Part shown: one piece after another, positions 1 to 64,000 of the stretch
How the letters are laid out: the number at the start of each line of letters is the position of its first letter
How positions within the stretch are numbered: position 1 is the stretch's first letter
Assembly: GCF_003350375.1 (NCBI RefSeq)
Contig: NZ_QQAR01000007.1
Span: 124,001 to 188,000 of the forward strand
DNA from: Flavobacterium sp. AG291
Lineage (GTDB): Bacteria; Bacteroidota; Bacteroidia; Flavobacteriales; Flavobacteriaceae
DNA: 64,000 bases
Direction: 5' to 3'
Notes under the pieces: generated by a model
Databases searched by the model: none
Seen by the model: the letters and a program-made list of their open reading frames with translations, nothing else
What the model was told of the DNA's origin: nothing
Program-made: the position numbers and the translations under genes

Positions 1-646
1 CAGAATGGTTTTCAAGACGTTTGAAGTAGTACTCCAGAAGTAGGGCAATATTCATCCGCAGGTTGCCATCAACAGCGTTTACTCCAAGGTGCGAAAAACG
101 ATAAATGGATTTGATCCACTTTTCAGCCTTATGCCCCGCACTACACTTGAAAATCTCCGTTAGCCTTTCCTGTGGTGTGCTGTTTTCGCTAAGCCCGGCA
201 GCAAAATAATCTTCATATACTGCCCTATACCACTCCCTTTCGATAGTAATTACCATAAAACTGTTGATGCCATCTCTAAGATTTATTGTTATTTGTCCCA
301 AATTTCGATCCGCTACAACAAATTCGCCGACTGCAAAAGGAACTAAATTTGCTGAGGTAAACTCTGCCCAAACCCTACCCTCTAACATAATAAAAAGCAA
401 TATCTGGTGGTCCTCAATTTTAATGGAAACCCTTTCCCCGGATGCGCTGCAATTTATTTGCAAAAGGTCAGCTGTAAAAGGGTTGTACTGGTAGCGCATG
501 CCAAAGAAATCAGTATTGCGCCAGACACAGTGAATACGCTGCCTGGCAAAATCCATTGAAAAATTGCACCAGTGTGGGGTTGAAGGGTCGTTCCCCATAT
601 TTACAAATTCTTGCCGGGGCGATTCAAATTTATACTTAGACGTCAT
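1..646 (-). CDS. Probable AraC-type transcriptional regulator, N-terminal part (runs off the left edge)
   Basis: An open frame on the minus strand starts with ATG at 644-646 and stays open for 215 codons to the window edge, so the C-terminus is missing. The protein begins MTSKYKFESPRQEF and has the alternating hydrophobic strands of a cupin-like sensor domain (for example RVSIKIEDHQILLFIMLEGR) followed by helical sequence near the edge (IALLLEYYFKRLENH). That arrangement is typical of the sensor half of Bacteroidota AraC-family activators, whose helix-turn-helix would lie beyond base 1. The DNA-binding domain is not visible, so the family call is inference. It could be another cupin-fold protein. 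Confidence 0.45.
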   Translation of the reverse strand, partial: MTSKYKFESPRQEFVNMGNDPSTPHWCNFSMDFARQRIHCVWRNTDFFGMRYQYNPFTADLLQINCSASGERVSIKIEDHQILLFIMLEGRVWAEFTSANLVPFAVGEFVVADRNLGQITINLRDGINSFMVITIEREWYRAVYEDYFAAGLSENSTPQERLTEIFKCSAGHKAEKWIKSIYRFSHLGVNAVDGNLRMNIALLLEYYFKRLENHS

Positions 647-1534
647 GAAAATTTTACGGATCTTTGAACGAAGGATAAATTTTCCGGTGAACAATTATTA
701 ATGCTTGATTTATCTCATAGTAAATTTAAGGGTTAAGGTAAGGTGCAAGGAACAAAAAGTCATAAAAATATGCAAAGGGCACTGGGGGAGGCGCCCTTTG
801 CTGATAGATACAGCCAAAGGCGTGCATTTATTTGGCCACTAAAGTAGTACTCCGGGGCCTACATGAAAAGGAATAAAAGGTAAATAATGTATAGCGTAAG
901 TTTATTTTTACTTTTTTTTCCGTTCCGATTTTTGCCTCTCAGCAGCCCCGGTCCAAACAGAAAAAGCGGTGCCTTCCCTAACCGTACATTGGCTTTTAAA
1001 GAGCTCAATTACCATCATAAACAATTGATATAAAAAATCTTAACACTGAAAAAGTTTTCAGACCAGATTGCTATAAAAGCTAATTAAACACGTCCCGACA
1101 GGCATAGTTCTATATAAAAGAAAAGGCAACAATCTTTGGATTGCCGCCTTTTGAATCGATAATTTTTTTAGCCCCCACTAAAAATTTATCATTCCCAAAA
1201 ATAGGGTTTTAAAATATATAAATTCCTAAAATGCATATTTTATGACCGGTTTATTCTAATATACTGTGCATTAATCTTGTATGCCGCCAGCTGAAGACCC
1301 GGAAAGAAAACGTATCAAAGGGCCGCGTTTTGCCATTTAAGTCTTTCAGTGCCAAAGCCAAAATACAATCGGTGAATTACATATCTCCTGCGCGTTTTAC
1401 CATTGGGCAAGGGTAAATGTCAGCCTAAATTGATTTTCTTTTTTACTGCGGCTTTCTTTTTAAGCAATTCCTGCTGCAATTTTTCTTTTCATCAGTAGTG
1501 GCTCAGAGACGAAAAATGCCCTGCTAAGAAAGAA
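647..1534. other. Long intergenic region with two hairpins and no convincing gene
   Basis: No frame here looks like a real gene. Two inverted repeats stand out. One is AAAGGGC/GCCCTTT at 774-799. The other is AAAAGGC plus CAATC against GATTG plus GCCTTTT at 1121-1152. On the minus strand a short stop-bounded frame near 1423-1491 encodes a lysine-rich tail (KEKLQQELLKKKAAVKKKINLG); it could be the remnant of a gene end, but it has no start codon. Confidence 0.5.
1121..1152. terminator. Bidirectional terminator-like hairpin
   Basis: AAAAGGC...CAATC pairs with GATTG...GCCTTTT around a short loop, with an AA/CC internal mismatch. A-rich and T-rich flanks on both sides would allow termination in either direction. 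It lies 380 bases past the end of the haemoglobin-like lipoprotein gene, so it may end that transcript. Confidence 0.45.
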
Positions 1535-2125
1535 TTAATTTTGAACTATCGGCGCTCTGAGTGACTCCAAAACAGCAACAATATCAGTATAAAGTTCTGT
1601 ATCGGACGCCACCCCGTTGGCATTCGCTGCTGCACCAACGTAACCTACAAATTTTGTGTAGTCAGCATCGCTTGCCTTTGTGCCCATACGAGGGTTTACC
1701 GCAGGATTATGCGCAGAGGCCATGTCAAGTCCGGAATAGGTATTGACAGGATTGGTTCCCCCGGTATTGAATGAAAAGAAATCGGTCAGGTTATCCGATA
1801 GCTTAGCAATATTGGTAGCCTGGGTCGTTCCGGTTTCAGCCAAAAGAGGCGCGAAATGTGCCTGTAGATTTCCTGGTGTATCCGCCTGAATGTCGGCAAC
1901 AATTAATCCAACCGTTGAATTGACCACCTTACGGAAGCTCAAGCGCCCCTGCTCGATCATCTGGCCTTCATTATCCGGGTCGGCAACCATGGTAGTTCCT
2001 CCCAGCCTTTCATAGATTGTTGCCTGTTCAACGCCTTTCGGGGTATTATCGTCATTGCTACATGAGGTAAAGGCTACCGAAGAAATAAGCAACGTGCTTA
2101 AAGTGATTTTTGTGTAAATTTTCAT
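1535..2125 (-). CDS. Lipoprotein with a group I truncated-haemoglobin-like domain
   Basis: This 196-residue protein starts with a lipoprotein signal (hydrophobic residues 7-20, then TSCSNDD with Cys22), so it should be anchored in an envelope membrane. The mature part begins with IYERLGG (37-43), the usual opening of truncated haemoglobins. It also contains TDFFSFNTGG (114-123), YSGLDMASAHNP (130-141) and a closing helix ending ESLRAPIVQN. These match the E-F helix region and the proximal-histidine segment of group I truncated haemoglobins; His139 is the likely haem ligand. Residues 48-70 look like an insertion in the A/B region. The gene lies 18 bases downstream of the small anchored protein at 2144-2566 and probably shares its transcript. 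Haem binding is inferred. If it occurs, a role in O2 or NO handling at the cell surface is plausible. Confidence 0.6.
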   Translation of the reverse strand: MKIYTKITLSTLLISSVAFTSCSNDDNTPKGVEQATIYERLGGTTMVADPDNEGQMIEQGRLSFRKVVNSTVGLIVADIQADTPGNLQAHFAPLLAETGTTQATNIAKLSDNLTDFFSFNTGGTNPVNTYSGLDMASAHNPAVNPRMGTKASDADYTKFVGYVGAAANANGVASDTELYTDIVAVLESLRAPIVQN

Positions 2126-2143
2126 AATAAAAGTATAGAATGG

Positions 2144-2566
2144 TTAATTAAAAAATTGATTGATTTTTCTGGACAGTTTATACCCCGCACTACTTTGATC
2201 TACAGGACAAACCTCTTTGGCTATCATGCCCGGCGGCAGGATATAGCGTTTGGCGCGATAGTGCCTCCTCGACATAAGCTCGTCAAAAACTTTCTGCGAA
2301 TCGGTGACTTTATTGTTGTGAAAATACACTACGACATTTCTTTTCACAATAATGGAATCTGAGGTAAGGCCTTTGATAGTTCTTAAATCGGAACAGATTT
2401 GTTTTGCCTGCAGGGAGTCGATATCAGACTCAAACTCAATCCTGCTAATCTGCAAATTAGGGTTATCGTAAGAAGCAGGCTTTGCTGTTATAATATGGAA
2501 GATCAGAATGGCAAGGAGTAGTGTCACTATCCCGAGGAGGATAAAAAGGATTTTTTTGATTTTCAT
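2144..2566 (-). CDS. Small membrane-anchored protein of unknown function, possible HMA-like fold
   Basis: I chose the ATG at 2566 (MKIKKILFILLGIV) because it gives a clean N-terminal membrane segment (about residues 4-26); the frame is open for ten more codons upstream. After the anchor comes about 110 residues in a beta-alpha-beta-beta-alpha-beta-like pattern (LQISRIEFESDIDS, ICSDLRTIKGL, NVVVYFHNNKV), resembling heavy-metal-associated folds. The CxxC metal motif is absent, and one cysteine sits late in the protein (EVCPVD). It is the first gene of a likely two-gene operon with the haemoglobin-like lipoprotein, so it may have an accessory role there. No family is firmly recognised. Confidence 0.55.
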   Translation of the reverse strand: MKIKKILFILLGIVTLLLAILIFHIITAKPASYDNPNLQISRIEFESDIDSLQAKQICSDLRTIKGLTSDSIIVKRNVVVYFHNNKVTDSQKVFDELMSRRHYRAKRYILPPGMIAKEVCPVDQSSAGYKLSRKINQFFN

Positions 2567-2935
2567 ATTGGCTATAATGCTTAGGTTGTAAATCATTTAC
2601 GAGAGTTTTCCTCCTACGGTTTTAAAAAAATCACACAACCCTATAATTTAGAGACGTTCTAATTTAAGTGAAAGGGGCTGCATAAAAAGGGAGCGTATCC
2701 AATAATCTGGCAAAGTTTTATGCATCACTTTATAGCCTGATTCCTTCCGGAATTGAGAGGCTAACCTCCTTTGTCTATACAGTATTTACATTATGGTTAG
2801 AAGTTCCCAGCAATCGCTCCCATTTGTAAAAAATCCTGTACCTGTCCCCTGCCCCCGCATCCTTTTTGCTAATAACAAAATCACGGCGAGGAAATAGGGC
2901 TATTTCATAACGAGATTACCTCATCATTATTCACA

Positions 2936-2971
2936 AACTATAAAAATAGTTGTATAACTACAAAAATAGTT
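2936..2971 (+). promoter_or_regulatory. Tandem 16-base palindromic operators overlapping a promoter
   Basis: AACTATAAAAATAGTT (2936-2951) and AACTACAAAAATAGTT (2956-2971) differ at one base and are exactly 20 bases apart, close to two helical turns. Each is an imperfect palindrome AACTA-N6-TAGTT. The spacing and dyad shape are like BlaI/MecI/CopY-type operators. That link is inference, and no such repressor gene lies in the window. The copies overlap the upstream element and spacer of the promoter for the serine hydrolase gene. Confidence 0.6.
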
Positions 2972-2980
2972 TTAGATTTG
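2950..2980 (+). promoter_or_regulatory. Bacteroidota-type promoter for the serine hydrolase gene
   Basis: TTG at 2950-2952 and TAGATTTG at 2973-2980 fit the Bacteroidota -33 TTG / -7 TAnnTTTG pattern with a 20-base spacer. Transcription would start near 2986, before the ATG at 3011. The TTG codon at 2978 lies inside the -7 box and so cannot be the start of translation from this promoter. Confidence 0.6.
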
Positions 2981-3010
2981 ACTACAATCATCAATCAATC
3001 AATAATAATT

Positions 3011-4417
3011 ATGAAATTCTTAAACGTAGTAACCGTATTTATCTTTTTTTCCGTTAACAGCTATTGCCAATCCAGCCAATCTGTAAAGCTCGACAGCCTC
3101 TTCACTATGCTACATGCGCAAAATCAGTTTAATGGTGAAATACTCATTGCTGAAAAAGGAACGGTAATTTTTCAAAAAGGTTACGGATTTTCCGATGAGG
3201 CAACGAAAAAAACAATAGATGAAAAAACAATATTTGAACTGGCTTCCTGCTCCAAGCAATTTACCGGTGCTGCTATAGTATTGCTTAAAAGGGAAGGCAA
3301 ACTGGACTACGCCGATAAGCTGTCAAAGCATATTCCCGAGCTTAGCTTTTGGGAAAATGTTACCCTTTACGATTTGCTGAGGCATACCAGCGGCATACCC
3401 GATTTTTTATCCGGCATGAGTAAAGATTGGGATCGCTCAGCAATAGCCTCAAACGAAGATGTCATCGAATATTACGCTTCAAAGAAGGACACACTGGATT
3501 TTGAACCAAAATCCATACACAGGTACAGCAATACAAATTACGTTCTGCTCGCTTCGATAATCGAAAGGGTCTCCGGTAAAAAATATGGCGATTATCTCGC
3601 CGAGAAGATTTTCAGGCCTTTAAAAATGAATAATACGTTCGTGTATAACAGGCGTAAAAACCCGGCAAAAGTCGCTAATTACGCCATCGGGTATGTCTGG
3701 GCTCCCGGCTCCTTTAAAAAGGTTACTATGGAAAGTCCTGAATACAATGACCAGATGGCCTATTATCTTGACGGGGTTGAAGGAGCCGCCAAGGTGAATT
3801 CCAATATTGGGGATATCTATAAATGGATAATAGCCTTAAGAAATAATACGCTGTTTAGTCAAGAAGAATTCGATGAAATGACCCGCGTAACCCAGACAAC
3901 CAAGGGAAAGCAAATACCATACGGCTTCGGCTTCGATGTGAGAAAAGCAGAAAATAAGATGGCTTTTGGGCACACTGGTAGCTGGGATGGCTATACGACA
4001 CTAATCTATCATGACAAGCTTAAGGACAGGACGATTATTGTACTTGAGAATTTCAAAATGGGTGTAACCGCAACCAATAACATATTCGAAATCCTGGACG
4101 GCAACACCCTTACGGTAGAATATGAAAAGAAGATACCGATGAGTGAGGCATCAATGATACCATTTGCAGGAACATATGTTGATGAGAAGGGAAATGAACA
4201 TATTATCACCTATAAAGATAACCACCTGATTTATAACACGAAGGATATAAAATGGGATATGAGGTTCTTTCCTTTTAACAGGAATGAATTTGCAGCGATA
4301 CGACAAGGGGGCACGAACGGCATTTTGAAATTTACCACCTCAGATAACGGGGATATAAAGCTAGAAATGCTACAGTATGGCAACCTTGTAGGATCAGGAA
4401 TTAAGAAGAAGAGTTAA
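3011..4417 (+). CDS. Exported serine hydrolase of the beta-lactamase / penicillin-binding-protein fold
   Basis: The protein has 468 residues from the ATG at 3011, with signal peptide MKFLNVVTVFIFFSVNSYCQ. The catalytic set of class C-like serine hydrolases is present: SCSK (Ser79 and Lys82), YSN in HRYSNTNYVLLASIIERVSG, and HTG in GHTGSWDGY in place of KTG. The HTG variant is usual in DD-peptidase, esterase and FmtA-like members rather than true cephalosporinases. A C-terminal domain of about 100 residues (from IPMSEASMIPFAGTYVD) is the lipocalin-like tail common in Bacteroidota members. It should act in the periplasm or at the surface. Substrate unknown; an antibiotic-resistance role cannot be claimed. 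The double operator upstream implies tight repression. Confidence 0.8.
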   Translation: MKFLNVVTVFIFFSVNSYCQSSQSVKLDSLFTMLHAQNQFNGEILIAEKGTVIFQKGYGFSDEATKKTIDEKTIFELASCSKQFTGAAIVLLKREGKLDYADKLSKHIPELSFWENVTLYDLLRHTSGIPDFLSGMSKDWDRSAIASNEDVIEYYASKKDTLDFEPKSIHRYSNTNYVLLASIIERVSGKKYGDYLAEKIFRPLKMNNTFVYNRRKNPAKVANYAIGYVWAPGSFKKVTMESPEYNDQMAYYLDGVEGAAKVNSNIGDIYKWIIALRNNTLFSQEEFDEMTRVTQTTKGKQIPYGFGFDVRKAENKMAFGHTGSWDGYTTLIYHDKLKDRTIIVLENFKMGVTATNNIFEILDGNTLTVEYEKKIPMSEASMIPFAGTYVDEKGNEHIITYKDNHLIYNTKDIKWDMRFFPFNRNEFAAIRQGGTNGILKFTTSDNGDIKLEMLQYGNLVGSGIKKKS

Positions 4418-4678
4418 GTGTTTGCTAAATAGTTGTGCATATTGCTCTGAATGTAATGCCGCTTTGCTGGCAGACTCCGGATAGTCCATTGCCTGCGAAT
4501 CTTGGAAGCATTTGAAAATCCAGCCATGCTATAAACTTCAATCGCTTTGGTAGTGAAGCGTTTTTCGCTAATACCAAATGGTTTGAGGCTGTAACTATTT
4601 GCCAGCCCATTTGATTAAAAGACTGGCAACTCATTTTTAAACCATTAAAACCAACATCCGGCTGTAAGAAATCAAAAA
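4418..4678. other. Convergent intergenic spacer, no gene supported
   Basis: This is the short gap between the 3' ends of the serine hydrolase and the secreted propeller gene. A 69-codon minus-strand frame (4425-4634) lies here, but its composition is unlike the neighbouring proteins and it has no recognisable domain. I do not call it. Confidence 0.4.
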
Positions 4679-6250
4679 CTAATTTTTTACCAATTTTGCG
4701 GTAAAGCTGTTCCCTGCACGTATAAAATAAGTACCTTTTGCTAAGGCTGCTACATCGATCGACCCATCGGGAACGGCTTCAAAATCGATGATTTTCTGAC
4801 CCAGTGTGTTTGTTATTGTACCTTTTATGATTTCCTGCAGCCCACCTATATAGACACTATCCGAAGCTGGGTTAGGATATAATGTAACAGCTGTTTTACT
4901 TGCACTTGAGGCGCCCAAAGTATCTATACCTATTTTTGCCAAAAAAGGATATTTGCTGTACGTTGGCGCCTCATTCACTAGCTCGCCAAAGCTCACTGTA
5001 CCGTCGCATATGCCACTTATGAATACCTCTCCATTGCTATCTACACTAATGGCATCAGCATGATTAATAAATCCCGATCCTCCGGCAGTTACAGCTGCAA
5101 GAATATTTCCTTCGGGGCTGTATTTTAGAACCATAACATTCTTTGCTCCCCATTGTTCAGATGTTGTTACTATAGTGTTGTTCCAGTGTGTGCTTCCACT
5201 GCCCTGCCCGGCAAAGTAAATATTACCTTGGTGATCCAGTGATAAAAAATTACGATTGCCAGGAATTGCCTGTCCTTCACCAGGTACTTCACGTACCCAT
5301 TGGTAGCTGCCGGAAGCATTTAGTTTTGCAAGGAAAAAATCTTCGCCCACTCCAAGCCCCCCTTCGGTCATGATTGCGTCAAATGCATACGCGCCATAGA
5401 GATAGGAGCTAAAATATACTTCGTTTGGGGTACGTGCTATTACAACCGGGGTTGAGCACGTAATGTCCTGTACGCTCTTATGCCACTGATAGATGCCATT
5501 AAAGGAATACTTCACGATATATGTGTTATAATCGTTTATCACCTCAGCCTGGGTTCCGTTAAAATCGGTGGTAGCATCCGCGCAGGCTCCGGCAGCATAG
5601 ATGTTTCCCTCATTATCTACACTAACTGATGTAAGCCTTGCGGCACCTGTCTGAGTGATCGTAAACTGTGCTGCGCCATCAGCTGAATATTTCGTGATAA
5701 AACTATTATTATAATTGTCGTAGCCTGCAAAGATGTTATCTTGTGCATCAATCGCAATACCGCGTGCATCCATTACCCAGTTGTATTCCTCGGTGGTATT
5801 TAGCTTACGGTACCATGACAAATTTCCATTGCTGTCAAATTTAGCAACGATAAAGCGCATATCCGCAATCTCTTCCAAAGGTGCTGTTATAGTTGTATTG
5901 CCTATAGTAATACCATCATGATAGCCTATCAGCATGATCAGGTTATTTTGCGTATCGGTAGCCATATTGTAAATGCCGGCATCACCGGTTATTGCTTTAC
6001 TGAAAAGCATTTGTCCTGTAGTGGCATATTTTATATACATTAAAGTGCCAAGCTGCTCAGTCTGTGGCATGGGGTTTTCTTTGAGCCCCACTAAATAAAC
6101 GTTATTTTGGGTATCAGTGGCCGTGCAATAACCTGTATAACCAAGAGTAAGATTCATGTCAATCTCCGGTGTCTTTACCCAATCGAATGTTTGGGAGAAG
6201 CAACACATAAAAGGGAAAAAGAATATTAAAAAATACAATGTTTTTCTCAT
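4679..6250 (-). CDS. Secreted beta-propeller-repeat protein with type IX secretion C-terminal domain
   Basis: The protein has 523 residues with signal peptide MRKTLYFLIFFFPFMCCFSQ. The body is a series of repeats of the form 'D..GN.Y..G...' (for example VDNEGNIYAAG, LDHQGNIYFAGQG, VDSNGEVFISG), as in SBBP-type beta-propellers. The last 75 residues are a classic type A sorting domain: LYPNPASDSVYIGG, then GQKIIDF and a terminal GTYFIRAGNSFTAKLVKN. It should therefore cross the outer membrane by the type IX system and be anchored or released with loss of that domain. It is a stand-alone gene with a TATATTTG box just upstream. The ligand is unknown. Confidence 0.85.
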   Translation of the reverse strand: MRKTLYFLIFFFPFMCCFSQTFDWVKTPEIDMNLTLGYTGYCTATDTQNNVYLVGLKENPMPQTEQLGTLMYIKYATTGQMLFSKAITGDAGIYNMATDTQNNLIMLIGYHDGITIGNTTITAPLEEIADMRFIVAKFDSNGNLSWYRKLNTTEEYNWVMDARGIAIDAQDNIFAGYDNYNNSFITKYSADGAAQFTITQTGAARLTSVSVDNEGNIYAAGACADATTDFNGTQAEVINDYNTYIVKYSFNGIYQWHKSVQDITCSTPVVIARTPNEVYFSSYLYGAYAFDAIMTEGGLGVGEDFFLAKLNASGSYQWVREVPGEGQAIPGNRNFLSLDHQGNIYFAGQGSGSTHWNNTIVTTSEQWGAKNVMVLKYSPEGNILAAVTAGGSGFINHADAISVDSNGEVFISGICDGTVSFGELVNEAPTYSKYPFLAKIGIDTLGASSASKTAVTLYPNPASDSVYIGGLQEIIKGTITNTLGQKIIDFEAVPDGSIDVAALAKGTYFIRAGNSFTAKLVKN

Positions 6251-6271
6251 AATGGCTTGAGTTTAATAAAG

Positions 6272-6279
6272 CAAATATA
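6272..6279 (-). promoter_or_regulatory. -7 box (TATATTTG) for the secreted propeller gene
   Basis: Read on the minus strand, 6279-6272 is TATATTTG, an exact TAnnTTTG match 21 bases before the ATG at 6250. I see no good -33 TTG at the usual spacing, so confidence is moderate. Confidence 0.45.
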
Positions 6280-6839
6280 AAATACATAAGAAAGGATTTA
6301 CTGATAATATTGCAAATGGTAAAATCAATTTAGAATTCGAATGTTAGTATCGAGAATTTGGTTGCACGAACGTCTGCAATATGGACTCCTAAGTTTCACA
6401 TAAAAATTTTTCTTGTGTTCAAATCTCATTTGTAGTATCCATAGCAGAGCTTGCCGGTTTCAAATATGGTAACGACAAATTCGATGCTGCGGTTCGCCAT
6501 CACTACTATCCGGCGCATTACTATGGCAGACCAATCTTTGGTTTGGGTTTTCCGGCCCACCTAAAGCGGTCCCCAGGCGCAATCGATGCGTCGAATTACC
6601 TGACGTTGATTATCATATTCCTTTGTAAAATCACCAAGCAAATATCTTGTCATACTGATATGAGTTATCCGCAAAATTTGTGAAAGCCGTCGCTGCAGCC
6701 CTCAAGTTTCTGCAAAAGCGATTTTCGAAAGCCGACCGTCGTAAACCACTTAAGAAAGATTTAGGATAACTTAAGCATAATATTAAGCATACTATAAATC
6801 AGCCTTTTGTAACTTGGATTACCTTTAAAAAATTACACC
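6280..6839. other. Intergenic region with possible decayed coding sequence and direct repeats
   Basis: The stretch 6400-6680 is richer in G+C than typical intergenic DNA here and holds a stop-free + strand frame of about 95 codons with no ATG (it includes KYGNDKFDAAVRHHYYPAHY). A second short frame ends at 6769 (VKAVAAALKFLQKRF). Neither is recognised; they may be remnants of a lost gene. Just upstream of the ankyrin-catalase operon the 9-mer TTAAGCATA occurs twice (6771-6779 and 6783-6791), a possible regulator site. Confidence 0.35.
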
Positions 6840-7358
6840 ATGGATACAATTGCACAAGCTCTTTTTGCAGCAGCAAGGCAGGGAAACCTGCCGGTGCTCC
6901 AGGAGATATTCACCCATAAAACGGACCTGAATATACAAGATGACCGAGGTTTTACCCCCCTTATCATTGCCGCTTATAATAATCAGCCCGAGGCGGTAGC
7001 CCTGCTGCTTGATGCCGGAGCCAATCCTGATGCCACTGACAATGGTGGCAACACAGCCCTGATGGGTGCCAGCTTCAAAGGCTACCCTGATGTGGCAGAA
7101 CTGCTCCTGAGCTATGGGGCCAATATTGATGCGCAGCATGCAGGTGGCGGGACAGCGTTAATGTTTGCTGTCATGTTTGGGCGCAACGCCATGGCCGATC
7201 TCTTGCTAGCCCACGGGGCGAACCCCTATTTGACTGATACACGCGGCCTTAATGCGCTTGAACTGGCAGTACAGCAAAACAACCACACGGCAGCAGAAAA
7301 GCTTCTTGCAATCACTAAAGAATCAAAATTTTACACCTTACTAAATAACCAGTTATGA
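6840..7358 (+). CDS. Ankyrin-repeat protein partnered with catalase (AnkB-like)
   Basis: The protein has 172 residues with no signal peptide and four to five ankyrin repeats (GNLPVLQEIFTHKTDLN, GFTPLIIAAYNNQPEAVALLLDAGANPD, GNTALMGASFKGYPDVAELLLSYGANID, GTALMFAVMFGRNAMADLLLAHGANP, GLNALELAVQQNNHTAAEKLLA). Its stop overlaps the start of the catalase gene by 4 bases (ATGA at 7355-7358), which indicates translational coupling. In Pseudomonas aeruginosa an ankyrin protein (AnkB) encoded next to katB is needed for full catalase activity; the same kind of role is a reasonable inference here, on the cytoplasmic side. Confidence 0.85.
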   Translation: MDTIAQALFAAARQGNLPVLQEIFTHKTDLNIQDDRGFTPLIIAAYNNQPEAVALLLDAGANPDATDNGGNTALMGASFKGYPDVAELLLSYGANIDAQHAGGGTALMFAVMFGRNAMADLLLAHGANPYLTDTRGLNALELAVQQNNHTAAEKLLAITKESKFYTLLNNQL

Positions 7359-9535
7359 AAAAAGACAATACCAAACCAGGCAAAAACAGTGAAAAAGAAG
7401 ATCTGAAATCCCAGGATCTGGAACGCAACAGGGAATATAACAAGGGGCAGTACATTACCACGGATCAGGGTGTCCGAATAAACAATGACCATAACAGTTT
7501 AAAAGCGGGAGAGCGTGGCCCTTCGTTGTTGGAAGATTTCATAATGCGTGAAAAAATCACCCATTTTGACCACGAACGTATCCCTGAGCGTATCGTTCAC
7601 GCCCGTGGCTCCGGTGCCCATGGTTATTTTGAGGCATATGGTAATGTTGGCGAATATACCAAAGCTGCCTTCCTAAATGACACCAGTGTGAAAACACCTG
7701 TTTTTGTCCGTTTCTCTACGGTAGCGGGATTCAGGGGATCAACTGACATGGCCCGCGATGTGCGTGGGTTTGCCATAAAATTCTATACTCAGGAAGGCAA
7801 TTTTGATATGGTAGGAAATAATATTCCCGTATTCTTTATTCAGGATGCTATGAAATTCCCCGACCTTATACATGCCGTAAAACCCGAACCACATAACGAG
7901 ATTCCTCAGGCGGCGTCGGCTCATGATACGTTTTGGGATTTCATATCGCTTATGCCTGAAACGATGCATATGGTCATGTGGGCTATGAGCGACCGAGCCA
8001 TACCGCGCAGTTTAAGGATGATGGAAGGCTTCGGTATCCATACGTTTCGTTTTGTAAACGACCAGGGCAAATCTACTTTTGTCAAATTCCACCTCAAACC
8101 CAAACTCGGTACCCATGCAGTAGTGTGGGACGAGGCGTTAAAAATATCAGGTAATGATCCTGATTTCCACAGGCGTGATCTCTATGATAACATCGCAATG
8201 GGCAATTTCCCGGAATGGGAATTTGGTGTGCAGCTTGTTCCGGAAGAGGACGAACATAAATTTGATTTTGACCTTCTTGATCCAACCAAACTAATCCCTG
8301 AAGAATTGGTGCCGGTGACACCAATAGGAAAACTGGTGCTGAACCGCAACCCCGATAACTTCTTCGCCGAGACCGAACAGGTCGCATTCCATCCCGGGCA
8401 TGTAGTACCGGGAATCGATTTTACCAACGACCCGTTATTGCAGGGCAGACTGTTTTCCTATACTGATACCCAGCTCTCAAGACTGGGGAGCCCTAACTTC
8501 CATGAGATTCCCATAAACCGGCCTGTTGCCCCTATGCACAACAACCAGCGCGACGGGCACATGCGCCAGGAGATCAACGTTGGCCAAACACATTATAGCC
8601 CTAATTCCTTGAACGATAATTACCCGATACAGGCAAAAGAGTCTGAAGGCGGTTTCGTCAGTTACTATGAGCGTATGGAGGCGCATAAGGTACGTGAGCG
8701 AAGTGAAAGTTTTTCCGATCATTTCAGCCAGGCCAGCCTGTTCTTTAACAGCCAGACGCCTGTTGAACAAAACCATATTATCAATGCATTACGTTTTGAG
8801 CTGAGTAAAGTGGAAACGGTTGCTATACGTGAACGTATCTTGGGCCTTTTAAGCCAGGTAGATAAGACACTGGCAAAAAAAGTAGCTGAAGGATTGGGAC
8901 TCGCTGTTCCGGGCGCACCGGAGAAACCCATGAATAAAGGTGTTGGTGCAGATGCTGATCAAAAAAAAAATGAGCCAAAACGTATTGGTAAAGGTTATGA
9001 GCCCAGCAATTCCCTGAGCATGATTAAAAATCCTACGGTTACCGAAACCATTGAGACCAGGCAGGTTGCCTTTTTGTGCGGGGACGGGGTAAGCGAAAAA
9101 TCCCTTACTGCCCTGAAAAAATCACTTGAAGCAAAAGGTGCGGCTGCAAAAATCGTAGCTCCTACCCCAGGTAGTGTAAAAACAGATACAGGAAAGGAAA
9201 TCAAGGCTGATTTTGCTTTTTTCTCTTCTTCTTCCGTAGTGTTTGATGCGGTGTACATTCCCGATTCAAAAAACAATGTGACATTGCTGCAAAACAATAA
9301 TGTAATTGAATTTATCAATAACGCTTACAGGCATTGTAAGGTTATCGGTTTCGACAATGGAATGGAGAACCTTATCAAAAAAACAATAATTGCTCCTGGG
9401 CAGGAACTACCTAAAAGTACTGAAATGCCTGGAGTATTGATTAACAAGGGAAGTATAAAAGCTTTTACGGATCAATTTACCAAGCTATTAGGTCAACACA
9501 GGATTTGGGAGCGTGAAACATATCTGAATGAGTAA
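7355..9535 (+). CDS. katE: Large-subunit (clade 2, KatE/HPII-type) catalase, copy 1
   Basis: This 726-residue protein breaks down hydrogen peroxide. The haem-catalase core is intact: the distal histidine lies in [14 protein letters not shown] (His82), and the proximal tyrosine in [14 protein letters not shown] (about Tyr369). After residue 550 there is a C-terminal flavodoxin/DJ-1-like domain (VAFLCGDGVSEKSLTALKKSL, then VFDAVYIPDSKNN), which defines the large-subunit type. That domain is somewhat shorter than in copy 2. The first 35 residues are charged and unstructured. It is co-translated with the ankyrin gene and followed by a strong terminator. A second gene for the same enzyme type lies at 18741-20891, so one copy may be growth-phase or stress specific. 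Confidence 0.95.
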   Translation: MKKDNTKPGKNSEKEDLKSQDLERNREYNKGQYITTDQGVRINNDHNSLKAGERGPSLLEDFIMREKITHFDHERIPERIVHARGSGAHGYFEAYGNVGEYTKAAFLNDTSVKTPVFVRFSTVAGFRGSTDMARDVRGFAIKFYTQEGNFDMVGNNIPVFFIQDAMKFPDLIHAVKPEPHNEIPQAASAHDTFWDFISLMPETMHMVMWAMSDRAIPRSLRMMEGFGIHTFRFVNDQGKSTFVKFHLKPKLGTHAVVWDEALKISGNDPDFHRRDLYDNIAMGNFPEWEFGVQLVPEEDEHKFDFDLLDPTKLIPEELVPVTPIGKLVLNRNPDNFFAETEQVAFHPGHVVPGIDFTNDPLLQGRLFSYTDTQLSRLGSPNFHEIPINRPVAPMHNNQRDGHMRQEINVGQTHYSPNSLNDNYPIQAKESEGGFVSYYERMEAHKVRERSESFSDHFSQASLFFNSQTPVEQNHIINALRFELSKVETVAIRERILGLLSQVDKTLAKKVAEGLGLAVPGAPEKPMNKGVGADADQKKNEPKRIGKGYEPSNSLSMIKNPTVTETIETRQVAFLCGDGVSEKSLTALKKSLEAKGAAAKIVAPTPGSVKTDTGKEIKADFAFFSSSSVVFDAVYIPDSKNNVTLLQNNNVIEFINNAYRHCKVIGFDNGMENLIKKTIIAPGQELPKSTEMPGVLINKGSIKAFTDQFTKLLGQHRIWERETYLNE

Positions 9536-9551
9536 TAAACAAAATATACGT

Positions 9552-9591
9552 AAAAAAGGGGCTGTCTCAATACTGAGCAGCCCCTTTTTTT
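9552..9591 (+). terminator. Rho-independent terminator of the ankyrin-catalase operon
   Basis: GGGGCTG-t-CTCA pairs with TGAGCAGCCCC around a 4-base loop, flanked by six A and followed by seven T. It begins 16 bases after the catalase stop. The A-tract on the other side could also let it stop minus-strand transcripts from the 42-residue gene at 9631-9759. Confidence 0.9.
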
Positions 9592-9630
9592 AATCACATC
9601 CCTGGAATAGCATGTAGTATGAAAAATCCC

Positions 9631-9759
9631 TTAGAATACACTCCAGATGATAAGCCCTAAAATGCAAAGCACCACCGCTGCCTCAATAACATGTATGATA
9701 CGGTTTTTCTTTCTTATGGATTGGCGCGCTTCCGCGTGTTCTCTTCGTGGATTTTTCAT
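9631..9759 (-). CDS. Small single-pass membrane protein, 42 residues
   Basis: Starting at the ATG at 9757-9759, the frame encodes MKNPRREHAEARQSIRKKN followed by a hydrophobic stretch (VIEAAVVLCILGLIIWSVF) and a stop. A strongly basic N-terminus followed by one transmembrane helix, with the positive charges predicting an inside N-terminus, is typical of real small membrane proteins rather than of chance frames. It lies alone between the catalase terminator and the next lipoprotein gene. The function is unknown. Confidence 0.5.
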   Translation of the reverse strand: MKNPRREHAEARQSIRKKNRIIHVIEAAVVLCILGLIIWSVF

Positions 9760-9905
9760 TTCATTTGTAATTAGATTAAATATTTAATTCTCAAAGTATC
9801 CTTTTGCGTTGCAATATCTTTCTACTAGTATCAAAAAAGAAAGAAGAACTGCAAACTAATCAGAGAGCCAGCTTTTATGAACAATTCCTCACCAGGCTTT
9901 CCTTA

Positions 9906-10286
9906 TTATTGATGCGAATAATTAAGTTCTACTATAGTTTTCTCCATTGGCGGGGCTATACCTTCTTTTATTAAAACCAGCTCACCCTCGACAAAACACC
10001 AGAGTTTATACGATTTTCCCGATTCAAAAACATTTTCGAATGTAGCTTTTAAATGGACATCAAAATCATCGGATACGAATTCAGTAGTATGCCATAACGT
10101 TAGCCCATCAAGACCTTGTACAATACGGATGGAACCATCAGCAGACCGATAGGCTGCTTCTGATAGTATGGATTCTTCCGCCGTTATGCGATACTGGATA
10201 CTGGTTGCCTCATCCTCACGGTCTCCATGGCAGGAATAAAGGGAAAAAGTGAATGCTATAAACAGCGTAAAGTGGAATACTTTCAT
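9906..10286 (-). CDS. Small lipoprotein of unknown function
   Basis: The protein has 126 residues from the ATG at 10286; nine more codons upstream are open but would spoil the signal peptide. MKVFHFTLFIAFTFSLYSC is a lipoprotein signal with the acylated cysteine at position 19, followed by the polar HGDRED. The rest is beta-rich (RIVQGLDGLTLWHTTEF, VHLKATFENVFESGKSYKLWCFVEGELVLI), consistent with a small beta-sandwich or lipocalin-like domain. I do not recognise the family. It is a stand-alone gene. Confidence 0.65.
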   Translation of the reverse strand: MKVFHFTLFIAFTFSLYSCHGDREDEATSIQYRITAEESILSEAAYRSADGSIRIVQGLDGLTLWHTTEFVSDDFDVHLKATFENVFESGKSYKLWCFVEGELVLIKEGIAPPMEKTIVELNYSHQ

Positions 10287-10407
10287 AACGGAATGAATTG
10301 GGATTAAATGCAAACAACATAAAAGTATAGGATTTTACTTAACACTATTTACAAGATTCTGTAAAAAAGTTATATGCTGTGTTGGCAAAAATCGTTTGGT
10401 TGAATAT

Positions 10408-11322
10408 TTACGGCTGTCCTCCACCTCCTGCCGCACCGAAAATCTGACCGGTAGAATAACTTCCCGTATTGTCGGCCAACTCAACATATAGTGAGGCCAG
10501 CTCCGCAGGCTGGCCAGGCCTTCCTAATGGCGTGTCGCCCCCGAACTGTTTCAGCTTTTCCATGGTTGCTCCGCCGCTTACCTGCAGGGGTGTCCAGATA
10601 GGGCCCGGTGCTACACCATTGACACGGATGCCTTTCGGCCCAAGCTGTTTTGCCAGCGAACGAATGTAATTGGTGGTGGCAGCCTTGGTTTGGGCATAAT
10701 CAAACAATTCTGGACTTGGATCCTGTGCCTGCACTGAAGTGGTACCTATTATACACGCACCCGGTTTTAAATGGGGTAAAGCCGCTTTTGTAATCCAGAA
10801 AGGAGCATAGACATTGGTTTTCATGGTAGCATCAAAGGCTTCAGAAGTGATATCCAGTATCGACTCCTGGGTTTGCTGGCGCGCGGCATTATTTACTAAA
10901 ATATCAAGCCCGCCCAGGCCTTCTACCGCTTTTTGGACAAGGGTCTCACAGAAGGATTCATCGCGAAGGTCTCCCGGTAGGGCAATTGCTATACGCCCCT
11001 CCTCTTTTATAAGAGCAACGACTTCCTGAGCATCCTGTTCCTCATCAGGATGATAATTGATTGCTACATCAGCACCTTCACGGGCATAAGCTATTGCTGC
11101 TGCCCTTCCTATACCCGAGTCGCCCCCGGTGATAAGCGCCTTTCTGCCGGCAAGCCTGCCCGAGCCCTGGTAGGAACTTTCCCCATGATCGGGACGTGGT
11201 TCCATGTTCGCGACCAATCCAGGCCAGCTTTGTTGCTGTTTCTTAAAGGGCGGCTGAGGATATTTGACCGTAGGATCCTCCAGTTGCGCTGATGTGCCTT
11301 TTTTTGCTTTATCTTTTTTCAT
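10408..11322 (-). CDS. SDR-family oxidoreductase with N-terminal extension (general-stress type)
   Basis: This 304-residue short-chain dehydrogenase has a 55-residue N-terminal extension (PQPPFKKQQQSWPG...MEPRPDHGE) typical of the YghA / general stress protein 39 group. Coenzyme binding is shown by TGGDSGIGRA, the structural NNAA by LVNNAARQ, and the catalytic pair by YAQTKAA (YxxxK). The terminus FGAAGGGGQP is glycine-rich, as in this group. These are NAD(P)H-dependent reductases of unproven substrate, often induced by stress in other bacteria. It sits between catalase and ku-ligD, matching the stress theme of the neighbourhood. Confidence 0.85.
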   Translation of the reverse strand: MKKDKAKKGTSAQLEDPTVKYPQPPFKKQQQSWPGLVANMEPRPDHGESSYQGSGRLAGRKALITGGDSGIGRAAAIAYAREGADVAINYHPDEEQDAQEVVALIKEEGRIAIALPGDLRDESFCETLVQKAVEGLGGLDILVNNAARQQTQESILDITSEAFDATMKTNVYAPFWITKAALPHLKPGACIIGTTSVQAQDPSPELFDYAQTKAATTNYIRSLAKQLGPKGIRVNGVAPGPIWTPLQVSGGATMEKLKQFGGDTPLGRPGQPAELASLYVELADNTGSYSTGQIFGAAGGGGQP

Positions 11323-11446
11323 AGCTGTAATTTTAGTTGATCCTCTAAATTACAACAACCATCACCATCATAATAATAAAGCTCAGTTAAAGGTTCTATA
11401 AACTATTGCTATGCTATTTATAAGGATATTTCTCTCCTGTACCCAA

Positions 11447-14017
11447 TTATTTTTTTAGTTTATCCAATACCGTCTTAAGGTCTATGGCATCGTTAAAAAA
11501 ATCGTTCCATAGGTCTCCTTTTTCCCTGATACGCCGGGGCATGGTTTTAATGTTGTAGTTTTTAATATCAAAAGCATGATCGAGCTCGCTCCACTCCAGT
11601 GGCGCACTACAGGTCGCTCCTTCGCGCGGGCGCAACGAATATGCGCAGGCCATCGTTTTGCCTTTGCCGTTCTGAAGGAAATCAAGATAAACTTTGCCTA
11701 TGCGCTTTTTAGGCATCCGTTCCAGACTCGTAATATCCGGCAGGGCTTTGTAAACGGTTTCGCTTATTAAACGTGAAAACTCCCTGGTTAACCGATAGGT
11801 ATAATTTGACTTTACCGGGATGAAAATGTGTAAACCCTTACCGCCTGAAGTTTTGAGATAGCCTTTTATGTCGAGCTTATCCAATATTTCCTTTACTTTC
11901 TTTGCCGTAGTGATAAGATCCTGCAATGATGCTTTGTTGGGATCAAGATCAAAAATGATATAGTCAGGATTATTAATGCTTCCAATACGGCTGCTCCAGG
12001 GGTTGATCTCAATACACCCCAGATTAGCCATATAAAGAAGTGTTTCTTTATCATTGCAGACCAGGTATGCAACAGATTCACCATCCGAAGAAGATTTAAG
12101 CTTTCTGGTCTTAACCCATTTTGGAGTTTTCCCAGACATATCTTTTTGAAAGAACCCTTGATTTTTAATACCGTCAGGATTTCGTCGTAACGATTGGGGC
12201 CGGTCTTTTATATATTTTAGAACATAGTCAGCCATAACATTATAATATGCAATGACATCTCCTTTAGTGTAGCCTTCTTTAGGCCAGAATATCTTATCGG
12301 GATTTGTGATGTCTACTTTATCAGATTTAAAATCCTTCCTACTAACATCATTATGTTGTCCAGCATTTTTTGTCTTTTTGAGTGGTTTTTCCCGTATTAC
12401 TTCCTTAGCTTTTTTATCCGTTCGTAACGCAACGAATACAGGATGCCGCATACTCCCGCCCGCTGTCCATTCAGTAAATTTAACCTGTGCCACCAGTTCA
12501 GGTTTAACCCAATGTACATTAGGTATTTTTGGTTTTTCATCAAAATGGCAGGTAGTGGTTTCAATTTTCATTAGTGAAGCATGCAGTTTTTCCAATGATG
12601 CCTGATTAAATCCCGTACCCACTTTACCCGAATAGATTAATTTCCCATCGTCATAATAGCCAATCAATAATGAACCGAATGCGTTACGAATACCTTTAGG
12701 CTCAGTATACCCACCAACCACCATTTCCTGCTCTTTGGTGACTTTTATCTTAAGCCAGTCTTTAGAACGTTTATTTACATGGTAGGAGGAGTCCAGTTTC
12801 TTTGCAATGATTCCTTCTCCGCCTTTCTTTGCAATTTTATTCAGTGCCTGTATACCTTTGCCAATAGTATGATCAGAATACAAAATAGTTGTAGATTCAG
12901 GTAATAGTGCTTTTAAGATATGTTTTCTTTGTAATAATGATAATCCGGTAAGGTCATAACCATTGAAATACAATATATCAAACATATAGCATTTCAGTTT
13001 CCCTCTACCGGGATTTTCGTCATAATCCTGTAACCACTGAAAATGACTTTTACCTTTGGAGTCTTCAACTACGATCTCACCGTCCAGTATTATATCATCC
13101 TTAATAGCTAGAAATGAATCGACTAGCGATTCATACTTTTTATTAAATGAAAGCCCGTTTCGTGACACAAGGTTGACTTTTCCTCCATTAATCTGTATTA
13201 AAGCCCTATAGCCATCGTATTTATTTTCAAAAATCCAGTCATCATCATCAAATGCTGCATCCGTTAATGTGGCAAGTTGGGGCTTCCATTCCCTCGGAAA
13301 TGTTTTTCTGGGTTTGGCAGGGGCCAGATCCTCACTTTTAAAAGATAAGACATCAGACGCAGCATCATTATTTTCTTTCAGGATATGGTTTTTATCCCCT
13401 TTTTTAGCCGGAGTCGCTTTCTTATTGCTTTCCCAGGTCTCTGAGCTTTTGTCGTTTTGTATTTCCAGAAGTGTACGACCTGTCAGTACTGAATGCTGGT
13501 CAAAATTTTTCTTATTAGCAAAATCATCTTTACCTTTCATAAGCAGCCATTCCTGTTTTTTCCCGCTCATTCGTACAAGGTGATAGGAACCTTTAAGTTT
13601 CTTACCCTGCATAATTATTTTGATGTTTCCCTCCTTGTACATTTCCTTTATCAAATTCTTACTTTGGGAAACTGTATCGGCTCCTTCAGCCAAATAAGAA
13701 CCGGTATCCCAAACCATTACGGTACCTCCTCCATACTGGCCTTTCGGAATGTTGCCTTCAAAATCGATGTAATCCATGGGATGATCTTCAACGTGCATAG
13801 CAAGTCTCTTCACCGAAGGATCGGCGCTCGGTCCCTTGGGTACAGCCCAACTTACCAGCACACCATCAATTTCAAGCCGCCAGTCAAAATGCAGATGCGA
13901 AGCTTCATGTTTCTGCACAACAAAATGCAATACTTCACCTGATTTCTTCACCTTGCCTTTGGGCTCAGCCGTTTTTTTAAAATCCCTCTTCTTATTGTAT
14001 TCCGATAACTTCATCAC
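11447..14017 (-). CDS. ligD: Multifunctional ATP-dependent DNA ligase D of non-homologous end joining
   Basis: This 856-residue protein has three domains in the order phosphoesterase, ligase, polymerase, as in Pseudomonas LigD. The 3'-phosphoesterase domain (1-190) carries FVVQKHEASHLHFDWRLEI and SWAVPKGPS. The ligase domain has the nucleotidyl lysine in ENKYDGYR (Lys266) and later DGEIV and KVGTGF. The primase-polymerase domain (from about residue 560) shows FWPKEGYTKGDVIAYY and IIFDLDP with the metal-binding Asp pair. It repairs double-strand breaks with Ku, encoded directly upstream: the gap between the ku stop and this start is three bases, so they form an operon. A charged linker (about 190-230) separates the first two domains. 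Confidence 0.95.
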   Translation of the reverse strand: MMKLSEYNKKRDFKKTAEPKGKVKKSGEVLHFVVQKHEASHLHFDWRLEIDGVLVSWAVPKGPSADPSVKRLAMHVEDHPMDYIDFEGNIPKGQYGGGTVMVWDTGSYLAEGADTVSQSKNLIKEMYKEGNIKIIMQGKKLKGSYHLVRMSGKKQEWLLMKGKDDFANKKNFDQHSVLTGRTLLEIQNDKSSETWESNKKATPAKKGDKNHILKENNDAASDVLSFKSEDLAPAKPRKTFPREWKPQLATLTDAAFDDDDWIFENKYDGYRALIQINGGKVNLVSRNGLSFNKKYESLVDSFLAIKDDIILDGEIVVEDSKGKSHFQWLQDYDENPGRGKLKCYMFDILYFNGYDLTGLSLLQRKHILKALLPESTTILYSDHTIGKGIQALNKIAKKGGEGIIAKKLDSSYHVNKRSKDWLKIKVTKEQEMVVGGYTEPKGIRNAFGSLLIGYYDDGKLIYSGKVGTGFNQASLEKLHASLMKIETTTCHFDEKPKIPNVHWVKPELVAQVKFTEWTAGGSMRHPVFVALRTDKKAKEVIREKPLKKTKNAGQHNDVSRKDFKSDKVDITNPDKIFWPKEGYTKGDVIAYYNVMADYVLKYIKDRPQSLRRNPDGIKNQGFFQKDMSGKTPKWVKTRKLKSSSDGESVAYLVCNDKETLLYMANLGCIEINPWSSRIGSINNPDYIIFDLDPNKASLQDLITTAKKVKEILDKLDIKGYLKTSGGKGLHIFIPVKSNYTYRLTREFSRLISETVYKALPDITSLERMPKKRIGKVYLDFLQNGKGKTMACAYSLRPREGATCSAPLEWSELDHAFDIKNYNIKTMPRRIREKGDLWNDFFNDAIDLKTVLDKLKK

Positions 14018-14020
14018 CGC

Positions 14021-14806
14021 TTAGTTTTTTATTGCTGCAAGACTGGCTTTCAACTGCTCGAGCAAATCATCTTTAGCTTCAGCTGTTTTTTTTCTTTTTC
14101 GGGGAGCAGGTGCAGTCGCGCTACTTTTAGCAGCTGCTTTTTTCTTGATCATCTTTATCAGTTCTGCCTTATAGGTATCTTTATATTTTGTAGGGTCAAA
14201 AGTACCTGTCAGCTGATCAATGATATTCATAGCCATGGACAGTTCTTTGCTGTCAATTTTTAAATTTTTAGGAATAAGGCCTGCTTCTTCCGGATCCCGA
14301 AGTTCATCTTCAAACCGGATCTGTATCAGCAGTATGGCATCCTCTTCTACCTTCACTATCCCTAGGTGCTCGGTAGTGCGCATTACAAATTTGCAAAGGC
14401 CAACCTTCCCTGATTTGCGCAATGCCTCCCTTAAAAGGGCATAAACCTTTTTTGCATCTTTGGCCGGTTCGGTGATGTATGGCTTTTCAAGATATTTAGC
14501 AGGAATCTCCTCTTCTTTAATGAACTCAAAAATATCGAGGGATTGTGTTTTTTCAGGAGCGGCTTTGGCAAAATCATCCTTATCTAAAATGACATAATCG
14601 CCATTTTCTTTTTTATACCCTTTGGCGATGTCTTCCCAGGATACTTCCTTGCCATCCTTTTTGCAAACGCGGACGTACTGAATTGCACATTTATCCTTTT
14701 TACGGACCATATCCAATGCCAAACGGTGTGATTGGGTACCGCTATAGAGTTTTATAGGGATATGTACCAAGCCAAAACTGATGCTCCCTTTCCATAATGC
14801 CTTCAT
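14021..14806 (-). CDS. ku: DNA end-binding protein Ku
   Basis: This 261-residue protein begins MKALWKGSISFGLVHIPIKLYSGTQ, the near-invariant start of bacterial Ku, followed by the bridge-ring core (AIQYVRVCKKDGKEVSWEDIAKGYK). The last 40 residues are lysine/alanine-rich (KKKAAAKSSATAPAPRKRKK), the usual extra DNA-binding tail. Ku homodimers thread onto broken DNA ends and recruit LigD. It is the first gene of the ku-ligD operon. A 30-base block that recurs near the ligase-associated repair cluster lies 50 bases upstream. Confidence 0.95.
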   Translation of the reverse strand: MKALWKGSISFGLVHIPIKLYSGTQSHRLALDMVRKKDKCAIQYVRVCKKDGKEVSWEDIAKGYKKENGDYVILDKDDFAKAAPEKTQSLDIFEFIKEEEIPAKYLEKPYITEPAKDAKKVYALLREALRKSGKVGLCKFVMRTTEHLGIVKVEEDAILLIQIRFEDELRDPEEAGLIPKNLKIDSKELSMAMNIIDQLTGTFDPTKYKDTYKAELIKMIKKKAAAKSSATAPAPRKRKKTAEAKDDLLEQLKASLAAIKN

Positions 14807-14855
14807 AATTTCCTTTTTTTAAATTCATCCTATGAATGTAAAAAGAACGAAAGGA

Positions 14856-14885
14856 AATTCATAACTATTTAATATTCAATTAATT
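14856..14885 (-). promoter_or_regulatory. Conserved upstream block of ku-ligD (copy 1)
   Basis: The 30 bases starting AATTCATAACTATTTAAT and ending CAATTAATT match 28 of 30 bases at 44259-44288, between the hybrid kinase and the ligase-associated repair cluster. Weaker similarity continues for about 30 more bases toward ku. It ends 50 bases before the ku start, where a promoter or activator site is expected. The function is inferred. Confidence 0.55.
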
Positions 14886-15589
14886 AAAATCGGTAATTCT
14901 AAGACTGTAACACTAAGAGACATTGCCTGTGATATTGATGGAATAATAAAATGTTAGAATATTGTTGCTTGCAATAAGCGCACCTGCTTCCCATCAGTGT
15001 ATTTTTAAATATTTTTACCGCTATACAAAACTCATCAACCTGAAGATATTCAATCATTTTTCAGGTTCTTATCCACTGTTACTATATTATTGACTTGCCA
15101 CAGCTTTGATATAAAAAAAGTACTATGACCCCAACAGGACATCCAAACCACAAAAAATAAAATTTAACTTACAAATTACCCCAAATAATAGGCCAGTTTT
15201 TCCAAATCCTGCATAAAATGGTTTGGAATTTGTCCACTCGAGTCACTTAGAGAGACAACTATTTACCCGTATAAAAATAAAAGCAAAACAGAAAAAAAAC
15301 AGTAATATCAATCTATTGAAAACTATAAGGGTTCGCATTTAATATCTATTTAGAAATGTCAAATATAACATATGAGCTTAAATTGAAATCAAATACATTT
15401 ACAATAAGCCTTAAATCCTTAGCAACCTCTGAAACGCTGGAATATACAGATTTGGCAGTTTAGAAAACTAACTTAGCACAAATTACTTACGGCAGAAATC
15501 AAAACACAACAGATCTTCTTAAATAAATATCTATTTATCAATAACTTCCAAAAATATAGACTACCTTTACTCAAATTAATATATTTATA
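14886..15589. other. 700-base A/T-rich intergenic region
   Basis: No gene is visible. The region must hold the upstream control DNA of ku and of the cold-shock gene. A 28-base stretch at 15204-15231 recurs at 36449-36476 with two differences. A weak -7-like TACCTTTA sits at 15562-15569, 20 bases before the cold-shock ATG, without a clear -33 element. Confidence 0.5.
15204..15231. repeat. 28-base dispersed repeat, copy 1
   Basis: AAATCCTGC followed by ATAAAATGGTTTGGAATTT recurs at 36449-36476 as AAATCATGT plus the same 19 bases. Here the left flank TTCCAAATCC forms an imperfect inverted repeat with GGTTTGGAA. Both copies lie in intergenic DNA. They could be ends of a lost insertion element or a regulator site; I cannot decide which. 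Confidence 0.5.
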
Positions 15590-15781
15590 ATGCAAGAAGG
15601 TACAGTAAAATTCTTCAATGAAGAAAAAGGTTTCGGATTTATTACCCCGAGCAAAGGTGGAAAAGAAATCTTTGTTCACGCTTCAGGTCTTAAGGAAAGC
15701 ATTCGTGAGAATGACGAAGTCCGTTACGATGTAGAAGAAGGACCTAAGGGTCTAAATGCAACAAACGTAGTTATAGCTTAA
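15590..15781 (+). CDS. Cold-shock-domain protein (CspA family)
   Basis: This 63-residue protein is a single cold-shock domain, MQEGTVKFFNEEKGFGFITPS, containing the RNP1 motif (KGFGFI) and a variant RNP2 (IFVHAS). It binds single-stranded RNA and DNA and acts as an RNA chaperone in the cytoplasm. The length is normal for the family. It is a single-gene unit, ended by a strong terminator 22 bases after the stop. Confidence 0.95.
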   Translation: MQEGTVKFFNEEKGFGFITPSKGGKEIFVHASGLKESIRENDEVRYDVEEGPKGLNATNVVIA

Positions 15782-15803
15782 TCACTATATAAGTTTATTA
15801 CAG

Positions 15804-15831
15804 AGCCCCTGCAATTGCAGGGGCTTTTTTT
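15804..15831 (+). terminator. Rho-independent terminator of the cold-shock gene
   Basis: The perfect self-complementary stretch AGCCCCTGCAATTGCAGGGGCT is split here as AGCCCCTGCA / TGCAGGGGCT and is followed by seven T. It lies just after the stop at 15781. Confidence 0.9.
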
Positions 15832-15909
15832 ATTGCAATTCATTTGATTAAACCTGGCCAATCTTTAACAGGGATTTATACTAATTCCCTCTAACGTTCA
15901 CTAATTTTA

Positions 15910-15921
15910 ATGTTATAACAT
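15910..15921. promoter_or_regulatory. Perfect 12-base palindrome upstream of the membrane protein gene
   Basis: ATGTTATAACAT is fully self-complementary and lies 27 bases before the ATG at 15948, where an operator is expected. No regulator is assigned. Confidence 0.35.
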
Positions 15922-15947
15922 ATAGAAATTGTCAATTATTATAAAAT

Positions 15948-16430
15948 ATGAAAACTACAGAAAAGATTATAATATCGGCAATTATAGGTACTACGTTTAT
16001 GACGCTCTACAGCTATTGGAAATCAAAACGGGAGAGACAGCAATATGTAGAACCTGTAATGATAAATAAATTGATTGATAAATCTGAGAACATGCCCAGG
16101 TTAGATAACGAGGTTTTGCATCCTGCGGGTTGGGGACTTCATTATCTTGCAGGTGTCGCTTTTGTATCGGCATACTGGCTTATCTGGCACAAAGCGCTCA
16201 GAAAACCTACAGCAACAAAAATCCTTATTGTTGGTTCTTTAAGTGGTATAGCAGGTATAGCAGTATGGAAATTACTTTTTGCACAACATTATAATCCCCC
16301 GAAAAATTACAGATACGGATACTACAGGCAATTATTTGTTGCGCATATAATCTTCTCTGCATTTGCACTGGCTAGCTATAAAAGTTTGGGTTATAATGAC
16401 AATGAAATAAAATCACAGAATCATGCCTGA
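15948..16430 (+). CDS. Four-helix membrane protein of unknown function
   Basis: This 160-residue protein has about four hydrophobic helices (roughly 6-22, 64-82, 92-112 and 128-146), with conserved-looking HPAGWGLHYLAGVAF and HYNPPKNYRYGYYRQLFVAH between them. It overlaps the Nei-type glycosylase gene by 8 bases, so the two are probably translated from one message together with the DUF72 gene. I do not recognise a characterised family. The genomic link to DNA-repair genes is the only functional hint. Confidence 0.75.
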   Translation: MKTTEKIIISAIIGTTFMTLYSYWKSKRERQQYVEPVMINKLIDKSENMPRLDNEVLHPAGWGLHYLAGVAFVSAYWLIWHKALRKPTATKILIVGSLSGIAGIAVWKLLFAQHYNPPKNYRYGYYRQLFVAHIIFSAFALASYKSLGYNDNEIKSQNHA

Positions 16431-17151
16431 AGGACCAAGTATAATAATTGCAAAAGAAAAGATGGCTGAATTTATTGGCTATAAAGTTATTGCTGCTGCC
16501 GGCAATGCCAAAATAGATATGCCCAGACTTGAGGATAAAAAACTTTTAGATATAAAAACCTGGGGCAAGCATTTATTATTATGTTTTGAAGGATTTACTA
16601 TCCGTGTCCATTTTTTGCTTTTCGGAACTTACCGTATCAACGAAACTAAAGAAGCTTTGTTACGGTTAGGATTGACTTTTAGTAATGGTGAAATCAACAT
16701 TTATACAGCTGCGGTAAAAGTGCTTGAAGGTGATATAAATTCGCATTATAACTGGTCTGCTGATGTAATGCACCCACAATGGAACGAAAAAGCAGCAATC
16801 GAAAAGCTTACTGATAAGCCTGATATGATGATATGCGATGCATTACTCGAACAGGATATTTTTTCCGGTGTTGGCAATATCATTAAAAATGAGGTATTGT
16901 ACAGGGTATATGTACATCCTGAATCACGCACAGGAAATATCCCTGAGAAAAAACTTAAAGAAATTGCGGATCAGGCACGAAAATATAGCTTTGATTTCCT
17001 GAAATGGAAAAATGAAGGTACACTAAAAAAACACTGGCTGGCCCACACAAAAAAAAATTGTAGCCGCTGCGACCTGCCAATGTACAAGGAATATACTGGA
17101 ACCAAGAAACGTCGCAGCTTCTTTTGTACTAATTGCCAGGAACTTTACTAA
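16423..17151 (+). CDS. Fpg/Nei-family DNA glycosylase (endonuclease VIII-like)
   Basis: This 242-residue protein starts MPEGPSI. After removal of Met, Pro is the N-terminal catalytic nucleophile and Glu the next catalytic residue. The helix-two-turn-helix segment is DALLEQDIFSGVGNIIKNEVLYR. The C-terminal zinc finger is complete (CSRCDLPM...FFCTNC), with KRRSFFC as the DNA-contacting part. It excises oxidised bases and nicks the abasic site. PEGPS rather than PELPE favours a Nei-type over a MutM-type enzyme. Its stop overlaps the next ATG (TAATG at 17149-17153). Confidence 0.88.
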   Translation: MPEGPSIIIAKEKMAEFIGYKVIAAAGNAKIDMPRLEDKKLLDIKTWGKHLLLCFEGFTIRVHFLLFGTYRINETKEALLRLGLTFSNGEINIYTAAVKVLEGDINSHYNWSADVMHPQWNEKAAIEKLTDKPDMMICDALLEQDIFSGVGNIIKNEVLYRVYVHPESRTGNIPEKKLKEIADQARKYSFDFLKWKNEGTLKKHWLAHTKKNCSRCDLPMYKEYTGTKKRRSFFCTNCQELY

Positions 17152-17879
17152 TGAAAGATATATCCATAAATATCGGATGCTCCAGCTATGCAACAACATC
17201 ATGGCAGCCTCTTTTCTTTCCTGAAGACCTGCCCAGAAAACAATGGTTTGAATTTTACTGTAAGTATTTTAACACGTATGAGCTTAATTCAACTTTTTAT
17301 AGGTTCCCAACGGTGAAGAGCCTGCAATCTTGGTATGAAAAGACTCCGAAGGAATTCAAGCTCAGCATTAAAGTCCCAAAAACAATTACCCATATCAAAA
17401 GGATGGAAAATTGTAAGGAAGAAATTGAAAAGTTTTATGAAATCGCACGCGATGGGCTTAAAGATAAATTAGGTTGTGTGCTTTTTCAATTGCCTCCAAG
17501 TTTCAGTTTTACACGCGAAAAACTGGAAGCAGTAATTGCGGCTATGAATCCTGAATTCACTAACGTTGTCGAATTCAGGCATGAAAGCTGGTGGCGACAG
17601 GATGTTTTCGAAATATTGAGAGACAACAACATTACCTTTTGTAGTGTGAATTACCCTAAACTCCCGACTGACATAATAAAAACATCCCAGACAGGATATG
17701 TAAGAATGCACGGAAACCCTAAGCTTTTCTATTCTGAATATACCAAAGAGCAGATTGAAAATTTATACAATGAAGTCAAAAGTCAAAACTTTAAGCAAGC
17801 TTATATCTATTTCAATAATACAGCATCTACTGCTGGAATTATTAATGCTCTAGAAACAAAGAAAATGGATGAACTATAG
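17151..17879 (+). CDS. DUF72 (YecE-like) protein
   Basis: From the ATG at 17151 the protein has 242 residues, beginning MKDISINIGCSSYATTSW. A six-codon earlier TTG start is possible but would overlap the glycosylase more. Typical DUF72 signatures are LNSTFYRFPT, FKLSIKVPKTITHIKR, LGCVLFQLPPSF, VEFRHESWW and GYVRMHGNP, consistent with a TIM-barrel-like fold. The biochemical function of the family is unproven; it is often encoded near DNA-repair genes. It is the last gene of the likely three-gene operon begun at 15948. Confidence 0.85.
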   Translation: MKDISINIGCSSYATTSWQPLFFPEDLPRKQWFEFYCKYFNTYELNSTFYRFPTVKSLQSWYEKTPKEFKLSIKVPKTITHIKRMENCKEEIEKFYEIARDGLKDKLGCVLFQLPPSFSFTREKLEAVIAAMNPEFTNVVEFRHESWWRQDVFEILRDNNITFCSVNYPKLPTDIIKTSQTGYVRMHGNPKLFYSEYTKEQIENLYNEVKSQNFKQAYIYFNNTASTAGIINALETKKMDEL

Positions 17880-17932
17880 CTACCATAAAAAAACATATTT
17901 ATAATCAGGCTACTGATCATCTAAAAATAAAG

Positions 17933-17961
17933 AGCACACATCGCCTGGGCTAATGTGTGCT
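17933..17961 (-). terminator. Terminator at the end of the catalase 2 operon
   Basis: AGCACACAT and ATGTGTGCT form a 9-base perfect stem with an 11-base loop. Read on the minus strand it is followed by CTTTATTTTTAG, suitable for termination of the catalase-YciF-lysine-rich unit. Confidence 0.7.
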
Positions 17962-17985
17962 TACCTGAAATTGTCCACCTAAATT

Positions 17986-18096
17986 TTATTCTGAACTTTT
18001 ACTGTTCTTTTTATCCCTCTTGGCTTCTTTTTTTTCTTTTGCAGTTTTAAGGGGTTCCTTTTTACTGCCTTTTTTCGAATCTTGACTTTTTGACAT
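17986..18096 (-). CDS. Lysine-rich mini-protein, 36 residues
   Basis: ATG at 18096 opens MSKSQDSKKGSKKEPLKTA followed by KEKKEAKRDKKNSKSSE and a stop. Fourteen of 36 residues are lysine and the protein has no hydrophobic core, so it should be disordered and could bind nucleic acid. It lies 30 bases after the YciF-like gene, in the same direction and just before the terminator, which supports it being a real gene of a stress operon. The function is unknown. Confidence 0.6.
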   Translation of the reverse strand: MSKSQDSKKGSKKEPLKTAKEKKEAKRDKKNSKSSE

Positions 18097-18126
18097 AATT
18101 TTTGTTTTAGTATTAATTACTGATCA

Positions 18127-18720
18127 TTATCCATTGGTGTCATATGCTATGTTATCAACAGCACTTAAATTAATAGCACTGTATGCAACATCGCTCAGCA
18201 CCATGTCGGCTTCTTTTTCTTCAGCGAGCGTTTGTGTAAGCAGTTTTGCCGCATCGTTCTCACCCAACGTTTTTGCGAATGCGGAAAGGGTTCCATAGGT
18301 AGCGATCTCATAGTGTTCAATTTTTTGGGAAGCAGCAATAATGCCGGCATCCCTTACATAACCCGGAACAGTTTCTAAAAGAATACTGTCTCCCTCTTTC
18401 AACAGTCCAGCCATAGCTTCGCATTTTTTACCTTCAGCTTTTTCGCCAAGTAGTTTAAAAATAGTTTCAAGGCGTACCACCTGGTTTTTTGTGACTTCCA
18501 AATGTTCTTTGATTGCCGAGGCCAAAAGCGGTGAAGTGGCATTCTGAATAATTTTAGGTAAGGCTGATACTAAGGCATTTTCTGCCCAGTAAATATCCTT
18601 TAAGGAGTCAATAAAAAAATCCTTTAATTCACTTGCTGCATCAGAAGCTGGAGCTACAATACTATTAGAGGAATTACTTTTTGCAGAAGCATTTAAATTT
18701 TTATTATTTGTATTTTTCAT
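18127..18720 (-). CDS. Ferritin-like DUF892 (YciF/YciE-type) stress protein
   Basis: This 197-residue protein has an unstructured Ser/Asn-rich N-terminus (1-30) followed by the DUF892 four-helix core: LKDFFIDSLKDIYWAENALVSALPK, HLEVTKNQVVRLETIFKLLG, GLLKEGDSILLETVPGYVRD and KIEHYEIATYGTLSAFAKTLG. The Glu and His residues in EHYEIATYG and in the first helix sit where the di-iron ligands of ferritin-like folds occur. Family members are linked to osmotic and oxidative stress, but the reaction is unknown. It follows the catalase gene by 20 bases, suggesting joint expression. Confidence 0.85.
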   Translation of the reverse strand: MKNTNNKNLNASAKSNSSNSIVAPASDAASELKDFFIDSLKDIYWAENALVSALPKIIQNATSPLLASAIKEHLEVTKNQVVRLETIFKLLGEKAEGKKCEAMAGLLKEGDSILLETVPGYVRDAGIIAASQKIEHYEIATYGTLSAFAKTLGENDAAKLLTQTLAEEKEADMVLSDVAYSAINLSAVDNIAYDTNG

Positions 18721-18740
18721 ATTATAATTAATTAGTTGTT

Positions 18741-20891
18741 TTATAATGATGTTTCCCTTGCCCAGATACGATGATTACCCATTGCAGCGATAAAATTTGC
18801 TGCAAAATCAGTGTTTTGCGTGTCCTCATCTATTACTAAGCCCTCGTCATTATCTGTTTTTTTGGCAAATGCAATGCCTGAAAGAAGTTCTATTCCATCT
18901 ACATGAGCACCAATTACCTTACAGTGCCTGTAGGCATCATTTAAAAAATCCATGACATCAGCATCCTGCGAAAGTTCATTAAGTCCCTGTCCTCCCGGAA
19001 TATATATAGCATCAAATAACACCGAAGAGCAGGTAAGGAAACTGAAATCAACAGCTATCTCCTCTCCTTTGTCTGTTTTAACATTACCCTGATATGGTGC
19101 TATAACAAATCCTTTAGCACCTTCCTTTACAAGTGCCATTTTAATATTCAGCACAGCTTGTTCATCTACGCCATCAGCACATACAATGGCTACTTTTCTC
19201 GATGCTATTGTTGGAGTTACTGTAGGGTTATTAATCATACTCAGTGCCTGAGAAAATTCTACTGAAGGGGTTACAGTTTTAGGTTCCTGTTCTCCGCCCA
19301 GATTCTCAGGCGATACGCCATGATTCATTGGCTGTTCAGGAGCAACCGGAACTGTAAGTCTCAGCCCTTGTGCTACTCTATCGGCAAGTGTTTTATCTAC
19401 CTGCGAAAGAATGCCCAGCATACGAACCCTTATAGCCGTTGTTTCCACTTTACCTAACTCGAAGCGAAGTGCTTTTATAATATGATCCTGCTCCACCTGT
19501 GTCTGACTATTGTAAAACAGTTTAGCCTGACCAAAGTGATCAGAAAAGCTTTCGCTCCTCTGGCGCACTTTATGTGCATCAACTCGTTCATTAAAGCTCG
19601 CAAAGCCTCCTTCGGCAATTTTTGCCTGATATGGACATCCTCCTCCTAATGAGTTTGGTGAATAACTTACGCGACCAACATTGATTTCCTGGCGCATGTG
19701 CCCATCACGCTGATTATTATGCACAGGCGCAATACTCCTGTTGATAGGTATTTCATGAAAATTAGGGCTACCAAGTCGGGATAATTGCGTATCGGTATAA
19801 GAGAAAAGCCTTCCCTGTAATAAAGGGTCGTTTGTAAAATCGATACCAGGCACTACATGCCCGGGATGAAAAGCAATCTGTTCTGTCTCGGCAAAGAAAT
19901 TATCGGGGTTTTTGTTAAGAACCATTTTCCCAATGATTGTAACCGGTACCAATTCTTCCGGGATAATCTTAGTAGGATCAAGCAAGTCAAATTCATATTT
20001 ATGTTCATCTGCTTCAGGAACTATCTGAACTCCAAGATCCCATTCAGGGAAATTACCCGTCTCTATTGCTTCCCAAAGGTCGCGCCTATGAAAATCCGGA
20101 TCACTACCCGAAATCTTTTGTGCTTCATCCCATACAACAGCATGTGTGCCTAATTTTGGTTTCCAATGGAATTTCACGAAATGAGATTCATGATTTTCAT
20201 TTATTAAGCGAAAAGTATGAACACCAAAGCCTTCCATCATGCGGTAACTTCTCGGAATGGCCCTGTCTGACATAGCCCACATGATCATATGTGCAGATTC
20301 CGGCATCAGGGAAATAAAGTCCCAAAAAGTATCGTGGGCAGATGCAGCCTGTGGAACTTCGTTATGCGGTTCAGGCTTTACAGCATGTACCAAATCGGGA
20401 AATTTAGCTGCATCCTGTATAAAAAATACAGGGATATTATTACCTACCAAATCATAAATACCTTCCTGGGTGTAAAATTTAGCGGCAAACCCTCTTACGT
20501 CACGGGCAAGGTCAGTTGAGCCTCTTGAGCCTGCAACAGTAGAAAAACGTGTAAAAACCGGTGTCTTCTGCCCTGCCTGCTGGAAAAATCCTGCTTTGGT
20601 AAATTGCGGAATAGGATTGGTAACTTCAAAATAGCCATGAGCACCCGATCCACGTGCATGCACAATTCTTTCAGGAATTCGCTCGTGGTCAAAGTGAGTG
20701 ATCTTCTCTCTCAGGATGAAATCTTCAAGAAGTGAAGGACCACGCTCTCCTGCTTTAAGAGAATTATTATCATCGTTGATCTTTACCCCCTGGTCAGTGG
20801 TAAGAAATTTGTTTATTGCATCTGACTTAGCAGGCATCAAATCTTTTTGTTTTGCTTCCTGATCATTCAAAGGTGTGTTATTCTGTTTCAT
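18741..20891 (-). CDS. katE: Large-subunit (clade 2, KatE/HPII-type) catalase, copy 2
   Basis: From the ATG at 20891 the protein has 716 residues; an upstream TTG would add 22 residues unlike the family start. It shares long identical stretches with copy 1, including the distal-His segment [14 protein letters not shown] and the proximal-Tyr segment [14 protein letters not shown] (about Tyr365). The C-terminal DJ-1/PfpI-like domain is fuller here ([44 protein letters not shown]). It is the first gene of an operon with the YciF-like and lysine-rich genes. Two such catalases with different partners imply separate control or roles. Confidence 0.95.
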
Positions 20892-21156
20892 AAAAATTTT
20901 AACTATTTGATAATTAGCATTTTTAAAGTTCAGAATTAATATGCCCTTTGTTGCCAATGTTATCCCAAAAGAATATTTATAGTCAATAATTTAAGATGAT
21001 TTTAAAAGAACTGCCACAGCACCTCTAAAATTCAACAACATATCTTACTATCAGAAGAAGTAGAAAATGTATTTATATAATTAGGAGCTAAGGATATCTA
21101 AAGATTAATAACAAAAAAAATGTAAATTTATCATGATCCTCAACAGAATTCAGACT

Positions 21157-21554
21157 GGCTCTGTCACATCTGTTTTTTAAATCCAAGAAATTCACGCAGT
21201 ATAATTTTATAGTGCCAGTTTGCAAAATGATTTAAACATATTAGCTTGGACCTTTCACTTTAATATATGTTTCATCCATCCTCCAGCTCTTCCCAACGAC
21301 GAGTTTTCTCTTTTTCATTTGCAACTCTATAAATGGTGTAAACTTATATACCCAATGTTGGATGGTACCATGGTCAACCTGAATGTCGCGCATCTTCATT
21401 ATCTCTTCGACATCCCCTATAGCTCAATGTAAACCTAAGCTAAAATATACTGCTTGAAGAATAATAAATTTCGGAAAGCAATGACCTTTAGTATTCATGA
21501 AATGAAGAATTTTAAAGACTAAAGATAAATGTTATTTATAAATGTGACAGAGCC
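21157..21554 (-). mobile_element. Decayed, internally deleted IS6-family element (398 bases)
   Basis: Perfect 13-base terminal inverted repeats GGCTCTGTCACAT (21157-21169) and ATGTGACAGAGCC (21542-21554) bound the element. Inside, on the minus strand, is a transposase remnant. The flanks show no 8-base target duplication (TTCAGACT against GTAACTTC). It is too short for a full IS6 element of about 800 bases, so it cannot move on its own. Confidence 0.8.
21241..21498 (-). pseudogene. IS6-family transposase remnant
   Basis: From ATG at 21498 the frame reads MNTKGHCFPKFIILQAVYFS, meets an in-frame TGA, then continues GDVEEIMKMRDIQVDHGTIQ, HWVYKFTPFIEL and KSWRMDETYIKVKG before a stop. The last piece is the first catalytic-Asp region of IS6 transposases (WRMDETYIKVKG). 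The rest of the DDE domain is deleted. The gene is broken by both a nonsense codon and a deletion. Confidence 0.85.
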
Positions 21555-21676
21555 GTAACTTCAATGTATTTTAAAACGAATTTATCCTTCATAAATTTAC
21601 CAAAAAACATTCCTATATTTATTGAAAACTTAATTGATTCGTATAATATTTTAATTTTCTTAAATATATAATCCAT
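21555..21676. other. Upstream region of the HTCS gene
   Basis: This is A/T-rich DNA between the IS remnant and the TTG start of the sensor. No TAnnTTTG box is clear. The insertion remnant ends only 122 bases before the start codon, so it may have affected the promoter. Confidence 0.3.
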
Positions 21677-24600
21677 TTGAAAAAGCACTTAATTTTTACT
21701 TTTATCTTATTTATAATTTTTGCTTGTACTAAAGAGCAGAATACAATATCCTTTGTTCAAAAAAATCAGGATAATAAAAGTGAAATTGCTGATACTATTT
21801 CCAAATACTCATTAGAACAAATTGACAATGAAAAAGGGTTATCAAACAGTTCAGTAAATTATATTTTTCAGGACTCGCAAAATTTGTTGTGGATAGGAAC
21901 CTGGGACGGACTTAACCGCTTTGATGGTAGTAATTTTAAAATTTTCAGGCCAGAGCCAAACAAGAAGAATTCATTATCTAATCAGGTAGTGCTTAAAATT
22001 GATGAGGATAAAAAAGGTGATATTTGGATTGTTACCATGCATGGCATTAACCGCTATAGCAAAAAATCAGATAGTTTTAAGCACTATTTTTTTTCTAAAA
22101 ACAGCAAAACACCACTAACTGAATCGCATTTTCATATCGCCGTAAACGATCAAGGAGACGTTTTTTGTGCTGTTAAAGGTTGGGGACTAGGCTATTTTAC
22201 AAACGAAACATTTCAACCTCTTAATAATAATCCCTTTGCAGCAAAGACAATAGTAAAAATAGAATTTTTACAAAATGGAAATCTAATCGCTTTATTCGAT
22301 GACAGCACCCTGTACAGCGTATCTATAAAACAAGGTTCAGGCGGCCTGAGAATAATTGATAAAACTGATTTATTATTAGGTGACGTACGTACTTTTGATA
22401 TAACCCCTAAATCGGGTATCAGTATTGTCAACACAAAAGGGAATTCATTTCTTTTTGATCCTCAAAGCAAAAAACGAATAATTCTACACATAAATTCTAT
22501 CGACGAAATCATTGGGTCTACTGGTCAGGAACTTATTTTATTTGGAAAATCAGGTTACACAGTGTCTGACCCCTCGGGTACTATAATAAACACACCCTGG
22601 AATAAATACCTGAATAATCACAAGGTAACCCATATAATTAAAGGCACTGAGAATATATTGTGGGTAGGCACCGACGGAGATGGTATCCTGAAAATTCAAC
22701 CGGGAGGCAAATCATTTGGACTCATATCAAAATTACATCTGCCCCCTCTCGATGGCGCTATTGTGAGAGCTTTTGTAAATGATTCCAATTCTTTATGGGT
22801 TGGCACTAAAGGTAATGGGCTTTTACAGTTAAATACGGATTTTTATACTAACCCTGACAGCAGTATAAAGTATAAAATTTACAATGAAAGTAACAGCATT
22901 CTTAACAATGCAGTTTATGCTTTAAAAAACGCAAAAGACAATCTCTTGCTGATTGGAACTGATGGAGTGGGTTTAACCGTGTATGATCGTCTTACATCTA
23001 AGCTGGTTAGCTGGAAAGAAATCATTGGGACTGACAAGTACGATTATTTTAAATCGGTTTATTCTATATACCAGGATGATAAAGGCTATATCTGGATGGG
23101 TACAAATGGTTATGGGATGGTACGCTGTAAAATTGAACGCACTAATAACACTCTTAAAGTTAGCTCGTTTAAAAGATACAGTGCGGGTAGCGCTACTGCC
23201 ATCAGCAGTAACATAATCTTTTCTATACTGCCTGAAGGCAAAAGCAAACTTTGGATAGGTACACGTTTGGGGGGATTAAACCTATTTGATACAAGGTCAG
23301 AAAAGTTCATCACCTACAAGAACGATATTAATAATTCACATAGTTTGTTGAATGATGACATCTTATGCCTTTCAAAAGACGCGGCCGGAACACTCTGGAT
23401 TGGTACAAGTTTGGGACTAAGCAAATTGCAATCGCTTCAAAATGGCAAGGCAATATTTAAAAATTATATAGAAAAAGATGGATTGCCCAACAACACAATA
23501 CATGGAATTGTACCTGTAGATAACAAAACATTATGGCTAAGTTCGAGCTTTGGGCTGGCTTCTTTTAAAACTGCGGAAGAAAAATTTACAGCTTATACAA
23601 AAAGTGATGGTTTACAAAATAATGAATTTGCAGATGGCTCCTTTTACCTCGATAGGACATCGGGCTATATCTTTATGGGGGGCATTAAAGGGTTTAATTA
23701 TTTTAAGCCAAAAGATATAAAAACGTCTGATGAATTACCTGATCTGTTCATTGATAAAATTAGCGGACACAATCAGTCCATCCCTTATTATCAGGGCTTA
23801 GTTATCGCCCCTAATTCAGTTAGTCATCCTTCGCTTACCCTTAAACATAATCAGAACTTTTTTGATATTTACCTTTCGGCATTAACATATACTAATAACG
23901 ATAAATGCCAATATTCATATAAAATGGAAGGTTTTGACAAAGAGTGGAATACCATCGATAACCGAAAAATCATTTCGTTTACCAATGTACCCCGAGGCAG
24001 CTATATTTTATATATAAAATGGTCAAACAGCAATGGTGTATGGAGTGAACCTGTAAAAGCACTTGATATCAGAATTAAACCTGTCTGGTGGCAATCTAAT
24101 CTTGCGGTGACAATCTATCTTATGCTTACCGTTTTGTTCCTACTCTTTGTACGCAGCTATTATCAAAAAAGGCAATCGTTAAGGGATAATATACTTATAA
24201 GGAAAAAAGAAGAAGAACTGCATGAAAACAGGTTAACCTTTTTTACCAATATTGCGCATGAATTCCTTACACCATTGACACTTATTGTAGGACCTGCACA
24301 TAAGCTATCTGAAGACACTAAAATAGAAGGAAGAAACAGGAAGTACATGCATATGATTCAGCGTAATGCATCGCGCTTACTTTTTTTAACCCAACAGCTT
24401 TTAGAATTCAGAAAGGCAGAGTATGACTATCTTGAAAACACGGTTAAAGAATTTGACCTTGTAACCCTAATTGAGCAGATAGCAGAACTTTTTGACGATT
24501 GGGCATTCGACAAGAATATCAGTTATACAATTGATGTAACTCCTTCCCTTTCTGGATGGTTTGACAAAGATAAGCTTGAGAAGATTGTATTCAATCTTTT

Positions 24601-25834
24601 GTCCAACGCATTTAAGTTCACACCAAGAAATGGATCCATTAGCCTGAAATGTTTTATTGAAAACAAAAATTTAAATATAATAATTTCAAACACAGGAGAA
24701 GGTATATCAAAAGAAAAACTTGATTCTCTTTTTGACCGTTTTTTCCTTTCCAATATCAATAATACCTCAGATACTGAAATACTAAGGACAGGAATAGGAC
24801 TTGCTTATATAAAAAAACTCGTAACTGTACTACGTGGAGAAATCTCGGTTTCAAGCCAACCAAATATACTGACAGTTTTTACGATAGAGATACCCTGCGA
24901 CAAATCTTCTTTTAAAGAAAAAGAAATTGATTCAGGTACTGTTTCCATACTGATCTCACCGCACCTTAAAGATATTCTCGAAGAAAAAGAGGAAATTCAT
25001 GAAGTACTACCCGATAAGATATTAAATCTTGACATACTGGAAAATGACCGAAAAAAGGTACTCGTAGTTGAGGATGAAAAAGAAATACAAAACTACATAA
25101 AAGATCTTCTTTCAGATAAATATAAAATCCTATCTGCTTATAATGGAGATGAAGCCCTCAAGATTCTTAATAGTGAATTACCGGATATTATTATAAGTGA
25201 TGTAATGATGCCTGTTATGGACGGGGTTGAACTTTGCAAGACAGTAAAGAATGATCTAAGGACATGCCATATACCATTCATAATGCTTACCGCCAAAAAT
25301 TCTGTGCTGCACAGGATCGAAGGATTGGAAAGCGGGGCCAACTCTTACATTCCTAAGCCTTTTCATCCCGATCATTTAATAGTAAGGATACAAAAACTAA
25401 TAGAAGAAAAAGAACTAATATTAAGGCATTTTACTCAAGATGTGGTTGCCGGTAATGTCCACGGAATTTCCCTGGACAGTGCAGAGAAAGCATTTATTAA
25501 AGTGTTTATAGACCACATCAAACAAAATATAGATAACGAAAACCTAAACAGTGCATTTATTGAAAAAAAGCTTGGTATGAGTACCTCGCAACTATACAGA
25601 AAAACAAAAGAAGCTTATGGGCTTTCCCCCGGCGACCTGATACGAACCATACGCCTGAAATATGCCGCCGAGCTGCTACGTAAAAATGTCCTGACAGTAT
25701 CGGAAGTTTGTTATAAATCCGGTTTTAACAACCGTTCTTATTTTTACAGGGAGTTTAAAAAAGTGTATAACACAACCCCTAAAAGTTACCAGTTAGATTA
25801 CAAAGCGAAAAGCGCTGCATTTTTAAACAATTAA
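21677..25834 (+). CDS. Hybrid two-component system regulator (HTCS) of the polysaccharide locus
   Basis: This 1385-residue one-protein sensor-regulator begins at TTG 21677 because no ATG precedes the signal sequence KKHLIFTFILFIIFACTKEQ (a lipobox-like FAC). It has a periplasmic two-component propeller (repeats such as LLWIGTWDGLNRFDG, LWVGTDGDGILK, LWIGTRLGGLNLF), a Y_Y_Y domain (about 720-800) and a membrane helix (LAVTIYLMLTVLFLLFV). The kinase has its His in NIAHEFLTPLT (His861), then an ATPase domain, a receiver with phospho-Asp in ISDVMMPVMDG (Asp1175), and a C-terminal AraC helix-turn-helix (LGMSTSQLYRKTKEAYG ... GFNNRSYFYREFKKVYNTTPKSY). HTCS proteins bind an oligosaccharide and activate the adjacent susC/D operon. 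Confidence 0.93.
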   Translation: MKKHLIFTFILFIIFACTKEQNTISFVQKNQDNKSEIADTISKYSLEQIDNEKGLSNSSVNYIFQDSQNLLWIGTWDGLNRFDGSNFKIFRPEPNKKNSLSNQVVLKIDEDKKGDIWIVTMHGINRYSKKSDSFKHYFFSKNSKTPLTESHFHIAVNDQGDVFCAVKGWGLGYFTNETFQPLNNNPFAAKTIVKIEFLQNGNLIALFDDSTLYSVSIKQGSGGLRIIDKTDLLLGDVRTFDITPKSGISIVNTKGNSFLFDPQSKKRIILHINSIDEIIGSTGQELILFGKSGYTVSDPSGTIINTPWNKYLNNHKVTHIIKGTENILWVGTDGDGILKIQPGGKSFGLISKLHLPPLDGAIVRAFVNDSNSLWVGTKGNGLLQLNTDFYTNPDSSIKYKIYNESNSILNNAVYALKNAKDNLLLIGTDGVGLTVYDRLTSKLVSWKEIIGTDKYDYFKSVYSIYQDDKGYIWMGTNGYGMVRCKIERTNNTLKVSSFKRYSAGSATAISSNIIFSILPEGKSKLWIGTRLGGLNLFDTRSEKFITYKNDINNSHSLLNDDILCLSKDAAGTLWIGTSLGLSKLQSLQNGKAIFKNYIEKDGLPNNTIHGIVPVDNKTLWLSSSFGLASFKTAEEKFTAYTKSDGLQNNEFADGSFYLDRTSGYIFMGGIKGFNYFKPKDIKTSDELPDLFIDKISGHNQSIPYYQGLVIAPNSVSHPSLTLKHNQNFFDIYLSALTYTNNDKCQYSYKMEGFDKEWNTIDNRKIISFTNVPRGSYILYIKWSNSNGVWSEPVKALDIRIKPVWWQSNLAVTIYLMLTVLFLLFVRSYYQKRQSLRDNILIRKKEEELHENRLTFFTNIAHEFLTPLTLIVGPAHKLSEDTKIEGRNRKYMHMIQRNASRLLFLTQQLLEFRKAEYDYLENTVKEFDLVTLIEQIAELFDDWAFDKNISYTIDVTPSLSGWFDKDKLEKIVFNLLSNAFKFTPRNGSISLKCFIENKNLNIIISNTGEGISKEKLDSLFDRFFLSNINNTSDTEILRTGIGLAYIKKLVTVLRGEISVSSQPNILTVFTIEIPCDKSSFKEKEIDSGTVSILISPHLKDILEEKEEIHEVLPDKILNLDILENDRKKVLVVEDEKEIQNYIKDLLSDKYKILSAYNGDEALKILNSELPDIIISDVMMPVMDGVELCKTVKNDLRTCHIPFIMLTAKNSVLHRIEGLESGANSYIPKPFHPDHLIVRIQKLIEEKELILRHFTQDVVAGNVHGISLDSAEKAFIKVFIDHIKQNIDNENLNSAFIEKKLGMSTSQLYRKTKEAYGLSPGDLIRTIRLKYAAELLRKNVLTVSEVCYKSGFNNRSYFYREFKKVYNTTPKSYQLDYKAKSAAFLNN

Positions 25835-25852
25835 AAATCAAACATTTATTGC

Positions 25853-25893
25853 AGAGTGTACACTTTTGAAAAAATAGTGTACACTCTTTTTTA
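25853..25893 (+). terminator. Rho-independent terminator after the HTCS gene
   Basis: AGAGTGTACACT (25853-25864) pairs perfectly with AGTGTACACTCT (25876-25887), followed by six T. It separates the regulator transcript from the susC operon. Confidence 0.9.
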
Positions 25894-25963
25894 TGCGCAT
25901 AATATAAATTTATAACGTTTTCGTAAATACAATTCTTAACTATTCAAGCCAAAAATTAGAAAC

Positions 25964-26011
25964 ATGAAAAAAATAACACTAATTATTAACCAATCCTATT
26001 ATCTGTTATGA
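25964..26011 (+). CDS. Possible 15-residue upstream peptide overlapping the susC start
   Basis: ATG at 25964 opens MKKITLIINQSYYLL, whose TGA overlaps the susC ATG (ATGA at 26008-26011). Such overlap can couple translation. No shorter leader or better Shine-Dalgarno separates them. It may be chance; there is no amino-acid bias suggesting attenuation. Confidence 0.3.
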   Translation: MKKITLIINQSYYLL

Positions 26012-29000
26012 ATCAAAAAATCAAACATTACCTGATTCTATTATTAATGATACTATCAGGAGCTGCTATCTATGCACAAACTATAAAAGGTGTAGTGAAA
26101 GATGAAACCGGACCCTTGCCCGGAGTAACAATAATGATTAAAGGTACAGCTATAAGCACTATTACAGATATTGATGGAAATTATAGCATTTCAAGTGACC
26201 CAAATTCTGTATTAGTATATAGTTATATAGGCTATCTAATTCAGGAAGTAAGTGTAAATGGGCAGACTGAAATAAATGTAACCTTAAAAGCTGACATTAC
26301 AGTCCTTGGCGAGGTTGTGGTTACAGGTTATGTAGGACAGAAAAAGAATTCAATATCAGGCGCAGTAGCTCAGGTAAATATGGAAGATGCATCAAAAACA
26401 AGAATTCCCGACGTAGCGCAGGCATTACAAGGACAGATTGCAGGTGTATTTGTTGCCGCTAATACCGGTGCACCGGGCGATGGTATAAAAGTAAGAATCC
26501 GTGGAGAGGGTACTTTAGGCAACAACGATGTGCTATATGTTGTAGACGGTACACCAACACGTGACATTTCTTTCCTTAATATGAATGACGTCAAGTCAAT
26601 GACAGTACTTAAAGATGCAGCATCTGCTGCAATATATGGTTCAAGGGCTGCCGGGGGAGTGATTATTGTTACAACTAAACAAGGAGCAATAGGAAAGTCT
26701 ACATTAGACGTAGAAATGTTCAGTGGAATAAGTTATGCTACTAATCTTCCTAAACTACTTAACGGTAATCAGTATATGTCAGTAAAAGAGCAGGCCTGGA
26801 ACAATACCTATACAGGGCAAAACCCTTATACTGCCGACAGAACAGCAAGAAACCTTGCTAATACTGACTGGCTGGATGAACTATTTACTACTGGCTTTTC
26901 TCAAAATGCACAGGTTTCTGCAAGCGGGGCAACCGATAAAGTACGTTATCTTATTTCAGGTGGATATTATGGAATGAATGGTATTGTAACCGAAGATAAT
27001 GACAGCTACAAACGTGTAAATTTTAGGTCAAATATAACTGCTGATGTATCTGACCGATTTACCGTAGGCACTAACATCCAGATTACCTATCAGTCTCAGG
27101 ATAAGCTATCATCGAGTGGCGATGCACCCGGTGTTATCCGTCATGCATTAATACGCCCTCCTGTACTATCTGTTTATAAAGATCTAAGCGACCCTACCTA
27201 TTCTGCAAGAAACCCTTATACCGATTTACCGTTCTACACGAGTCCTGACCCGGTAAATGGTTATAGCAGGATTTATGAATACACCTCTAACCCATTGGCT
27301 ATTGTTCATTTTACTGATGATAAGAGAAACCGTTACCAAACGTTTGGCAATGTGTTTGCAGAATATTCTTTCCTTGAGGATAAAGCACTAAAATTAAGAA
27401 GTAATCTTGGTGTGGATATGACTTTTTCGCATAATAAGAATTTTGCCGAAAACTATGGCGACGATAATATTAGCGATGTTAACAGCGTATACTATGGCCA
27501 GGGACTCGGAAGAAACAACCTGCCTAACAGCCTGAATGAAAATCGTGGCCAGGATGTTACTTTTACATGGTCTAACACTTTAAATTATGTAAAAACATTT
27601 AATAGTAGCCATAGCATAAATGCATTGGCAGGTGCCGAAATCATTAAAAATAAACAATCTGCCATAGGGGGTGCAAGGTCTAATTATGAAAATACAACAG
27701 ATCCTTTCCGTTATTTGGATTACGGTGGCCTGGGAGGAAATGGCCTGCCATACCCTTACAGTTCAGGAAGCGCCACAGAGTGGTCTTTAGTATCATTCTT
27801 TGGTTCTGCAACCTATGGATACAATGATAAATATTTTGCCACTGGTACAATAAGGGCAGATGGTTCTTCGCGATTTGGACCTAACGACAAATGGGGATAT
27901 TTCCCATCAATAGGTGGTAACTGGATCATTTCTAATGAAGATTTATTAAAAGATAATTCATGGTTGAGCTATTTAAGATTAAGGGCAAACTGGGGACAAG
28001 CCGGTAATCAGGAAATACCTAATAATGCTTACCAAACATTAGTAAGCACCACAGGCGGCTCGGTAAATATAATTCGTTATGGAAACCCTGACCTTAAATG
28101 GGAAACAACAACACAAACTAACTTTGGGTTAGATTTCTCTTTCCTGGATAATAAACTATCGTTTTCAGCCGATTATTTTAAAAAAACAACTGAAGACATC
28201 TTATTGGGTGTAACCCTTCCCGCAGTTTCAGTTGGAGTAATAGATAGAACATTTGTGAATGCCGGGGAAGTTGAAAATAAAGGTTTTGAGCTTGCATTAA
28301 GTTTCAAGAATAATGATAATGAATTTAAATACGGTATCAGTGGTAATGTAGCAACACTACAAAATGATGTTACCAAGCTATTTACTTATGTAAAAAATAT
28401 TGACGACTCAGGAACGCATACCCGCACAGCTGTAGGAGAGGCTATAAACTCATACTATGGTTATGTTTTTGATGGAATTTATCAAAATCAAAACGAAATA
28501 AACTCCTACTTGTATACTAATACAAATAATACGCAGCCTGGTGATATGAAATTCAGGGATTTAAATAACGATGGACAGATTAATGCGGATGACCGTACAT
28601 TTATTGGGAACCCTATTCCTGAAATAACGTATGGACTAAACTTTAATGCTTCATACAAGAATTTTGATATTTCGTTCTTGTGGCAGGGTGTTCAGGGTGT
28701 TGACCGATACAATGATATGATACAGATTCTGGATTATGACAGCCGTCCGTTTAACTCAACAACCGATGTACTTGGCAGCTGGCATGGAGAAGGTACAAGT
28801 AATACTACGCCACGACTTACGTTTGCAGATAATGGAGGAAGCAAGGTTTCCAGCAAATTTGTTGAAGATGCTTCTTATCTGAGACTAAAGAACATCGAGT
28901 TGGGCTATACCTTTGGAGGTAATACCATTAAAGGAATTTCTAATGTGCGTATTTATGTTTCAGGACAAAACCTGCTGACATTTACCGACTACAAAGGACT

Positions 29001-29085
29001 TGACCCGGAATCAACATCATTGATAGATAAGGGAACTTATCCGCAATCTTCAACTTTTCTTTTTGGAGCCCGTATAAAACTTTAA
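26008..29085 (+). CDS. SusC-type TonB-dependent outer-membrane transporter
   Basis: This 1025-residue protein has signal peptide MNQKIKHYLILLLMILSGAAIYAQ and a carboxypeptidase-D-like regulatory domain (TIKGVVKDETGPLPGVTIMIKG). The plug domain follows (VVVTGYVGQKKNSISGAVAQ, then VLYVVDGTPTRDISFLN and VLKDAASAAIYGSRAAGGVI), and then a long beta-barrel ending in the typical aromatic strand STFLFGARIKL. It imports oligosaccharides across the outer membrane with TonB energy, paired with the SusD-type lipoprotein encoded 10 bases downstream. The substrate cannot be read from the sequence. Confidence 0.95.
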   Translation: MNQKIKHYLILLLMILSGAAIYAQTIKGVVKDETGPLPGVTIMIKGTAISTITDIDGNYSISSDPNSVLVYSYIGYLIQEVSVNGQTEINVTLKADITVLGEVVVTGYVGQKKNSISGAVAQVNMEDASKTRIPDVAQALQGQIAGVFVAANTGAPGDGIKVRIRGEGTLGNNDVLYVVDGTPTRDISFLNMNDVKSMTVLKDAASAAIYGSRAAGGVIIVTTKQGAIGKSTLDVEMFSGISYATNLPKLLNGNQYMSVKEQAWNNTYTGQNPYTADRTARNLANTDWLDELFTTGFSQNAQVSASGATDKVRYLISGGYYGMNGIVTEDNDSYKRVNFRSNITADVSDRFTVGTNIQITYQSQDKLSSSGDAPGVIRHALIRPPVLSVYKDLSDPTYSARNPYTDLPFYTSPDPVNGYSRIYEYTSNPLAIVHFTDDKRNRYQTFGNVFAEYSFLEDKALKLRSNLGVDMTFSHNKNFAENYGDDNISDVNSVYYGQGLGRNNLPNSLNENRGQDVTFTWSNTLNYVKTFNSSHSINALAGAEIIKNKQSAIGGARSNYENTTDPFRYLDYGGLGGNGLPYPYSSGSATEWSLVSFFGSATYGYNDKYFATGTIRADGSSRFGPNDKWGYFPSIGGNWIISNEDLLKDNSWLSYLRLRANWGQAGNQEIPNNAYQTLVSTTGGSVNIIRYGNPDLKWETTTQTNFGLDFSFLDNKLSFSADYFKKTTEDILLGVTLPAVSVGVIDRTFVNAGEVENKGFELALSFKNNDNEFKYGISGNVATLQNDVTKLFTYVKNIDDSGTHTRTAVGEAINSYYGYVFDGIYQNQNEINSYLYTNTNNTQPGDMKFRDLNNDGQINADDRTFIGNPIPEITYGLNFNASYKNFDISFLWQGVQGVDRYNDMIQILDYDSRPFNSTTDVLGSWHGEGTSNTTPRLTFADNGGSKVSSKFVEDASYLRLKNIELGYTFGGNTIKGISNVRIYVSGQNLLTFTDYKGLDPESTSLIDKGTYPQSSTFLFGARIKL

Positions 29086-29095
29086 AAAAATTATC

Positions 29096-30571
29096 ATGAA
29101 AAATTATATAAAACTGGGATTATTAATTGGCCTGATTTCCATAACAGGCTGTGAGGATGAACTTACTAAAGACCCAATTGGACTAACAACGCTTGATCAG
29201 GCAAATACTACACCAACTATAGCCACTATAGAAACAGCCGTGCGCTCCTCTTATGACCTGCTATCAAACAGGCTTAATATATTAGGCGAATGGAACTGGG
29301 CCGGTGGGCTGGTATTTCAGAATGATTACATCCTACAGGATATTGCGTCAGATGACATGGAAAAAAAATGGAATCCTGACGGAGACCAGCCGTGGATAGA
29401 TGAAATAAACAATTACACATTTACATCTGAAAATGGCGGTCCTAATGGCTTGTGGAAATATAACTATGAAGGAATTAAAAGAATCAATATTGCTATTGAA
29501 CATCTGGAAAACCCTGATATTGAAACCATAACAGGAATTTCAGCTGAAAGGAAAAATCAGCTTTTAGGCGAAGGGTATTTTATAAGATCATATTATTATT
29601 TCTCGTTAGTTACTAATTTTGGAGATGTGCCACTTATACTCAGCCCTGTTAAAACATATCAGGAAGCATTTGAGGTAGCCGTAAGGATAGATAAATCTAT
29701 TGTATGGGAACAGATAAAAGCCGATCTGACACTAGCCAGGAATTTGCTGCCTAACTCAAAATATTCTTCGGATACAGAAAAATGGAGAGCCTCAAGAGGT
29801 GCTGCCATAGCTTTGCTTGCCAAATCGGAATTGTATACTGAAAACTGGAGCCAGGTGCCTGCCCTTGTTGATGAACTGGCAGCCTTAGGTTTTGCATTAA
29901 ACAGTCATTATTTTGATAGTTTCAGGACTGAATTTACAGACAATGAAGTAATTTTTGCCTTTGATCATCAAACCAATGCTGTTCCAAGAAGAGGGAATGG
30001 AATATGTGCTCCGTTAGGATGGGGCTTCTTTGCGCCAAGTACTAATTTTCTTGAAGCTTTTGAAGAAAATGATCCAAGAAAACTATACACAGTAAATGTA
30101 GAACTTCAAAACGTAAATAAAATGCTGGGCAGCACGGATGGTGCAAATAAAGGTAATGACGATGCCCCAAATAATAAAGTATACATTCGTTATGCCGATG
30201 CACTTTTATGGAAAGCCGAAGCGTTGCTCGAATCAAATGATTTTTCAGGCGCCATTGCCATAATAAACCAAATCAGACAAAGAGCGAGGACTACACCTAA
30301 TGTAGATGGAACAATGCCTCCTGCAGGAACTTTAGCTGGCAGGCCGGCTGCTAATGATTATCAAACCGTAAAAGACTGGCTTATACATGAAAGAAGGGTT
30401 GAGCTTGGTTTTGAAAATCAGAGAATGCTTGATCTTAAGCGTTGGGGAATTGCAAAACAGGTAATGACAGCTCATGGCAAAAATTTCCAGGACAAACATA
30501 TGCTCTACCCTATTCCGCAATCGGAAATTGATGCTTCAGCGGGCACGCTAATACAAAACGACGATTACTAA
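29096..30571 (+). CDS. SusD/RagB-type glycan-binding lipoprotein
   Basis: This 491-residue protein has lipoprotein signal MKNYIKLGLLIGLISITGC (Cys19). The SusD fold is visible in the N-terminal helical region (TTPTIATIETAVRSSYDLL), the TPR-like core (LLGEGYFIRSYYYFSLVTNFGDVPLI) and the C-terminal signature (YIRYADALLWKAEALLE, INQIRQRA, LIHERRVELGFENQRMLDLKRWG). It caps the SusC transporter at the cell surface and binds the glycan. It is in an operon with susC upstream. A strong hairpin follows before the enzyme genes. Confidence 0.95.
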   Translation: MKNYIKLGLLIGLISITGCEDELTKDPIGLTTLDQANTTPTIATIETAVRSSYDLLSNRLNILGEWNWAGGLVFQNDYILQDIASDDMEKKWNPDGDQPWIDEINNYTFTSENGGPNGLWKYNYEGIKRINIAIEHLENPDIETITGISAERKNQLLGEGYFIRSYYYFSLVTNFGDVPLILSPVKTYQEAFEVAVRIDKSIVWEQIKADLTLARNLLPNSKYSSDTEKWRASRGAAIALLAKSELYTENWSQVPALVDELAALGFALNSHYFDSFRTEFTDNEVIFAFDHQTNAVPRRGNGICAPLGWGFFAPSTNFLEAFEENDPRKLYTVNVELQNVNKMLGSTDGANKGNDDAPNNKVYIRYADALLWKAEALLESNDFSGAIAIINQIRQRARTTPNVDGTMPPAGTLAGRPAANDYQTVKDWLIHERRVELGFENQRMLDLKRWGIAKQVMTAHGKNFQDKHMLYPIPQSEIDASAGTLIQNDDY

Positions 30572-30582
30572 AAAAAAAGTTT

Positions 30583-30623
30583 GGGTTAGTTCCGGGTCCT
30601 GAATGATCAGGCCCGGTTAACCC
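30583..30623 (+). promoter_or_regulatory. Strong hairpin between susD and the enzyme genes
   Basis: An outer stem GGGTTA/TAACCC (30583-30588, 30618-30623) surrounds an inner stem CCGGG-t-CCTGA / TCAGGCCCGG with an ATGA loop. There is no T-run after it, so it is more likely an mRNA-stabilising or processing element that sets higher susCD than enzyme expression. It may also give partial termination. Confidence 0.6.
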
Positions 30624-30641
30624 TAATTATGAATATTGCTT

Positions 30642-31700
30642 ATGAAAGATATTGCAAGACGCTTCAGTCAGAATCCACTATTAGCTCCTAACGACATTCC
30701 TCCGAGCACACCGGGACTGGAAATAACCTGTCTTTTAAATCCGGGGGTGTTTCGCTTCCAGGACAAAACCTGGCTTATCGTACGCGTAGCTGAAAGGCCA
30801 ACTCAAAAAGATACCCATATTTCTTTCCCAATACTAACTGAAACAGGAAAGATAACCATCATTGAAATAGAAAAAGACCATCCGGAGCTTATCGCTACCG
30901 ATGCACGGGTCATCAACTATAAAAAAACTGATTATCTTACTACATTGTCTCACCTGAGATTATTATGCAGTGACGACGGAATCAATTTTTATGAGCCAGA
31001 GGGCTATCCGCTATTAGTTGGTGAAGGCAGGCATGAAACTTTTGGAATAGAAGACTGCCGTGTTGCACAAATAGATAATACTTATTATCTGACATTTACA
31101 TCGGTATCAGATAATGGTGTTGGCGTTGGACTACGAACCACTAAAGACTGGAAAAACTTTGAAAAATACGGTCTGATACTCCCTGCACATAATAAAGACT
31201 GCGCCATTTTTGAAGAAAAGATAAATGGTTTATATTACGCTCTTCACCGTCCCAGCAGCGTAGATTTAGGAGGTAATTATATTTGGCTAGCATCATCACC
31301 TGACGGCATCCACTGGGGCAACCATCAATGTATCGTGAAAACCCGAAAAGGGCATTGGGACAGCAAACGTGTAGGCGCAGGCGCCGCTCCAATAAAAACC
31401 GAAAAAGGCTGGCTCGAAATTTATCATGGAGCTAACAAAGACCATTATTATTGTTTGGGTGCATTTCTGCTTGATCTGAATGATCCCTCTAAAGTATTGG
31501 CAAGAACAGAAACTCCTGTTATGGTACCTACTGCTGAATATGAGATAAACGGTTTCTTTGGTAAGGTGGTATTCACTAACGGACACATCGTAGAGCCTGA
31601 TGGTGATACTCTTACAGTATACTATGGCGCTGCCGATGAATTTGTGTGTGGTGCGCATTTTTCTATTAAAGAAATACTATCACTTTTAAAATATGACTAA
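30642..31700 (+). CDS. GH130-type beta-mannoside phosphorylase or hydrolase
   Basis: From the ATG at 30642 (MKDIARRFSQNPLLAPNDIPP) the protein has 352 residues and no signal peptide, so it is cytoplasmic. Features of the GH130 five-bladed propeller are LNPGVFRFQDKTWLIVRVAERP near the N-terminus, GRHETFGIEDCRVAQID (with the expected catalytic Asp, normally in EDPR), YALHRPSS and GWLEIYHGANKDHYYCLGAFLLDL. GH130 members act on beta-mannosides with phosphate or water; which applies here cannot be said. The EDCR variant of the EDPR motif is unusual. The stop overlaps the transporter start (TAATG). Confidence 0.85.
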   Translation: MKDIARRFSQNPLLAPNDIPPSTPGLEITCLLNPGVFRFQDKTWLIVRVAERPTQKDTHISFPILTETGKITIIEIEKDHPELIATDARVINYKKTDYLTTLSHLRLLCSDDGINFYEPEGYPLLVGEGRHETFGIEDCRVAQIDNTYYLTFTSVSDNGVGVGLRTTKDWKNFEKYGLILPAHNKDCAIFEEKINGLYYALHRPSSVDLGGNYIWLASSPDGIHWGNHQCIVKTRKGHWDSKRVGAGAAPIKTEKGWLEIYHGANKDHYYCLGAFLLDLNDPSKVLARTETPVMVPTAEYEINGFFGKVVFTNGHIVEPDGDTLTVYYGAADEFVCGAHFSIKEILSLLKYD

Positions 31701-32992
31701 TGCTTAAAAAACTCAAAACAGAAGTTGACCATTTTAAAAGTCAGTCGCATAACTTTAAAATACTGGTACTTACCAATATGGTATATGCATTAGTACAGCC
31801 TGTAATAGATATTTTTGTAGCGGCCTACATTATGAGGAATTCTAACGATACTTCTAAAGTTGTCATTTACCAGCTGGCTATTTATACAGGTATCCCACTT
31901 ACATTTCTTATAAATGGTTTTCTTTTAAAATATATTAATATCAGAAAATTATATTCGATGGGCATGCTGCTTAGCGGTGTTTCCATGATTATAATGATGT
32001 CGCTAAAAACGCTTGATTTGACGGGCATAGGTGTTGCCGGAATAACAATGGGACTATCTTTTGGGCTTTATTGGTCAAACAGGGATTATCTTGCCATCTA
32101 CACTACAAACGACAATAATCGTAACTACTATTATGGCCTGGAGACTTTTATTTATACCATGATAGCGATTATAGTACCAGCCACAATTGGATGGTTCATA
32201 CAATCAAAAACAGGCGAAACAGATAAGCACAGTGCATATGTAATTATAACCGCAGTAGTATTTCTTATCACGTTGGCCGCATCTGCTGTCTGCTTTATAG
32301 GAAAATTTGAAAACCCTGTACAGAAAAAATATATTTTTTTAAAATTCCATCCATTATGGTATAAGCTACTTTCCCTGGCTATGTTTAAAGGATTGGCACA
32401 AGGATTTCTGGTAACAGCACCCGCAATGCTTATCTTTAAAATACTGGGAGAAGAAGGCGAATTAGGAAATGCCCAATCAATAGGTGCCGTATTGGCAGCA
32501 ATAATCATTTATTTTATAGGGCGGTTTTCAAAACCATCGGATAGAATTAAGACTTTTTCGGTCGGTCTTATATTATTTGCGGTTGGCGCATGTATAAATG
32601 GTGCCCTGTACGATAAGACAAGCGTGATTATATTCCTGTTGCTTTTACTGATAGCAAAACCTTTAATGGACCTTGCCTACTACCCTATTCAGCTGCGTGT
32701 TATCGATATTGTCTCCCATATTGAGAAAAGAGGTGAATTTGCCTACATACTTAACCACGAATCTGGATTGTACGTCGGCAGGCTTTTAGGAGCCGGAACC
32801 TTCTTGGTATTGTATTATACAATATCTGAAGATATTGCGCTTCGGTATGCAGTAGGAATCATCGCTCTTTTGCAGTTATGCTCTATATTTATAAGTAAAA
32901 ACATAATTGCTCAGGGCAATAAAATTGCTCCCGAAAAAGAAGATATAGAAGAAACTAAAGTATTACAGGAAACTGCTGCAAATATTGTTTAA
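31700..32992 (+). CDS. MFS transporter of the polysaccharide locus
   Basis: This 430-residue protein has about twelve hydrophobic helices, for example ILVLTNMVYALVQPVIDIFVAAY, LAIYTGIPLTFLINGFLL, GIGVAGITMGLSFGLYWSNRDYL and SVIIFLLLLLIAKPLMDLAYYP. The layout fits a major-facilitator sugar importer in the inner membrane, carrying oligosaccharides from the periplasm to the cytoplasmic GH130-type enzyme. Its ATG overlaps the GH130 stop, which implies coupled synthesis. The exact subfamily is not recognised. Confidence 0.8.
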   Translation: MLKKLKTEVDHFKSQSHNFKILVLTNMVYALVQPVIDIFVAAYIMRNSNDTSKVVIYQLAIYTGIPLTFLINGFLLKYINIRKLYSMGMLLSGVSMIIMMSLKTLDLTGIGVAGITMGLSFGLYWSNRDYLAIYTTNDNNRNYYYGLETFIYTMIAIIVPATIGWFIQSKTGETDKHSAYVIITAVVFLITLAASAVCFIGKFENPVQKKYIFLKFHPLWYKLLSLAMFKGLAQGFLVTAPAMLIFKILGEEGELGNAQSIGAVLAAIIIYFIGRFSKPSDRIKTFSVGLILFAVGACINGALYDKTSVIIFLLLLLIAKPLMDLAYYPIQLRVIDIVSHIEKRGEFAYILNHESGLYVGRLLGAGTFLVLYYTISEDIALRYAVGIIALLQLCSIFISKNIIAQGNKIAPEKEDIEETKVLQETAANIV

Positions 32993-33009
32993 AGAAAAAA
33001 AGCACAAAC

Positions 33010-34725
33010 ATGAATATTTTTTATAGATCTCTGCCCTACTTACTTTTATTTCTCTGCCTTTCTGCATACTGTCAGGTGAAACAACAAACCATTGCAAGGG
33101 TGAACGAAATGCCGGATATACCTCAGCCTTTTGAAATAATAGATTATACTGAATTGGCACTGAATTTTGATAAAACAGTTTACGATTTTAATGCCAAAGG
33201 TAAGTTTTGGCCGTTGGTCTGGATTGACAAATCCCATAAAAACTACCCACAGGATGTCGTTGGATTATATACAGCCATGGGCGATGTGCGTCAGGGACCT
33301 GTTAACAATAAAGGCATGTTTCATGAGGCGTTAGCTACCATGGGAGCTACATTAGGCGCTACGCTTGTGGGCATTGATAAAACAAACCAACAGGGACATA
33401 ATATTGTTGGTATGATTAAGAACTACTTTAACAGGGAAACAGGATGGGATATAATGATGAACAATACCTGTCCTGAAGTTGCTTTACTTGGCGGTGGCTA
33501 TGGTCGCGATTGGTGGTATGATGTATATCCAAATGTATTATTTTATGCTATTTATGATAAATATCCTGACCAGCCCGGCTTAGACGAAATAGCAAAAACC
33601 ATTGCAGACAAATTTTATAAAGCAGATGTAATTCTTAATGGCAATTACAATTATTCCTATTTTGATTATGGGAAAATGCTGCCTGTAAAAAATAATATAT
33701 GCATCCAGCCAGATGCGGCAGCCGGCCATGCATGGGTACTATATGCTGCCTATAAAAAATTTGGAGATGAAAAATACCTCAAAGGCGCTATTTCTGCACT
33801 ATCTGCCTTGCAGTCACAGTCCGAAAACCCTACTTACGAATTGCTTATGCCTTTTGGCGCTTATCTTGCAGCAAGAATAAATGCTGAACAGGGAAAAAAT
33901 TATGACACCAATAAAATGCTTGCATGGAGCTTTGACGGTACTGCTGTATGCCGTGAAGGATGGGGAATGCTTACAGGCAAGTGGAATAATTATGATATTT
34001 CCGGTATTTTTGGAAGTACCGTTGACCATGGTGGTTATGGCTTTCTAATGAATACATATGATGCAGCCTGGCCATTAGTACCAATGGTACGGTATAATCA
34101 ATCTTATGCTGACGCAATTGGCAAATGGATGCTGAATGCTGCCAATGCATCACGATTTTTTTATCCGCAATATATGCCGGATGAGCATGAAACCATACCA
34201 CAACGTTCTGGAGTGGGTAAAAATGTTATTGCTTACGAAGGTATTATCAAAAAATCCAACCTGCCTGAATATCAAAACGTAGAAGCCCCTGTTGCGCAGG
34301 GAGATGGCCCCTTATGGGTTCCAGGAAAAAATCCACCTGAATCACAACTGAGTGTTTATGGTAGCGGCCACGTAGGCATATTTGGAAGTATTATTAAAAA
34401 AACAAATGTTGAAGGCATTCTCCAACTTGATTTACTTGCTACTGATTTCTTTGCAGATAAGGCTTACCCATCTTATTTGTACTATAACCCCTATGAAAAA
34501 AATAAGACTATAACTGTAACTGCCCCAAAAGGAAAAAAAGTAGATTTATACGACACTGTTTCGGGTACTTTCGTTGCAAGGAATATATCATTATCGGCTA
34601 CAATTGAACTTAGCCCAAAATCTTCAGCGGTTATAGTTATAATTCCTGCCAAAGGAAAAGTTACTTACATGGGTTCAAAAATGCTGGTTAATGGTACTGT
34701 GGTAGATTATAATTCTGGTAAATAA
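33010..34725 (+). CDS. Exported putative (alpha/alpha)-barrel glycan enzyme, unrecognised family
   Basis: This 571-residue protein has signal peptide MNIFYRSLPYLLLFLCLSAYCQ. The central 350 residues look like an alpha-helical toroid: paired helices such as PGLDEIAKTIADKFYKADVIL, AGHAWVLYAAYKKFGDEKYLKGAISALSAL and TYELLMPFGAYLAARINAEQG. Aromatic/acidic loops (GYGRDWWYDVYPNVLFYAIYD, DAAAGHAWV, VDHGGYGFLMNTYDAAWP) look like an active site. The last 100 residues form a beta-rich domain (NKTITVTAPKGKKVDLYDTV). Its place between a transporter and GH13 gene supports a glycoside hydrolase or lyase role. I do not recognise a CAZy family; this is the most novel enzyme of the locus. Confidence 0.6.
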   Translation: MNIFYRSLPYLLLFLCLSAYCQVKQQTIARVNEMPDIPQPFEIIDYTELALNFDKTVYDFNAKGKFWPLVWIDKSHKNYPQDVVGLYTAMGDVRQGPVNNKGMFHEALATMGATLGATLVGIDKTNQQGHNIVGMIKNYFNRETGWDIMMNNTCPEVALLGGGYGRDWWYDVYPNVLFYAIYDKYPDQPGLDEIAKTIADKFYKADVILNGNYNYSYFDYGKMLPVKNNICIQPDAAAGHAWVLYAAYKKFGDEKYLKGAISALSALQSQSENPTYELLMPFGAYLAARINAEQGKNYDTNKMLAWSFDGTAVCREGWGMLTGKWNNYDISGIFGSTVDHGGYGFLMNTYDAAWPLVPMVRYNQSYADAIGKWMLNAANASRFFYPQYMPDEHETIPQRSGVGKNVIAYEGIIKKSNLPEYQNVEAPVAQGDGPLWVPGKNPPESQLSVYGSGHVGIFGSIIKKTNVEGILQLDLLATDFFADKAYPSYLYYNPYEKNKTITVTAPKGKKVDLYDTVSGTFVARNISLSATIELSPKSSAVIVIIPAKGKVTYMGSKMLVNGTVVDYNSGK

Positions 34726-34727
34726 AA

Positions 34728-36362
34728 ATGAAACCGCCATCTAAAAAACAGTTTATCTCTTTGCTTTTGATAATTTGCTGCTTTACTGCAAATTCGCAAA
34801 ATACCGAAAAAGCGGTTTGGTGGAAAGAAACCGTATTCTACCAGATATACATGCCCAGCTATGCTGACAGTGATGGTAATGGATATGGGGATTTTAATGG
34901 CATGACTGATAAACTTGACTATTTAAAGTCGTTAGGCATAAAGGGCATCTGGCTTACACCTTTTTTAAAATCTCCTAAGGTTGATAACGGTTATGATGTA
35001 GCTGATTATTATGCCGTTGATACTGTTTATGGAACACTATTGAATTTTAAAACATTTTTAAACGAAGCGCATAAAAGGGACATAAGAGTTATCATGGATA
35101 TGGTACTAAACCATACCTCTACTGATTGCAAGTGGTTCCTGGAAGCAAAAAAATCAAAAGACAATCCCTATCGGGATTACTATATCTGGAAAGATAAACC
35201 TAATAACTGGGAATCTTTTTTTGGAGGAAGTGCATGGGAATATGATATAAATTCTAAACAGTATTATTATCACAAGTTTGATATCACAATGGCCGATCTT
35301 AACTGGCAAAACCCAAAAGTTGTAGAGGAAGTAAAAAATATATTAAGATTTTGGCTTGAAATGGGGGTAGATGGCTTTAGACTTGATGTTATAAACTTTC
35401 TCACAACTGACGGGGTTTTGCAGGATAATCCAGTAGTTAACGAAAAACAACAGCATGTTTATGATATAGACCAAGCTGGTGTAAAACACGCTATGCAGGG
35501 CATTAAACAAGTTGTAGCAGAATATCAAAACCGTTTTATCGTTGGCGAAATAGGCAGCGATAAATTAGAATTCTTAAAACAATACCAATCTGAAGAACTG
35601 TTAGATGTAGTATTCAACTTTAACTTTGGAAGCATACCTTCATTTTCTGTTGAAAAAATTGTTAGTGAACTGAAAAAAATGGATCAGGAAATGGAGGGAT
35701 ATCCTACCCTGTTTTTTGGCAGTCATGATATGCCGCGCATGCTCGACCGCCTTGCTAATGGAAATATAAAAAGAGCCGAAGCACTTGCTGCAGTCATTCT
35801 TACTGCAAAAGGAATCCCGTTTATTTATTATGGCGAAGAAATAGGAATGCAGAATATTGTTGCCGAACAATATAATGAGATTGTTGACATACAAGCAAAA
35901 ACACAGTACAAACTCGCCATCGCAGATGGTAAAACTGCTGAAGAGGCAATTTTAGTTGCCAACAATAGTAACAGGGATAAATCCCGCAGCCCAATGCAAT
36001 GGGATACAACACAATTTGCAGGCTTTTCTTCTTCAAAACCGTGGATAAAAATTAGTGATAATTATAAGCAGCAAAATATGGAGGTTTTAAAAAAAGATGA
36101 GAATTCTATTTATGAGGTTTACAAAGAGCTTATTAATTTAAAAAATAAATATAAGGTTCTTCAATATGGTAATTATAAAGATCTAACTGTAGAAAATAAC
36201 ATTGTTACTTTTGTCAGGTCTTTAAATAATGAATTCATAACTACTATTATAAATTTTGGCAAGCCCACAAAAATTCAACTTCCAAAAGACTCAAAAATAC
36301 TGATGGGCAATAGCAATTTAAATCAGAATGAATTCGTAATATACTATATAGCACATCAATAA
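34728..36362 (+). CDS. Exported GH13-family alpha-glucosidase-like enzyme
   Basis: This 544-residue protein has signal peptide MKPPSKKQFISLLLIICCFTANSQ. The GH13 conserved regions are all present: DMVLNHT (region I), GVDGFRLDVINF (nucleophile Asp), FIVGEIG (acid/base Glu) and FFGSHDMPRML (transition-state Asp; SHD instead of the usual NHD). The early QIYMPSYADSDGNGYGDFNGM segment points to the oligo-1,6-glucosidase/alpha-glucosidase branch. It should hydrolyse alpha-glucosidic bonds in the periplasm. It starts two bases after the previous stop. A GH13 with a GH130-type protein suggests a mixed alpha-glucose / beta-mannose substrate. Confidence 0.9.
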   Translation: MKPPSKKQFISLLLIICCFTANSQNTEKAVWWKETVFYQIYMPSYADSDGNGYGDFNGMTDKLDYLKSLGIKGIWLTPFLKSPKVDNGYDVADYYAVDTVYGTLLNFKTFLNEAHKRDIRVIMDMVLNHTSTDCKWFLEAKKSKDNPYRDYYIWKDKPNNWESFFGGSAWEYDINSKQYYYHKFDITMADLNWQNPKVVEEVKNILRFWLEMGVDGFRLDVINFLTTDGVLQDNPVVNEKQQHVYDIDQAGVKHAMQGIKQVVAEYQNRFIVGEIGSDKLEFLKQYQSEELLDVVFNFNFGSIPSFSVEKIVSELKKMDQEMEGYPTLFFGSHDMPRMLDRLANGNIKRAEALAAVILTAKGIPFIYYGEEIGMQNIVAEQYNEIVDIQAKTQYKLAIADGKTAEEAILVANNSNRDKSRSPMQWDTTQFAGFSSSKPWIKISDNYKQQNMEVLKKDENSIYEVYKELINLKNKYKVLQYGNYKDLTVENNIVTFVRSLNNEFITTIINFGKPTKIQLPKDSKILMGNSNLNQNEFVIYYIAHQ

Positions 36363-36448
36363 TTAAGTATTCGCCCTCCGCAAGCGAACCTCCAAACAAA
36401 TTGCTGATGTTCAAAAACAGTCTCTAGGCATAACAAATTAATTTGTTT

Positions 36449-36476
36449 AAATCATGTATAAAATGGTTTGGAATTT
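36449..36476. repeat. 28-base dispersed repeat, copy 2
   Basis: This matches 15204-15231 at 26 of 28 positions, including 19 identical bases ATAAAATGGTTTGGAATTT. It lies just before the hairpin at 36495-36532. Confidence 0.5.
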
Positions 36477-36494
36477 TTCTTGTTGAGGTTAATG

Positions 36495-36532
36495 CTAAAA
36501 AAGTGTTGAATCGAAAGATTTGACACTTTTAG
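36495..36532. terminator. Hairpin downstream of the polysaccharide operon
   Basis: CTAAAA..GTGT..AATC pairs with GATT..ACACTTTTAG around a GAAA loop, with A/T-rich flanks. It lies 130 bases after the GH13 stop and could end that operon, or minus-strand transcription coming from the AraC gene. Confidence 0.55.
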
Positions 36533-36745
36533 TTTAAAGAATAGTAACGTTAGTTATACTCTGTCTCTCTTCTTTGCAAAAGCACTACTAAAAAAACGCC
36601 TATCCAAAACATAAAGGCGAAGATGCAGATGCATTCCCATAGTCCGAGCAAGGGTGTCGCCGGCCCTGCTGGATGGCGACAATACCGCTGCCGATGAAAA
36701 TGCCTGGTGACCTGCAAGGCAAAAAGGCCATGACCAGACTTTTTA

Positions 36746-37567
36746 TTACCCAGTTGTATTATTACGGATAATCAATTCTGTGGGTGCACAGCCATATTGC
36801 TTTTTGAAAGCATAAGAAAAATGGGAGAGGTTCTCAAAACCAGTTTCGTAGCAGATCTCAACTGGGCGCTTTTGCTTTTCCGTGAGCTGATAATATGCCA
36901 ATTCGAGCCTTTTCCTGGTCAACCATCGCTGTGGCGTTGTATTAAAAGCTTTACTGAAATCACGTTTAAAAGTGGTGAGGCTTCTACCGGTAAGGTAACT
37001 GAACTTTGCCAAAGGCAGGTTAAACATAAAGTTCTTTTCCATGAATGATGCAAGTTCGAGCTTATGCGGCTCCTCAAAATTGGCCAGGATACTGTCTGTT
37101 CTTTTGTCAATATTCCTGAGTATGCTAATGGCTTCAGTAATCTTCAACCATGCAATATCTTCAGGAAATTGATCCTGCAGATCGAAATATGGAATCAGAG
37201 ATGCCAGGTAACTTTGCAGAAAAGGGTGCTGATCAAAGCTAATGATCTTATCGAGCACTGTCTTTTGCTGCACCTCTTTATCAAGATAAAAATTCCTGAG
37301 TCTTGCCGTGGAGAGGTGCATGGCCACAGCTTTGTGTGGTAATCCATCTTTTGGTGTATTTATAATAGTGGCTACTTGATTTCTTGGGATTAGAAAAACA
37401 CATCCTGCCCCGAAAACCATTGTACTATCGGCTAAAATCATTTTTGTTTCTCCTGAAATCAACCATACAAGGAGATGGTCATTAAAGGCTGCTTCTGTCC
37501 TAAACAGCTTTCCTGAATAACAGGAAAGCTTAATCTCAGAATTGATATAATTTACCTCGTAATCCAT
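36746..37567 (-). CDS. AraC-family transcriptional regulator
   Basis: This 273-residue protein has an N-terminal cupin-like sensor (about 1-150: NYINSEIKLSCYSGKLF, LLVWLISGETKMIL). The C-terminal double helix-turn-helix (about 175-270) has FNLPLAKFSYLTGRSLTTFKR DFSKAFNTTPQRWL and PVEICYETGFENLSHFSYAFKKQYGCAPTE, a strong AraC signature. It is encoded 30 bases after a short-chain dehydrogenase gene on the same strand, so the two may be co-transcribed, with the regulator acting on that gene. The effector is unknown. Confidence 0.92.
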   Translation of the reverse strand: MDYEVNYINSEIKLSCYSGKLFRTEAAFNDHLLVWLISGETKMILADSTMVFGAGCVFLIPRNQVATIINTPKDGLPHKAVAMHLSTARLRNFYLDKEVQQKTVLDKIISFDQHPFLQSYLASLIPYFDLQDQFPEDIAWLKITEAISILRNIDKRTDSILANFEEPHKLELASFMEKNFMFNLPLAKFSYLTGRSLTTFKRDFSKAFNTTPQRWLTRKRLELAYYQLTEKQKRPVEICYETGFENLSHFSYAFKKQYGCAPTELIIRNNTTG

Positions 37568-37597
37568 TGGACTTGTAAATTTTCAAAATTACGAATA

Positions 37598-38593
37598 TCA
37601 ATTCGTTTTAAATTCGATTCCTGTTAATTCTTCAGTTAACTTCCACAAACGTTTTGCATTGGTTTCATCAAGAGAATAAGGCTTAATACCTCCAATAATT
37701 GCAACATCTGTAACCATTGCTGCTACATCAACATTCTCACAGTACACGCCCCCGGTATGTTTCAGCATGGGGCTCGTTGCGCACCATACGGTTGTTGCTG
37801 CACCTTGTGGGATTGTTTTGAGTGATGCCACTACTTCGGGTAATATATTACCCTCGGCATCGGTGTAACCTAATTTTTGTAGCAGGTCTATTGGTGCTTC
37901 CCTACCCAGTTCTGTTTCCGCTACAGCACCGGGACACAATGAATAAGCACGGATGCCAAAGGACTGTGCCCTGTTATCTAACTCAAGGGAAAATAGGTTT
38001 ACAGCTGTCTTTGATTGTCCATAGCCAACTAAGGTGTCATAATCCCTTTTTTCAAAATTAAAGTCCTCAAAATTAAAATCAGAAAACTGGTGCCCTCCCG
38101 AAGATACATTTACCACTCTTGCCCCTTGTGCCATTTTAAGAGCATTCCAAAGCCTTGCCGTCAGTTGAAACTGTGCCAGATAATTGGTTGACAGCTGCGA
38201 TTCGATACCGCGACTGTCCCGGCGAAGCGGAACCCACATAATACCCGCATTGTTGATAAGTAAATGAAGTGGCCTGCCCGATGCAAGGAATTTTTCTGCA
38301 AAAGAATCAATAGATTTTTGATCCATCAAATCCATTGTTTCTATTTCGATATGCGGAACCCCTTCTAAGTTACGTTTAGCTTTTTCTACATCTCTTGCGG
38401 GAACAATAACTGTGGCCCCTGCCTTTGCAAGGGTTATGGTAGTCTCCAGCCCAATACCTGTGTTACCTCCGGTTACAATTGCAATTTTTCCCGTTAGATC
38501 AATACCTTCAATTACGTCTGCTGCTGTGGAAGAAGCATTAAATCCTGAGCCTATTGGTTGCTGTAATGCCCCCCGATAATTATTCCGATACAT
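37598..38593 (-). CDS. SDR-family oxidoreductase (retinol-dehydrogenase-like group)
   Basis: From the ATG at 38593 (MYRNNYRGALQQPIGSGFNA) the protein has 331 residues; the longer frame upstream lacks family similarity. It has the nucleotide motif TGGNTGIGLE, the structural NNAG (LLINNAGIMWVP), the catalytic Ser in VNVSSGGH and the pair YGQSKTA (YxxxK). The length and the C-terminal part fit the WW-domain/retinol dehydrogenase-like classical SDRs. The substrate is unknown. It is first in a possible operon with the AraC regulator. Confidence 0.85.
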   Translation of the reverse strand: MYRNNYRGALQQPIGSGFNASSTAADVIEGIDLTGKIAIVTGGNTGIGLETTITLAKAGATVIVPARDVEKAKRNLEGVPHIEIETMDLMDQKSIDSFAEKFLASGRPLHLLINNAGIMWVPLRRDSRGIESQLSTNYLAQFQLTARLWNALKMAQGARVVNVSSGGHQFSDFNFEDFNFEKRDYDTLVGYGQSKTAVNLFSLELDNRAQSFGIRAYSLCPGAVAETELGREAPIDLLQKLGYTDAEGNILPEVVASLKTIPQGAATTVWCATSPMLKHTGGVYCENVDVAAMVTDVAIIGGIKPYSLDETNAKRLWKLTEELTGIEFKTN

Positions 38594-39092
38594 CTTAATA
38601 AATTTTAATGTTATTGATGCAAAGGTAGATGCACTTCTTCCCGACAACTTTGTTTAAAAGACCTAATTTGCTTTGTTTAAAAGACCAGCGCAGAAGCAAA
38701 GTGACAGGGAAGAACAATGACCCCTGAGTAATCTTTTAGGTATTTATTAAACTAAAGGGAAAAAGTTATCCCTCGATACGACATAACTCTTTTTTCAAAA
38801 TAAATAAAATTATCATGAGAAATTAAAATCACGTAAAACTACGTGGAATTTTAGCACCAGGATTTAATACATTGTTCTTTCTAAGAGCTGTCTATGGCTT
38901 TAAGTTTGGCACAATAGCATAATTAGAAAACCTGAAAGACAATTTACAGTCGTATTTGATAAAACTGGTGAACTGAGCTAACGATAGAACATTTTACAGG
39001 CGGTTACCAGTCAAACCGGACTGAACAGGTAATTCAGGTACACTTACATCATTCATACATATTTACAATATCTATAATTTAAAAAAATACTA
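38594..39092. other. 500-base intergenic region upstream of the tail-sheath gene
   Basis: No gene is seen. It contains the shared block at 38823-38846 and a TAAGTTTG box at 38901-38908 without a good -33 partner. The piece at 38730-38775 resembles the outer part of the IS6 remnant at 40800-40850 and may be a third trace of that element. Confidence 0.4.
38823..38846 (+). promoter_or_regulatory. Shared upstream block of the tail-sheath gene
   Basis: TTAAAATC, two bases, GTAAA, one base, CTACGTG recurs at 58624-58647 upstream of the YVTN propeller gene with 20 of 24 positions identical and the same orientation relative to the gene. It lies 247 bases before the ATG. The inner part ACGTAAAACTACGT has ACGT half-sites, suitable for a dimeric regulator. 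Confidence 0.6.
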
Positions 39093-40673
39093 ATGCCCGC
39101 ATCGAACATTAAATCACCCGGTGTTTATATCAGCGAAATAAACGCTTTTGAGAATTCGGTAATTCCGGTAGCTACCGCTGTTCCAGCATTTATCGGTTAC
39201 ACACCACAGGCACAGTGTAATGGAAAATCTTATACCAACAAAGTACAAAAAATCACCTCATTTGCAGAATTTCAGGCTATTTATTGCCTGCCAGACCCAC
39301 CACCGCCTGCTAGTCCTTCAAAACAATATAAACCACAATATTACCTTGTTCAGCAAAAAAATAAGCCAGACAATGGGGATTTTATCATAATTAATAATAA
39401 TTACTATTTGTTGGTGCCTGATCCAAATACGATTTATTACCTATATAATAGTATCAGGCTGTTTTATCAAAATGGTGGCGGTGATGCTTATATCGTTTCC
39501 GTTGGGGGTTATGGAAACCCGTCAGGCACGGCAATGGCCCCTGGTACACAAATTATAAACCCAAATGTACAGCTAAACGAGCTTATCAACGGCTTGGCAT
39601 TGCTTTTAAATGAACAGGAGCCTACCATGTATATATGCCCCGAGGCGACATTACTTTCCATAACCGATAATGGTACACTTATGCAGAAAATGCTGTTGCA
39701 GTGCTCTCAAATGCAAACTTCAATAGCTATATTTGATATAATAGGCGGGAGAAAACCCGACCCTATTATGTATACAAATGATATTACAAGTTTCCGTAAC
39801 AATACAGGCTCACAGGGGCTCGATTATGGCACTGCCTACTACCCTTTCATTGGTACAACTGTAATGCAGAATCAGGATATTGACTACACCAACCTGTTCG
39901 GCGGCGATGTAAAACAGTTATCATCACTGCTTAGTCCTGCAGACAATCCGAATATGAGTGTAACAACCATTTTGGATATGATTGAAAATCCTGGTGCAAA
40001 CCCACTAACGGTTACACAATATAACAGTGCTTTGCTTAATGCAAGCGAAATCTATAGCCAAATCATAAAATATATATTAGCCGATGTGAACCTACTGCCA
40101 CCGAGCGGAGGTATGGCAGGTGTAATGACAACTATAGACAACCAGCAGGGTGTATGGCAGGCTCCTGCAAACACAACCATAGTGGGTGCAGCATCGTTGC
40201 CTATAAGGTTATCTGAAAGTCAGCAAGCCAATCTTAACATGGATGCTTATTCCGGTAAATCAATAAATGCTATCCGTTTCTTTAACGGCTTAGGCATTTT
40301 GGTCTGGGGAGCCCGTACTCTCGATGGTAATAGTCAGGATTGGAAGTACCTTTCGGTACGAAGGACAATGATATTTTTAGAACAGTCCTGCAAACTGGCT
40401 GTAAAACCTTATACTTTCCAGCCTAACGTAAAAAACACATGGGAAGCGGTAAAGGGAATGATCAGCAGTTTTCTTACTTCTGTATGGAAAGAAGGCGGCC
40501 TTCAGGGTGCATCAGCATCAGATGCTTTTTCGGTGGAATGCGGGCTTGGCAGTACTATGACATCTGATGATATCCTTAATGGGTTTATGAATGTTAGCGT
40601 AAAGGTAGCGGTAGTAAGGCCGGCCGAGTTTATAGTTTTTACCTTTCAGCAAGAAATGGCATCATCAAATTAA
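39093..40673 (+). CDS. Orphan phage-tail-sheath-like protein
   Basis: This 526-residue protein starts SPGVYISEINAFENSVIPVATAVPAFIGYT, the classic opening of contractile tail sheath proteins. The sheath core is seen in YNSIRLFYQNGGGDAYIVSVGGYG. The conserved C-terminal domain is VRRTMIFLEQSCKLAVKPYTF, TWEAVKGMISSFLTSVWKEGGLQG and VRPAEFIVFTFQQ. Such proteins form the contractile outer tube of phage tails, type VI secretion or extracellular contractile injection systems. Here no tube, baseplate, AAA+ or spike gene is present on either side; the neighbours are a dehydrogenase and a kinase on the other strand. There is no signal peptide. The role is unknown. Confidence 0.85.
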   Translation: MPASNIKSPGVYISEINAFENSVIPVATAVPAFIGYTPQAQCNGKSYTNKVQKITSFAEFQAIYCLPDPPPPASPSKQYKPQYYLVQQKNKPDNGDFIIINNNYYLLVPDPNTIYYLYNSIRLFYQNGGGDAYIVSVGGYGNPSGTAMAPGTQIINPNVQLNELINGLALLLNEQEPTMYICPEATLLSITDNGTLMQKMLLQCSQMQTSIAIFDIIGGRKPDPIMYTNDITSFRNNTGSQGLDYGTAYYPFIGTTVMQNQDIDYTNLFGGDVKQLSSLLSPADNPNMSVTTILDMIENPGANPLTVTQYNSALLNASEIYSQIIKYILADVNLLPPSGGMAGVMTTIDNQQGVWQAPANTTIVGAASLPIRLSESQQANLNMDAYSGKSINAIRFFNGLGILVWGARTLDGNSQDWKYLSVRRTMIFLEQSCKLAVKPYTFQPNVKNTWEAVKGMISSFLTSVWKEGGLQGASASDAFSVECGLGSTMTSDDILNGFMNVSVKVAVVRPAEFIVFTFQQEMASSN

Positions 40674-40711
40674 CAACTATTAACTATTATTAACTTCATA
40701 AAGCCTCCATC

Positions 40712-40850
40712 TGGCTCGGCTGTATAAATCTAAGTGTAAAATATACAGCCTGAAGAATAATAGTTTTAGGTAGTAATGACCTTTGGTATTTATTTTGGTT
40801 GTATTTATTAAATATAAAGGTAAAAGTTATTGGTATACTCAACAGAACCC
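40712..40850 (-). mobile_element. IS6-family element fragment (5' end only)
   Basis: On the minus strand the right part begins with a GGGTTCTGTTGAG terminal-repeat-like end (near 40850), then NTKGH, a frameshift, and KTIILQAVYFTLRF. This matches the start of the transposase remnant at 21241-21498. The start codon has become ATA and the rest of the gene is missing. It lies in the convergent gap between the tail-sheath and hybrid-kinase genes. Confidence 0.65.
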
Positions 40851-40915
40851 TTGACTATTAACATGTCCATCCATCGACATGATGAGTGATGATATGGTCA
40901 TGCACAGTACGAGCT

Positions 40916-43900
40916 CTATACTGAGCCATTCCCGAGCCATTTTGAAAGTATATCGATAATATTTTCTTCCCTTATAGGCTTTACTACATAATCGTTCATA
41001 CCCGCATTAAGGCATTTTTCTTTTTCGCCCAAAACATTGCCAGCTGTTAAGGCCACAATAGGAACGGATTGCCTTTGGTCTTGTTTTCGTATGTTTTCGG
41101 TAGCTTCGCAACCGTTCATTTCCGGCATCTGAATATCCATTAAAACAAGATCCGGTTTATGCTGACTGCAATATTCCACAGCTTCCAGGCCATTACTGAC
41201 TTCTATCAGGGTAGCTCCAGGTACCAATCGGTTGAGAATAGAACGTACCAGCATCATATTTACCGGATTATCCTCAGCAATTAATATTGTTAGGTTTTCT
41301 GAAGTAACTGCTTCCTCTGATTCCAGGTCGGGTGTAAAAACAGTCTGTTCTTCATGAGAGAGTCTTTCCAACGAGCTGTAAATATCATCAATCTTTAAAG
41401 GTTTCACAAGGTAACTACTGACATTCAACCCCTTACAGGCTTCAATGATCTTTTCGTCATCTGCCGAACTGTGAAGCAATATTATGGGCTGCTGCGCAGT
41501 AGTGGGGTAAATATTTTGGCGTATTTTCGTTATGGTTTCCAGCCCATCCATAACCGGCATATGATAATCCATCAAAATAACATCATACTTGTTTCCATCA
41601 ACCAACAACTGAAGAGCCTCGAGTCCGTTTCTGGCTTCTGTCACCTTTATATTTTTTAGTCCCAGGATTTGTTGTAGTATAGTCCTGTTATTTTCATTAT
41701 CATCTACGATCAACACTTCTCTTATCTTCTCAATATCATACCACACGATGGGTTCTCCCCTTTCTGATCTGAAGGAAACTTCAAAATAAAAAGTACTGCC
41801 TGAACCCGGATGGCTTTCCAGTTCAAGATTACTCCCCATGAGAGCCAGCAACTTATTGGATATGGTTAATCCAAGGCCTGTGCCACCATATTTTTTTGTG
41901 GTCGAAGTATCTTCCTGTGAAAAAGCCTCAAAAATAGTAAACTGCTTTTCCTTAGGTATCCCGATGCCTGTATCCCGTACCGAAAAGCGTAATCGGGTTT
42001 GGTCTTCATCGGATTGCACGCAGGCAATCTTTAATTCTATTTCTCCCTTTTGGGTAAATTTAGCAGCATTACTCAAAAGATTAACCAGTACCTGTTTCAG
42101 CCGGATGCTGTCAGTGTAAATGAAACGTGGCAATTCAGGAGAAACATCTAACAGCATTTCCAGACCATTTTTCTGTACCTGATAACTGATAATATTAGCC
42201 GTCTGGCTGGCAAGTTCATAAACATCACACTTTTCTATATTTAATTCCAGCTTGCCGGCTTCAATTTTTGAAAAATCGAGTATGTCATTAATTATGCCGA
42301 GGAGTGCATTGGCTGACTGGTTCACTATCGAGAGATACTGCTGCTGTGTATCGTTCAAATGGGTCTTCATCAAAAGATCCGTAAAACCAATAACACCATT
42401 TAAGGGAGTACGTATTTCGTGGCTCATATTAGCAAGGAACTCTGATTTTGCACTATTAGCATTCTCAGCTTTTTGAATAGCAAACACCAGTGCTTCCCTC
42501 TGTTCTACGATAGATGTGATATCCTGAAAGGTACCATAGAGGCGTTTGTAATTTCCCGGTTCTCCTTCGGCATTACCAATAACCCTTACCCATATTTCCC
42601 TTCCTTTTCCGGTTATAACCTGTAGTTCCATATCCCATGCCTCACCGTTTACCAGTGCCTGCTGTACTGTTTTACCTATAGTTTCACGGCTGGATCCTTC
42701 TTTATAAAAATTAATTGCCTCATCGAGGGTTGGTTGAAAATCGGATGGCATTTCGTGAATCTCCTTTGTTATAGATGTCCAGCTCAATTTCTGCCGTTGC
42801 AAATCCAGTTCCCATCCTCCAACACGGGCAACGCGGTTGGTCTGCTCAAGTGTTTCTTTTGTACGACGAAGATCCTCTTCAAGCCTGTAACGTTCTGTCA
42901 CGTCTATTGCATTGCCTATTACATAAGGTTCACCGGTAAGATTTCGCTCTAATATATTATTATATTGCCATATATGATACTCGCCATTTTTGTGTGTGGT
43001 AACCATCTGCCCTTTGGCACTACCGGCCCTTTTTATTTCCGCCAGATAGTCCACTACAAGTTCATGCCTTCGCTCGGGAACGATATTAAAAAGATCCTTG
43101 CTAAGAATTTCTGCTTTGGTATAACCCAGTATCGCTGCACCTGCCTCGTTAACCGATGTAAATTTACCATTAAGGTCATGAGTACACATAAAACCCTGTG
43201 AATTTTCGAAAAAAATTCGGGCACGTTCCTCACTCAGTGACAACTCCATGTCTTTTTGATTTTCCTGAGTAATATCTCTGGCAATTGCATACAACTTTCC
43301 TTCTTTAGGTTCCGGAGTGGCCGACCACTGAAGTGTTTTGTATTCACCATATTTAGTCCTGAACCTATGCACAAAATTGATGGTCTTGTTTCCCTGTTTC
43401 AAACTTTCGATTTCGTTTTGGGTAACCTCGCGATCATCTGGATGTACAAGATCAATAAATGAAGTGCTGAGAAGATAATTTTCGTCCCATCCTAACACTT
43501 TTTCAAATGCAGGATTAATACTTTTAAAATAACCATCGATACCCGCTATACACATCATTTCATCAGAGAGATTAAACAGATCAAGATAGGTGCGCAATGC
43601 CTTGCGTTCTGATCTGGTCTTTAAATGTGTCATAACTTCTTTTGCCAACAGTCCTAAGGCTTGTATTTGAGCGGGTGAAAGTTCTTTAGTCTCATAGTCA
43701 AGTACGCAAATTGTGCCAATCGCAAATCCACTAGTATCCACGAGGGGATACCCTGCATAAAAAGCAACGGAAGCATTGCCTTTTACAGGATAATGTTTTA
43801 CCGAATCTGAAGAAGATATGGTAATGTTGGTTTGATAGAATTCTCTTTTTTCAATAACCGTTTCACAAAAGGATTCCTTCCTAATCCCTGAATTGTCCTT

Positions 43901-44089
43901 AAGTCCTATTGATGCACTGAATAGTAACTGATCTTCATCTACAAAAGACAGTACCGCAATAGGGGTATTGCATACTACGGTTGCAAGTTTTGTAATGTTG
44001 TCAAAAACTTCACCAGAAACGGTATCATAAACAGTATGTTCTCGTAATGCCCTAAGTCTTTGCTGTTCGTTGTTTGGTATATGATCCAT
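40916..44089 (-). CDS. Cytoplasmic hybrid sensor histidine kinase (GAF-PAS-PAS-PAS-kinase-REC-REC)
   Basis: This 1057-residue protein has no membrane segment. It has an N-terminal GAF domain (about 20-165: ITKLATVVCNTPIAVLSFVDEDQ, GTICVLDY) and three PAS domains with PAC tails (DGYFKSINPAFEKVLGWDE; NGKFTSVNEAGAAILGYTK; the third at about 410-520). The kinase core has His557 in NMSHEIRTPLNG, an ATPase domain (GTGLGLTISNKLL), and two receivers with phospho-Asp in VILMDYHMPVMDG and LVLMDIQMPEMNG. The phosphate would pass to a partner not in the window. The 30-base block shared with ku-ligD lies 170 bases upstream in the orientation of this gene. Confidence 0.92.
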   Translation of the reverse strand: MDHIPNNEQQRLRALREHTVYDTVSGEVFDNITKLATVVCNTPIAVLSFVDEDQLLFSASIGLKDNSGIRKESFCETVIEKREFYQTNITISSSDSVKHYPVKGNASVAFYAGYPLVDTSGFAIGTICVLDYETKELSPAQIQALGLLAKEVMTHLKTRSERKALRTYLDLFNLSDEMMCIAGIDGYFKSINPAFEKVLGWDENYLLSTSFIDLVHPDDREVTQNEIESLKQGNKTINFVHRFRTKYGEYKTLQWSATPEPKEGKLYAIARDITQENQKDMELSLSEERARIFFENSQGFMCTHDLNGKFTSVNEAGAAILGYTKAEILSKDLFNIVPERRHELVVDYLAEIKRAGSAKGQMVTTHKNGEYHIWQYNNILERNLTGEPYVIGNAIDVTERYRLEEDLRRTKETLEQTNRVARVGGWELDLQRQKLSWTSITKEIHEMPSDFQPTLDEAINFYKEGSSRETIGKTVQQALVNGEAWDMELQVITGKGREIWVRVIGNAEGEPGNYKRLYGTFQDITSIVEQREALVFAIQKAENANSAKSEFLANMSHEIRTPLNGVIGFTDLLMKTHLNDTQQQYLSIVNQSANALLGIINDILDFSKIEAGKLELNIEKCDVYELASQTANIISYQVQKNGLEMLLDVSPELPRFIYTDSIRLKQVLVNLLSNAAKFTQKGEIELKIACVQSDEDQTRLRFSVRDTGIGIPKEKQFTIFEAFSQEDTSTTKKYGGTGLGLTISNKLLALMGSNLELESHPGSGSTFYFEVSFRSERGEPIVWYDIEKIREVLIVDDNENNRTILQQILGLKNIKVTEARNGLEALQLLVDGNKYDVILMDYHMPVMDGLETITKIRQNIYPTTAQQPIILLHSSADDEKIIEACKGLNVSSYLVKPLKIDDIYSSLERLSHEEQTVFTPDLESEEAVTSENLTILIAEDNPVNMMLVRSILNRLVPGATLIEVSNGLEAVEYCSQHKPDLVLMDIQMPEMNGCEATENIRKQDQRQSVPIVALTAGNVLGEKEKCLNAGMNDYVVKPIREENIIDILSKWLGNGSV

Positions 44090-44258
44090 AATATATTTAA
44101 CTTATCATATCTCAGTATTATATACCAAGTTAGCATATTTGATTTTATAAAACCAATACATATAGAAAAAACAACTAAAACACGGACGAATATCAACTTA
44201 AATAGAATAAAAAAATTCGTTTGCTACTTCATTAATGAAAGTAAAGACATAGAAACGC

Positions 44259-44288
44259 AATTCATAACTGTTTAATATTCCATTAATT
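44259..44288. promoter_or_regulatory. Conserved upstream block (copy 2), between hybrid kinase and ligase-associated cluster
   Basis: The stretch beginning AATTCATAACTGTTTAAT and ending CCATTAATT is 28/30 identical to 14856-14885. The divergent genes on each side are the hybrid kinase (in the same orientation as ku relative to copy 1) and the exonuclease 84 bases away. Which one it serves is open. Confidence 0.55.
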
Positions 44289-44340
44289 TAAAAATGTAAA
44301 ATCCGTTAAACTTCTCAAAACCTTATATTATCAAAGAAAT

Positions 44341-44367
44341 ACAGTTTGTAACTTTATATAAAACTGT
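44341..44367 (+). promoter_or_regulatory. Inverted repeat directly before the exonuclease start
   Basis: ACAGTTT (44341-44347) and AAACTGT (44361-44367) are exact complements separated by 13 A/T-rich bases and end four bases before the ATG. It may be an operator or an mRNA hairpin that limits translation. Confidence 0.45.
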
Positions 44368-44371
44368 AAAA

Positions 44372-45415
44372 ATGAAACAGCCTCTGCTCGCATTTAATGA
44401 TAAAGGTATTTACTGTGCACAGGCCGACCTGTATCTGGATCCATGGCGTGCTGTGCCTAAAGCAATTATTACGCATGGGCATAGCGACCACGCTCGTTGG
44501 GGGCATGGCCGTTACATAACGCATCATATGAATGTACCAATTATCAAACATCGTTTAGGTGACATAAATGTTACCGGTAAGGAATGGGGAGAAACGTTTA
44601 CCATAAATGGAGTTGCCTTTTCCTTTCATCCGGCAGGGCACATTGTAGGAAGTTCGCAGGTTCGGGTCGAATACAAAGGAGAAATATGGGTATTTACCGG
44701 AGACTATAAAACCGAAGATGATGGCTTATCTACACCTTATGAAGTCATAAAATGCCATACTTTCATCACCGAAAACACCTTTGGCCTCCCCTGTTTTAAA
44801 TGGACACCTCAGCAGGAAGTTATGAACGACATAAACACCTGGTGGACACAAAACAAAGCTGAAGGACAAACATCAGTATTATTTGGTTACACATTAGGTA
44901 AAGCGCAACGCTTATTAAAACATCTTGATCCATCAATCGGGCGAATTTTCACCCATGGAGCCGTTGAAAACATGACCAATATAATACGTACGATGGTTGA
45001 CCTACCTGAAACTGTACTAATAACTCCTGAAACCAAAAAAGAAGATTTGCAGGGTAGTATCGTACTTGCACCACCGAGTGCACACGGAAGCCCATGGATA
45101 AAACGTATGACGCCTTATGTAACCGGTACTGCGAGCGGTTGGATGGCATTTCGCGGAGCAAGGAGAAGACGTGCAATTGATAAAGGATTCGTTCTTAGCG
45201 ATCATTGCGACTGGACGGGCTTACTGGAAAGTATACAGGCTACGGGGGCAGAAAAAATTATCTGTACCCATGGTTACAGTGATATTTTTAGCGCCTACTT
45301 GCGTGAGTTGGGTTATGACGCACGAACCGAACAATCTCAATATGAAGGTGACGAAGGGGAAACTGACACCAAAGAATCCAATGAAACAGTCACTATGGAA
45401 GGAGGTGATTTATGA
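44372..45415 (+). CDS. Ligase-associated DNA exonuclease (metallo-beta-lactamase fold)
   Basis: This 347-residue protein has the MBL metal motif in ITHGHSDHARWGHG (HxHxDH), FHPAGHIVGSSQV, FTGDYKTEDDG and the later VLSDHCDW and CTHGYSD of the beta-CASP-like class. It matches the exonuclease of the four-gene 'ligase-associated DNA damage response' set. The stop overlaps the start of the ligase gene by four bases (ATGA). Its C-terminal 25 residues are acidic (EGDEGETDTKE). Confidence 0.9.
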   Translation: MKQPLLAFNDKGIYCAQADLYLDPWRAVPKAIITHGHSDHARWGHGRYITHHMNVPIIKHRLGDINVTGKEWGETFTINGVAFSFHPAGHIVGSSQVRVEYKGEIWVFTGDYKTEDDGLSTPYEVIKCHTFITENTFGLPCFKWTPQQEVMNDINTWWTQNKAEGQTSVLFGYTLGKAQRLLKHLDPSIGRIFTHGAVENMTNIIRTMVDLPETVLITPETKKEDLQGSIVLAPPSAHGSPWIKRMTPYVTGTASGWMAFRGARRRRAIDKGFVLSDHCDWTGLLESIQATGAEKIICTHGYSDIFSAYLRELGYDARTEQSQYEGDEGETDTKESNETVTMEGGDL

Positions 45416-47016
45416 AATATTTTGCCGAACTCATTAAAACGCTTGACAGTAGCAATAAAACCAATATAAAGGTAGATGCCCTGACCCAATATTTCCGTAG
45501 AGCAAGCGACACAGATAAAGTATGGACCATTGCCATACTCTCACACAGAAGGCCGCCTCGTCCGGTAAACACAACTTTGTTACGACTTTGGGCTGCCGAA
45601 TTGGCTAATATTCCACTATGGCTCTTTGAGGATTCTTATCACATAGTAGGTGATTTGGCCGAAACCATTGCGTTAGTCATACCTGCCTCAAAAAATCATA
45701 GCGAAAAAACCCTGACAGAGTTTGTAGAGGAAATGATTCTTCTCAAAAAAAAGACAGATACTCAGAAAAAAGAGTACCTGCACAATAACTGGTTATCGCT
45801 CAACTATTACGAGCGATTTGTATTTACTAAACTTATAACCGGAAGCTTCCGAATTGGGGTGAGCCAAAAACTGATGACCCGTGCCCTGAGCAAGGCTACA
45901 GGCGTAGATGAGGATATATTAGCTTACAAACTAATGGGCGACTGGGATCCGGCCAACATTAGTTTTCAGGATTTAGTACTGGAGGAAAAAGCTCAGGATT
46001 TCCTCTCTAAGCCCTACCCTTTTTACCTTGCCTATGCTATTGAGAGTGAAATTGAAGATTTAGGAGATGTAAGCAACTGGAGCACCGAGCATAAATGGGA
46101 TGGTATTCGCAGTCAGACAATAGTTCGCAACGATCAATTATATGTATGGAGTCGCGGTGAAGAATTGGTTACTGATAAATATCCTGAATTCAATAGTTTT
46201 TTAGGAGTTATCCCAAATGGTACTGTAATCGATGGGGAAATATTACCCTGGATAGAGGATAACATCGGTTCATTCAACGACCTGCAAACGCGCATCGGGC
46301 GTAAAGTGGTAACTCCTGCCTTATTGAAAAAAACACCTGTTATCATCCGTGCGTATGATCTATTGGAATGGAACGGCAACGACATAAGAAACCTGCCTTA
46401 CAACGAAAGACGTAATCTTCTTGAAAATTTATACGAGCAGGTAAAAAATTTTCAACTACCGCTTCAGATTTCAGAGAGAATTCAGCTGAAGGACTGGAAA
46501 GAAGCATTACGCGAAAAAGCTAAAGCCAGGGATTTGCGAAGCGAAGGACTGATGTTTAAACGAAATGATTCTACCTATGGTGTTGGTCGCAAAAAAGGTG
46601 ACTGGTGGAAATGGAAACTTGACCCTTTTAGCATTGATGCAGTACTTACATATGCCATGCGTGGCAGTGGCCGTCGGGCTAACCTGTTTACCGACTACAC
46701 ATTCGCCTTATGGCAAACAAACGACGATGGAAATAAAGAACTGGTAACATTTGCCAAAGCTTACTCGGGACTTACAGATGCTGAATTCCGTATGGTGGAT
46801 GATTATATAAAAAAGAACACTCTGGAACGTTTTGGTCCTGTACGCAGTGTGACACCAAAGCTAGTTTTTGAGATAGGCTTTGAGGGAATTGCTTTTTCAG
46901 GCAGGCATAAAAGTGGTGTAGCCACACGTTTTCCGCGTATATTACGATGGCGGCATGATAAAACAATTGAGGAAGCGAACACTATTGACGACTTAAAAGC
47001 TATGATACCGGGATAA
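45412..47016 (+). CDS. ATP-dependent DNA ligase (ligase-associated cluster type)
   Basis: This 534-residue protein has an N-terminal DNA-binding domain (1-200: LTGSFRIGVSQKLMTRALSKATGVD is typical, here with ITGSFRIG). The nucleotidyl lysine is in EHKWDGIRSQ (Lys228), with VIDGEILPW, EGLMFKR and DWWKWKLDP as further ligase motifs. The OB-fold follows. It seals nicks using ATP, separately from LigD in this window. It is translationally coupled to the exonuclease upstream; the helicase follows after 27 bases. Confidence 0.93.
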   Translation: MKYFAELIKTLDSSNKTNIKVDALTQYFRRASDTDKVWTIAILSHRRPPRPVNTTLLRLWAAELANIPLWLFEDSYHIVGDLAETIALVIPASKNHSEKTLTEFVEEMILLKKKTDTQKKEYLHNNWLSLNYYERFVFTKLITGSFRIGVSQKLMTRALSKATGVDEDILAYKLMGDWDPANISFQDLVLEEKAQDFLSKPYPFYLAYAIESEIEDLGDVSNWSTEHKWDGIRSQTIVRNDQLYVWSRGEELVTDKYPEFNSFLGVIPNGTVIDGEILPWIEDNIGSFNDLQTRIGRKVVTPALLKKTPVIIRAYDLLEWNGNDIRNLPYNERRNLLENLYEQVKNFQLPLQISERIQLKDWKEALREKAKARDLRSEGLMFKRNDSTYGVGRKKGDWWKWKLDPFSIDAVLTYAMRGSGRRANLFTDYTFALWQTNDDGNKELVTFAKAYSGLTDAEFRMVDDYIKKNTLERFGPVRSVTPKLVFEIGFEGIAFSGRHKSGVATRFPRILRWRHDKTIEEANTIDDLKAMIPG

Positions 47017-47043
47017 ATCACACATAGAACTACATTTCAATAT

Positions 47044-49503
47044 ATGAAAAGGGAAGAACTTTTTGATATCGCTACCAACTGGTTTACAGGCCGGGGCTGG
47101 AAACCGTTTCCGTTTCAGACGCAAACGTGGACAGCCTTTTTACAAGGTAAGAATGGCCTGCTTAATGCCCCTACCGGTAGCGGAAAAACCTATGCACTCT
47201 GGATTCCCGTTATATTGGATTACATAAAAAGCAACCCCAATTATAAAAACAAACATAAACCAGGACTTAAAGCCATCTGGATAACACCTTTAAGGGCACT
47301 TTCTACCGAAATTAAACAGGCGGCTGAACGCGTAGCCGACGATCTTGAAACCGGACTAAAAGTTGGGGTGCGCACCGGTGATACTTCTGCATCTGAGCGT
47401 TCAAAACAAAAAAATAAAATGCCAGACCTGCTTATAACCACTCCCGAAAGTATGCAGCTTATGCTAGCTTCCAAGGGGTATGAATCAGTTTTTAAGACAT
47501 GCGGGGCTATTATAATTGATGAGTGGCACGAACTATTAGGAACCAAACGAGGTGTACAGGTAGAACTGGCACTAAGCAGGCTAAAACATATAAATCCACA
47601 GTTACGGATTTGGGGAATATCTGCAACAATAGGTAATTTAAAACAGGCTTTAGAAGTACTTCTGGGGACAAAGAGCCCAGCTCTTCAAAATTCAGTAATG
47701 ATACGTGCACATATAAACAAAAAAATAAATGTGATATCAGTCATTCCTGAAAAAATGGATACCTATCCCTGGCGTGGACATATGGGGTTACATCTTGTTG
47801 ATGAAGTGGCCAATATTATAAGAAAGAGTAAAACAACACTGATTTTCTGCAACACCCGTTCGCAATGCGAATTATGGTTTCAGGCGCTGCTTACCAAATA
47901 TCCTGAATTTGCAGGTGAACTTGCTATGCACCATGGCAGTATTGCTCGAGAAACCCGCCAATGGGTGGAACAGGCAATACGTGATGAGCAGCTTAGAGCT
48001 GTAGTTTGTACCTCTAGCCTTGATTTGGGTGTAGATTTTGCCCCGGTAGAAACAGTGGTTCAAATAGGTGGTCCAAAAGGTGTGGCGCGTTTTTTACAGC
48101 GGGCAGGCCGTAGTGGGCATCAACCGGGACAGGAAAGTAACATTTACTTTCTGGCTACGCATGCCATAGAATTAGTTGAGGCCTCTGCCCTACGCCGCGC
48201 TGTAAAAGAAACGGTAGTTGAAGATCGTGTACCTTACCTTAATAGCTGGGATGTATTAATACAATACCTCGTTACTCTTGCAGTGAGTGATGGTTTTTAC
48301 CCTACTGATGTTTTTAAAGAAATACAAGACACCTTTTGCTATCAGGGTATTACAGCAGCAGAGTGGCAGTTTTGCCTCAACTTTATTACTCGTGGCAGTC
48401 AAAGCCTGCAGGCGTATGATGAATATAAAAAAGTGGAAATTGAAGCCGATGGCAAATTTAAAGTTAACAGTAAAACAACTGCGCTCAGACACAGGATGCA
48501 GATAGGCACAATTGTAGGCGACTCAGTTATGAATGTCAAGTTTTTAGGAGGTGGCTATATTGGCAGTATTGAAGAATGGTTTGTCTCTAAGCTTAGCCCT
48601 GGGGACATATTTATTTTTGCAGGCCGCAAACTCGAACTGATACGCATACGCAACATGGAAGTAATAGTACGAATGGCAAACCCAGGGGTAAAAGCCGTAC
48701 ATGCCAGCTGGATGGGCGGACGACTTACATTATCAAGCCAGATGAGTGAACTGATAAGAGAAGAACTGTATGACGCAAATACAGAATCGATGAGCAGGGA
48801 GCTAAGATCGCTAGAGCCTATGTTTACCCGTCAGCGAAAGGAAAGCATTGTACCAACAGATAACCAGTTCCTTATAGAGACATTTAAAACCCGTGAGGGT
48901 TACCATGCTATATTTTATCCCTTTGAAGGACGTTATGTACATGAAGCATTAGCTAGCGTTATGGCCTACCGCATCAGTCTGCTAAGTCCTATAACATTTT
49001 CACTAGCCTATAATGACTATGGTTTTGAATTGCTTTCGGATAAGGAAATTGATATGCAGCAGGTTCTTGACAACAACTTATTTACACCATTACATCTGCA
49101 TACTGATTTACAGCAAAGCCTTAATGCAACCGAAATGGCAAGGCGAAAATTCAGGGATATTGCTGTAATCGCAGGACTGGTATTTACAGGCTATCCCGGA
49201 AAAAATGTCAAGACAAAGCACCTGCAAAGCAGTAGCCAGCTTATTTTTGAAGTATTTCGTGATTATGAGCCTAACAACCTTTTATTTCAACAGGCCTATC
49301 GGGAAACCTTTGAACATCAGTTGGAAGAAGGTCGTCTGATACTGGCTCTGGAACGTATACAAAATCAGGAAGTTGTATGGAAACAGTGTGAAAAACCTAC
49401 TCCTTTCAGTTTTCCTATAATAACTGACAGACTCAGGGAACGTTTATCAAGCGAAACACTAGCGGAAAGGATTAAAAAAATGACTGCAAATTATATGAAG
49501 TAA
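47044..49503 (+). CDS. Ligase-associated DEXH-box helicase (Lhr-like)
   Basis: This 819-residue protein has Walker A in NAPTGSGKTYALW, DEWH in IIIDEWHELLG (Walker B; a DEXH box), ISATIGN (motif III), LIFCNTRSQCE (motif IV), SSLDLGVDF (motif V) and RFLQRAGRSGHQPG (motif VI). The winged-helix and beta-rich Lhr-core C-terminus follows (IVGDSVMNVKFLGGGYIG, SWMGGRLTLSSQMSE). It should translocate on single-stranded DNA using ATP and works with the ligase and two nucleases of the cluster. Third gene of the operon. Confidence 0.93.
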   Translation: MKREELFDIATNWFTGRGWKPFPFQTQTWTAFLQGKNGLLNAPTGSGKTYALWIPVILDYIKSNPNYKNKHKPGLKAIWITPLRALSTEIKQAAERVADDLETGLKVGVRTGDTSASERSKQKNKMPDLLITTPESMQLMLASKGYESVFKTCGAIIIDEWHELLGTKRGVQVELALSRLKHINPQLRIWGISATIGNLKQALEVLLGTKSPALQNSVMIRAHINKKINVISVIPEKMDTYPWRGHMGLHLVDEVANIIRKSKTTLIFCNTRSQCELWFQALLTKYPEFAGELAMHHGSIARETRQWVEQAIRDEQLRAVVCTSSLDLGVDFAPVETVVQIGGPKGVARFLQRAGRSGHQPGQESNIYFLATHAIELVEASALRRAVKETVVEDRVPYLNSWDVLIQYLVTLAVSDGFYPTDVFKEIQDTFCYQGITAAEWQFCLNFITRGSQSLQAYDEYKKVEIEADGKFKVNSKTTALRHRMQIGTIVGDSVMNVKFLGGGYIGSIEEWFVSKLSPGDIFIFAGRKLELIRIRNMEVIVRMANPGVKAVHASWMGGRLTLSSQMSELIREELYDANTESMSRELRSLEPMFTRQRKESIVPTDNQFLIETFKTREGYHAIFYPFEGRYVHEALASVMAYRISLLSPITFSLAYNDYGFELLSDKEIDMQQVLDNNLFTPLHLHTDLQQSLNATEMARRKFRDIAVIAGLVFTGYPGKNVKTKHLQSSSQLIFEVFRDYEPNNLLFQQAYRETFEHQLEEGRLILALERIQNQEVVWKQCEKPTPFSFPIITDRLRERLSSETLAERIKKMTANYMK

Positions 49504-49504
49504 T

Positions 49505-49702
49505 TTATTTAGCCATAGCTTTAATAATACGATTGGTTCTTCTGTCGGCATACATTCGGTTTAAAGCCGTTACTGCCCATATAAATGCAGGTATCCAGCC
49601 AATTATAGTTATTTGCAGGATAAGACAAATTATCCCACTGAGAATTTTACCTTGTAGTATCAATGATAACCAAGGCAAAAAGAAAGCAATCACATATCTC
49701 AT
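49505..49702 (-). CDS. Pmp3/YqaE-family small membrane protein
   Basis: This 65-residue protein has two membrane helices, MRYVIAFFLPWLSLILQGK (first) and CLILQITIIGWIPAFIWAV (second), with the family core LPWLSLILQGK and GWIPAFIWA. In yeast Pmp3 and bacterial YqaE such proteins influence membrane potential under salt stress. It is on the opposite strand, in the short gap between the helicase stop (49503) and the PdeM gene, and its 5' end lies about 30 bases before the PdeM start. It is an odd insertion into an otherwise one-direction repair cluster. Confidence 0.88.
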   Translation of the reverse strand: MRYVIAFFLPWLSLILQGKILSGIICLILQITIIGWIPAFIWAVTALNRMYADRRTNRIIKAMAK

Positions 49703-49731
49703 ATACTAATAAAATTAAAGGTCTAAAAATA

Positions 49732-50376
49732 ATGACTTTAGAAATAGAAATTAATAGAAATACATTTGTTTTGCATAATTCAGGGGCACTTTACTGGACA
49801 GAAAAACGTATGCTACTTATCAGCGATGCACACCTTGGAAAGGTATCTCACTTCAGAAAATATGGTGCAGCAATACCTGAAGCTGTCATAAATAAAAACT
49901 TTATAAAACTGGACGAAGTGGTAAATTACTTTGATCCTGAAAGCATTTATTTTTTAGGTGATTTATTTCATAGCGAACTAAATAATGAGTGGTATTTATT
50001 TCAGCAATGGGTAGAAAAAACAAACATCCCTATAATCCTTATTGCAGGCAATCATGACATTATAAATCCGGCTAAATACTGCGAATTAAACATACAAATT
50101 ACTAACGAATGGAAACTAAATGGAATTCTGCTTACGCATTATCCTGAAATCCGTGAAGGTTTTTTTAATTTATGCGGACATGTGCATCCGGCCATAAAAT
50201 TACGTGGAGCAGGAAGGCAATCTTTAAAGCTTCCATGCTTTTTCCAATCCGAAAATCAGATGATACTTCCGGCATTTGGAGAATTTACAGGAACTTATGT
50301 AATTGAACCAAAAGAAGGTGATACGGTATATGGCATTACAAAAGACACAGTACTACCTGTCATAATAACTTTTTAA
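49732..50376 (+). CDS. pdeM: PdeM-like metallophosphoesterase (ligase-associated endonuclease)
   Basis: From the ATG at 49732 (MTLEIEINRNTFVLHNSGALYW) the protein has 214 residues. The calcineurin-type metal motifs are SDAHLGK, FLGDLFHSE, IAGNHD, LLTHYPE and LCGHVHP. It matches the 'ligase-associated DNA damage response endonuclease PdeM' of the four-gene set. A separate promoter is likely, since the Pmp3-type gene interrupts the operon. The longer frame upstream from 49663 overlaps that gene and lacks family similarity. Confidence 0.9.
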   Translation: MTLEIEINRNTFVLHNSGALYWTEKRMLLISDAHLGKVSHFRKYGAAIPEAVINKNFIKLDEVVNYFDPESIYFLGDLFHSELNNEWYLFQQWVEKTNIPIILIAGNHDIINPAKYCELNIQITNEWKLNGILLTHYPEIREGFFNLCGHVHPAIKLRGAGRQSLKLPCFFQSENQMILPAFGEFTGTYVIEPKEGDTVYGITKDTVLPVIITF

Positions 50377-50462
50377 TCCAATAAAATTAAGCTGAAACTA
50401 TGGAATATATCACGTAATTATAAGTGTGAAAAGAATTTTATTATTTTTCATTATTATGTAAC

Positions 50463-50879
50463 TTAGGTACTACTTACCTGATTTGGTATTAACCACTTTT
50501 CTCTTCCCTCAAGAGTAATCTTCCTATACTTATCAGTATCCATCAACAATCGCGTGTTATCCCCGATAATTATCACTTCTGATGTTTTAAAAAGGTCTGC
50601 GAATTTTTTTATCAATTTCTGCTCATTCCATTTAAAGTCTATTTTTCCGTTGGTATGGTATTTCAGTATCACATTGGTAAATTGGTTTTGCTTACCAGAG
50701 GCTTCTGCTTTATTTGGTCCGTTGAGACCCGCTTTGATGAGTTTTGCCTCACCGGACTCTAATGCTTTAAGTATTATGTCACAAATCTGCTGGCGACGCT
50801 CTTTAGCACGTGTGTAAAGGGGAAGCCTGATTTTATTAGGCAGATTAACCCACATATAATATAATTTTGAGTTCTCCAT
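50463..50879 (-). CDS. Hypothetical basic protein
   Basis: This 138-residue soluble protein without signal or membrane segments is rich in Lys and Asn. Helical parts (YTRAKERRQQICDIILKALESG, EQKLIKKFADLFKTSEVIIIG) alternate with strands (NVILKYHTNGKIDFKW, YRKITLEGREKWLI). I do not recognise the family. It is a single gene, convergent with pdeM, with 360 bases of free upstream DNA. Coding character is good (even composition, normal start), so it is probably real. Confidence 0.6.
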   Translation of the reverse strand: MENSKLYYMWVNLPNKIRLPLYTRAKERRQQICDIILKALESGEAKLIKAGLNGPNKAEASGKQNQFTNVILKYHTNGKIDFKWNEQKLIKKFADLFKTSEVIIIGDNTRLLMDTDKYRKITLEGREKWLIPNQVSST

Positions 50880-51239
50880 AACATTTTATTTAGGTTGTTA
50901 GTATAGGATACAAGGTATAAAAGTACCGTAGTACAAGGGCTTTGTTTTACAAATGATTAACCCAATATTAACCGCATATTTGGCATTACTGACAACTAAG
51001 GTTAAGGAACTACAAAATATTTTATATAAAAACCTTAAATAACACTTTCTCTTTCAGTCTTTAACAATGATTTAAATAGCACTTGTTACTCATTTGGCTA
51101 ACTTTAAATATTATCATTAACAAAAATACCTGAAAACCGTTACTATAGAAACTATTAATGTAAACATTCTTAGTAATTTGAAAGTAAGGAATGAATAAAA
51201 GGTGGCCATGTAACAATGATACTAATGTAAATAAATACT
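50880..51239. other. Intergenic region between divergent genes
   Basis: No gene is seen. It holds the promoters of the hypothetical basic protein and the SDR gene. A short palindrome TTTGTtttACAAA occurs at 50941-50953; I see nothing stronger. Confidence 0.4.
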
Positions 51240-52217
51240 ATGAAAAATACTCAACAACTAAAGCACAAGACAGTGGTCATTACCGGAGCAAGCAGCGGCG
51301 TGGGAAGAGCAGCAGCTGAAGCCTTTGCCGAGAAAGGTGCTAATCTGGTTATCGTAGCCAGAGGACAACAAGGCATTGACGAGGTTGTGGAAATATGCAG
51401 GAATCTGAATGCAAACGCCATTGGTGTATCAGCCGATATGTCTGTAGAAGAGGATGTAGAGAAGGTTGCTCAACAAGCACTAAGCATCTATGGCACCATT
51501 GATGTATGGATTAATAATGCAGGGGTTATGGCAAGTGGCAAATTCGAAGAAATACCCATGCCTATCCACGAGCAGGTGATAAAGACAAATTTATTTGGGT
51601 ATCTGCATGGCACTTACAATGCGCTTAAAATTTTTAAAAAACAGAATCACGGAATAATAATAAACAATATATCCATTGGAGGTTTTATGCCTGCTCCCTA
51701 TAGTTCAGTATACACCGCTACAAAATACGGAATTAGGGGTATGATGGAAGGTTTACAAGGGGAAATCTCTAACCGAAGGAACATCCATATCTGCAATCTT
51801 TATCCTCAATTGCAAAACTCAACAGGAAATCTGCATTCGGCAAAATACTCAGGATTTGATATGAAAATTCCTCCGATTGCATCAGATCCCCGTGACACCG
51901 CCGAAAAAATGGTTCAGCTTGCATTACATCCCCAAAAAGACCTTTTCCCTGATTTCAGAGCAGCTGCGATTACTAATATATATCGGATGTTCCCTAAAAC
52001 AACCATAAATCTGGCTTCCGGTGCAGTTCGACTCATGATGAAAATGAATGAAGACAAAACGGGAAATGCCGGGAATATACTGGCCCGCTCAAAAGAGCCC
52101 ATGCGTATATATGGAAAAAAACCAATTTCAAAATCGATAAAAGAAATTGGTTTGGCTATGTTCGCAGGTGCAACAGTCGGTTTATTAATGATGTCACTCT
52201 CAAAACGCAATGCCTAA
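51240..52217 (+). CDS. SDR-family oxidoreductase with C-terminal membrane segment
   Basis: This 325-residue protein has the nucleotide motif TGASSGVGRA, the structural NNAG (VWINNAGVMASG), Ser in NNISIGG and the catalytic pair YTATKYG (YxxxK). The extra 60 residues at the end include a hydrophobic segment (EIGLAMFAGATVGLLMMSLS), as in the SDR7C/DltE-like group with a membrane tail. The substrate is unknown. A small two-helix membrane gene follows 51 bases downstream and may be part of the same unit. Confidence 0.85.
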   Translation: MKNTQQLKHKTVVITGASSGVGRAAAEAFAEKGANLVIVARGQQGIDEVVEICRNLNANAIGVSADMSVEEDVEKVAQQALSIYGTIDVWINNAGVMASGKFEEIPMPIHEQVIKTNLFGYLHGTYNALKIFKKQNHGIIINNISIGGFMPAPYSSVYTATKYGIRGMMEGLQGEISNRRNIHICNLYPQLQNSTGNLHSAKYSGFDMKIPPIASDPRDTAEKMVQLALHPQKDLFPDFRAAAITNIYRMFPKTTINLASGAVRLMMKMNEDKTGNAGNILARSKEPMRIYGKKPISKSIKEIGLAMFAGATVGLLMMSLSKRNA

Positions 52218-52268
52218 AAGCATGAATCACCAAAAACAATATAAATAATCACTAAAAACAAAAAAGTA

Positions 52269-52490
52269 ATGAAAAGTTCAAAAATCGTAGGAATTGCACT
52301 TATAGTTTTAAGCCTGGCTATAGGTTATATTGGCCTGAATAAAATAGCTGACAACACAAAAGAAATTAATTTCCTGGGCATAAAAATTGATGCTTCAAAT
52401 GAATCCGGCAAACAGCAGGGCTTTATCTACACAGGGGTCGCGGTGCTGCTTTTTGCAGGAGGGATATATTCAATGAAAAAAGCTGAATAA
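52269..52490 (+). CDS. Small two-helix membrane protein
   Basis: This 73-residue protein has two hydrophobic helices, KIVGIALIVLSLAIGYIGLN and QGFIYTGVAVLLFAGGIYSM, joined by a 25-residue polar loop (ADNTKEINFLGIKIDASNES). The LGIKIDAS segment recurs in small Bacteroidota DUF3185-like proteins; I am not certain of the family. Probably in the inner membrane, with unknown function. Confidence 0.7.
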   Translation: MKSSKIVGIALIVLSLAIGYIGLNKIADNTKEINFLGIKIDASNESGKQQGFIYTGVAVLLFAGGIYSMKKAE

Positions 52491-52525
52491 GAAAAATATT
52501 CCCCCTCCCTCTTTCGGGCTGAGAA

Positions 52526-53236
52526 CTAAAAATTCACTTTGATGAACTTCCACTGCAAAGTATCATAAACTATCATTTCATTATGTAAAACCGATAGGTC
52601 TGTGATTAGCTTAATTGTCTCGTGAGCCATCATACTGCCTAAAATACCCGGCAAAGTTCCTATAACGCCGTTGAGGCTACAATTAGGAACGTCTTTTGGA
52701 TCAGGTGGGGATGGAAACAAGTCTCTTAAGTTCTTGCTTCCTTTATGATTAAACACTGCCATCTGTCCTTCAAAATTCAGTATACTGCCATATACAAGCG
52801 GTTTATTAAGCAAAACACATGTATCATTGACTAAATAGCGTGTTGAAAAATTATCGCTCCCATCTATAACCATATCAAAGTCACGTATGAGGTCAGCCGC
52901 ATTTTCACCTGTAAGCTTTCGGTCATAGATATTATAGTTCAAGCCCGGATTCAGCTTTTGCAGTACCTTTTTTGCAGTTACTGCTTTTGATTCCCCTATT
53001 TGTTCATCGTTGTAAAGTATCTGTCGGTGCAGGTTGTGTAATTCAACAATATCAAAATCAACAATGCCTAATGTTCCTATACCGGCTGCTGCGAGATATT
53101 GTAAAACAGGACAGCCAAGTCCCCCTGCACCTATCACAAGTACTTTAGTCTGCTGAATTTTTTCCTGCCCCGCCTCTCCTATCCCGGACAGCATCATCTG
53201 GCGATTATAACGCAAAAAGCTATCTATTGAAATCAT
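52526..53236 (-). CDS. thiF: ThiF/MoeB/HesA-family adenylyltransferase of the thiamine operon
   Basis: This 236-residue protein activates the ThiS C-terminus with ATP. The nucleotide loop is VLVIGAGGLGCPVLQYLAAAGIG, followed by GIVDFDIVELHNLHRQILY. The catalytic Asp lies in VIDGSDNFSTRYLVND. It lacks the CxxC zinc pairs typical of longer MoeB proteins. Being last in the thiamine operon supports ThiF over MoeB; a double role with molybdopterin synthesis cannot be excluded. The start lies 3 bases after the thiH stop. Confidence 0.88.
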   Translation of the reverse strand: MISIDSFLRYNRQMMLSGIGEAGQEKIQQTKVLVIGAGGLGCPVLQYLAAAGIGTLGIVDFDIVELHNLHRQILYNDEQIGESKAVTAKKVLQKLNPGLNYNIYDRKLTGENAADLIRDFDMVIDGSDNFSTRYLVNDTCVLLNKPLVYGSILNFEGQMAVFNHKGSKNLRDLFPSPPDPKDVPNCSLNGVIGTLPGILGSMMAHETIKLITDLSVLHNEMIVYDTLQWKFIKVNF

Positions 53237-53239
53237 ATT

Positions 53240-54355
53240 TTAAGAAGTATATATTTTATCCCAGTCTTTCCATACCGGCTCATAACCAGCTGCTCTGATC
53301 TTTTCGGCAACTTCCTCGGCTGAACGTTCGTCACTGGTCTCAAACTGTTCGAGCGATTCCGGCGCTACCGAATACCCACCGGGATTGGTCCTTGACCCGG
53401 CACTCATGCTGGTAGCCCCTAAATGGATAATGTTATCCCTAAATTTTTCATTTTCCCTTGTTGAGACGGATACTTCAAGATCTTCATTCCATATCCTGTA
53501 GGCACAAATAAGCTGCAACATATCCTTATCATCCATAATAAAGTTTGGTTCAATAATACCCTCGGCAGGCCTCAGCCTTGGGAAAGATACCGAATACCTG
53601 CTCTGCCAGTATTTTTTCTGAAGGTAATCCAGATGGAGCGCAGTAAAGAAACTGTCGGTACGCCAATCTTCGAGACCAAGCAATACGCCAAGCCCTATCT
53701 TATGTATCCCTGCCTTACCTATCCTATCGGGTGTTTCCAGCCTGAAATCAAAATTTGATTTTTTCCCTTTGGGATGGTACTGCTTATACACTTGCCTATG
53801 ATAGGTTTCCTGATAAACCAGTACAGCATGTACGCCAGCTGTATGTAATGCCTGATATTCTTCAGTACTTAAAGGCTGCACTTCTACAGAAATATTAGCA
53901 AATTTTGCCTTTAACAAACTGATGGCATTCAGGAAATAATTGATATTAACTGTATAATTAGCTTCACCGGTAACTAAAAGCACATGTTCGAAACCTGCTT
54001 GTTTTATAGCTTCGGCTTCTTTTAGAATATCGGCATCGTTCAGAGTCTTTCTCTTTAGTTTGTTGTCCAGGCTAAAACCACAATAAGTACAAATATTCTG
54101 ACATTCATTGCTAAGATACATAGGTACATACATCTGTATGGTCCTGCCGAAACGTTTTTGTGTCAGTTCTTTGCTCATCGCAGCCATTTCTTCCAAAAAC
54201 GGCGTAGCTGCAGGAGAAATAAGTATTAAAAAATCATCTATAGTGCGCTTTCTTTTGGAAAGGCTATGTTGTACCTCAGCAGCTGTAACATGCTGTATTT
54301 TCTGCTGAATACTATCCCAGTGGTATTGTTCAAAGAGGCTTTTAAAAGTCGTCAT
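53240..54355 (-). CDS. thiH: 2-iminoacetate synthase (radical SAM)
   Basis: This 371-residue protein has the radical SAM cluster CQNICTYCGFS (CxxxCxxC; Cys 90-97). It also has VLLVTGEANY, VHAVLVYQETYHRQVYKQYHP, IGLGVLLGLEDWRTDSFF and the C-terminal TNPGGYSVAPESLEQFE, all typical of ThiH. It cleaves tyrosine to dehydroglycine (iminoacetate) plus p-cresol for thiazole synthesis, the anaerobic-type route instead of ThiO. It works together with ThiG, encoded just upstream. Confidence 0.95.
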   Translation of the reverse strand: MTTFKSLFEQYHWDSIQQKIQHVTAAEVQHSLSKRKRTIDDFLILISPAATPFLEEMAAMSKELTQKRFGRTIQMYVPMYLSNECQNICTYCGFSLDNKLKRKTLNDADILKEAEAIKQAGFEHVLLVTGEANYTVNINYFLNAISLLKAKFANISVEVQPLSTEEYQALHTAGVHAVLVYQETYHRQVYKQYHPKGKKSNFDFRLETPDRIGKAGIHKIGLGVLLGLEDWRTDSFFTALHLDYLQKKYWQSRYSVSFPRLRPAEGIIEPNFIMDDKDMLQLICAYRIWNEDLEVSVSTRENEKFRDNIIHLGATSMSAGSRTNPGGYSVAPESLEQFETSDERSAEEVAEKIRAAGYEPVWKDWDKIYTS

Positions 54356-54367
54356 TGGAAATTAGCA

Positions 54368-55138
54368 TTAGTCATATAAAAATGAAGTAAGGGGGCTGGA
54401 TGCCGAGGCTATACTAACGCTTCCTGCCAGTTGGCTTTCAAAAGCTTTACGTCCGGCAATAACAGCCTCTTTAAAACTCTCTGCCATTAGTACCGGATTA
54501 CCCGCAACAGCTATAGCAGTATTGACCAATACCGCATCAGCTCCCATCTCCATAGCCAAAGCTGCATGAGAAGGCGCACCAATTCCTGCATCTACAATCA
54601 CAGGAACCCTACTTTGCTCAATAATGATTTCTAAGAAATCCTGTGTCTTCAAACCCTTATTGGAGCCTATAGGTGCCCCTAAAGGCATGACCGCTGATGT
54701 ACCGGCATCCTCAAGACGCCTGCATAAAACAGGATCGGCATGCATGTACGGCAAGATGATAAAGCCCAGCTTTGCCAATTCTTCAGTGGCTTTTAGGGTT
54801 TCTATAGGGTCCGGAAGCAGGTATTTAGGATCAGGGTGTATTTCCAGCTTAAGCCAGTTGGTTTCCATCGCTTCGCGTGCCAATTGCGCTGCAAATACGG
54901 CTTCTTTCGCATTTCTTGCCCCCGATGTATTGGGCAAAAGATTAATATGACTATGGTTCAGATGTGATAAGAGACTATCTGTGTCCTTTGCAAAATCGAC
55001 CCGTTTGAGTGCAACAGTGACCAGTTCACTACCTGACGCCAGGACAGCCTCTTCCATATGCGTGGCGGATCCAAATTTTCCTGTACCTAAGAACAGCCGT
55101 GATTCAAATTTCTTATCTCCTATTACTAATGGTTTCAT
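54368..55138 (-). CDS. thiG: Thiazole synthase
   Basis: This 256-residue TIM-barrel enzyme starts [21 protein letters not shown] and has VALKRVDF with the substrate-binding Lys, [31 protein letters not shown] and [13 protein letters not shown]. It forms the thiazole from deoxyxylulose phosphate, ThiS-thiocarboxylate and dehydroglycine. The start overlaps the thiE stop by four bases (ATGA on the minus strand). Confidence 0.95.
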
Positions 55139-55752
55139 ACTATATTTAATTGACTAAATAGTTCTTTTTTTTGAGTGTGCGAAGTAATATAGCCCGATAG
55201 TGCTACCCCATAGATACCCGTATCAATAATATGTTTGATATCATCTTGTATTATACCTCCTATGGCATAAACCGGTGTATGAATTTGATATTCATTTATC
55301 TCCTTCATAATACTTTGCATGCCTTTTAATCCTAAAACAGGGCTCAATTTATCTTTAGTTGCAGTAAAACGAAATGGTCCAAGGCCTATATAATCGCATT
55401 GTTCTGTATGGCGTTTAATCACGTCATTGAGTGTGTTTGCAGTACCTCCTATGATTTTGCCAGGTCCTATAATAGATCTCGCTTGTGCTATATCCATATC
55501 GTCAAGTCCTAAATGGATGCCATCCGCATCAACAGCTTTTGCTATATGAGGATAATCATTGATTATAAATGTGCAATCATATCCCAGCATTATTTTTTTA
55601 ATCTGTTCTGCTACTGTAAGCACCTCCAATTCCGATACACTTTTAAAGCGTAATTGCACCCAATTACACCCGGCGTCAAGTACTGATCTTATATTTTGTA
55701 TCTGAGTGTCAGCAGTCTCTCCCTGAGATATATATTGTATTTTACTTCTCAT
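55135..55752 (-). CDS. thiE: Thiamine-phosphate synthase
   Basis: This 205-residue TIM barrel couples the pyrimidine and thiazole parts. Typical segments are [16 protein letters not shown] (R of the phosphate site), [49 protein letters not shown] and VYAIGGI. It starts inside the previous gene's end (11-base overlap). It fits ThiE better than the neighbouring paralogue, which lacks several of these residues. Confidence 0.9.
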
Positions 55753-56334
55753 TATTAAACGTTTTAAATTCGCATATGGGGTCGCCTGAGTTCCATATAT
55801 TTCCTAAAACGGCTACACCATCAAAACCCGTCTGAAGTGTTTGTTTGTAATTTTTATGACTTATTCCTCCCAACGCTATCAGTTTTGTATTAAAGTTACT
55901 ACGCCTTTTTATTGATTCGATAATATCTGTATCCGGAGCATATCCCGGTTTAGAAATGCTGTTATACACCGGACTTAAAAAGGCATATTCGTAACGATGG
56001 GATAATCCGTTAAAATCTTCAAGACTGTGTGTTGAAGTTGAAAATATCCACTCTTGGTCGTTGCCCAGCATCTCGAGTATCTTATCAAAATCAGGCCTGT
56101 TACTTTCAGTAAAGTGAATTCTGTTTATGCCGTACTGTCCTGCCAGATTATAATGCTGATGCAGTACCAGCCTATCATAATATTCCTCATGTATCAAACC
56201 CAGAAGATATTTGAGATGGTAGATGCCTATACCAGGTTTTCGCATATGAAGCAACTGCAGTCCTTCTTCAAATAGCGTGTTAATGATATTCGCTTCATCA
56301 GTAAAAATTACCGGATTTGTAATAACAATCAGCA

Positions 56335-56335
<1 letters not shown>
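55742..56335 (-). CDS. ThiE/TenI-like paralogue
   Basis: This 197-residue protein of the same fold begins MLIVITNPVIF, with a GTG start that overlaps the thiC stop by one base (TAGTG). It keeps LLHMRKPG, YGINRIHFTES, FLSPVYNSISKPGYAPD and LIALGGIS, but the phosphate-binding and metal-binding segments are changed (no QLR.K, no ND.). This pattern is typical of TenI-type thiazole tautomerases; a divergent ThiE is possible. It is in the operon between thiC and thiE. Confidence 0.8.
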
Positions 56336-58188
<1,853 letters not shown>

Positions 58189-58395
58189 CTATCCGCCCTG
58201 AGTGGCAGAAATAATTAATATCTGGTCTGTTGAAGAGAGAGTAAAGCTATTCCACTGCGTTTTGGGAATAACAGTGTTGTTAACGGCTACAGCAATACCT
58301 TTTTGCTTCAAAGGTATTTCGATATCAAGCATAGTCTGTATAGTGACTGTACTTTCAGTAAAATGTCTTGTCTGATTATTGATTGTAAGCTCCAT
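58189..58395 (-). CDS. thiS: Sulfur carrier protein ThiS
   Basis: This 68-residue ubiquitin-like protein starts MELTINNQTRHF and ends ISATQGG; the Gly-Gly tail becomes the thiocarboxylate sulfur donor. Middle segment KGIAVAVNNTVIPKTQW is typical. First gene of the thiamine operon; its start codon lies inside a hairpin (58392-58431) downstream of the TPP riboswitch. Confidence 0.95.
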   Translation of the reverse strand: MELTINNQTRHFTESTVTIQTMLDIEIPLKQKGIAVAVNNTVIPKTQWNSFTLSSTDQILIISATQGG

Positions 58396-58431
58396 TCCTT
58401 GTTGGTATATATTGATATACTTTAGGAATGG
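58392..58431 (-). promoter_or_regulatory. Hairpin covering the thiS ribosome-binding site and start codon
   Basis: On the message CCATTCCT pairs with AGGAATGG, whose AAGGA is the likely Shine-Dalgarno and whose ATG is the thiS start. The inner TATAT/ATATA part strengthens the stem. It is the probable expression platform of the riboswitch, controlling translation rather than termination. Confidence 0.7.
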
Positions 58432-58467
58432 CTACGACTGTACACGGAGGAACGTCAAAGTCATCTT

Positions 58468-58546
58468 ACTTTTCCCTACGGCAGTATGAGCTGCATCAGG
58501 TTCAGAGGGTAAAATCTCAGCCTACGGTAGTAGACACCCCTAAAGT
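58468..58546 (-). promoter_or_regulatory. TPP riboswitch (THI element)
   Basis: On the minus strand the conserved aptamer parts appear in order: GGGGTG (near 58540), CTGAGA (near 58520), ACCCTCTGAACCTGATGCAG, and the GTAGGGAA end (near 58473). P1 is ACTTT (58546-58542) with AAAGT (58472-58468). A further ACTTT just downstream can pair with the same AAAGT, giving an alternative helix when TPP is absent or present. It controls the whole thiS-thiF operon. Confidence 0.95.
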
Positions 58547-58551
58547 TGCAG

Positions 58552-58559
58552 CAAATGTA
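58552..58559 (-). promoter_or_regulatory. -7 box (TACATTTG) of the thiamine operon
   Basis: The minus strand reads TACATTTG here, an exact TAnnTTTG match. A start site about 6 bases on would fall at the first P1 base of the riboswitch (58546), which fits well. No good -33 TTG is seen. Confidence 0.6.
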
Positions 58560-58623
58560 ATGGTATATTCTATAAATACCATAAAAATTATTTTTTTAAC
58601 AAACTAAATTCTTAAATCAATAA

Positions 58624-58647
58624 TTTAAAATCGGGTAAATCTACGTG
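58624..58647 (+). promoter_or_regulatory. Shared upstream block of the YVTN propeller gene
   Basis: TTAAAATC, two bases, GTAAA, one base, CTACGTG matches the block at 38823-38846 upstream of the tail-sheath gene at 20 of 24 positions. It lies 134 bases before the ATG at 58781. A small stem AGTGCT/AGCACT (58663-58682) follows. Confidence 0.6.
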
Positions 58648-58780
58648 ATTCCGAGTCCTTTTTAGTGCTTAGTTTTAGCACTCCTTAAACCTGGATCTAT
58701 AAAAATTAGAGGTCAACTAAAATTAAAAAACGAGGACAGCCAAAAAACAAACCGATAAAATTAATTAAACCAAAAATACT

Positions 58781-59890
58781 ATGTCAAAAACTGATAAAAA
58801 TCAATTGAAAAATATTATAAACAGCAAATTAATTGCCACTGTTAACGTTGGTGTGAATCCTACAGCAATGGCAATAACATCCGATTCTACTAAATTATAT
58901 GTAGCCAATGGTAATAATTACGGAATTGCAGGAAGTGATACCGTGACGCTGATAGACTTAACAACCATGATGCCAGTCTTAACAATATCAAGCGGAACAT
59001 TTAATCAGCCGTACACCATAACGCTATCTAAAGACGAAACTAAAGCTTACGTTACTAACTCCAATGCATCTACAGTGAGCATAATTGACACTGCAACAAA
59101 TAAAGTTACCGGAATAATAGACGGATTTAATGGGCCATCAGGTATGGTAATCACCCCCGACGGCACTAAATCCTATGTTAATAATTATGGTGCAAGTAAA
59201 GCAATTCCATCCGGATCCGGCAATACTGTAAGTGTAGTAGATTTGATTAGTGAAAAAATTATTCAGGAAATTACTTTAAGTGAATATACACAGGCTGCAG
59301 CACCATCTGCAATTGCTATTAGTCCAAAAGGTGATTTTGTTTATACCGCAAATTACACAAACGGTGAGCCATGGCAAGGAACGTTATCAAAGATTTCTAC
59401 GGCTACTAACGTTGTGGTTGATACTATAGGCGGTGCGCCCTTTCTTGGAGGAACCCCATTTCTATTTGGTATGTTCGCTTTAAAAATTGATGCTTCCGGT
59501 AAGTTTGCATACCTTACCAACTTTGGGAGCAATAACTTTGCGCCTTATGGCACAACGGTTTGTGTAATAGATCTTGAACAAAATACTCAATCGGCGCTGA
59601 TTGAAGTAGGAATACAACCATCCGGATTTGATATTACTCCAGATGGACTTTATGGTTTTGTTTCAAACTACAATACATTATACAGTTCAGGTGCACCTGA
59701 TTACACGGGGTTGACAGCCGGACAGGGAACTGTGAATATCATAGATCTATCTACTAATTTGTTAGTCCCAATTACTATTAATGTTGGATTGTCGCCAGGA
59801 TGTATCAAGATGAGCCCAGATGGTAAATATGCTATTGTTTCTAATTATACTGGGAATACAGTAAGTATTATCAGTCTATATGGTGAATAA
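58781..59890 (+). CDS. YVTN/YncE-type seven-bladed beta-propeller protein, no signal peptide
   Basis: This 369-residue protein is made of YVTN repeats: VGVNPTAMAITSDSTKLYVANG, DETKAYVTNSNASTVSIIDTATNKV, GPSGMVITPDGTKSYVNNYG, SAIAISPKGDFVYTANYTNG, GKFAYLTNFGSNNF, SGFDITPDGLYGFVSNYN and GCIKMSPDGKYAIVSNYTGNTVSII. Most family members are exported, but the N-terminus here (MSKTDKNQLKNIINSKLIAT) is polar, so this one should be cytoplasmic or leave by another route. The partner is unknown. It is a single-gene unit with a terminator; its upstream block is shared with the tail-sheath gene. Confidence 0.85.
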   Translation: MSKTDKNQLKNIINSKLIATVNVGVNPTAMAITSDSTKLYVANGNNYGIAGSDTVTLIDLTTMMPVLTISSGTFNQPYTITLSKDETKAYVTNSNASTVSIIDTATNKVTGIIDGFNGPSGMVITPDGTKSYVNNYGASKAIPSGSGNTVSVVDLISEKIIQEITLSEYTQAAAPSAIAISPKGDFVYTANYTNGEPWQGTLSKISTATNVVVDTIGGAPFLGGTPFLFGMFALKIDASGKFAYLTNFGSNNFAPYGTTVCVIDLEQNTQSALIEVGIQPSGFDITPDGLYGFVSNYNTLYSSGAPDYTGLTAGQGTVNIIDLSTNLLVPITINVGLSPGCIKMSPDGKYAIVSNYTGNTVSIISLYGE

Positions 59891-59980
59891 TAATTTAGAC
59901 TTCTTAAATATAAATATCCGCAAACAATAATTTTCTGAATTTGAAAATAGTTTAGAATTTGCCTTGAAGGTGATACATAT

Positions 59981-60015
59981 AAAATCCCGAAATCAAATTG
60001 ACTTCGGGATTTTTC
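59981..60015. terminator. Bidirectional terminator between the YVTN gene and the copper operon
   Basis: AAAATCCCGAA pairs with TTCGGGATTTT; T-rich and A-rich ends on both sides let it serve the two convergent units. Confidence 0.9.
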
Positions 60016-60036
60016 TTTTATCTTTTTTCATAAAGA

Positions 60037-62259
60037 CTAATAGGTAAAGGCAATACCTCCACCCATGCCCATATCACTATCATAATGTGCCGAAAGAGAC
60101 CAGTATCGGGTCAATATATAGCGGCTGCCTACACTGTATTCAAAATCCGTATTCCAGCTTCCCCATAATCGTAATCTGGAAGTAACAGGTATATCTTGTC
60201 TCGTGAACTGCAAGCGAACATTGCCTTTATGGTCTACCCGTAAATCAGTCTCTACAAACCAGGGTAAAACATAAATAATCCCTAAACACGCTACTGCCCT
60301 TTTTGCCTGTGTGCTTCGCTGCCCAAAAAGATTGCGCTGTTTATCCATCTCGTTATGATACCTGAAATCCCAACCTGTATATACAGCAAAAAATTGCTTA
60401 TTGTCTAGAAAACGGCCAATGTGCGCTTCGGTTTCATAACCGGATTCACTATTATAGCCTACTCTCCATTCAGCATCTATAAAATTGCGTGTGTTTTCAA
60501 GTCGTAGCTCTCCATCACTACCATTACTTTCGAGACCAATATCCGCCGAAAAATAATAACGCTTATCGTCTGCATATACTTTTTTTAGCGATGCTTCCGC
60601 ATCAGGCAACTGTGGATTAGGTGGCGAATCCTCATAGGTAAATATTCTGCCCATACCGCTCATCATATGATAGAGTATATGACAATGAAAAAACCAGTCA
60701 CCATATTTTTCGGAAGCATTAAATTCAATAGTATCCGTTTCCATAGGCATAATGTCAAGTACACTTTTTAGCGGTGAATATTCTCCATATTGGTTGACTA
60801 CCCTAAAAAAATGTCCATGAAGATGCATGGGATGTCGCATCATTGAATTATTAGTTATAATAATACGTATATTTTCCCCCGCCTTAATTAGAATCTTATC
60901 GGTTTCAGATATGGTTTTATTATCAACAGTCCATACATAACGGTTCATATTTCCGGTTAGGGTAAAATGCAGTGTACGATAAGGCCTGTCGGATAAAATA
61001 GTTTTTACCGGCGATTTAAGCATATTGTAGTTAAGTGTAACAATATCCTTATTCTCTTCCATAGCATGATGGTCATGTTCTTTCATGTTTTCCATACCAT
61101 TTGCATTTGTAGCATCCGGACCTTGCATGCCAGTCATTTGCATGCCTGATATTTCAGGATACATAACTGCATTCATATCCATCTGCTGCAAACTCATGTT
61201 CATCCCCATATCTTTCATGTTTCCTCCCACAGTCATCATATCATTCATCATCTGCATACCCTCAAAATAATTCAGCCTTTGCAAAGGATTGGCCAACTGC
61301 TTAATTCCGTTACCAAGCCATAATGATGTATGCCCCGTTCGGTCTTCAGAAGTGGCAACTAACTCATAAGCAATACCTTTAGGAGGAATAGTCACAATTA
61401 CATCGTAAGTTTCTGAAGTTCCTACTATAAAACGATCTACACTCACCGGTACTACTTCTGCCCCATCAGAAGCTACCACATCCATCTTACCTCCGGCATA
61501 ATTCACCCAAAAATAAGTGGAGGAACTCCCGTTAATGATTCGTACCCGTATTTTATCACCAGGCTTAAAATCTGTAGCCTGAACTTCGCTTTTACCATTA
61601 GCAAAAAAGCGCTCGTAATATACATCGCTCACGTCCATAGCCCGCATACGCTTCCACTCGTTAGTGAACTTTGTTCCAAACTTACCCTCCTTTATAGCCT
61701 GTCCGTAATTTTGGGTAGCTCCTTTTTTGATACTGAACCAGTCATTTTCCTTGTGAAGCATACGTTCAACCTGATGCGGATTCATATCAGTCCAGTCACT
61801 TAAGAGCATTGTATATTCCGGCATCTTAGTTTCATCTTTTTTATGGATGATAAACGCTCCATACATACCTGACTGTTCCTGTAACATAGTATGCGAGTGG
61901 TACCAATAAGTACCACTCTGTTTTAAGGGAAATTTAAACGTATGTACGCTCATAGGCTTTATGGAAGCCGTAGTAAGATAGGGTACACCGTCCTGCTCAT
62001 TAGGAAGCAGAAGCCCATGCCAGTGTACTGAAGTTTCATGGTGCATCATATTATGCACTCTTATTACAGCTGTATCGCCCTCAGTAAAATGCAGCTCCGG
62101 ACCTGGTAACATGCCATTAATAGCGATAGCACTTACAGTTTTACCGGTATAGTTTACTACTGTATCAGTAACATACAGGTCATATTCCTTAATTTTCTGC
62201 GCCTGAATTACCATTGAAAACAGCAGTAAGCAAATAAAAATTAGCTTTTGCATAGGCAT
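60037..62259 (-). CDS. Multicopper oxidase fused to a CopB-like outer-membrane barrel domain
   Basis: This 740-residue protein has signal peptide MPMQKLIFICLLLFSMVIQAQ. All four copper-binding segments are intact: HWHGLLLP, WYHSHTMLQ, HPMHLHGHFFRV and WFFHCHILYHMMSGM. Between residues 335 and 405 lies a Met/His-rich insert (MQMMNDMMTVGGNMKDMGM, MKEHDHHAMEEN), as in CopA/CueO Cu(I) oxidases. After about residue 565 the protein continues with 175 residues of alternating strands (YYFSADIGLESNGSDGELRL, RVGYNSESGYETEAHIGRFL) ending in GGGIAFTY, resembling CopB. The start overlaps the upstream gene's stop (TAATG). Role: oxidation of Cu(I) in the periplasm or at the outer membrane. Confidence 0.88.
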   Translation of the reverse strand: MPMQKLIFICLLLFSMVIQAQKIKEYDLYVTDTVVNYTGKTVSAIAINGMLPGPELHFTEGDTAVIRVHNMMHHETSVHWHGLLLPNEQDGVPYLTTASIKPMSVHTFKFPLKQSGTYWYHSHTMLQEQSGMYGAFIIHKKDETKMPEYTMLLSDWTDMNPHQVERMLHKENDWFSIKKGATQNYGQAIKEGKFGTKFTNEWKRMRAMDVSDVYYERFFANGKSEVQATDFKPGDKIRVRIINGSSSTYFWVNYAGGKMDVVASDGAEVVPVSVDRFIVGTSETYDVIVTIPPKGIAYELVATSEDRTGHTSLWLGNGIKQLANPLQRLNYFEGMQMMNDMMTVGGNMKDMGMNMSLQQMDMNAVMYPEISGMQMTGMQGPDATNANGMENMKEHDHHAMEENKDIVTLNYNMLKSPVKTILSDRPYRTLHFTLTGNMNRYVWTVDNKTISETDKILIKAGENIRIIITNNSMMRHPMHLHGHFFRVVNQYGEYSPLKSVLDIMPMETDTIEFNASEKYGDWFFHCHILYHMMSGMGRIFTYEDSPPNPQLPDAEASLKKVYADDKRYYFSADIGLESNGSDGELRLENTRNFIDAEWRVGYNSESGYETEAHIGRFLDNKQFFAVYTGWDFRYHNEMDKQRNLFGQRSTQAKRAVACLGIIYVLPWFVETDLRVDHKGNVRLQFTRQDIPVTSRLRLWGSWNTDFEYSVGSRYILTRYWSLSAHYDSDMGMGGGIAFTY

Positions 62260-63098
62260 TATTTAAGGGTTTCAACAGTGTTTCCGCAACTTAACATCTT
62301 ATTTCCGTAGTATGGATTCTTTATTTCTTTTCCTAAACTCAGCCAGTTAGCCCCTTTGCCATTATTGTACATTGGACAATGCTGATAATAAATGGTTTCA
62401 CCTGTAGTAAAAGCTTTAGCCACATTATACAGAGCATCAGACAATGTTACAAAATGATCTCGTTGATGTTTTATATCATTGGTTTCTGCTATATGCTCAG
62501 CATCTTCTCGCAAAACAGGTAGGCTTTTCATCCATACCATGTGGGCAGCATGTTGCATCTTATCCATTGGCACCGCTTTTAGCGTTTTCTCTAATTCTGA
62601 TGCAGCCTTAGCTGCCGCTGATCCGTCTGACTTTACCAATGCATCTTTTAGAGTAAAATAAGACCTATAGACATCTTTTAAAATAGTATTGCTTTGACCT
62701 GAATTTTCAGCAGCCAAGGTTTCATGACCTTCATGATTATCCTTATTAGCAGTAGTTTCAGCAGGGCGCTCATACTTGCAACATCCCGGAAGTTTATTGT
62801 AAGCTTCAGAGGGTGCGAGGTATTTCTCATTATCGTAACCTGCATAGGCTACTTTTTTTAGGAGGGCATCAGCAGTGGTTTTAGTAGTATCGTAAGTAAG
62901 AGTTAGTTTTTGTGAGTCCTTATCCCATACGGCTTCAGATATTTTCTTTTCTGTAGCGGCTTTTTCAATTGTCTTTTTACACATATCACAGCTACCATAG
63001 ACGGTAACTATTTCAGTTTGGGTATTTTTTAACTGCGCGTTAGCATATGACGATACAAGCATAAATACAGGTATCGCTATTTTATAAAATAGATTCAT
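62259..63098 (-). CDS. Periplasmic copper-handling protein (HMA domain plus DUF3347)
   Basis: This 279-residue protein has signal peptide MNLFYKIAIPVFMLVSSYANAQ. The heavy-metal-associated domain has its metal site in YGSCDMCKKTIEKAA (CxxC). A His-rich linker (NKDNHEGHETL) follows, then a DUF3347-type helical domain (LKDVYRSYFTLKDALVKSDG, MDKMQHAAHMVWMKSL) and the C-terminal site YYQHCPMYNNGKGANWLS as in CusB-like C-termini. It probably passes copper to the oxidase encoded directly downstream. Confidence 0.88.
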   Translation of the reverse strand: MNLFYKIAIPVFMLVSSYANAQLKNTQTEIVTVYGSCDMCKKTIEKAATEKKISEAVWDKDSQKLTLTYDTTKTTADALLKKVAYAGYDNEKYLAPSEAYNKLPGCCKYERPAETTANKDNHEGHETLAAENSGQSNTILKDVYRSYFTLKDALVKSDGSAAAKAASELEKTLKAVPMDKMQHAAHMVWMKSLPVLREDAEHIAETNDIKHQRDHFVTLSDALYNVAKAFTTGETIYYQHCPMYNNGKGANWLSLGKEIKNPYYGNKMLSCGNTVETLK

Positions 63099-63178
63099 GA
63101 TTTTTAATATTTATAAGTAAACAAATAATTCAGTTTGTGTGACTTGTTTAAACACACTTATGGCTATACAATTATGGT

Positions 63179-63535
63179 TTAGCTTATTTTAGGAGGAAGA
63201 CGAAGTCCGTAAGTATCGGACTCAAAATATGATTCTGAATAAACAAATTTTTCTTTTGTTTCTAATGCAGAATTAAACAGCTGTCCCGTTTCCAAAGAAG
63301 CAATTGGCAAAAATTTCAGCATACCTATAGTCAGGCATTGACAGCAATTTCCGTCACATTTTCCTTTATGTTCCTGCTTACAAACACCAGCATGATTTGT
63401 ATCAGTTACCGAACATTCTGTATAAGACTTGTTTTGGGGAGTATGATTTGAATTATTACAGGCAAAAGAAGTCTCTGGGGTTAAAATAAACCCTAAAACC
63501 ATCAGCACTATAATATATAAGTTTTTCATATCCAA
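63179..63535 (-). CDS. Small exported cysteine-rich protein of the copper operon
   Basis: This 118-residue protein has a signal peptide (MDMKNLYIIVLMVLGFILTPETSFA). The next 45 residues hold seven Cys and three His (CNNSNHT, CSVTDTNHAGVCKQEHKGKC, CDGNCCQC), a likely metal-binding stretch. The C-terminal 50 residues have no clear domain. It lies 80 bases upstream of the HMA gene and in the same direction, so it probably opens the copper operon. It resembles short HYC_CC_PP-like proteins often found there. Confidence 0.7.
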   Translation of the reverse strand: MDMKNLYIIVLMVLGFILTPETSFACNNSNHTPQNKSYTECSVTDTNHAGVCKQEHKGKCDGNCCQCLTIGMLKFLPIASLETGQLFNSALETKEKFVYSESYFESDTYGLRLPPKIS

Positions 63536-63640
63536 CCGGTTTCAAAAAACCTTTAATAAAGTAATGTAAATGTACTACCTATTTTCCTATGGTCTCTTAT
63601 ACAATTTTATAAAGATTATATAAAATTTTGGTATTGTCCG

Positions 63641-63679
63641 TTTTCAGTAAATATTTAAAGACATCTATATGTCTGAAAA
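63641..63679 (-). promoter_or_regulatory. Nested inverted repeats upstream of the copper operon
   Basis: TTTTCAG/CTGAAAA (63641-63647 and 63673-63679) frame an inner AGACAT-ctat-ATGTCT palindrome (63659-63674). This lies 106 bases before the Cys-rich gene, between it and the divergent histidine operon. A metal-responsive operator is possible but unproven. Confidence 0.45.
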
Positions 63680-63738
63680 TCAGGCACAATATTTTAATCT
63701 CAAAGCAAAATAAAAATATAATTTCTGGTCAAATAATT

Positions 63739-63766
63739 TTGTTGTTTAAAAATAGTTCTATATTTG
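63739..63766 (+). promoter_or_regulatory. his: Promoter of the histidine operon
   Basis: TTG at 63739-63741 and TATATTTG at 63759-63766 are an exact Bacteroidota pair with a 17-base spacer. The predicted start near 63773 precedes the leader peptide ATG by about 25 bases. Confidence 0.7.
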
Positions 63767-63797
63767 CTACGTTATTTCAGACAAATAACCCTTAAGT

Positions 63798-63863
63798 ATG
63801 AGATTTAATCAACTACATCATCATCATCATTTTAATACTGGCTCAAATGCGAGAAGGAAATGA
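63798..63863 (+). CDS. Histidine operon leader peptide
   Basis: The 21-residue frame reads MRFNQL, five consecutive His codons (all CAT, 63816-63830), then FNTGSNARRK and stop. Ribosome stalling at the His codons when charged His-tRNA is scarce would prevent the terminator at 63891 from forming. This is a classic attenuation leader, here shorter in its His run than in enteric bacteria. Confidence 0.92.
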   Translation: MRFNQLHHHHHFNTGSNARRK

Positions 63864-63890
63864 TATGTAGTTAATCCAAATATTTTTCTA

Positions 63891-63925
63891 AAACCCGTTT
63901 GAGTAAAATCAGACGGGTTTTTTAT
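63891..63925 (+). terminator. Attenuator terminator of the histidine operon
   Basis: AAACCCGTTTGA pairs with TCAGACGGGTTT (one G-T pair) around a 6-base loop, followed by a T-run. It lies between the leader peptide and hisG. Confidence 0.9.
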
Positions 63926-63977
63926 TTAATCGAGCGCTCCCCCTTCTTTTTTTACTCAGGCATTATTTCTAATAAAA

Positions 63978-64000
63978 ATGAGTAAATTAAAAATTGCCAT
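63978..64000 (+). CDS. hisG: ATP phosphoribosyltransferase, first codons only
   Basis: The window ends after seven full codons, MSKLKIA, starting at the ATG at 63978. This start is usual for HisG of Flavobacteriaceae, and its position after a histidine attenuator makes hisG by far the likeliest first gene. The rest is outside the window. Confidence 0.75.

Follow-up and report, generated by a model that had tools for sequence, protein, structure and literature searches.

The sheath and propeller genes and their upstream blocks

The window analyzed here is a stretch of 64,000 nt from contig NZ_QQAR01000007.1 of Flavobacterium sp. AG291 (contig positions 124,001 to 188,000), and its features of interest are listed in Table 1. 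The first of the two genes in question encodes a contractile-tail sheath protein, for which the PDB matches that follow 9r9h are other sheaths, including those of Afp and Pvc. No second Phage_sheath_1C gene was found in the AG291 genome (G000; 3.83 Mb in 30 contigs). The gene resembles the sheath genes of eCIS (Afp2-4, Pvc2-4, and the rest of the PDB tail sheath family, with 9r9h nearest) by sequence, and differs from them in being a single gene: among the neighboring window genes examined, no tube, baseplate, spike, or ATPase gene lies in the same locus, and the neighbors encode an SDR, an AraC regulator, a hybrid kinase, a lactamase-fold-like protein, and a DNA ligase. An AlphaFold model of the sheath, built from five sequences, reached a pLDDT of 37.9. 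Relatives with 64–72% identity occur in F. rakeshii, F. beibuense, Dokdonia pacifica, and an uncultured Arenicella assembly. On the contig of the last of these, which is gammaproteobacterial (L072:8001-10113), a 170-aa gene, by eye one for a tail-tube protein, comes after the 64% relative, and this locus may reflect either transfer across phyla or a mis-binned contig. The second gene encodes a β-propeller protein, for which a search of 149 other Flavobacterium genomes gave no match at E ≤ 1e-20.

Table 1. Genes and predicted control elements in the window.
Feature	Position	Strand	Remarks
Predicted regulator site of the sheath gene, TTAAAATCACGTAAAACTACGTG	38823..38845	+	palindromic core CACGTA-N4-TACGTG; exact core match with two other sites in the AG291 genome
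Predicted -7 box, TACATTGT	38868..38875	+	22 nt past the site; TAnnTTGY variant (SM5 motif of F. psychrophilum in the available text of PMC9723704)
Predicted transcription start of the sheath gene	~38880
Orphan contractile-tail sheath protein, 526 aa	39093..40673	+	Phage_sheath_1C, 1.7e-13; PDB 9r9h sheath, 6e-112
TPP riboswitch	58456..58551	-	ahead of the divergent thi operon; adjoins the propeller promoter
Predicted regulator site of the propeller gene, TTAAAATCGGGTAAATCTACGTG	58625..58647	+	exact core match
Predicted -7 box, TAGTTTTA	58670..58677	+	22 nt past the site; one mismatch to TAnnTTTG
Predicted transcription start of the propeller gene	~58682
YVTN/lactonase-type β-propeller protein, 369 aa	58781..59890	+	see text

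A preliminary description of this DNA had reported a 24-base block that recurs upstream of both genes. The window sequence confirms that the two blocks exist, that both are intergenic, and that they have the same orientation. The reported identity of 20/24 holds by eye for 58624-58647 against 38822-38845, whereas the pairing with 38823-38846 originally given yields 10/24, which is a register slip of one base; common to both blocks is the 23-mer TTAAAATCnnGTAAAnCTACGTG, at the two site positions of Table 1. The distance of 247 nt to the sheath ATG is correct, and that to the propeller ATG measures 133 nt rather than 134 nt. An IUPAC pattern of the 23-mer has two matches in the window at up to three mismatches against 0.02 expected, an expectation that is flattering given that the pattern was derived from the same two sites. 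When all 24-mer pairs in the ~9.8 kb of intergenic DNA of the window were compared, five pairs with at least 20/24 identities were observed, against a mean of 1.25 and a maximum of 3 in 20 Markov simulations. Because chance alone should produce one or more such pairs in this intergenic DNA, the pair alone proves little, and the two-site match by itself is weak evidence. It is the genome-wide data described below, and not the pair in the window, that make the block convincing.

The similar sequence AAAAATACTA in front of both ATGs, which had been put forward as another shared sign, is unspecific. Strings like ATACT or ATACTA also precede the ATG of the unrelated SDR gene (51240) and that of a thi-operon gene (56335-58155), and, according to the available text of PMC6847099, initiation regions in F. 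johnsoniae are generally A-rich. The translation-start sequence was accordingly rejected as a regulatory sign and is regarded as general A-rich context. A structured RNA leader was also considered; the sheath leader gave no Rfam match at gathering score, and near the propeller gene the Rfam search gave only the TPP riboswitch of the divergent thi operon.

A wider palindrome at a fixed distance from the promoter

The core AAATCnnGTAnnnCTACGTG occurs exactly three times in the AG291 genome and its reversed control not at all. The third copy, TTAAAATCAGGTATTTCTACGTG, is located 49 nt before the ATG of a gene for a 176-aa protein of the PixA (inclusion body protein) family. A search at three mismatches gave 107 matches against 134 for the control and hence no excess. 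Inspection of near matches revealed a wider palindrome, AAAWCRSGTA-N4-TACSYG, which consists of two facing CASGTA half sites and which, with up to one mismatch, has 26 oriented matches in the genome against 1 for the control. Oriented counts take both readings of a perfect palindrome, and the 26 matches correspond to 20 unique sites, 15 of which lie outside ORFs of at least 70 aa. A -7 box, defined as TAnnTTTG with up to one mismatch or as TAnnTTGY, follows the site at a distance of exactly 22 nt in 12/20 of these, with each of the other spacings (5–69 nt) found at no more than two sites. One of the 12 promoter-type sites, C8:87712, faces a gene on the opposite strand, and we therefore speak of about 11 promoters; site C2:331303 serves both directions.

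None of the 59 relatives searched, of which 36 belong to the same genus, has the narrow core; only the wider palindrome is conserved. A slightly narrower form of it was found in 8/40 genomes of relatives (AG291 included; control 0). The exact motif is present in 47/150 Flavobacterium genomes, again counting AG291; its oriented matches number 121, compared with 6 for the reversed control, and 101 unique sites are left once the palindrome readings are merged, of which 4 are inside an ORF of at least 100 aa. Of 119 oriented matches, namely those in the surrounding DNA after repeats of the same context had been dropped, 62 have a -7 box at 22 nt, compared with a mean of 2.03 and a maximum of 7 for other spacings, and 58 of these 62 promoter-type sites face an ORF on the same strand no more than 450 nt away. 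Counted on unique sites, a TAnnTTTG box at 22 nt accompanies 56/101, leaving 45/101 without. The spacing was not built into the search pattern. Both a palindromic operator-like site common to several promoters and a fixed distance between this site and the core promoter (62/119 in the genus, 12/20 in AG291), as belong to a NarL-type regulon, are found here.

In the transcription start map of F. psychrophilum, the σA -7 box TAnnTTTG and its SM5 variant TAnnTTGY are placed at -12 to -5 (available text of PMC9723704). The boxes 22 nt past our sites fit both forms and, since such a box maps to -12 to -5 in that species, the center of the palindrome is predicted to lie near -42.5, just upstream of the -33 region. 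A difference from the promoters described there is the palindromic site itself, of which no description was found in the available part of that source.

Genes downstream of the site

The products encoded behind the ~11 promoters of AG291 are mixed. They comprise the sheath, the propeller, the PixA protein, a tail collar protein (PF07484) and, in the other direction from the collar gene, a regulator operon; a PI-PLC-like protein that includes a stretch of ricin-type lectin (below the Pfam cut-off); a Cas2-like protein of 81 aa; an Ig-like protein of 133 aa (below cut-off); a β-helix protein; two proteins with starts that resemble signal peptides by eye; and one unknown protein. Across the 58 sites with a target in the genus, tail collars and the p117 family are the largest groups with six members each, followed by two Pvc16_N genes and two other pairs, and the rest are singletons. 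As the genus targets are mostly singletons of mixed kind, the regulon appears broad and variable between species. PixA has only remote matches (26–29%), in 4 of the 149 other Flavobacterium genomes. The p117 family (L037:4742-5095, minus strand, and relatives), which has no Pfam and no PDB match, supplies the first gene of the kinase/regulator operon as well as one of the two commonest target families. In relative G004 (L093), the gene behind one site, whose -7 box is perfect, has an SpvB-domain match. The preliminary description had named two observations that would speak against a regulatory block: unrelated downstream genes, which are indeed present genome-wide, and a lack of conservation in close relatives, which does not apply to the wider palindrome.

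The site is kept in front of some sheath genes only. Upstream of a lone sheath gene of G199 (43% identity), an exact site lies 251 nt from the ATG, and TAAATTTG follows this site after 21 nt and not 22. The sheath genes of F. rakeshii and F. beibuense have a weaker site, CAGGTAGTATTACGGT, 22 nt before TAAATTTG. Over 560 nt upstream of and around its sheath site, G024, a genome classed in the same genus, is identical to F. beibuense F44-8, which places the genus as Flavobacterium. No site was found within 600 nt of the ATG of the 71–73% sheath orthologs in G099, G006, and G030, nor within the same distance in Dokdonia and Arenicella.

The relatives G152 and G030 each carry a Pvc16_N gene with a sheath gene behind it, an arrangement of eCIS type, and 61 nt ahead of the Pvc16_N gene there is an exact site whose -7 box is perfect. 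General control of eCIS-type operons by the motif was considered and rejected, as no comparable site was found at 14 further Pvc16_N/sheath loci, where the best score on the operon strand is at most 3.9 (training sites, 33.9 at the 5th percentile); Pvc16_N was recognized in 8 of these 14, and in none of the eight does a site stand in front. A different palindrome, AAGGGG..CCCCTT, is carried by 6/14 of these loci (L285, L286, L290, L292, L293, and L294, from G006, G071, G085, G101, G105, and G113), upstream of the sheath operon and in the form AAAAAAGGGG-N6-CCCCTTTTTT or near to it. In five of the six, it is positioned 22 nt (measured from the aligned 20-mer) before TAATTTAG. This palindrome may be the site of a sister regulator that uses the same geometry, or it may be a conserved terminator. 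In G006, a gene for a 286-aa GerE protein (L298:2258-3118, minus strand; at the Pfam cut-off) precedes the Pvc16_N-sheath genes, and AAAACAGGTAATACTACTCA is found ~260 nt before the GerE gene.

A candidate regulator

An operon at G000:C2:328.6-331.1 kb encodes, in order, p117 (117 aa), a membrane protein with a 7TMR-DISM match below cut-off, a HisKA_3 kinase, and a response regulator. Domain search places a receiver and a GerE domain in the latter, the composition of a NarL-type regulator paired with a HisKA_3 kinase, and VraR and NarL are among the nearest full-length regulators of solved structure (PDB). A single site is located between this operon and the divergent tail-collar gene, and each direction has its own -7 box at 22 nt.

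Matches to the regulator occur in 62/150 genomes, that is, in 41/47 genomes with the motif and in 21/103 others (Fisher p = 4.6e-15, a test that treats genomes as independent and an association that is not corrected for phylogeny). This comparison was made with the exact motif, at E ≤ 1e-50 and with up to 19 candidates scored in each genome, so that misses are possible on either side, and 21 of the 62 regulator genomes are without the exact motif. An exact site is also close to the regulator gene, within 3 kb in 14 genomes against ~0.14 expected for genomes of 4.3 Mb. In 12 of these (AG291 and 11 others) it is on the upstream side of the operon at 1.3–2.1 kb, and in two it is on the 3' side. 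At 40 further regulator loci, ~7 motif-like upstream sites were seen by eye and one of these has a -7 box with up to one mismatch; for this reason, autoregulation by the motif does not appear to be general. Two other GerE genes adjoin sites in the AG291 genome. Site C3:119278 (L073) has the gene for the Ig-like 133-aa protein on one side and that for a PAS-GerE regulator on the other.

Discussion

Our preferred interpretation, to which we assign a probability of about 0.65, is that the block is the binding site of a dimeric NarL/LuxR-type (GerE) regulator that is placed in class II geometry at about 11 scattered promoters, with the regulator of the C2 operon as the likeliest binder. Class II activator geometry is familiar from the sites of NarL, VraR, and the LuxR-type boxes. 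The membrane module or the kinase would sense a signal, upon which the regulator would be phosphorylated, and the phosphorylated protein would bind the two CASGTA half sites, which are separated by 4 bp. Bound there, centered near -42.5 and 22 nt from the σA -7 box, it would occupy the position of a class II activator and would probably activate rather than repress. The regulator would thereby turn on its own operon, the tail collar, the orphan sheath, the propeller, the PixA-like and PI-PLC-like proteins, and others. The earlier proposal of one regulon is backed by the third exact site, the genus-wide motif, the fixed spacing, and a regulator operon that itself bears the site.

The arrangement is like that of known NarL/FixJ regulons in that a receiver-GerE regulator is encoded beside a HisKA_3 kinase and the palindrome stands just upstream of the promoter, and unlike them in that the targets include genes derived from phage tails. 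The combination of CASGTA-N4-TACSTG with a 22-nt spacing to the Bacteroidota -7 box was not met in the literature searched, including the available portions of PMC9723704 and PMC8213781. According to the available text of PMC8213781, GerE regulators adjoin 25.8% of eCIS loci, with a kinase upstream in 9% of those, and GerE control of eCIS operons was proposed there from gene neighborhood. Our case agrees with that proposal in the type of regulator, sometimes accompanied by a kinase. It differs in that, in G000, G152, and G030, the regulator gene and the sheath or Pvc16_N-sheath operon are on separate contigs and regulation would be in trans, in that a DNA site and its geometry can be given, and in that the targets include a lone sheath without eCIS neighbors.

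The identity of the binding protein is the point on which an alternative deserves most attention. With the same type of site and the same regulon, the binder could be the second response regulator (G000:C2:340954-341619), the PAS-GerE protein encoded at C3:119278, or several paralogs sharing the motif, and we regard this as possible although unlikely. The second regulator occurs in 11 genomes (14/150 were matched, and the matches in G075, G097, and G101, at 41–42%, are the first regulator in the same place), it is present in 4/6 of the motif genomes that are without the first regulator, which would fit paralogs that share the site, and its gene adjoins sites in G000, G024, and G027, as the PAS-GerE gene adjoins one. 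Its coverage of the motif genomes, however, is 6/47 compared with 41/47 for the first regulator, and the AG291 site near it is at the 3' end of the gene and has no -7 box. We consider it very improbable that the palindrome works as an intrinsic terminator or another RNA hairpin and not as a protein site. A/T-rich flanks surround the inverted repeat, and over the 101 sites the central pair is complementary above chance (62 versus 39, Fisher 0.005); this excess, however, is due to the sites without a -7 box (35/45 hairpin-compatible, 10/45 broken). At sites with the box, the variable central pair breaks the stem in 29/56, which argues for a protein site, and the fixed spacing to a promoter box also speaks against a terminator. 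A terminator hairpin was therefore rejected for the promoter-type sites, and some of the palindromes that have no -7 box may be of another kind.

The first suggestion, a single surface or injection machine that includes both the sheath and the propeller, receives hardly any weight from us. The two genes have the site in common, and tail collars are one of the two largest target families (6/58), yet many other targets are unrelated, the only sheath gene found in the genome is without the other tail genes beside it, and the propeller has no match (E ≤ 1e-20) even in the sheath-bearing genomes G006, G024, G030, and G099. The mixed targets, the lone sheath, and the lack of a propeller match at this threshold in the other 149 genomes thus do not bear out a dedicated sheath-plus-propeller system, and the link to injection is only indirect, through the site before the Pvc16_N-sheath operons in G152 and G030. 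Least credible of all is a chance similarity of two A/T-rich intergenic stretches with no function. The number of pairs of this quality expected in the window and the lack of excess among loose genome-wide matches would be in keeping with it, but the third exact site, control counts of 0–6, and a 22-nt spacing that lies outside the search pattern are not.

Returning to the binding site of a GerE regulator, a further and rather doubtful extension is that the two-component system, acting in trans, co-activates scattered tail-derived parts (the lone sheath, the tail collars and, in two relatives, the Pvc16_N-sheath operons) together with proteins that by eye have no evident export signal (the propeller, the PixA-like protein, and the PI-PLC/ricin-lectin protein) as one program. 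If this were true, the product would be a tail-derived particle built from several loci, or a sheath filament, plus cargo. In the literature searched, we found no case in which the control of eCIS-type and orphan tail-sheath genes in Bacteroidota had been worked out. A concrete predicted operator, a fixed geometry, and a kinase/regulator operon that bears the site make the question directly testable, and the site offers a handle for finding cargo-like or tail-derived genes that lie far from injection loci.
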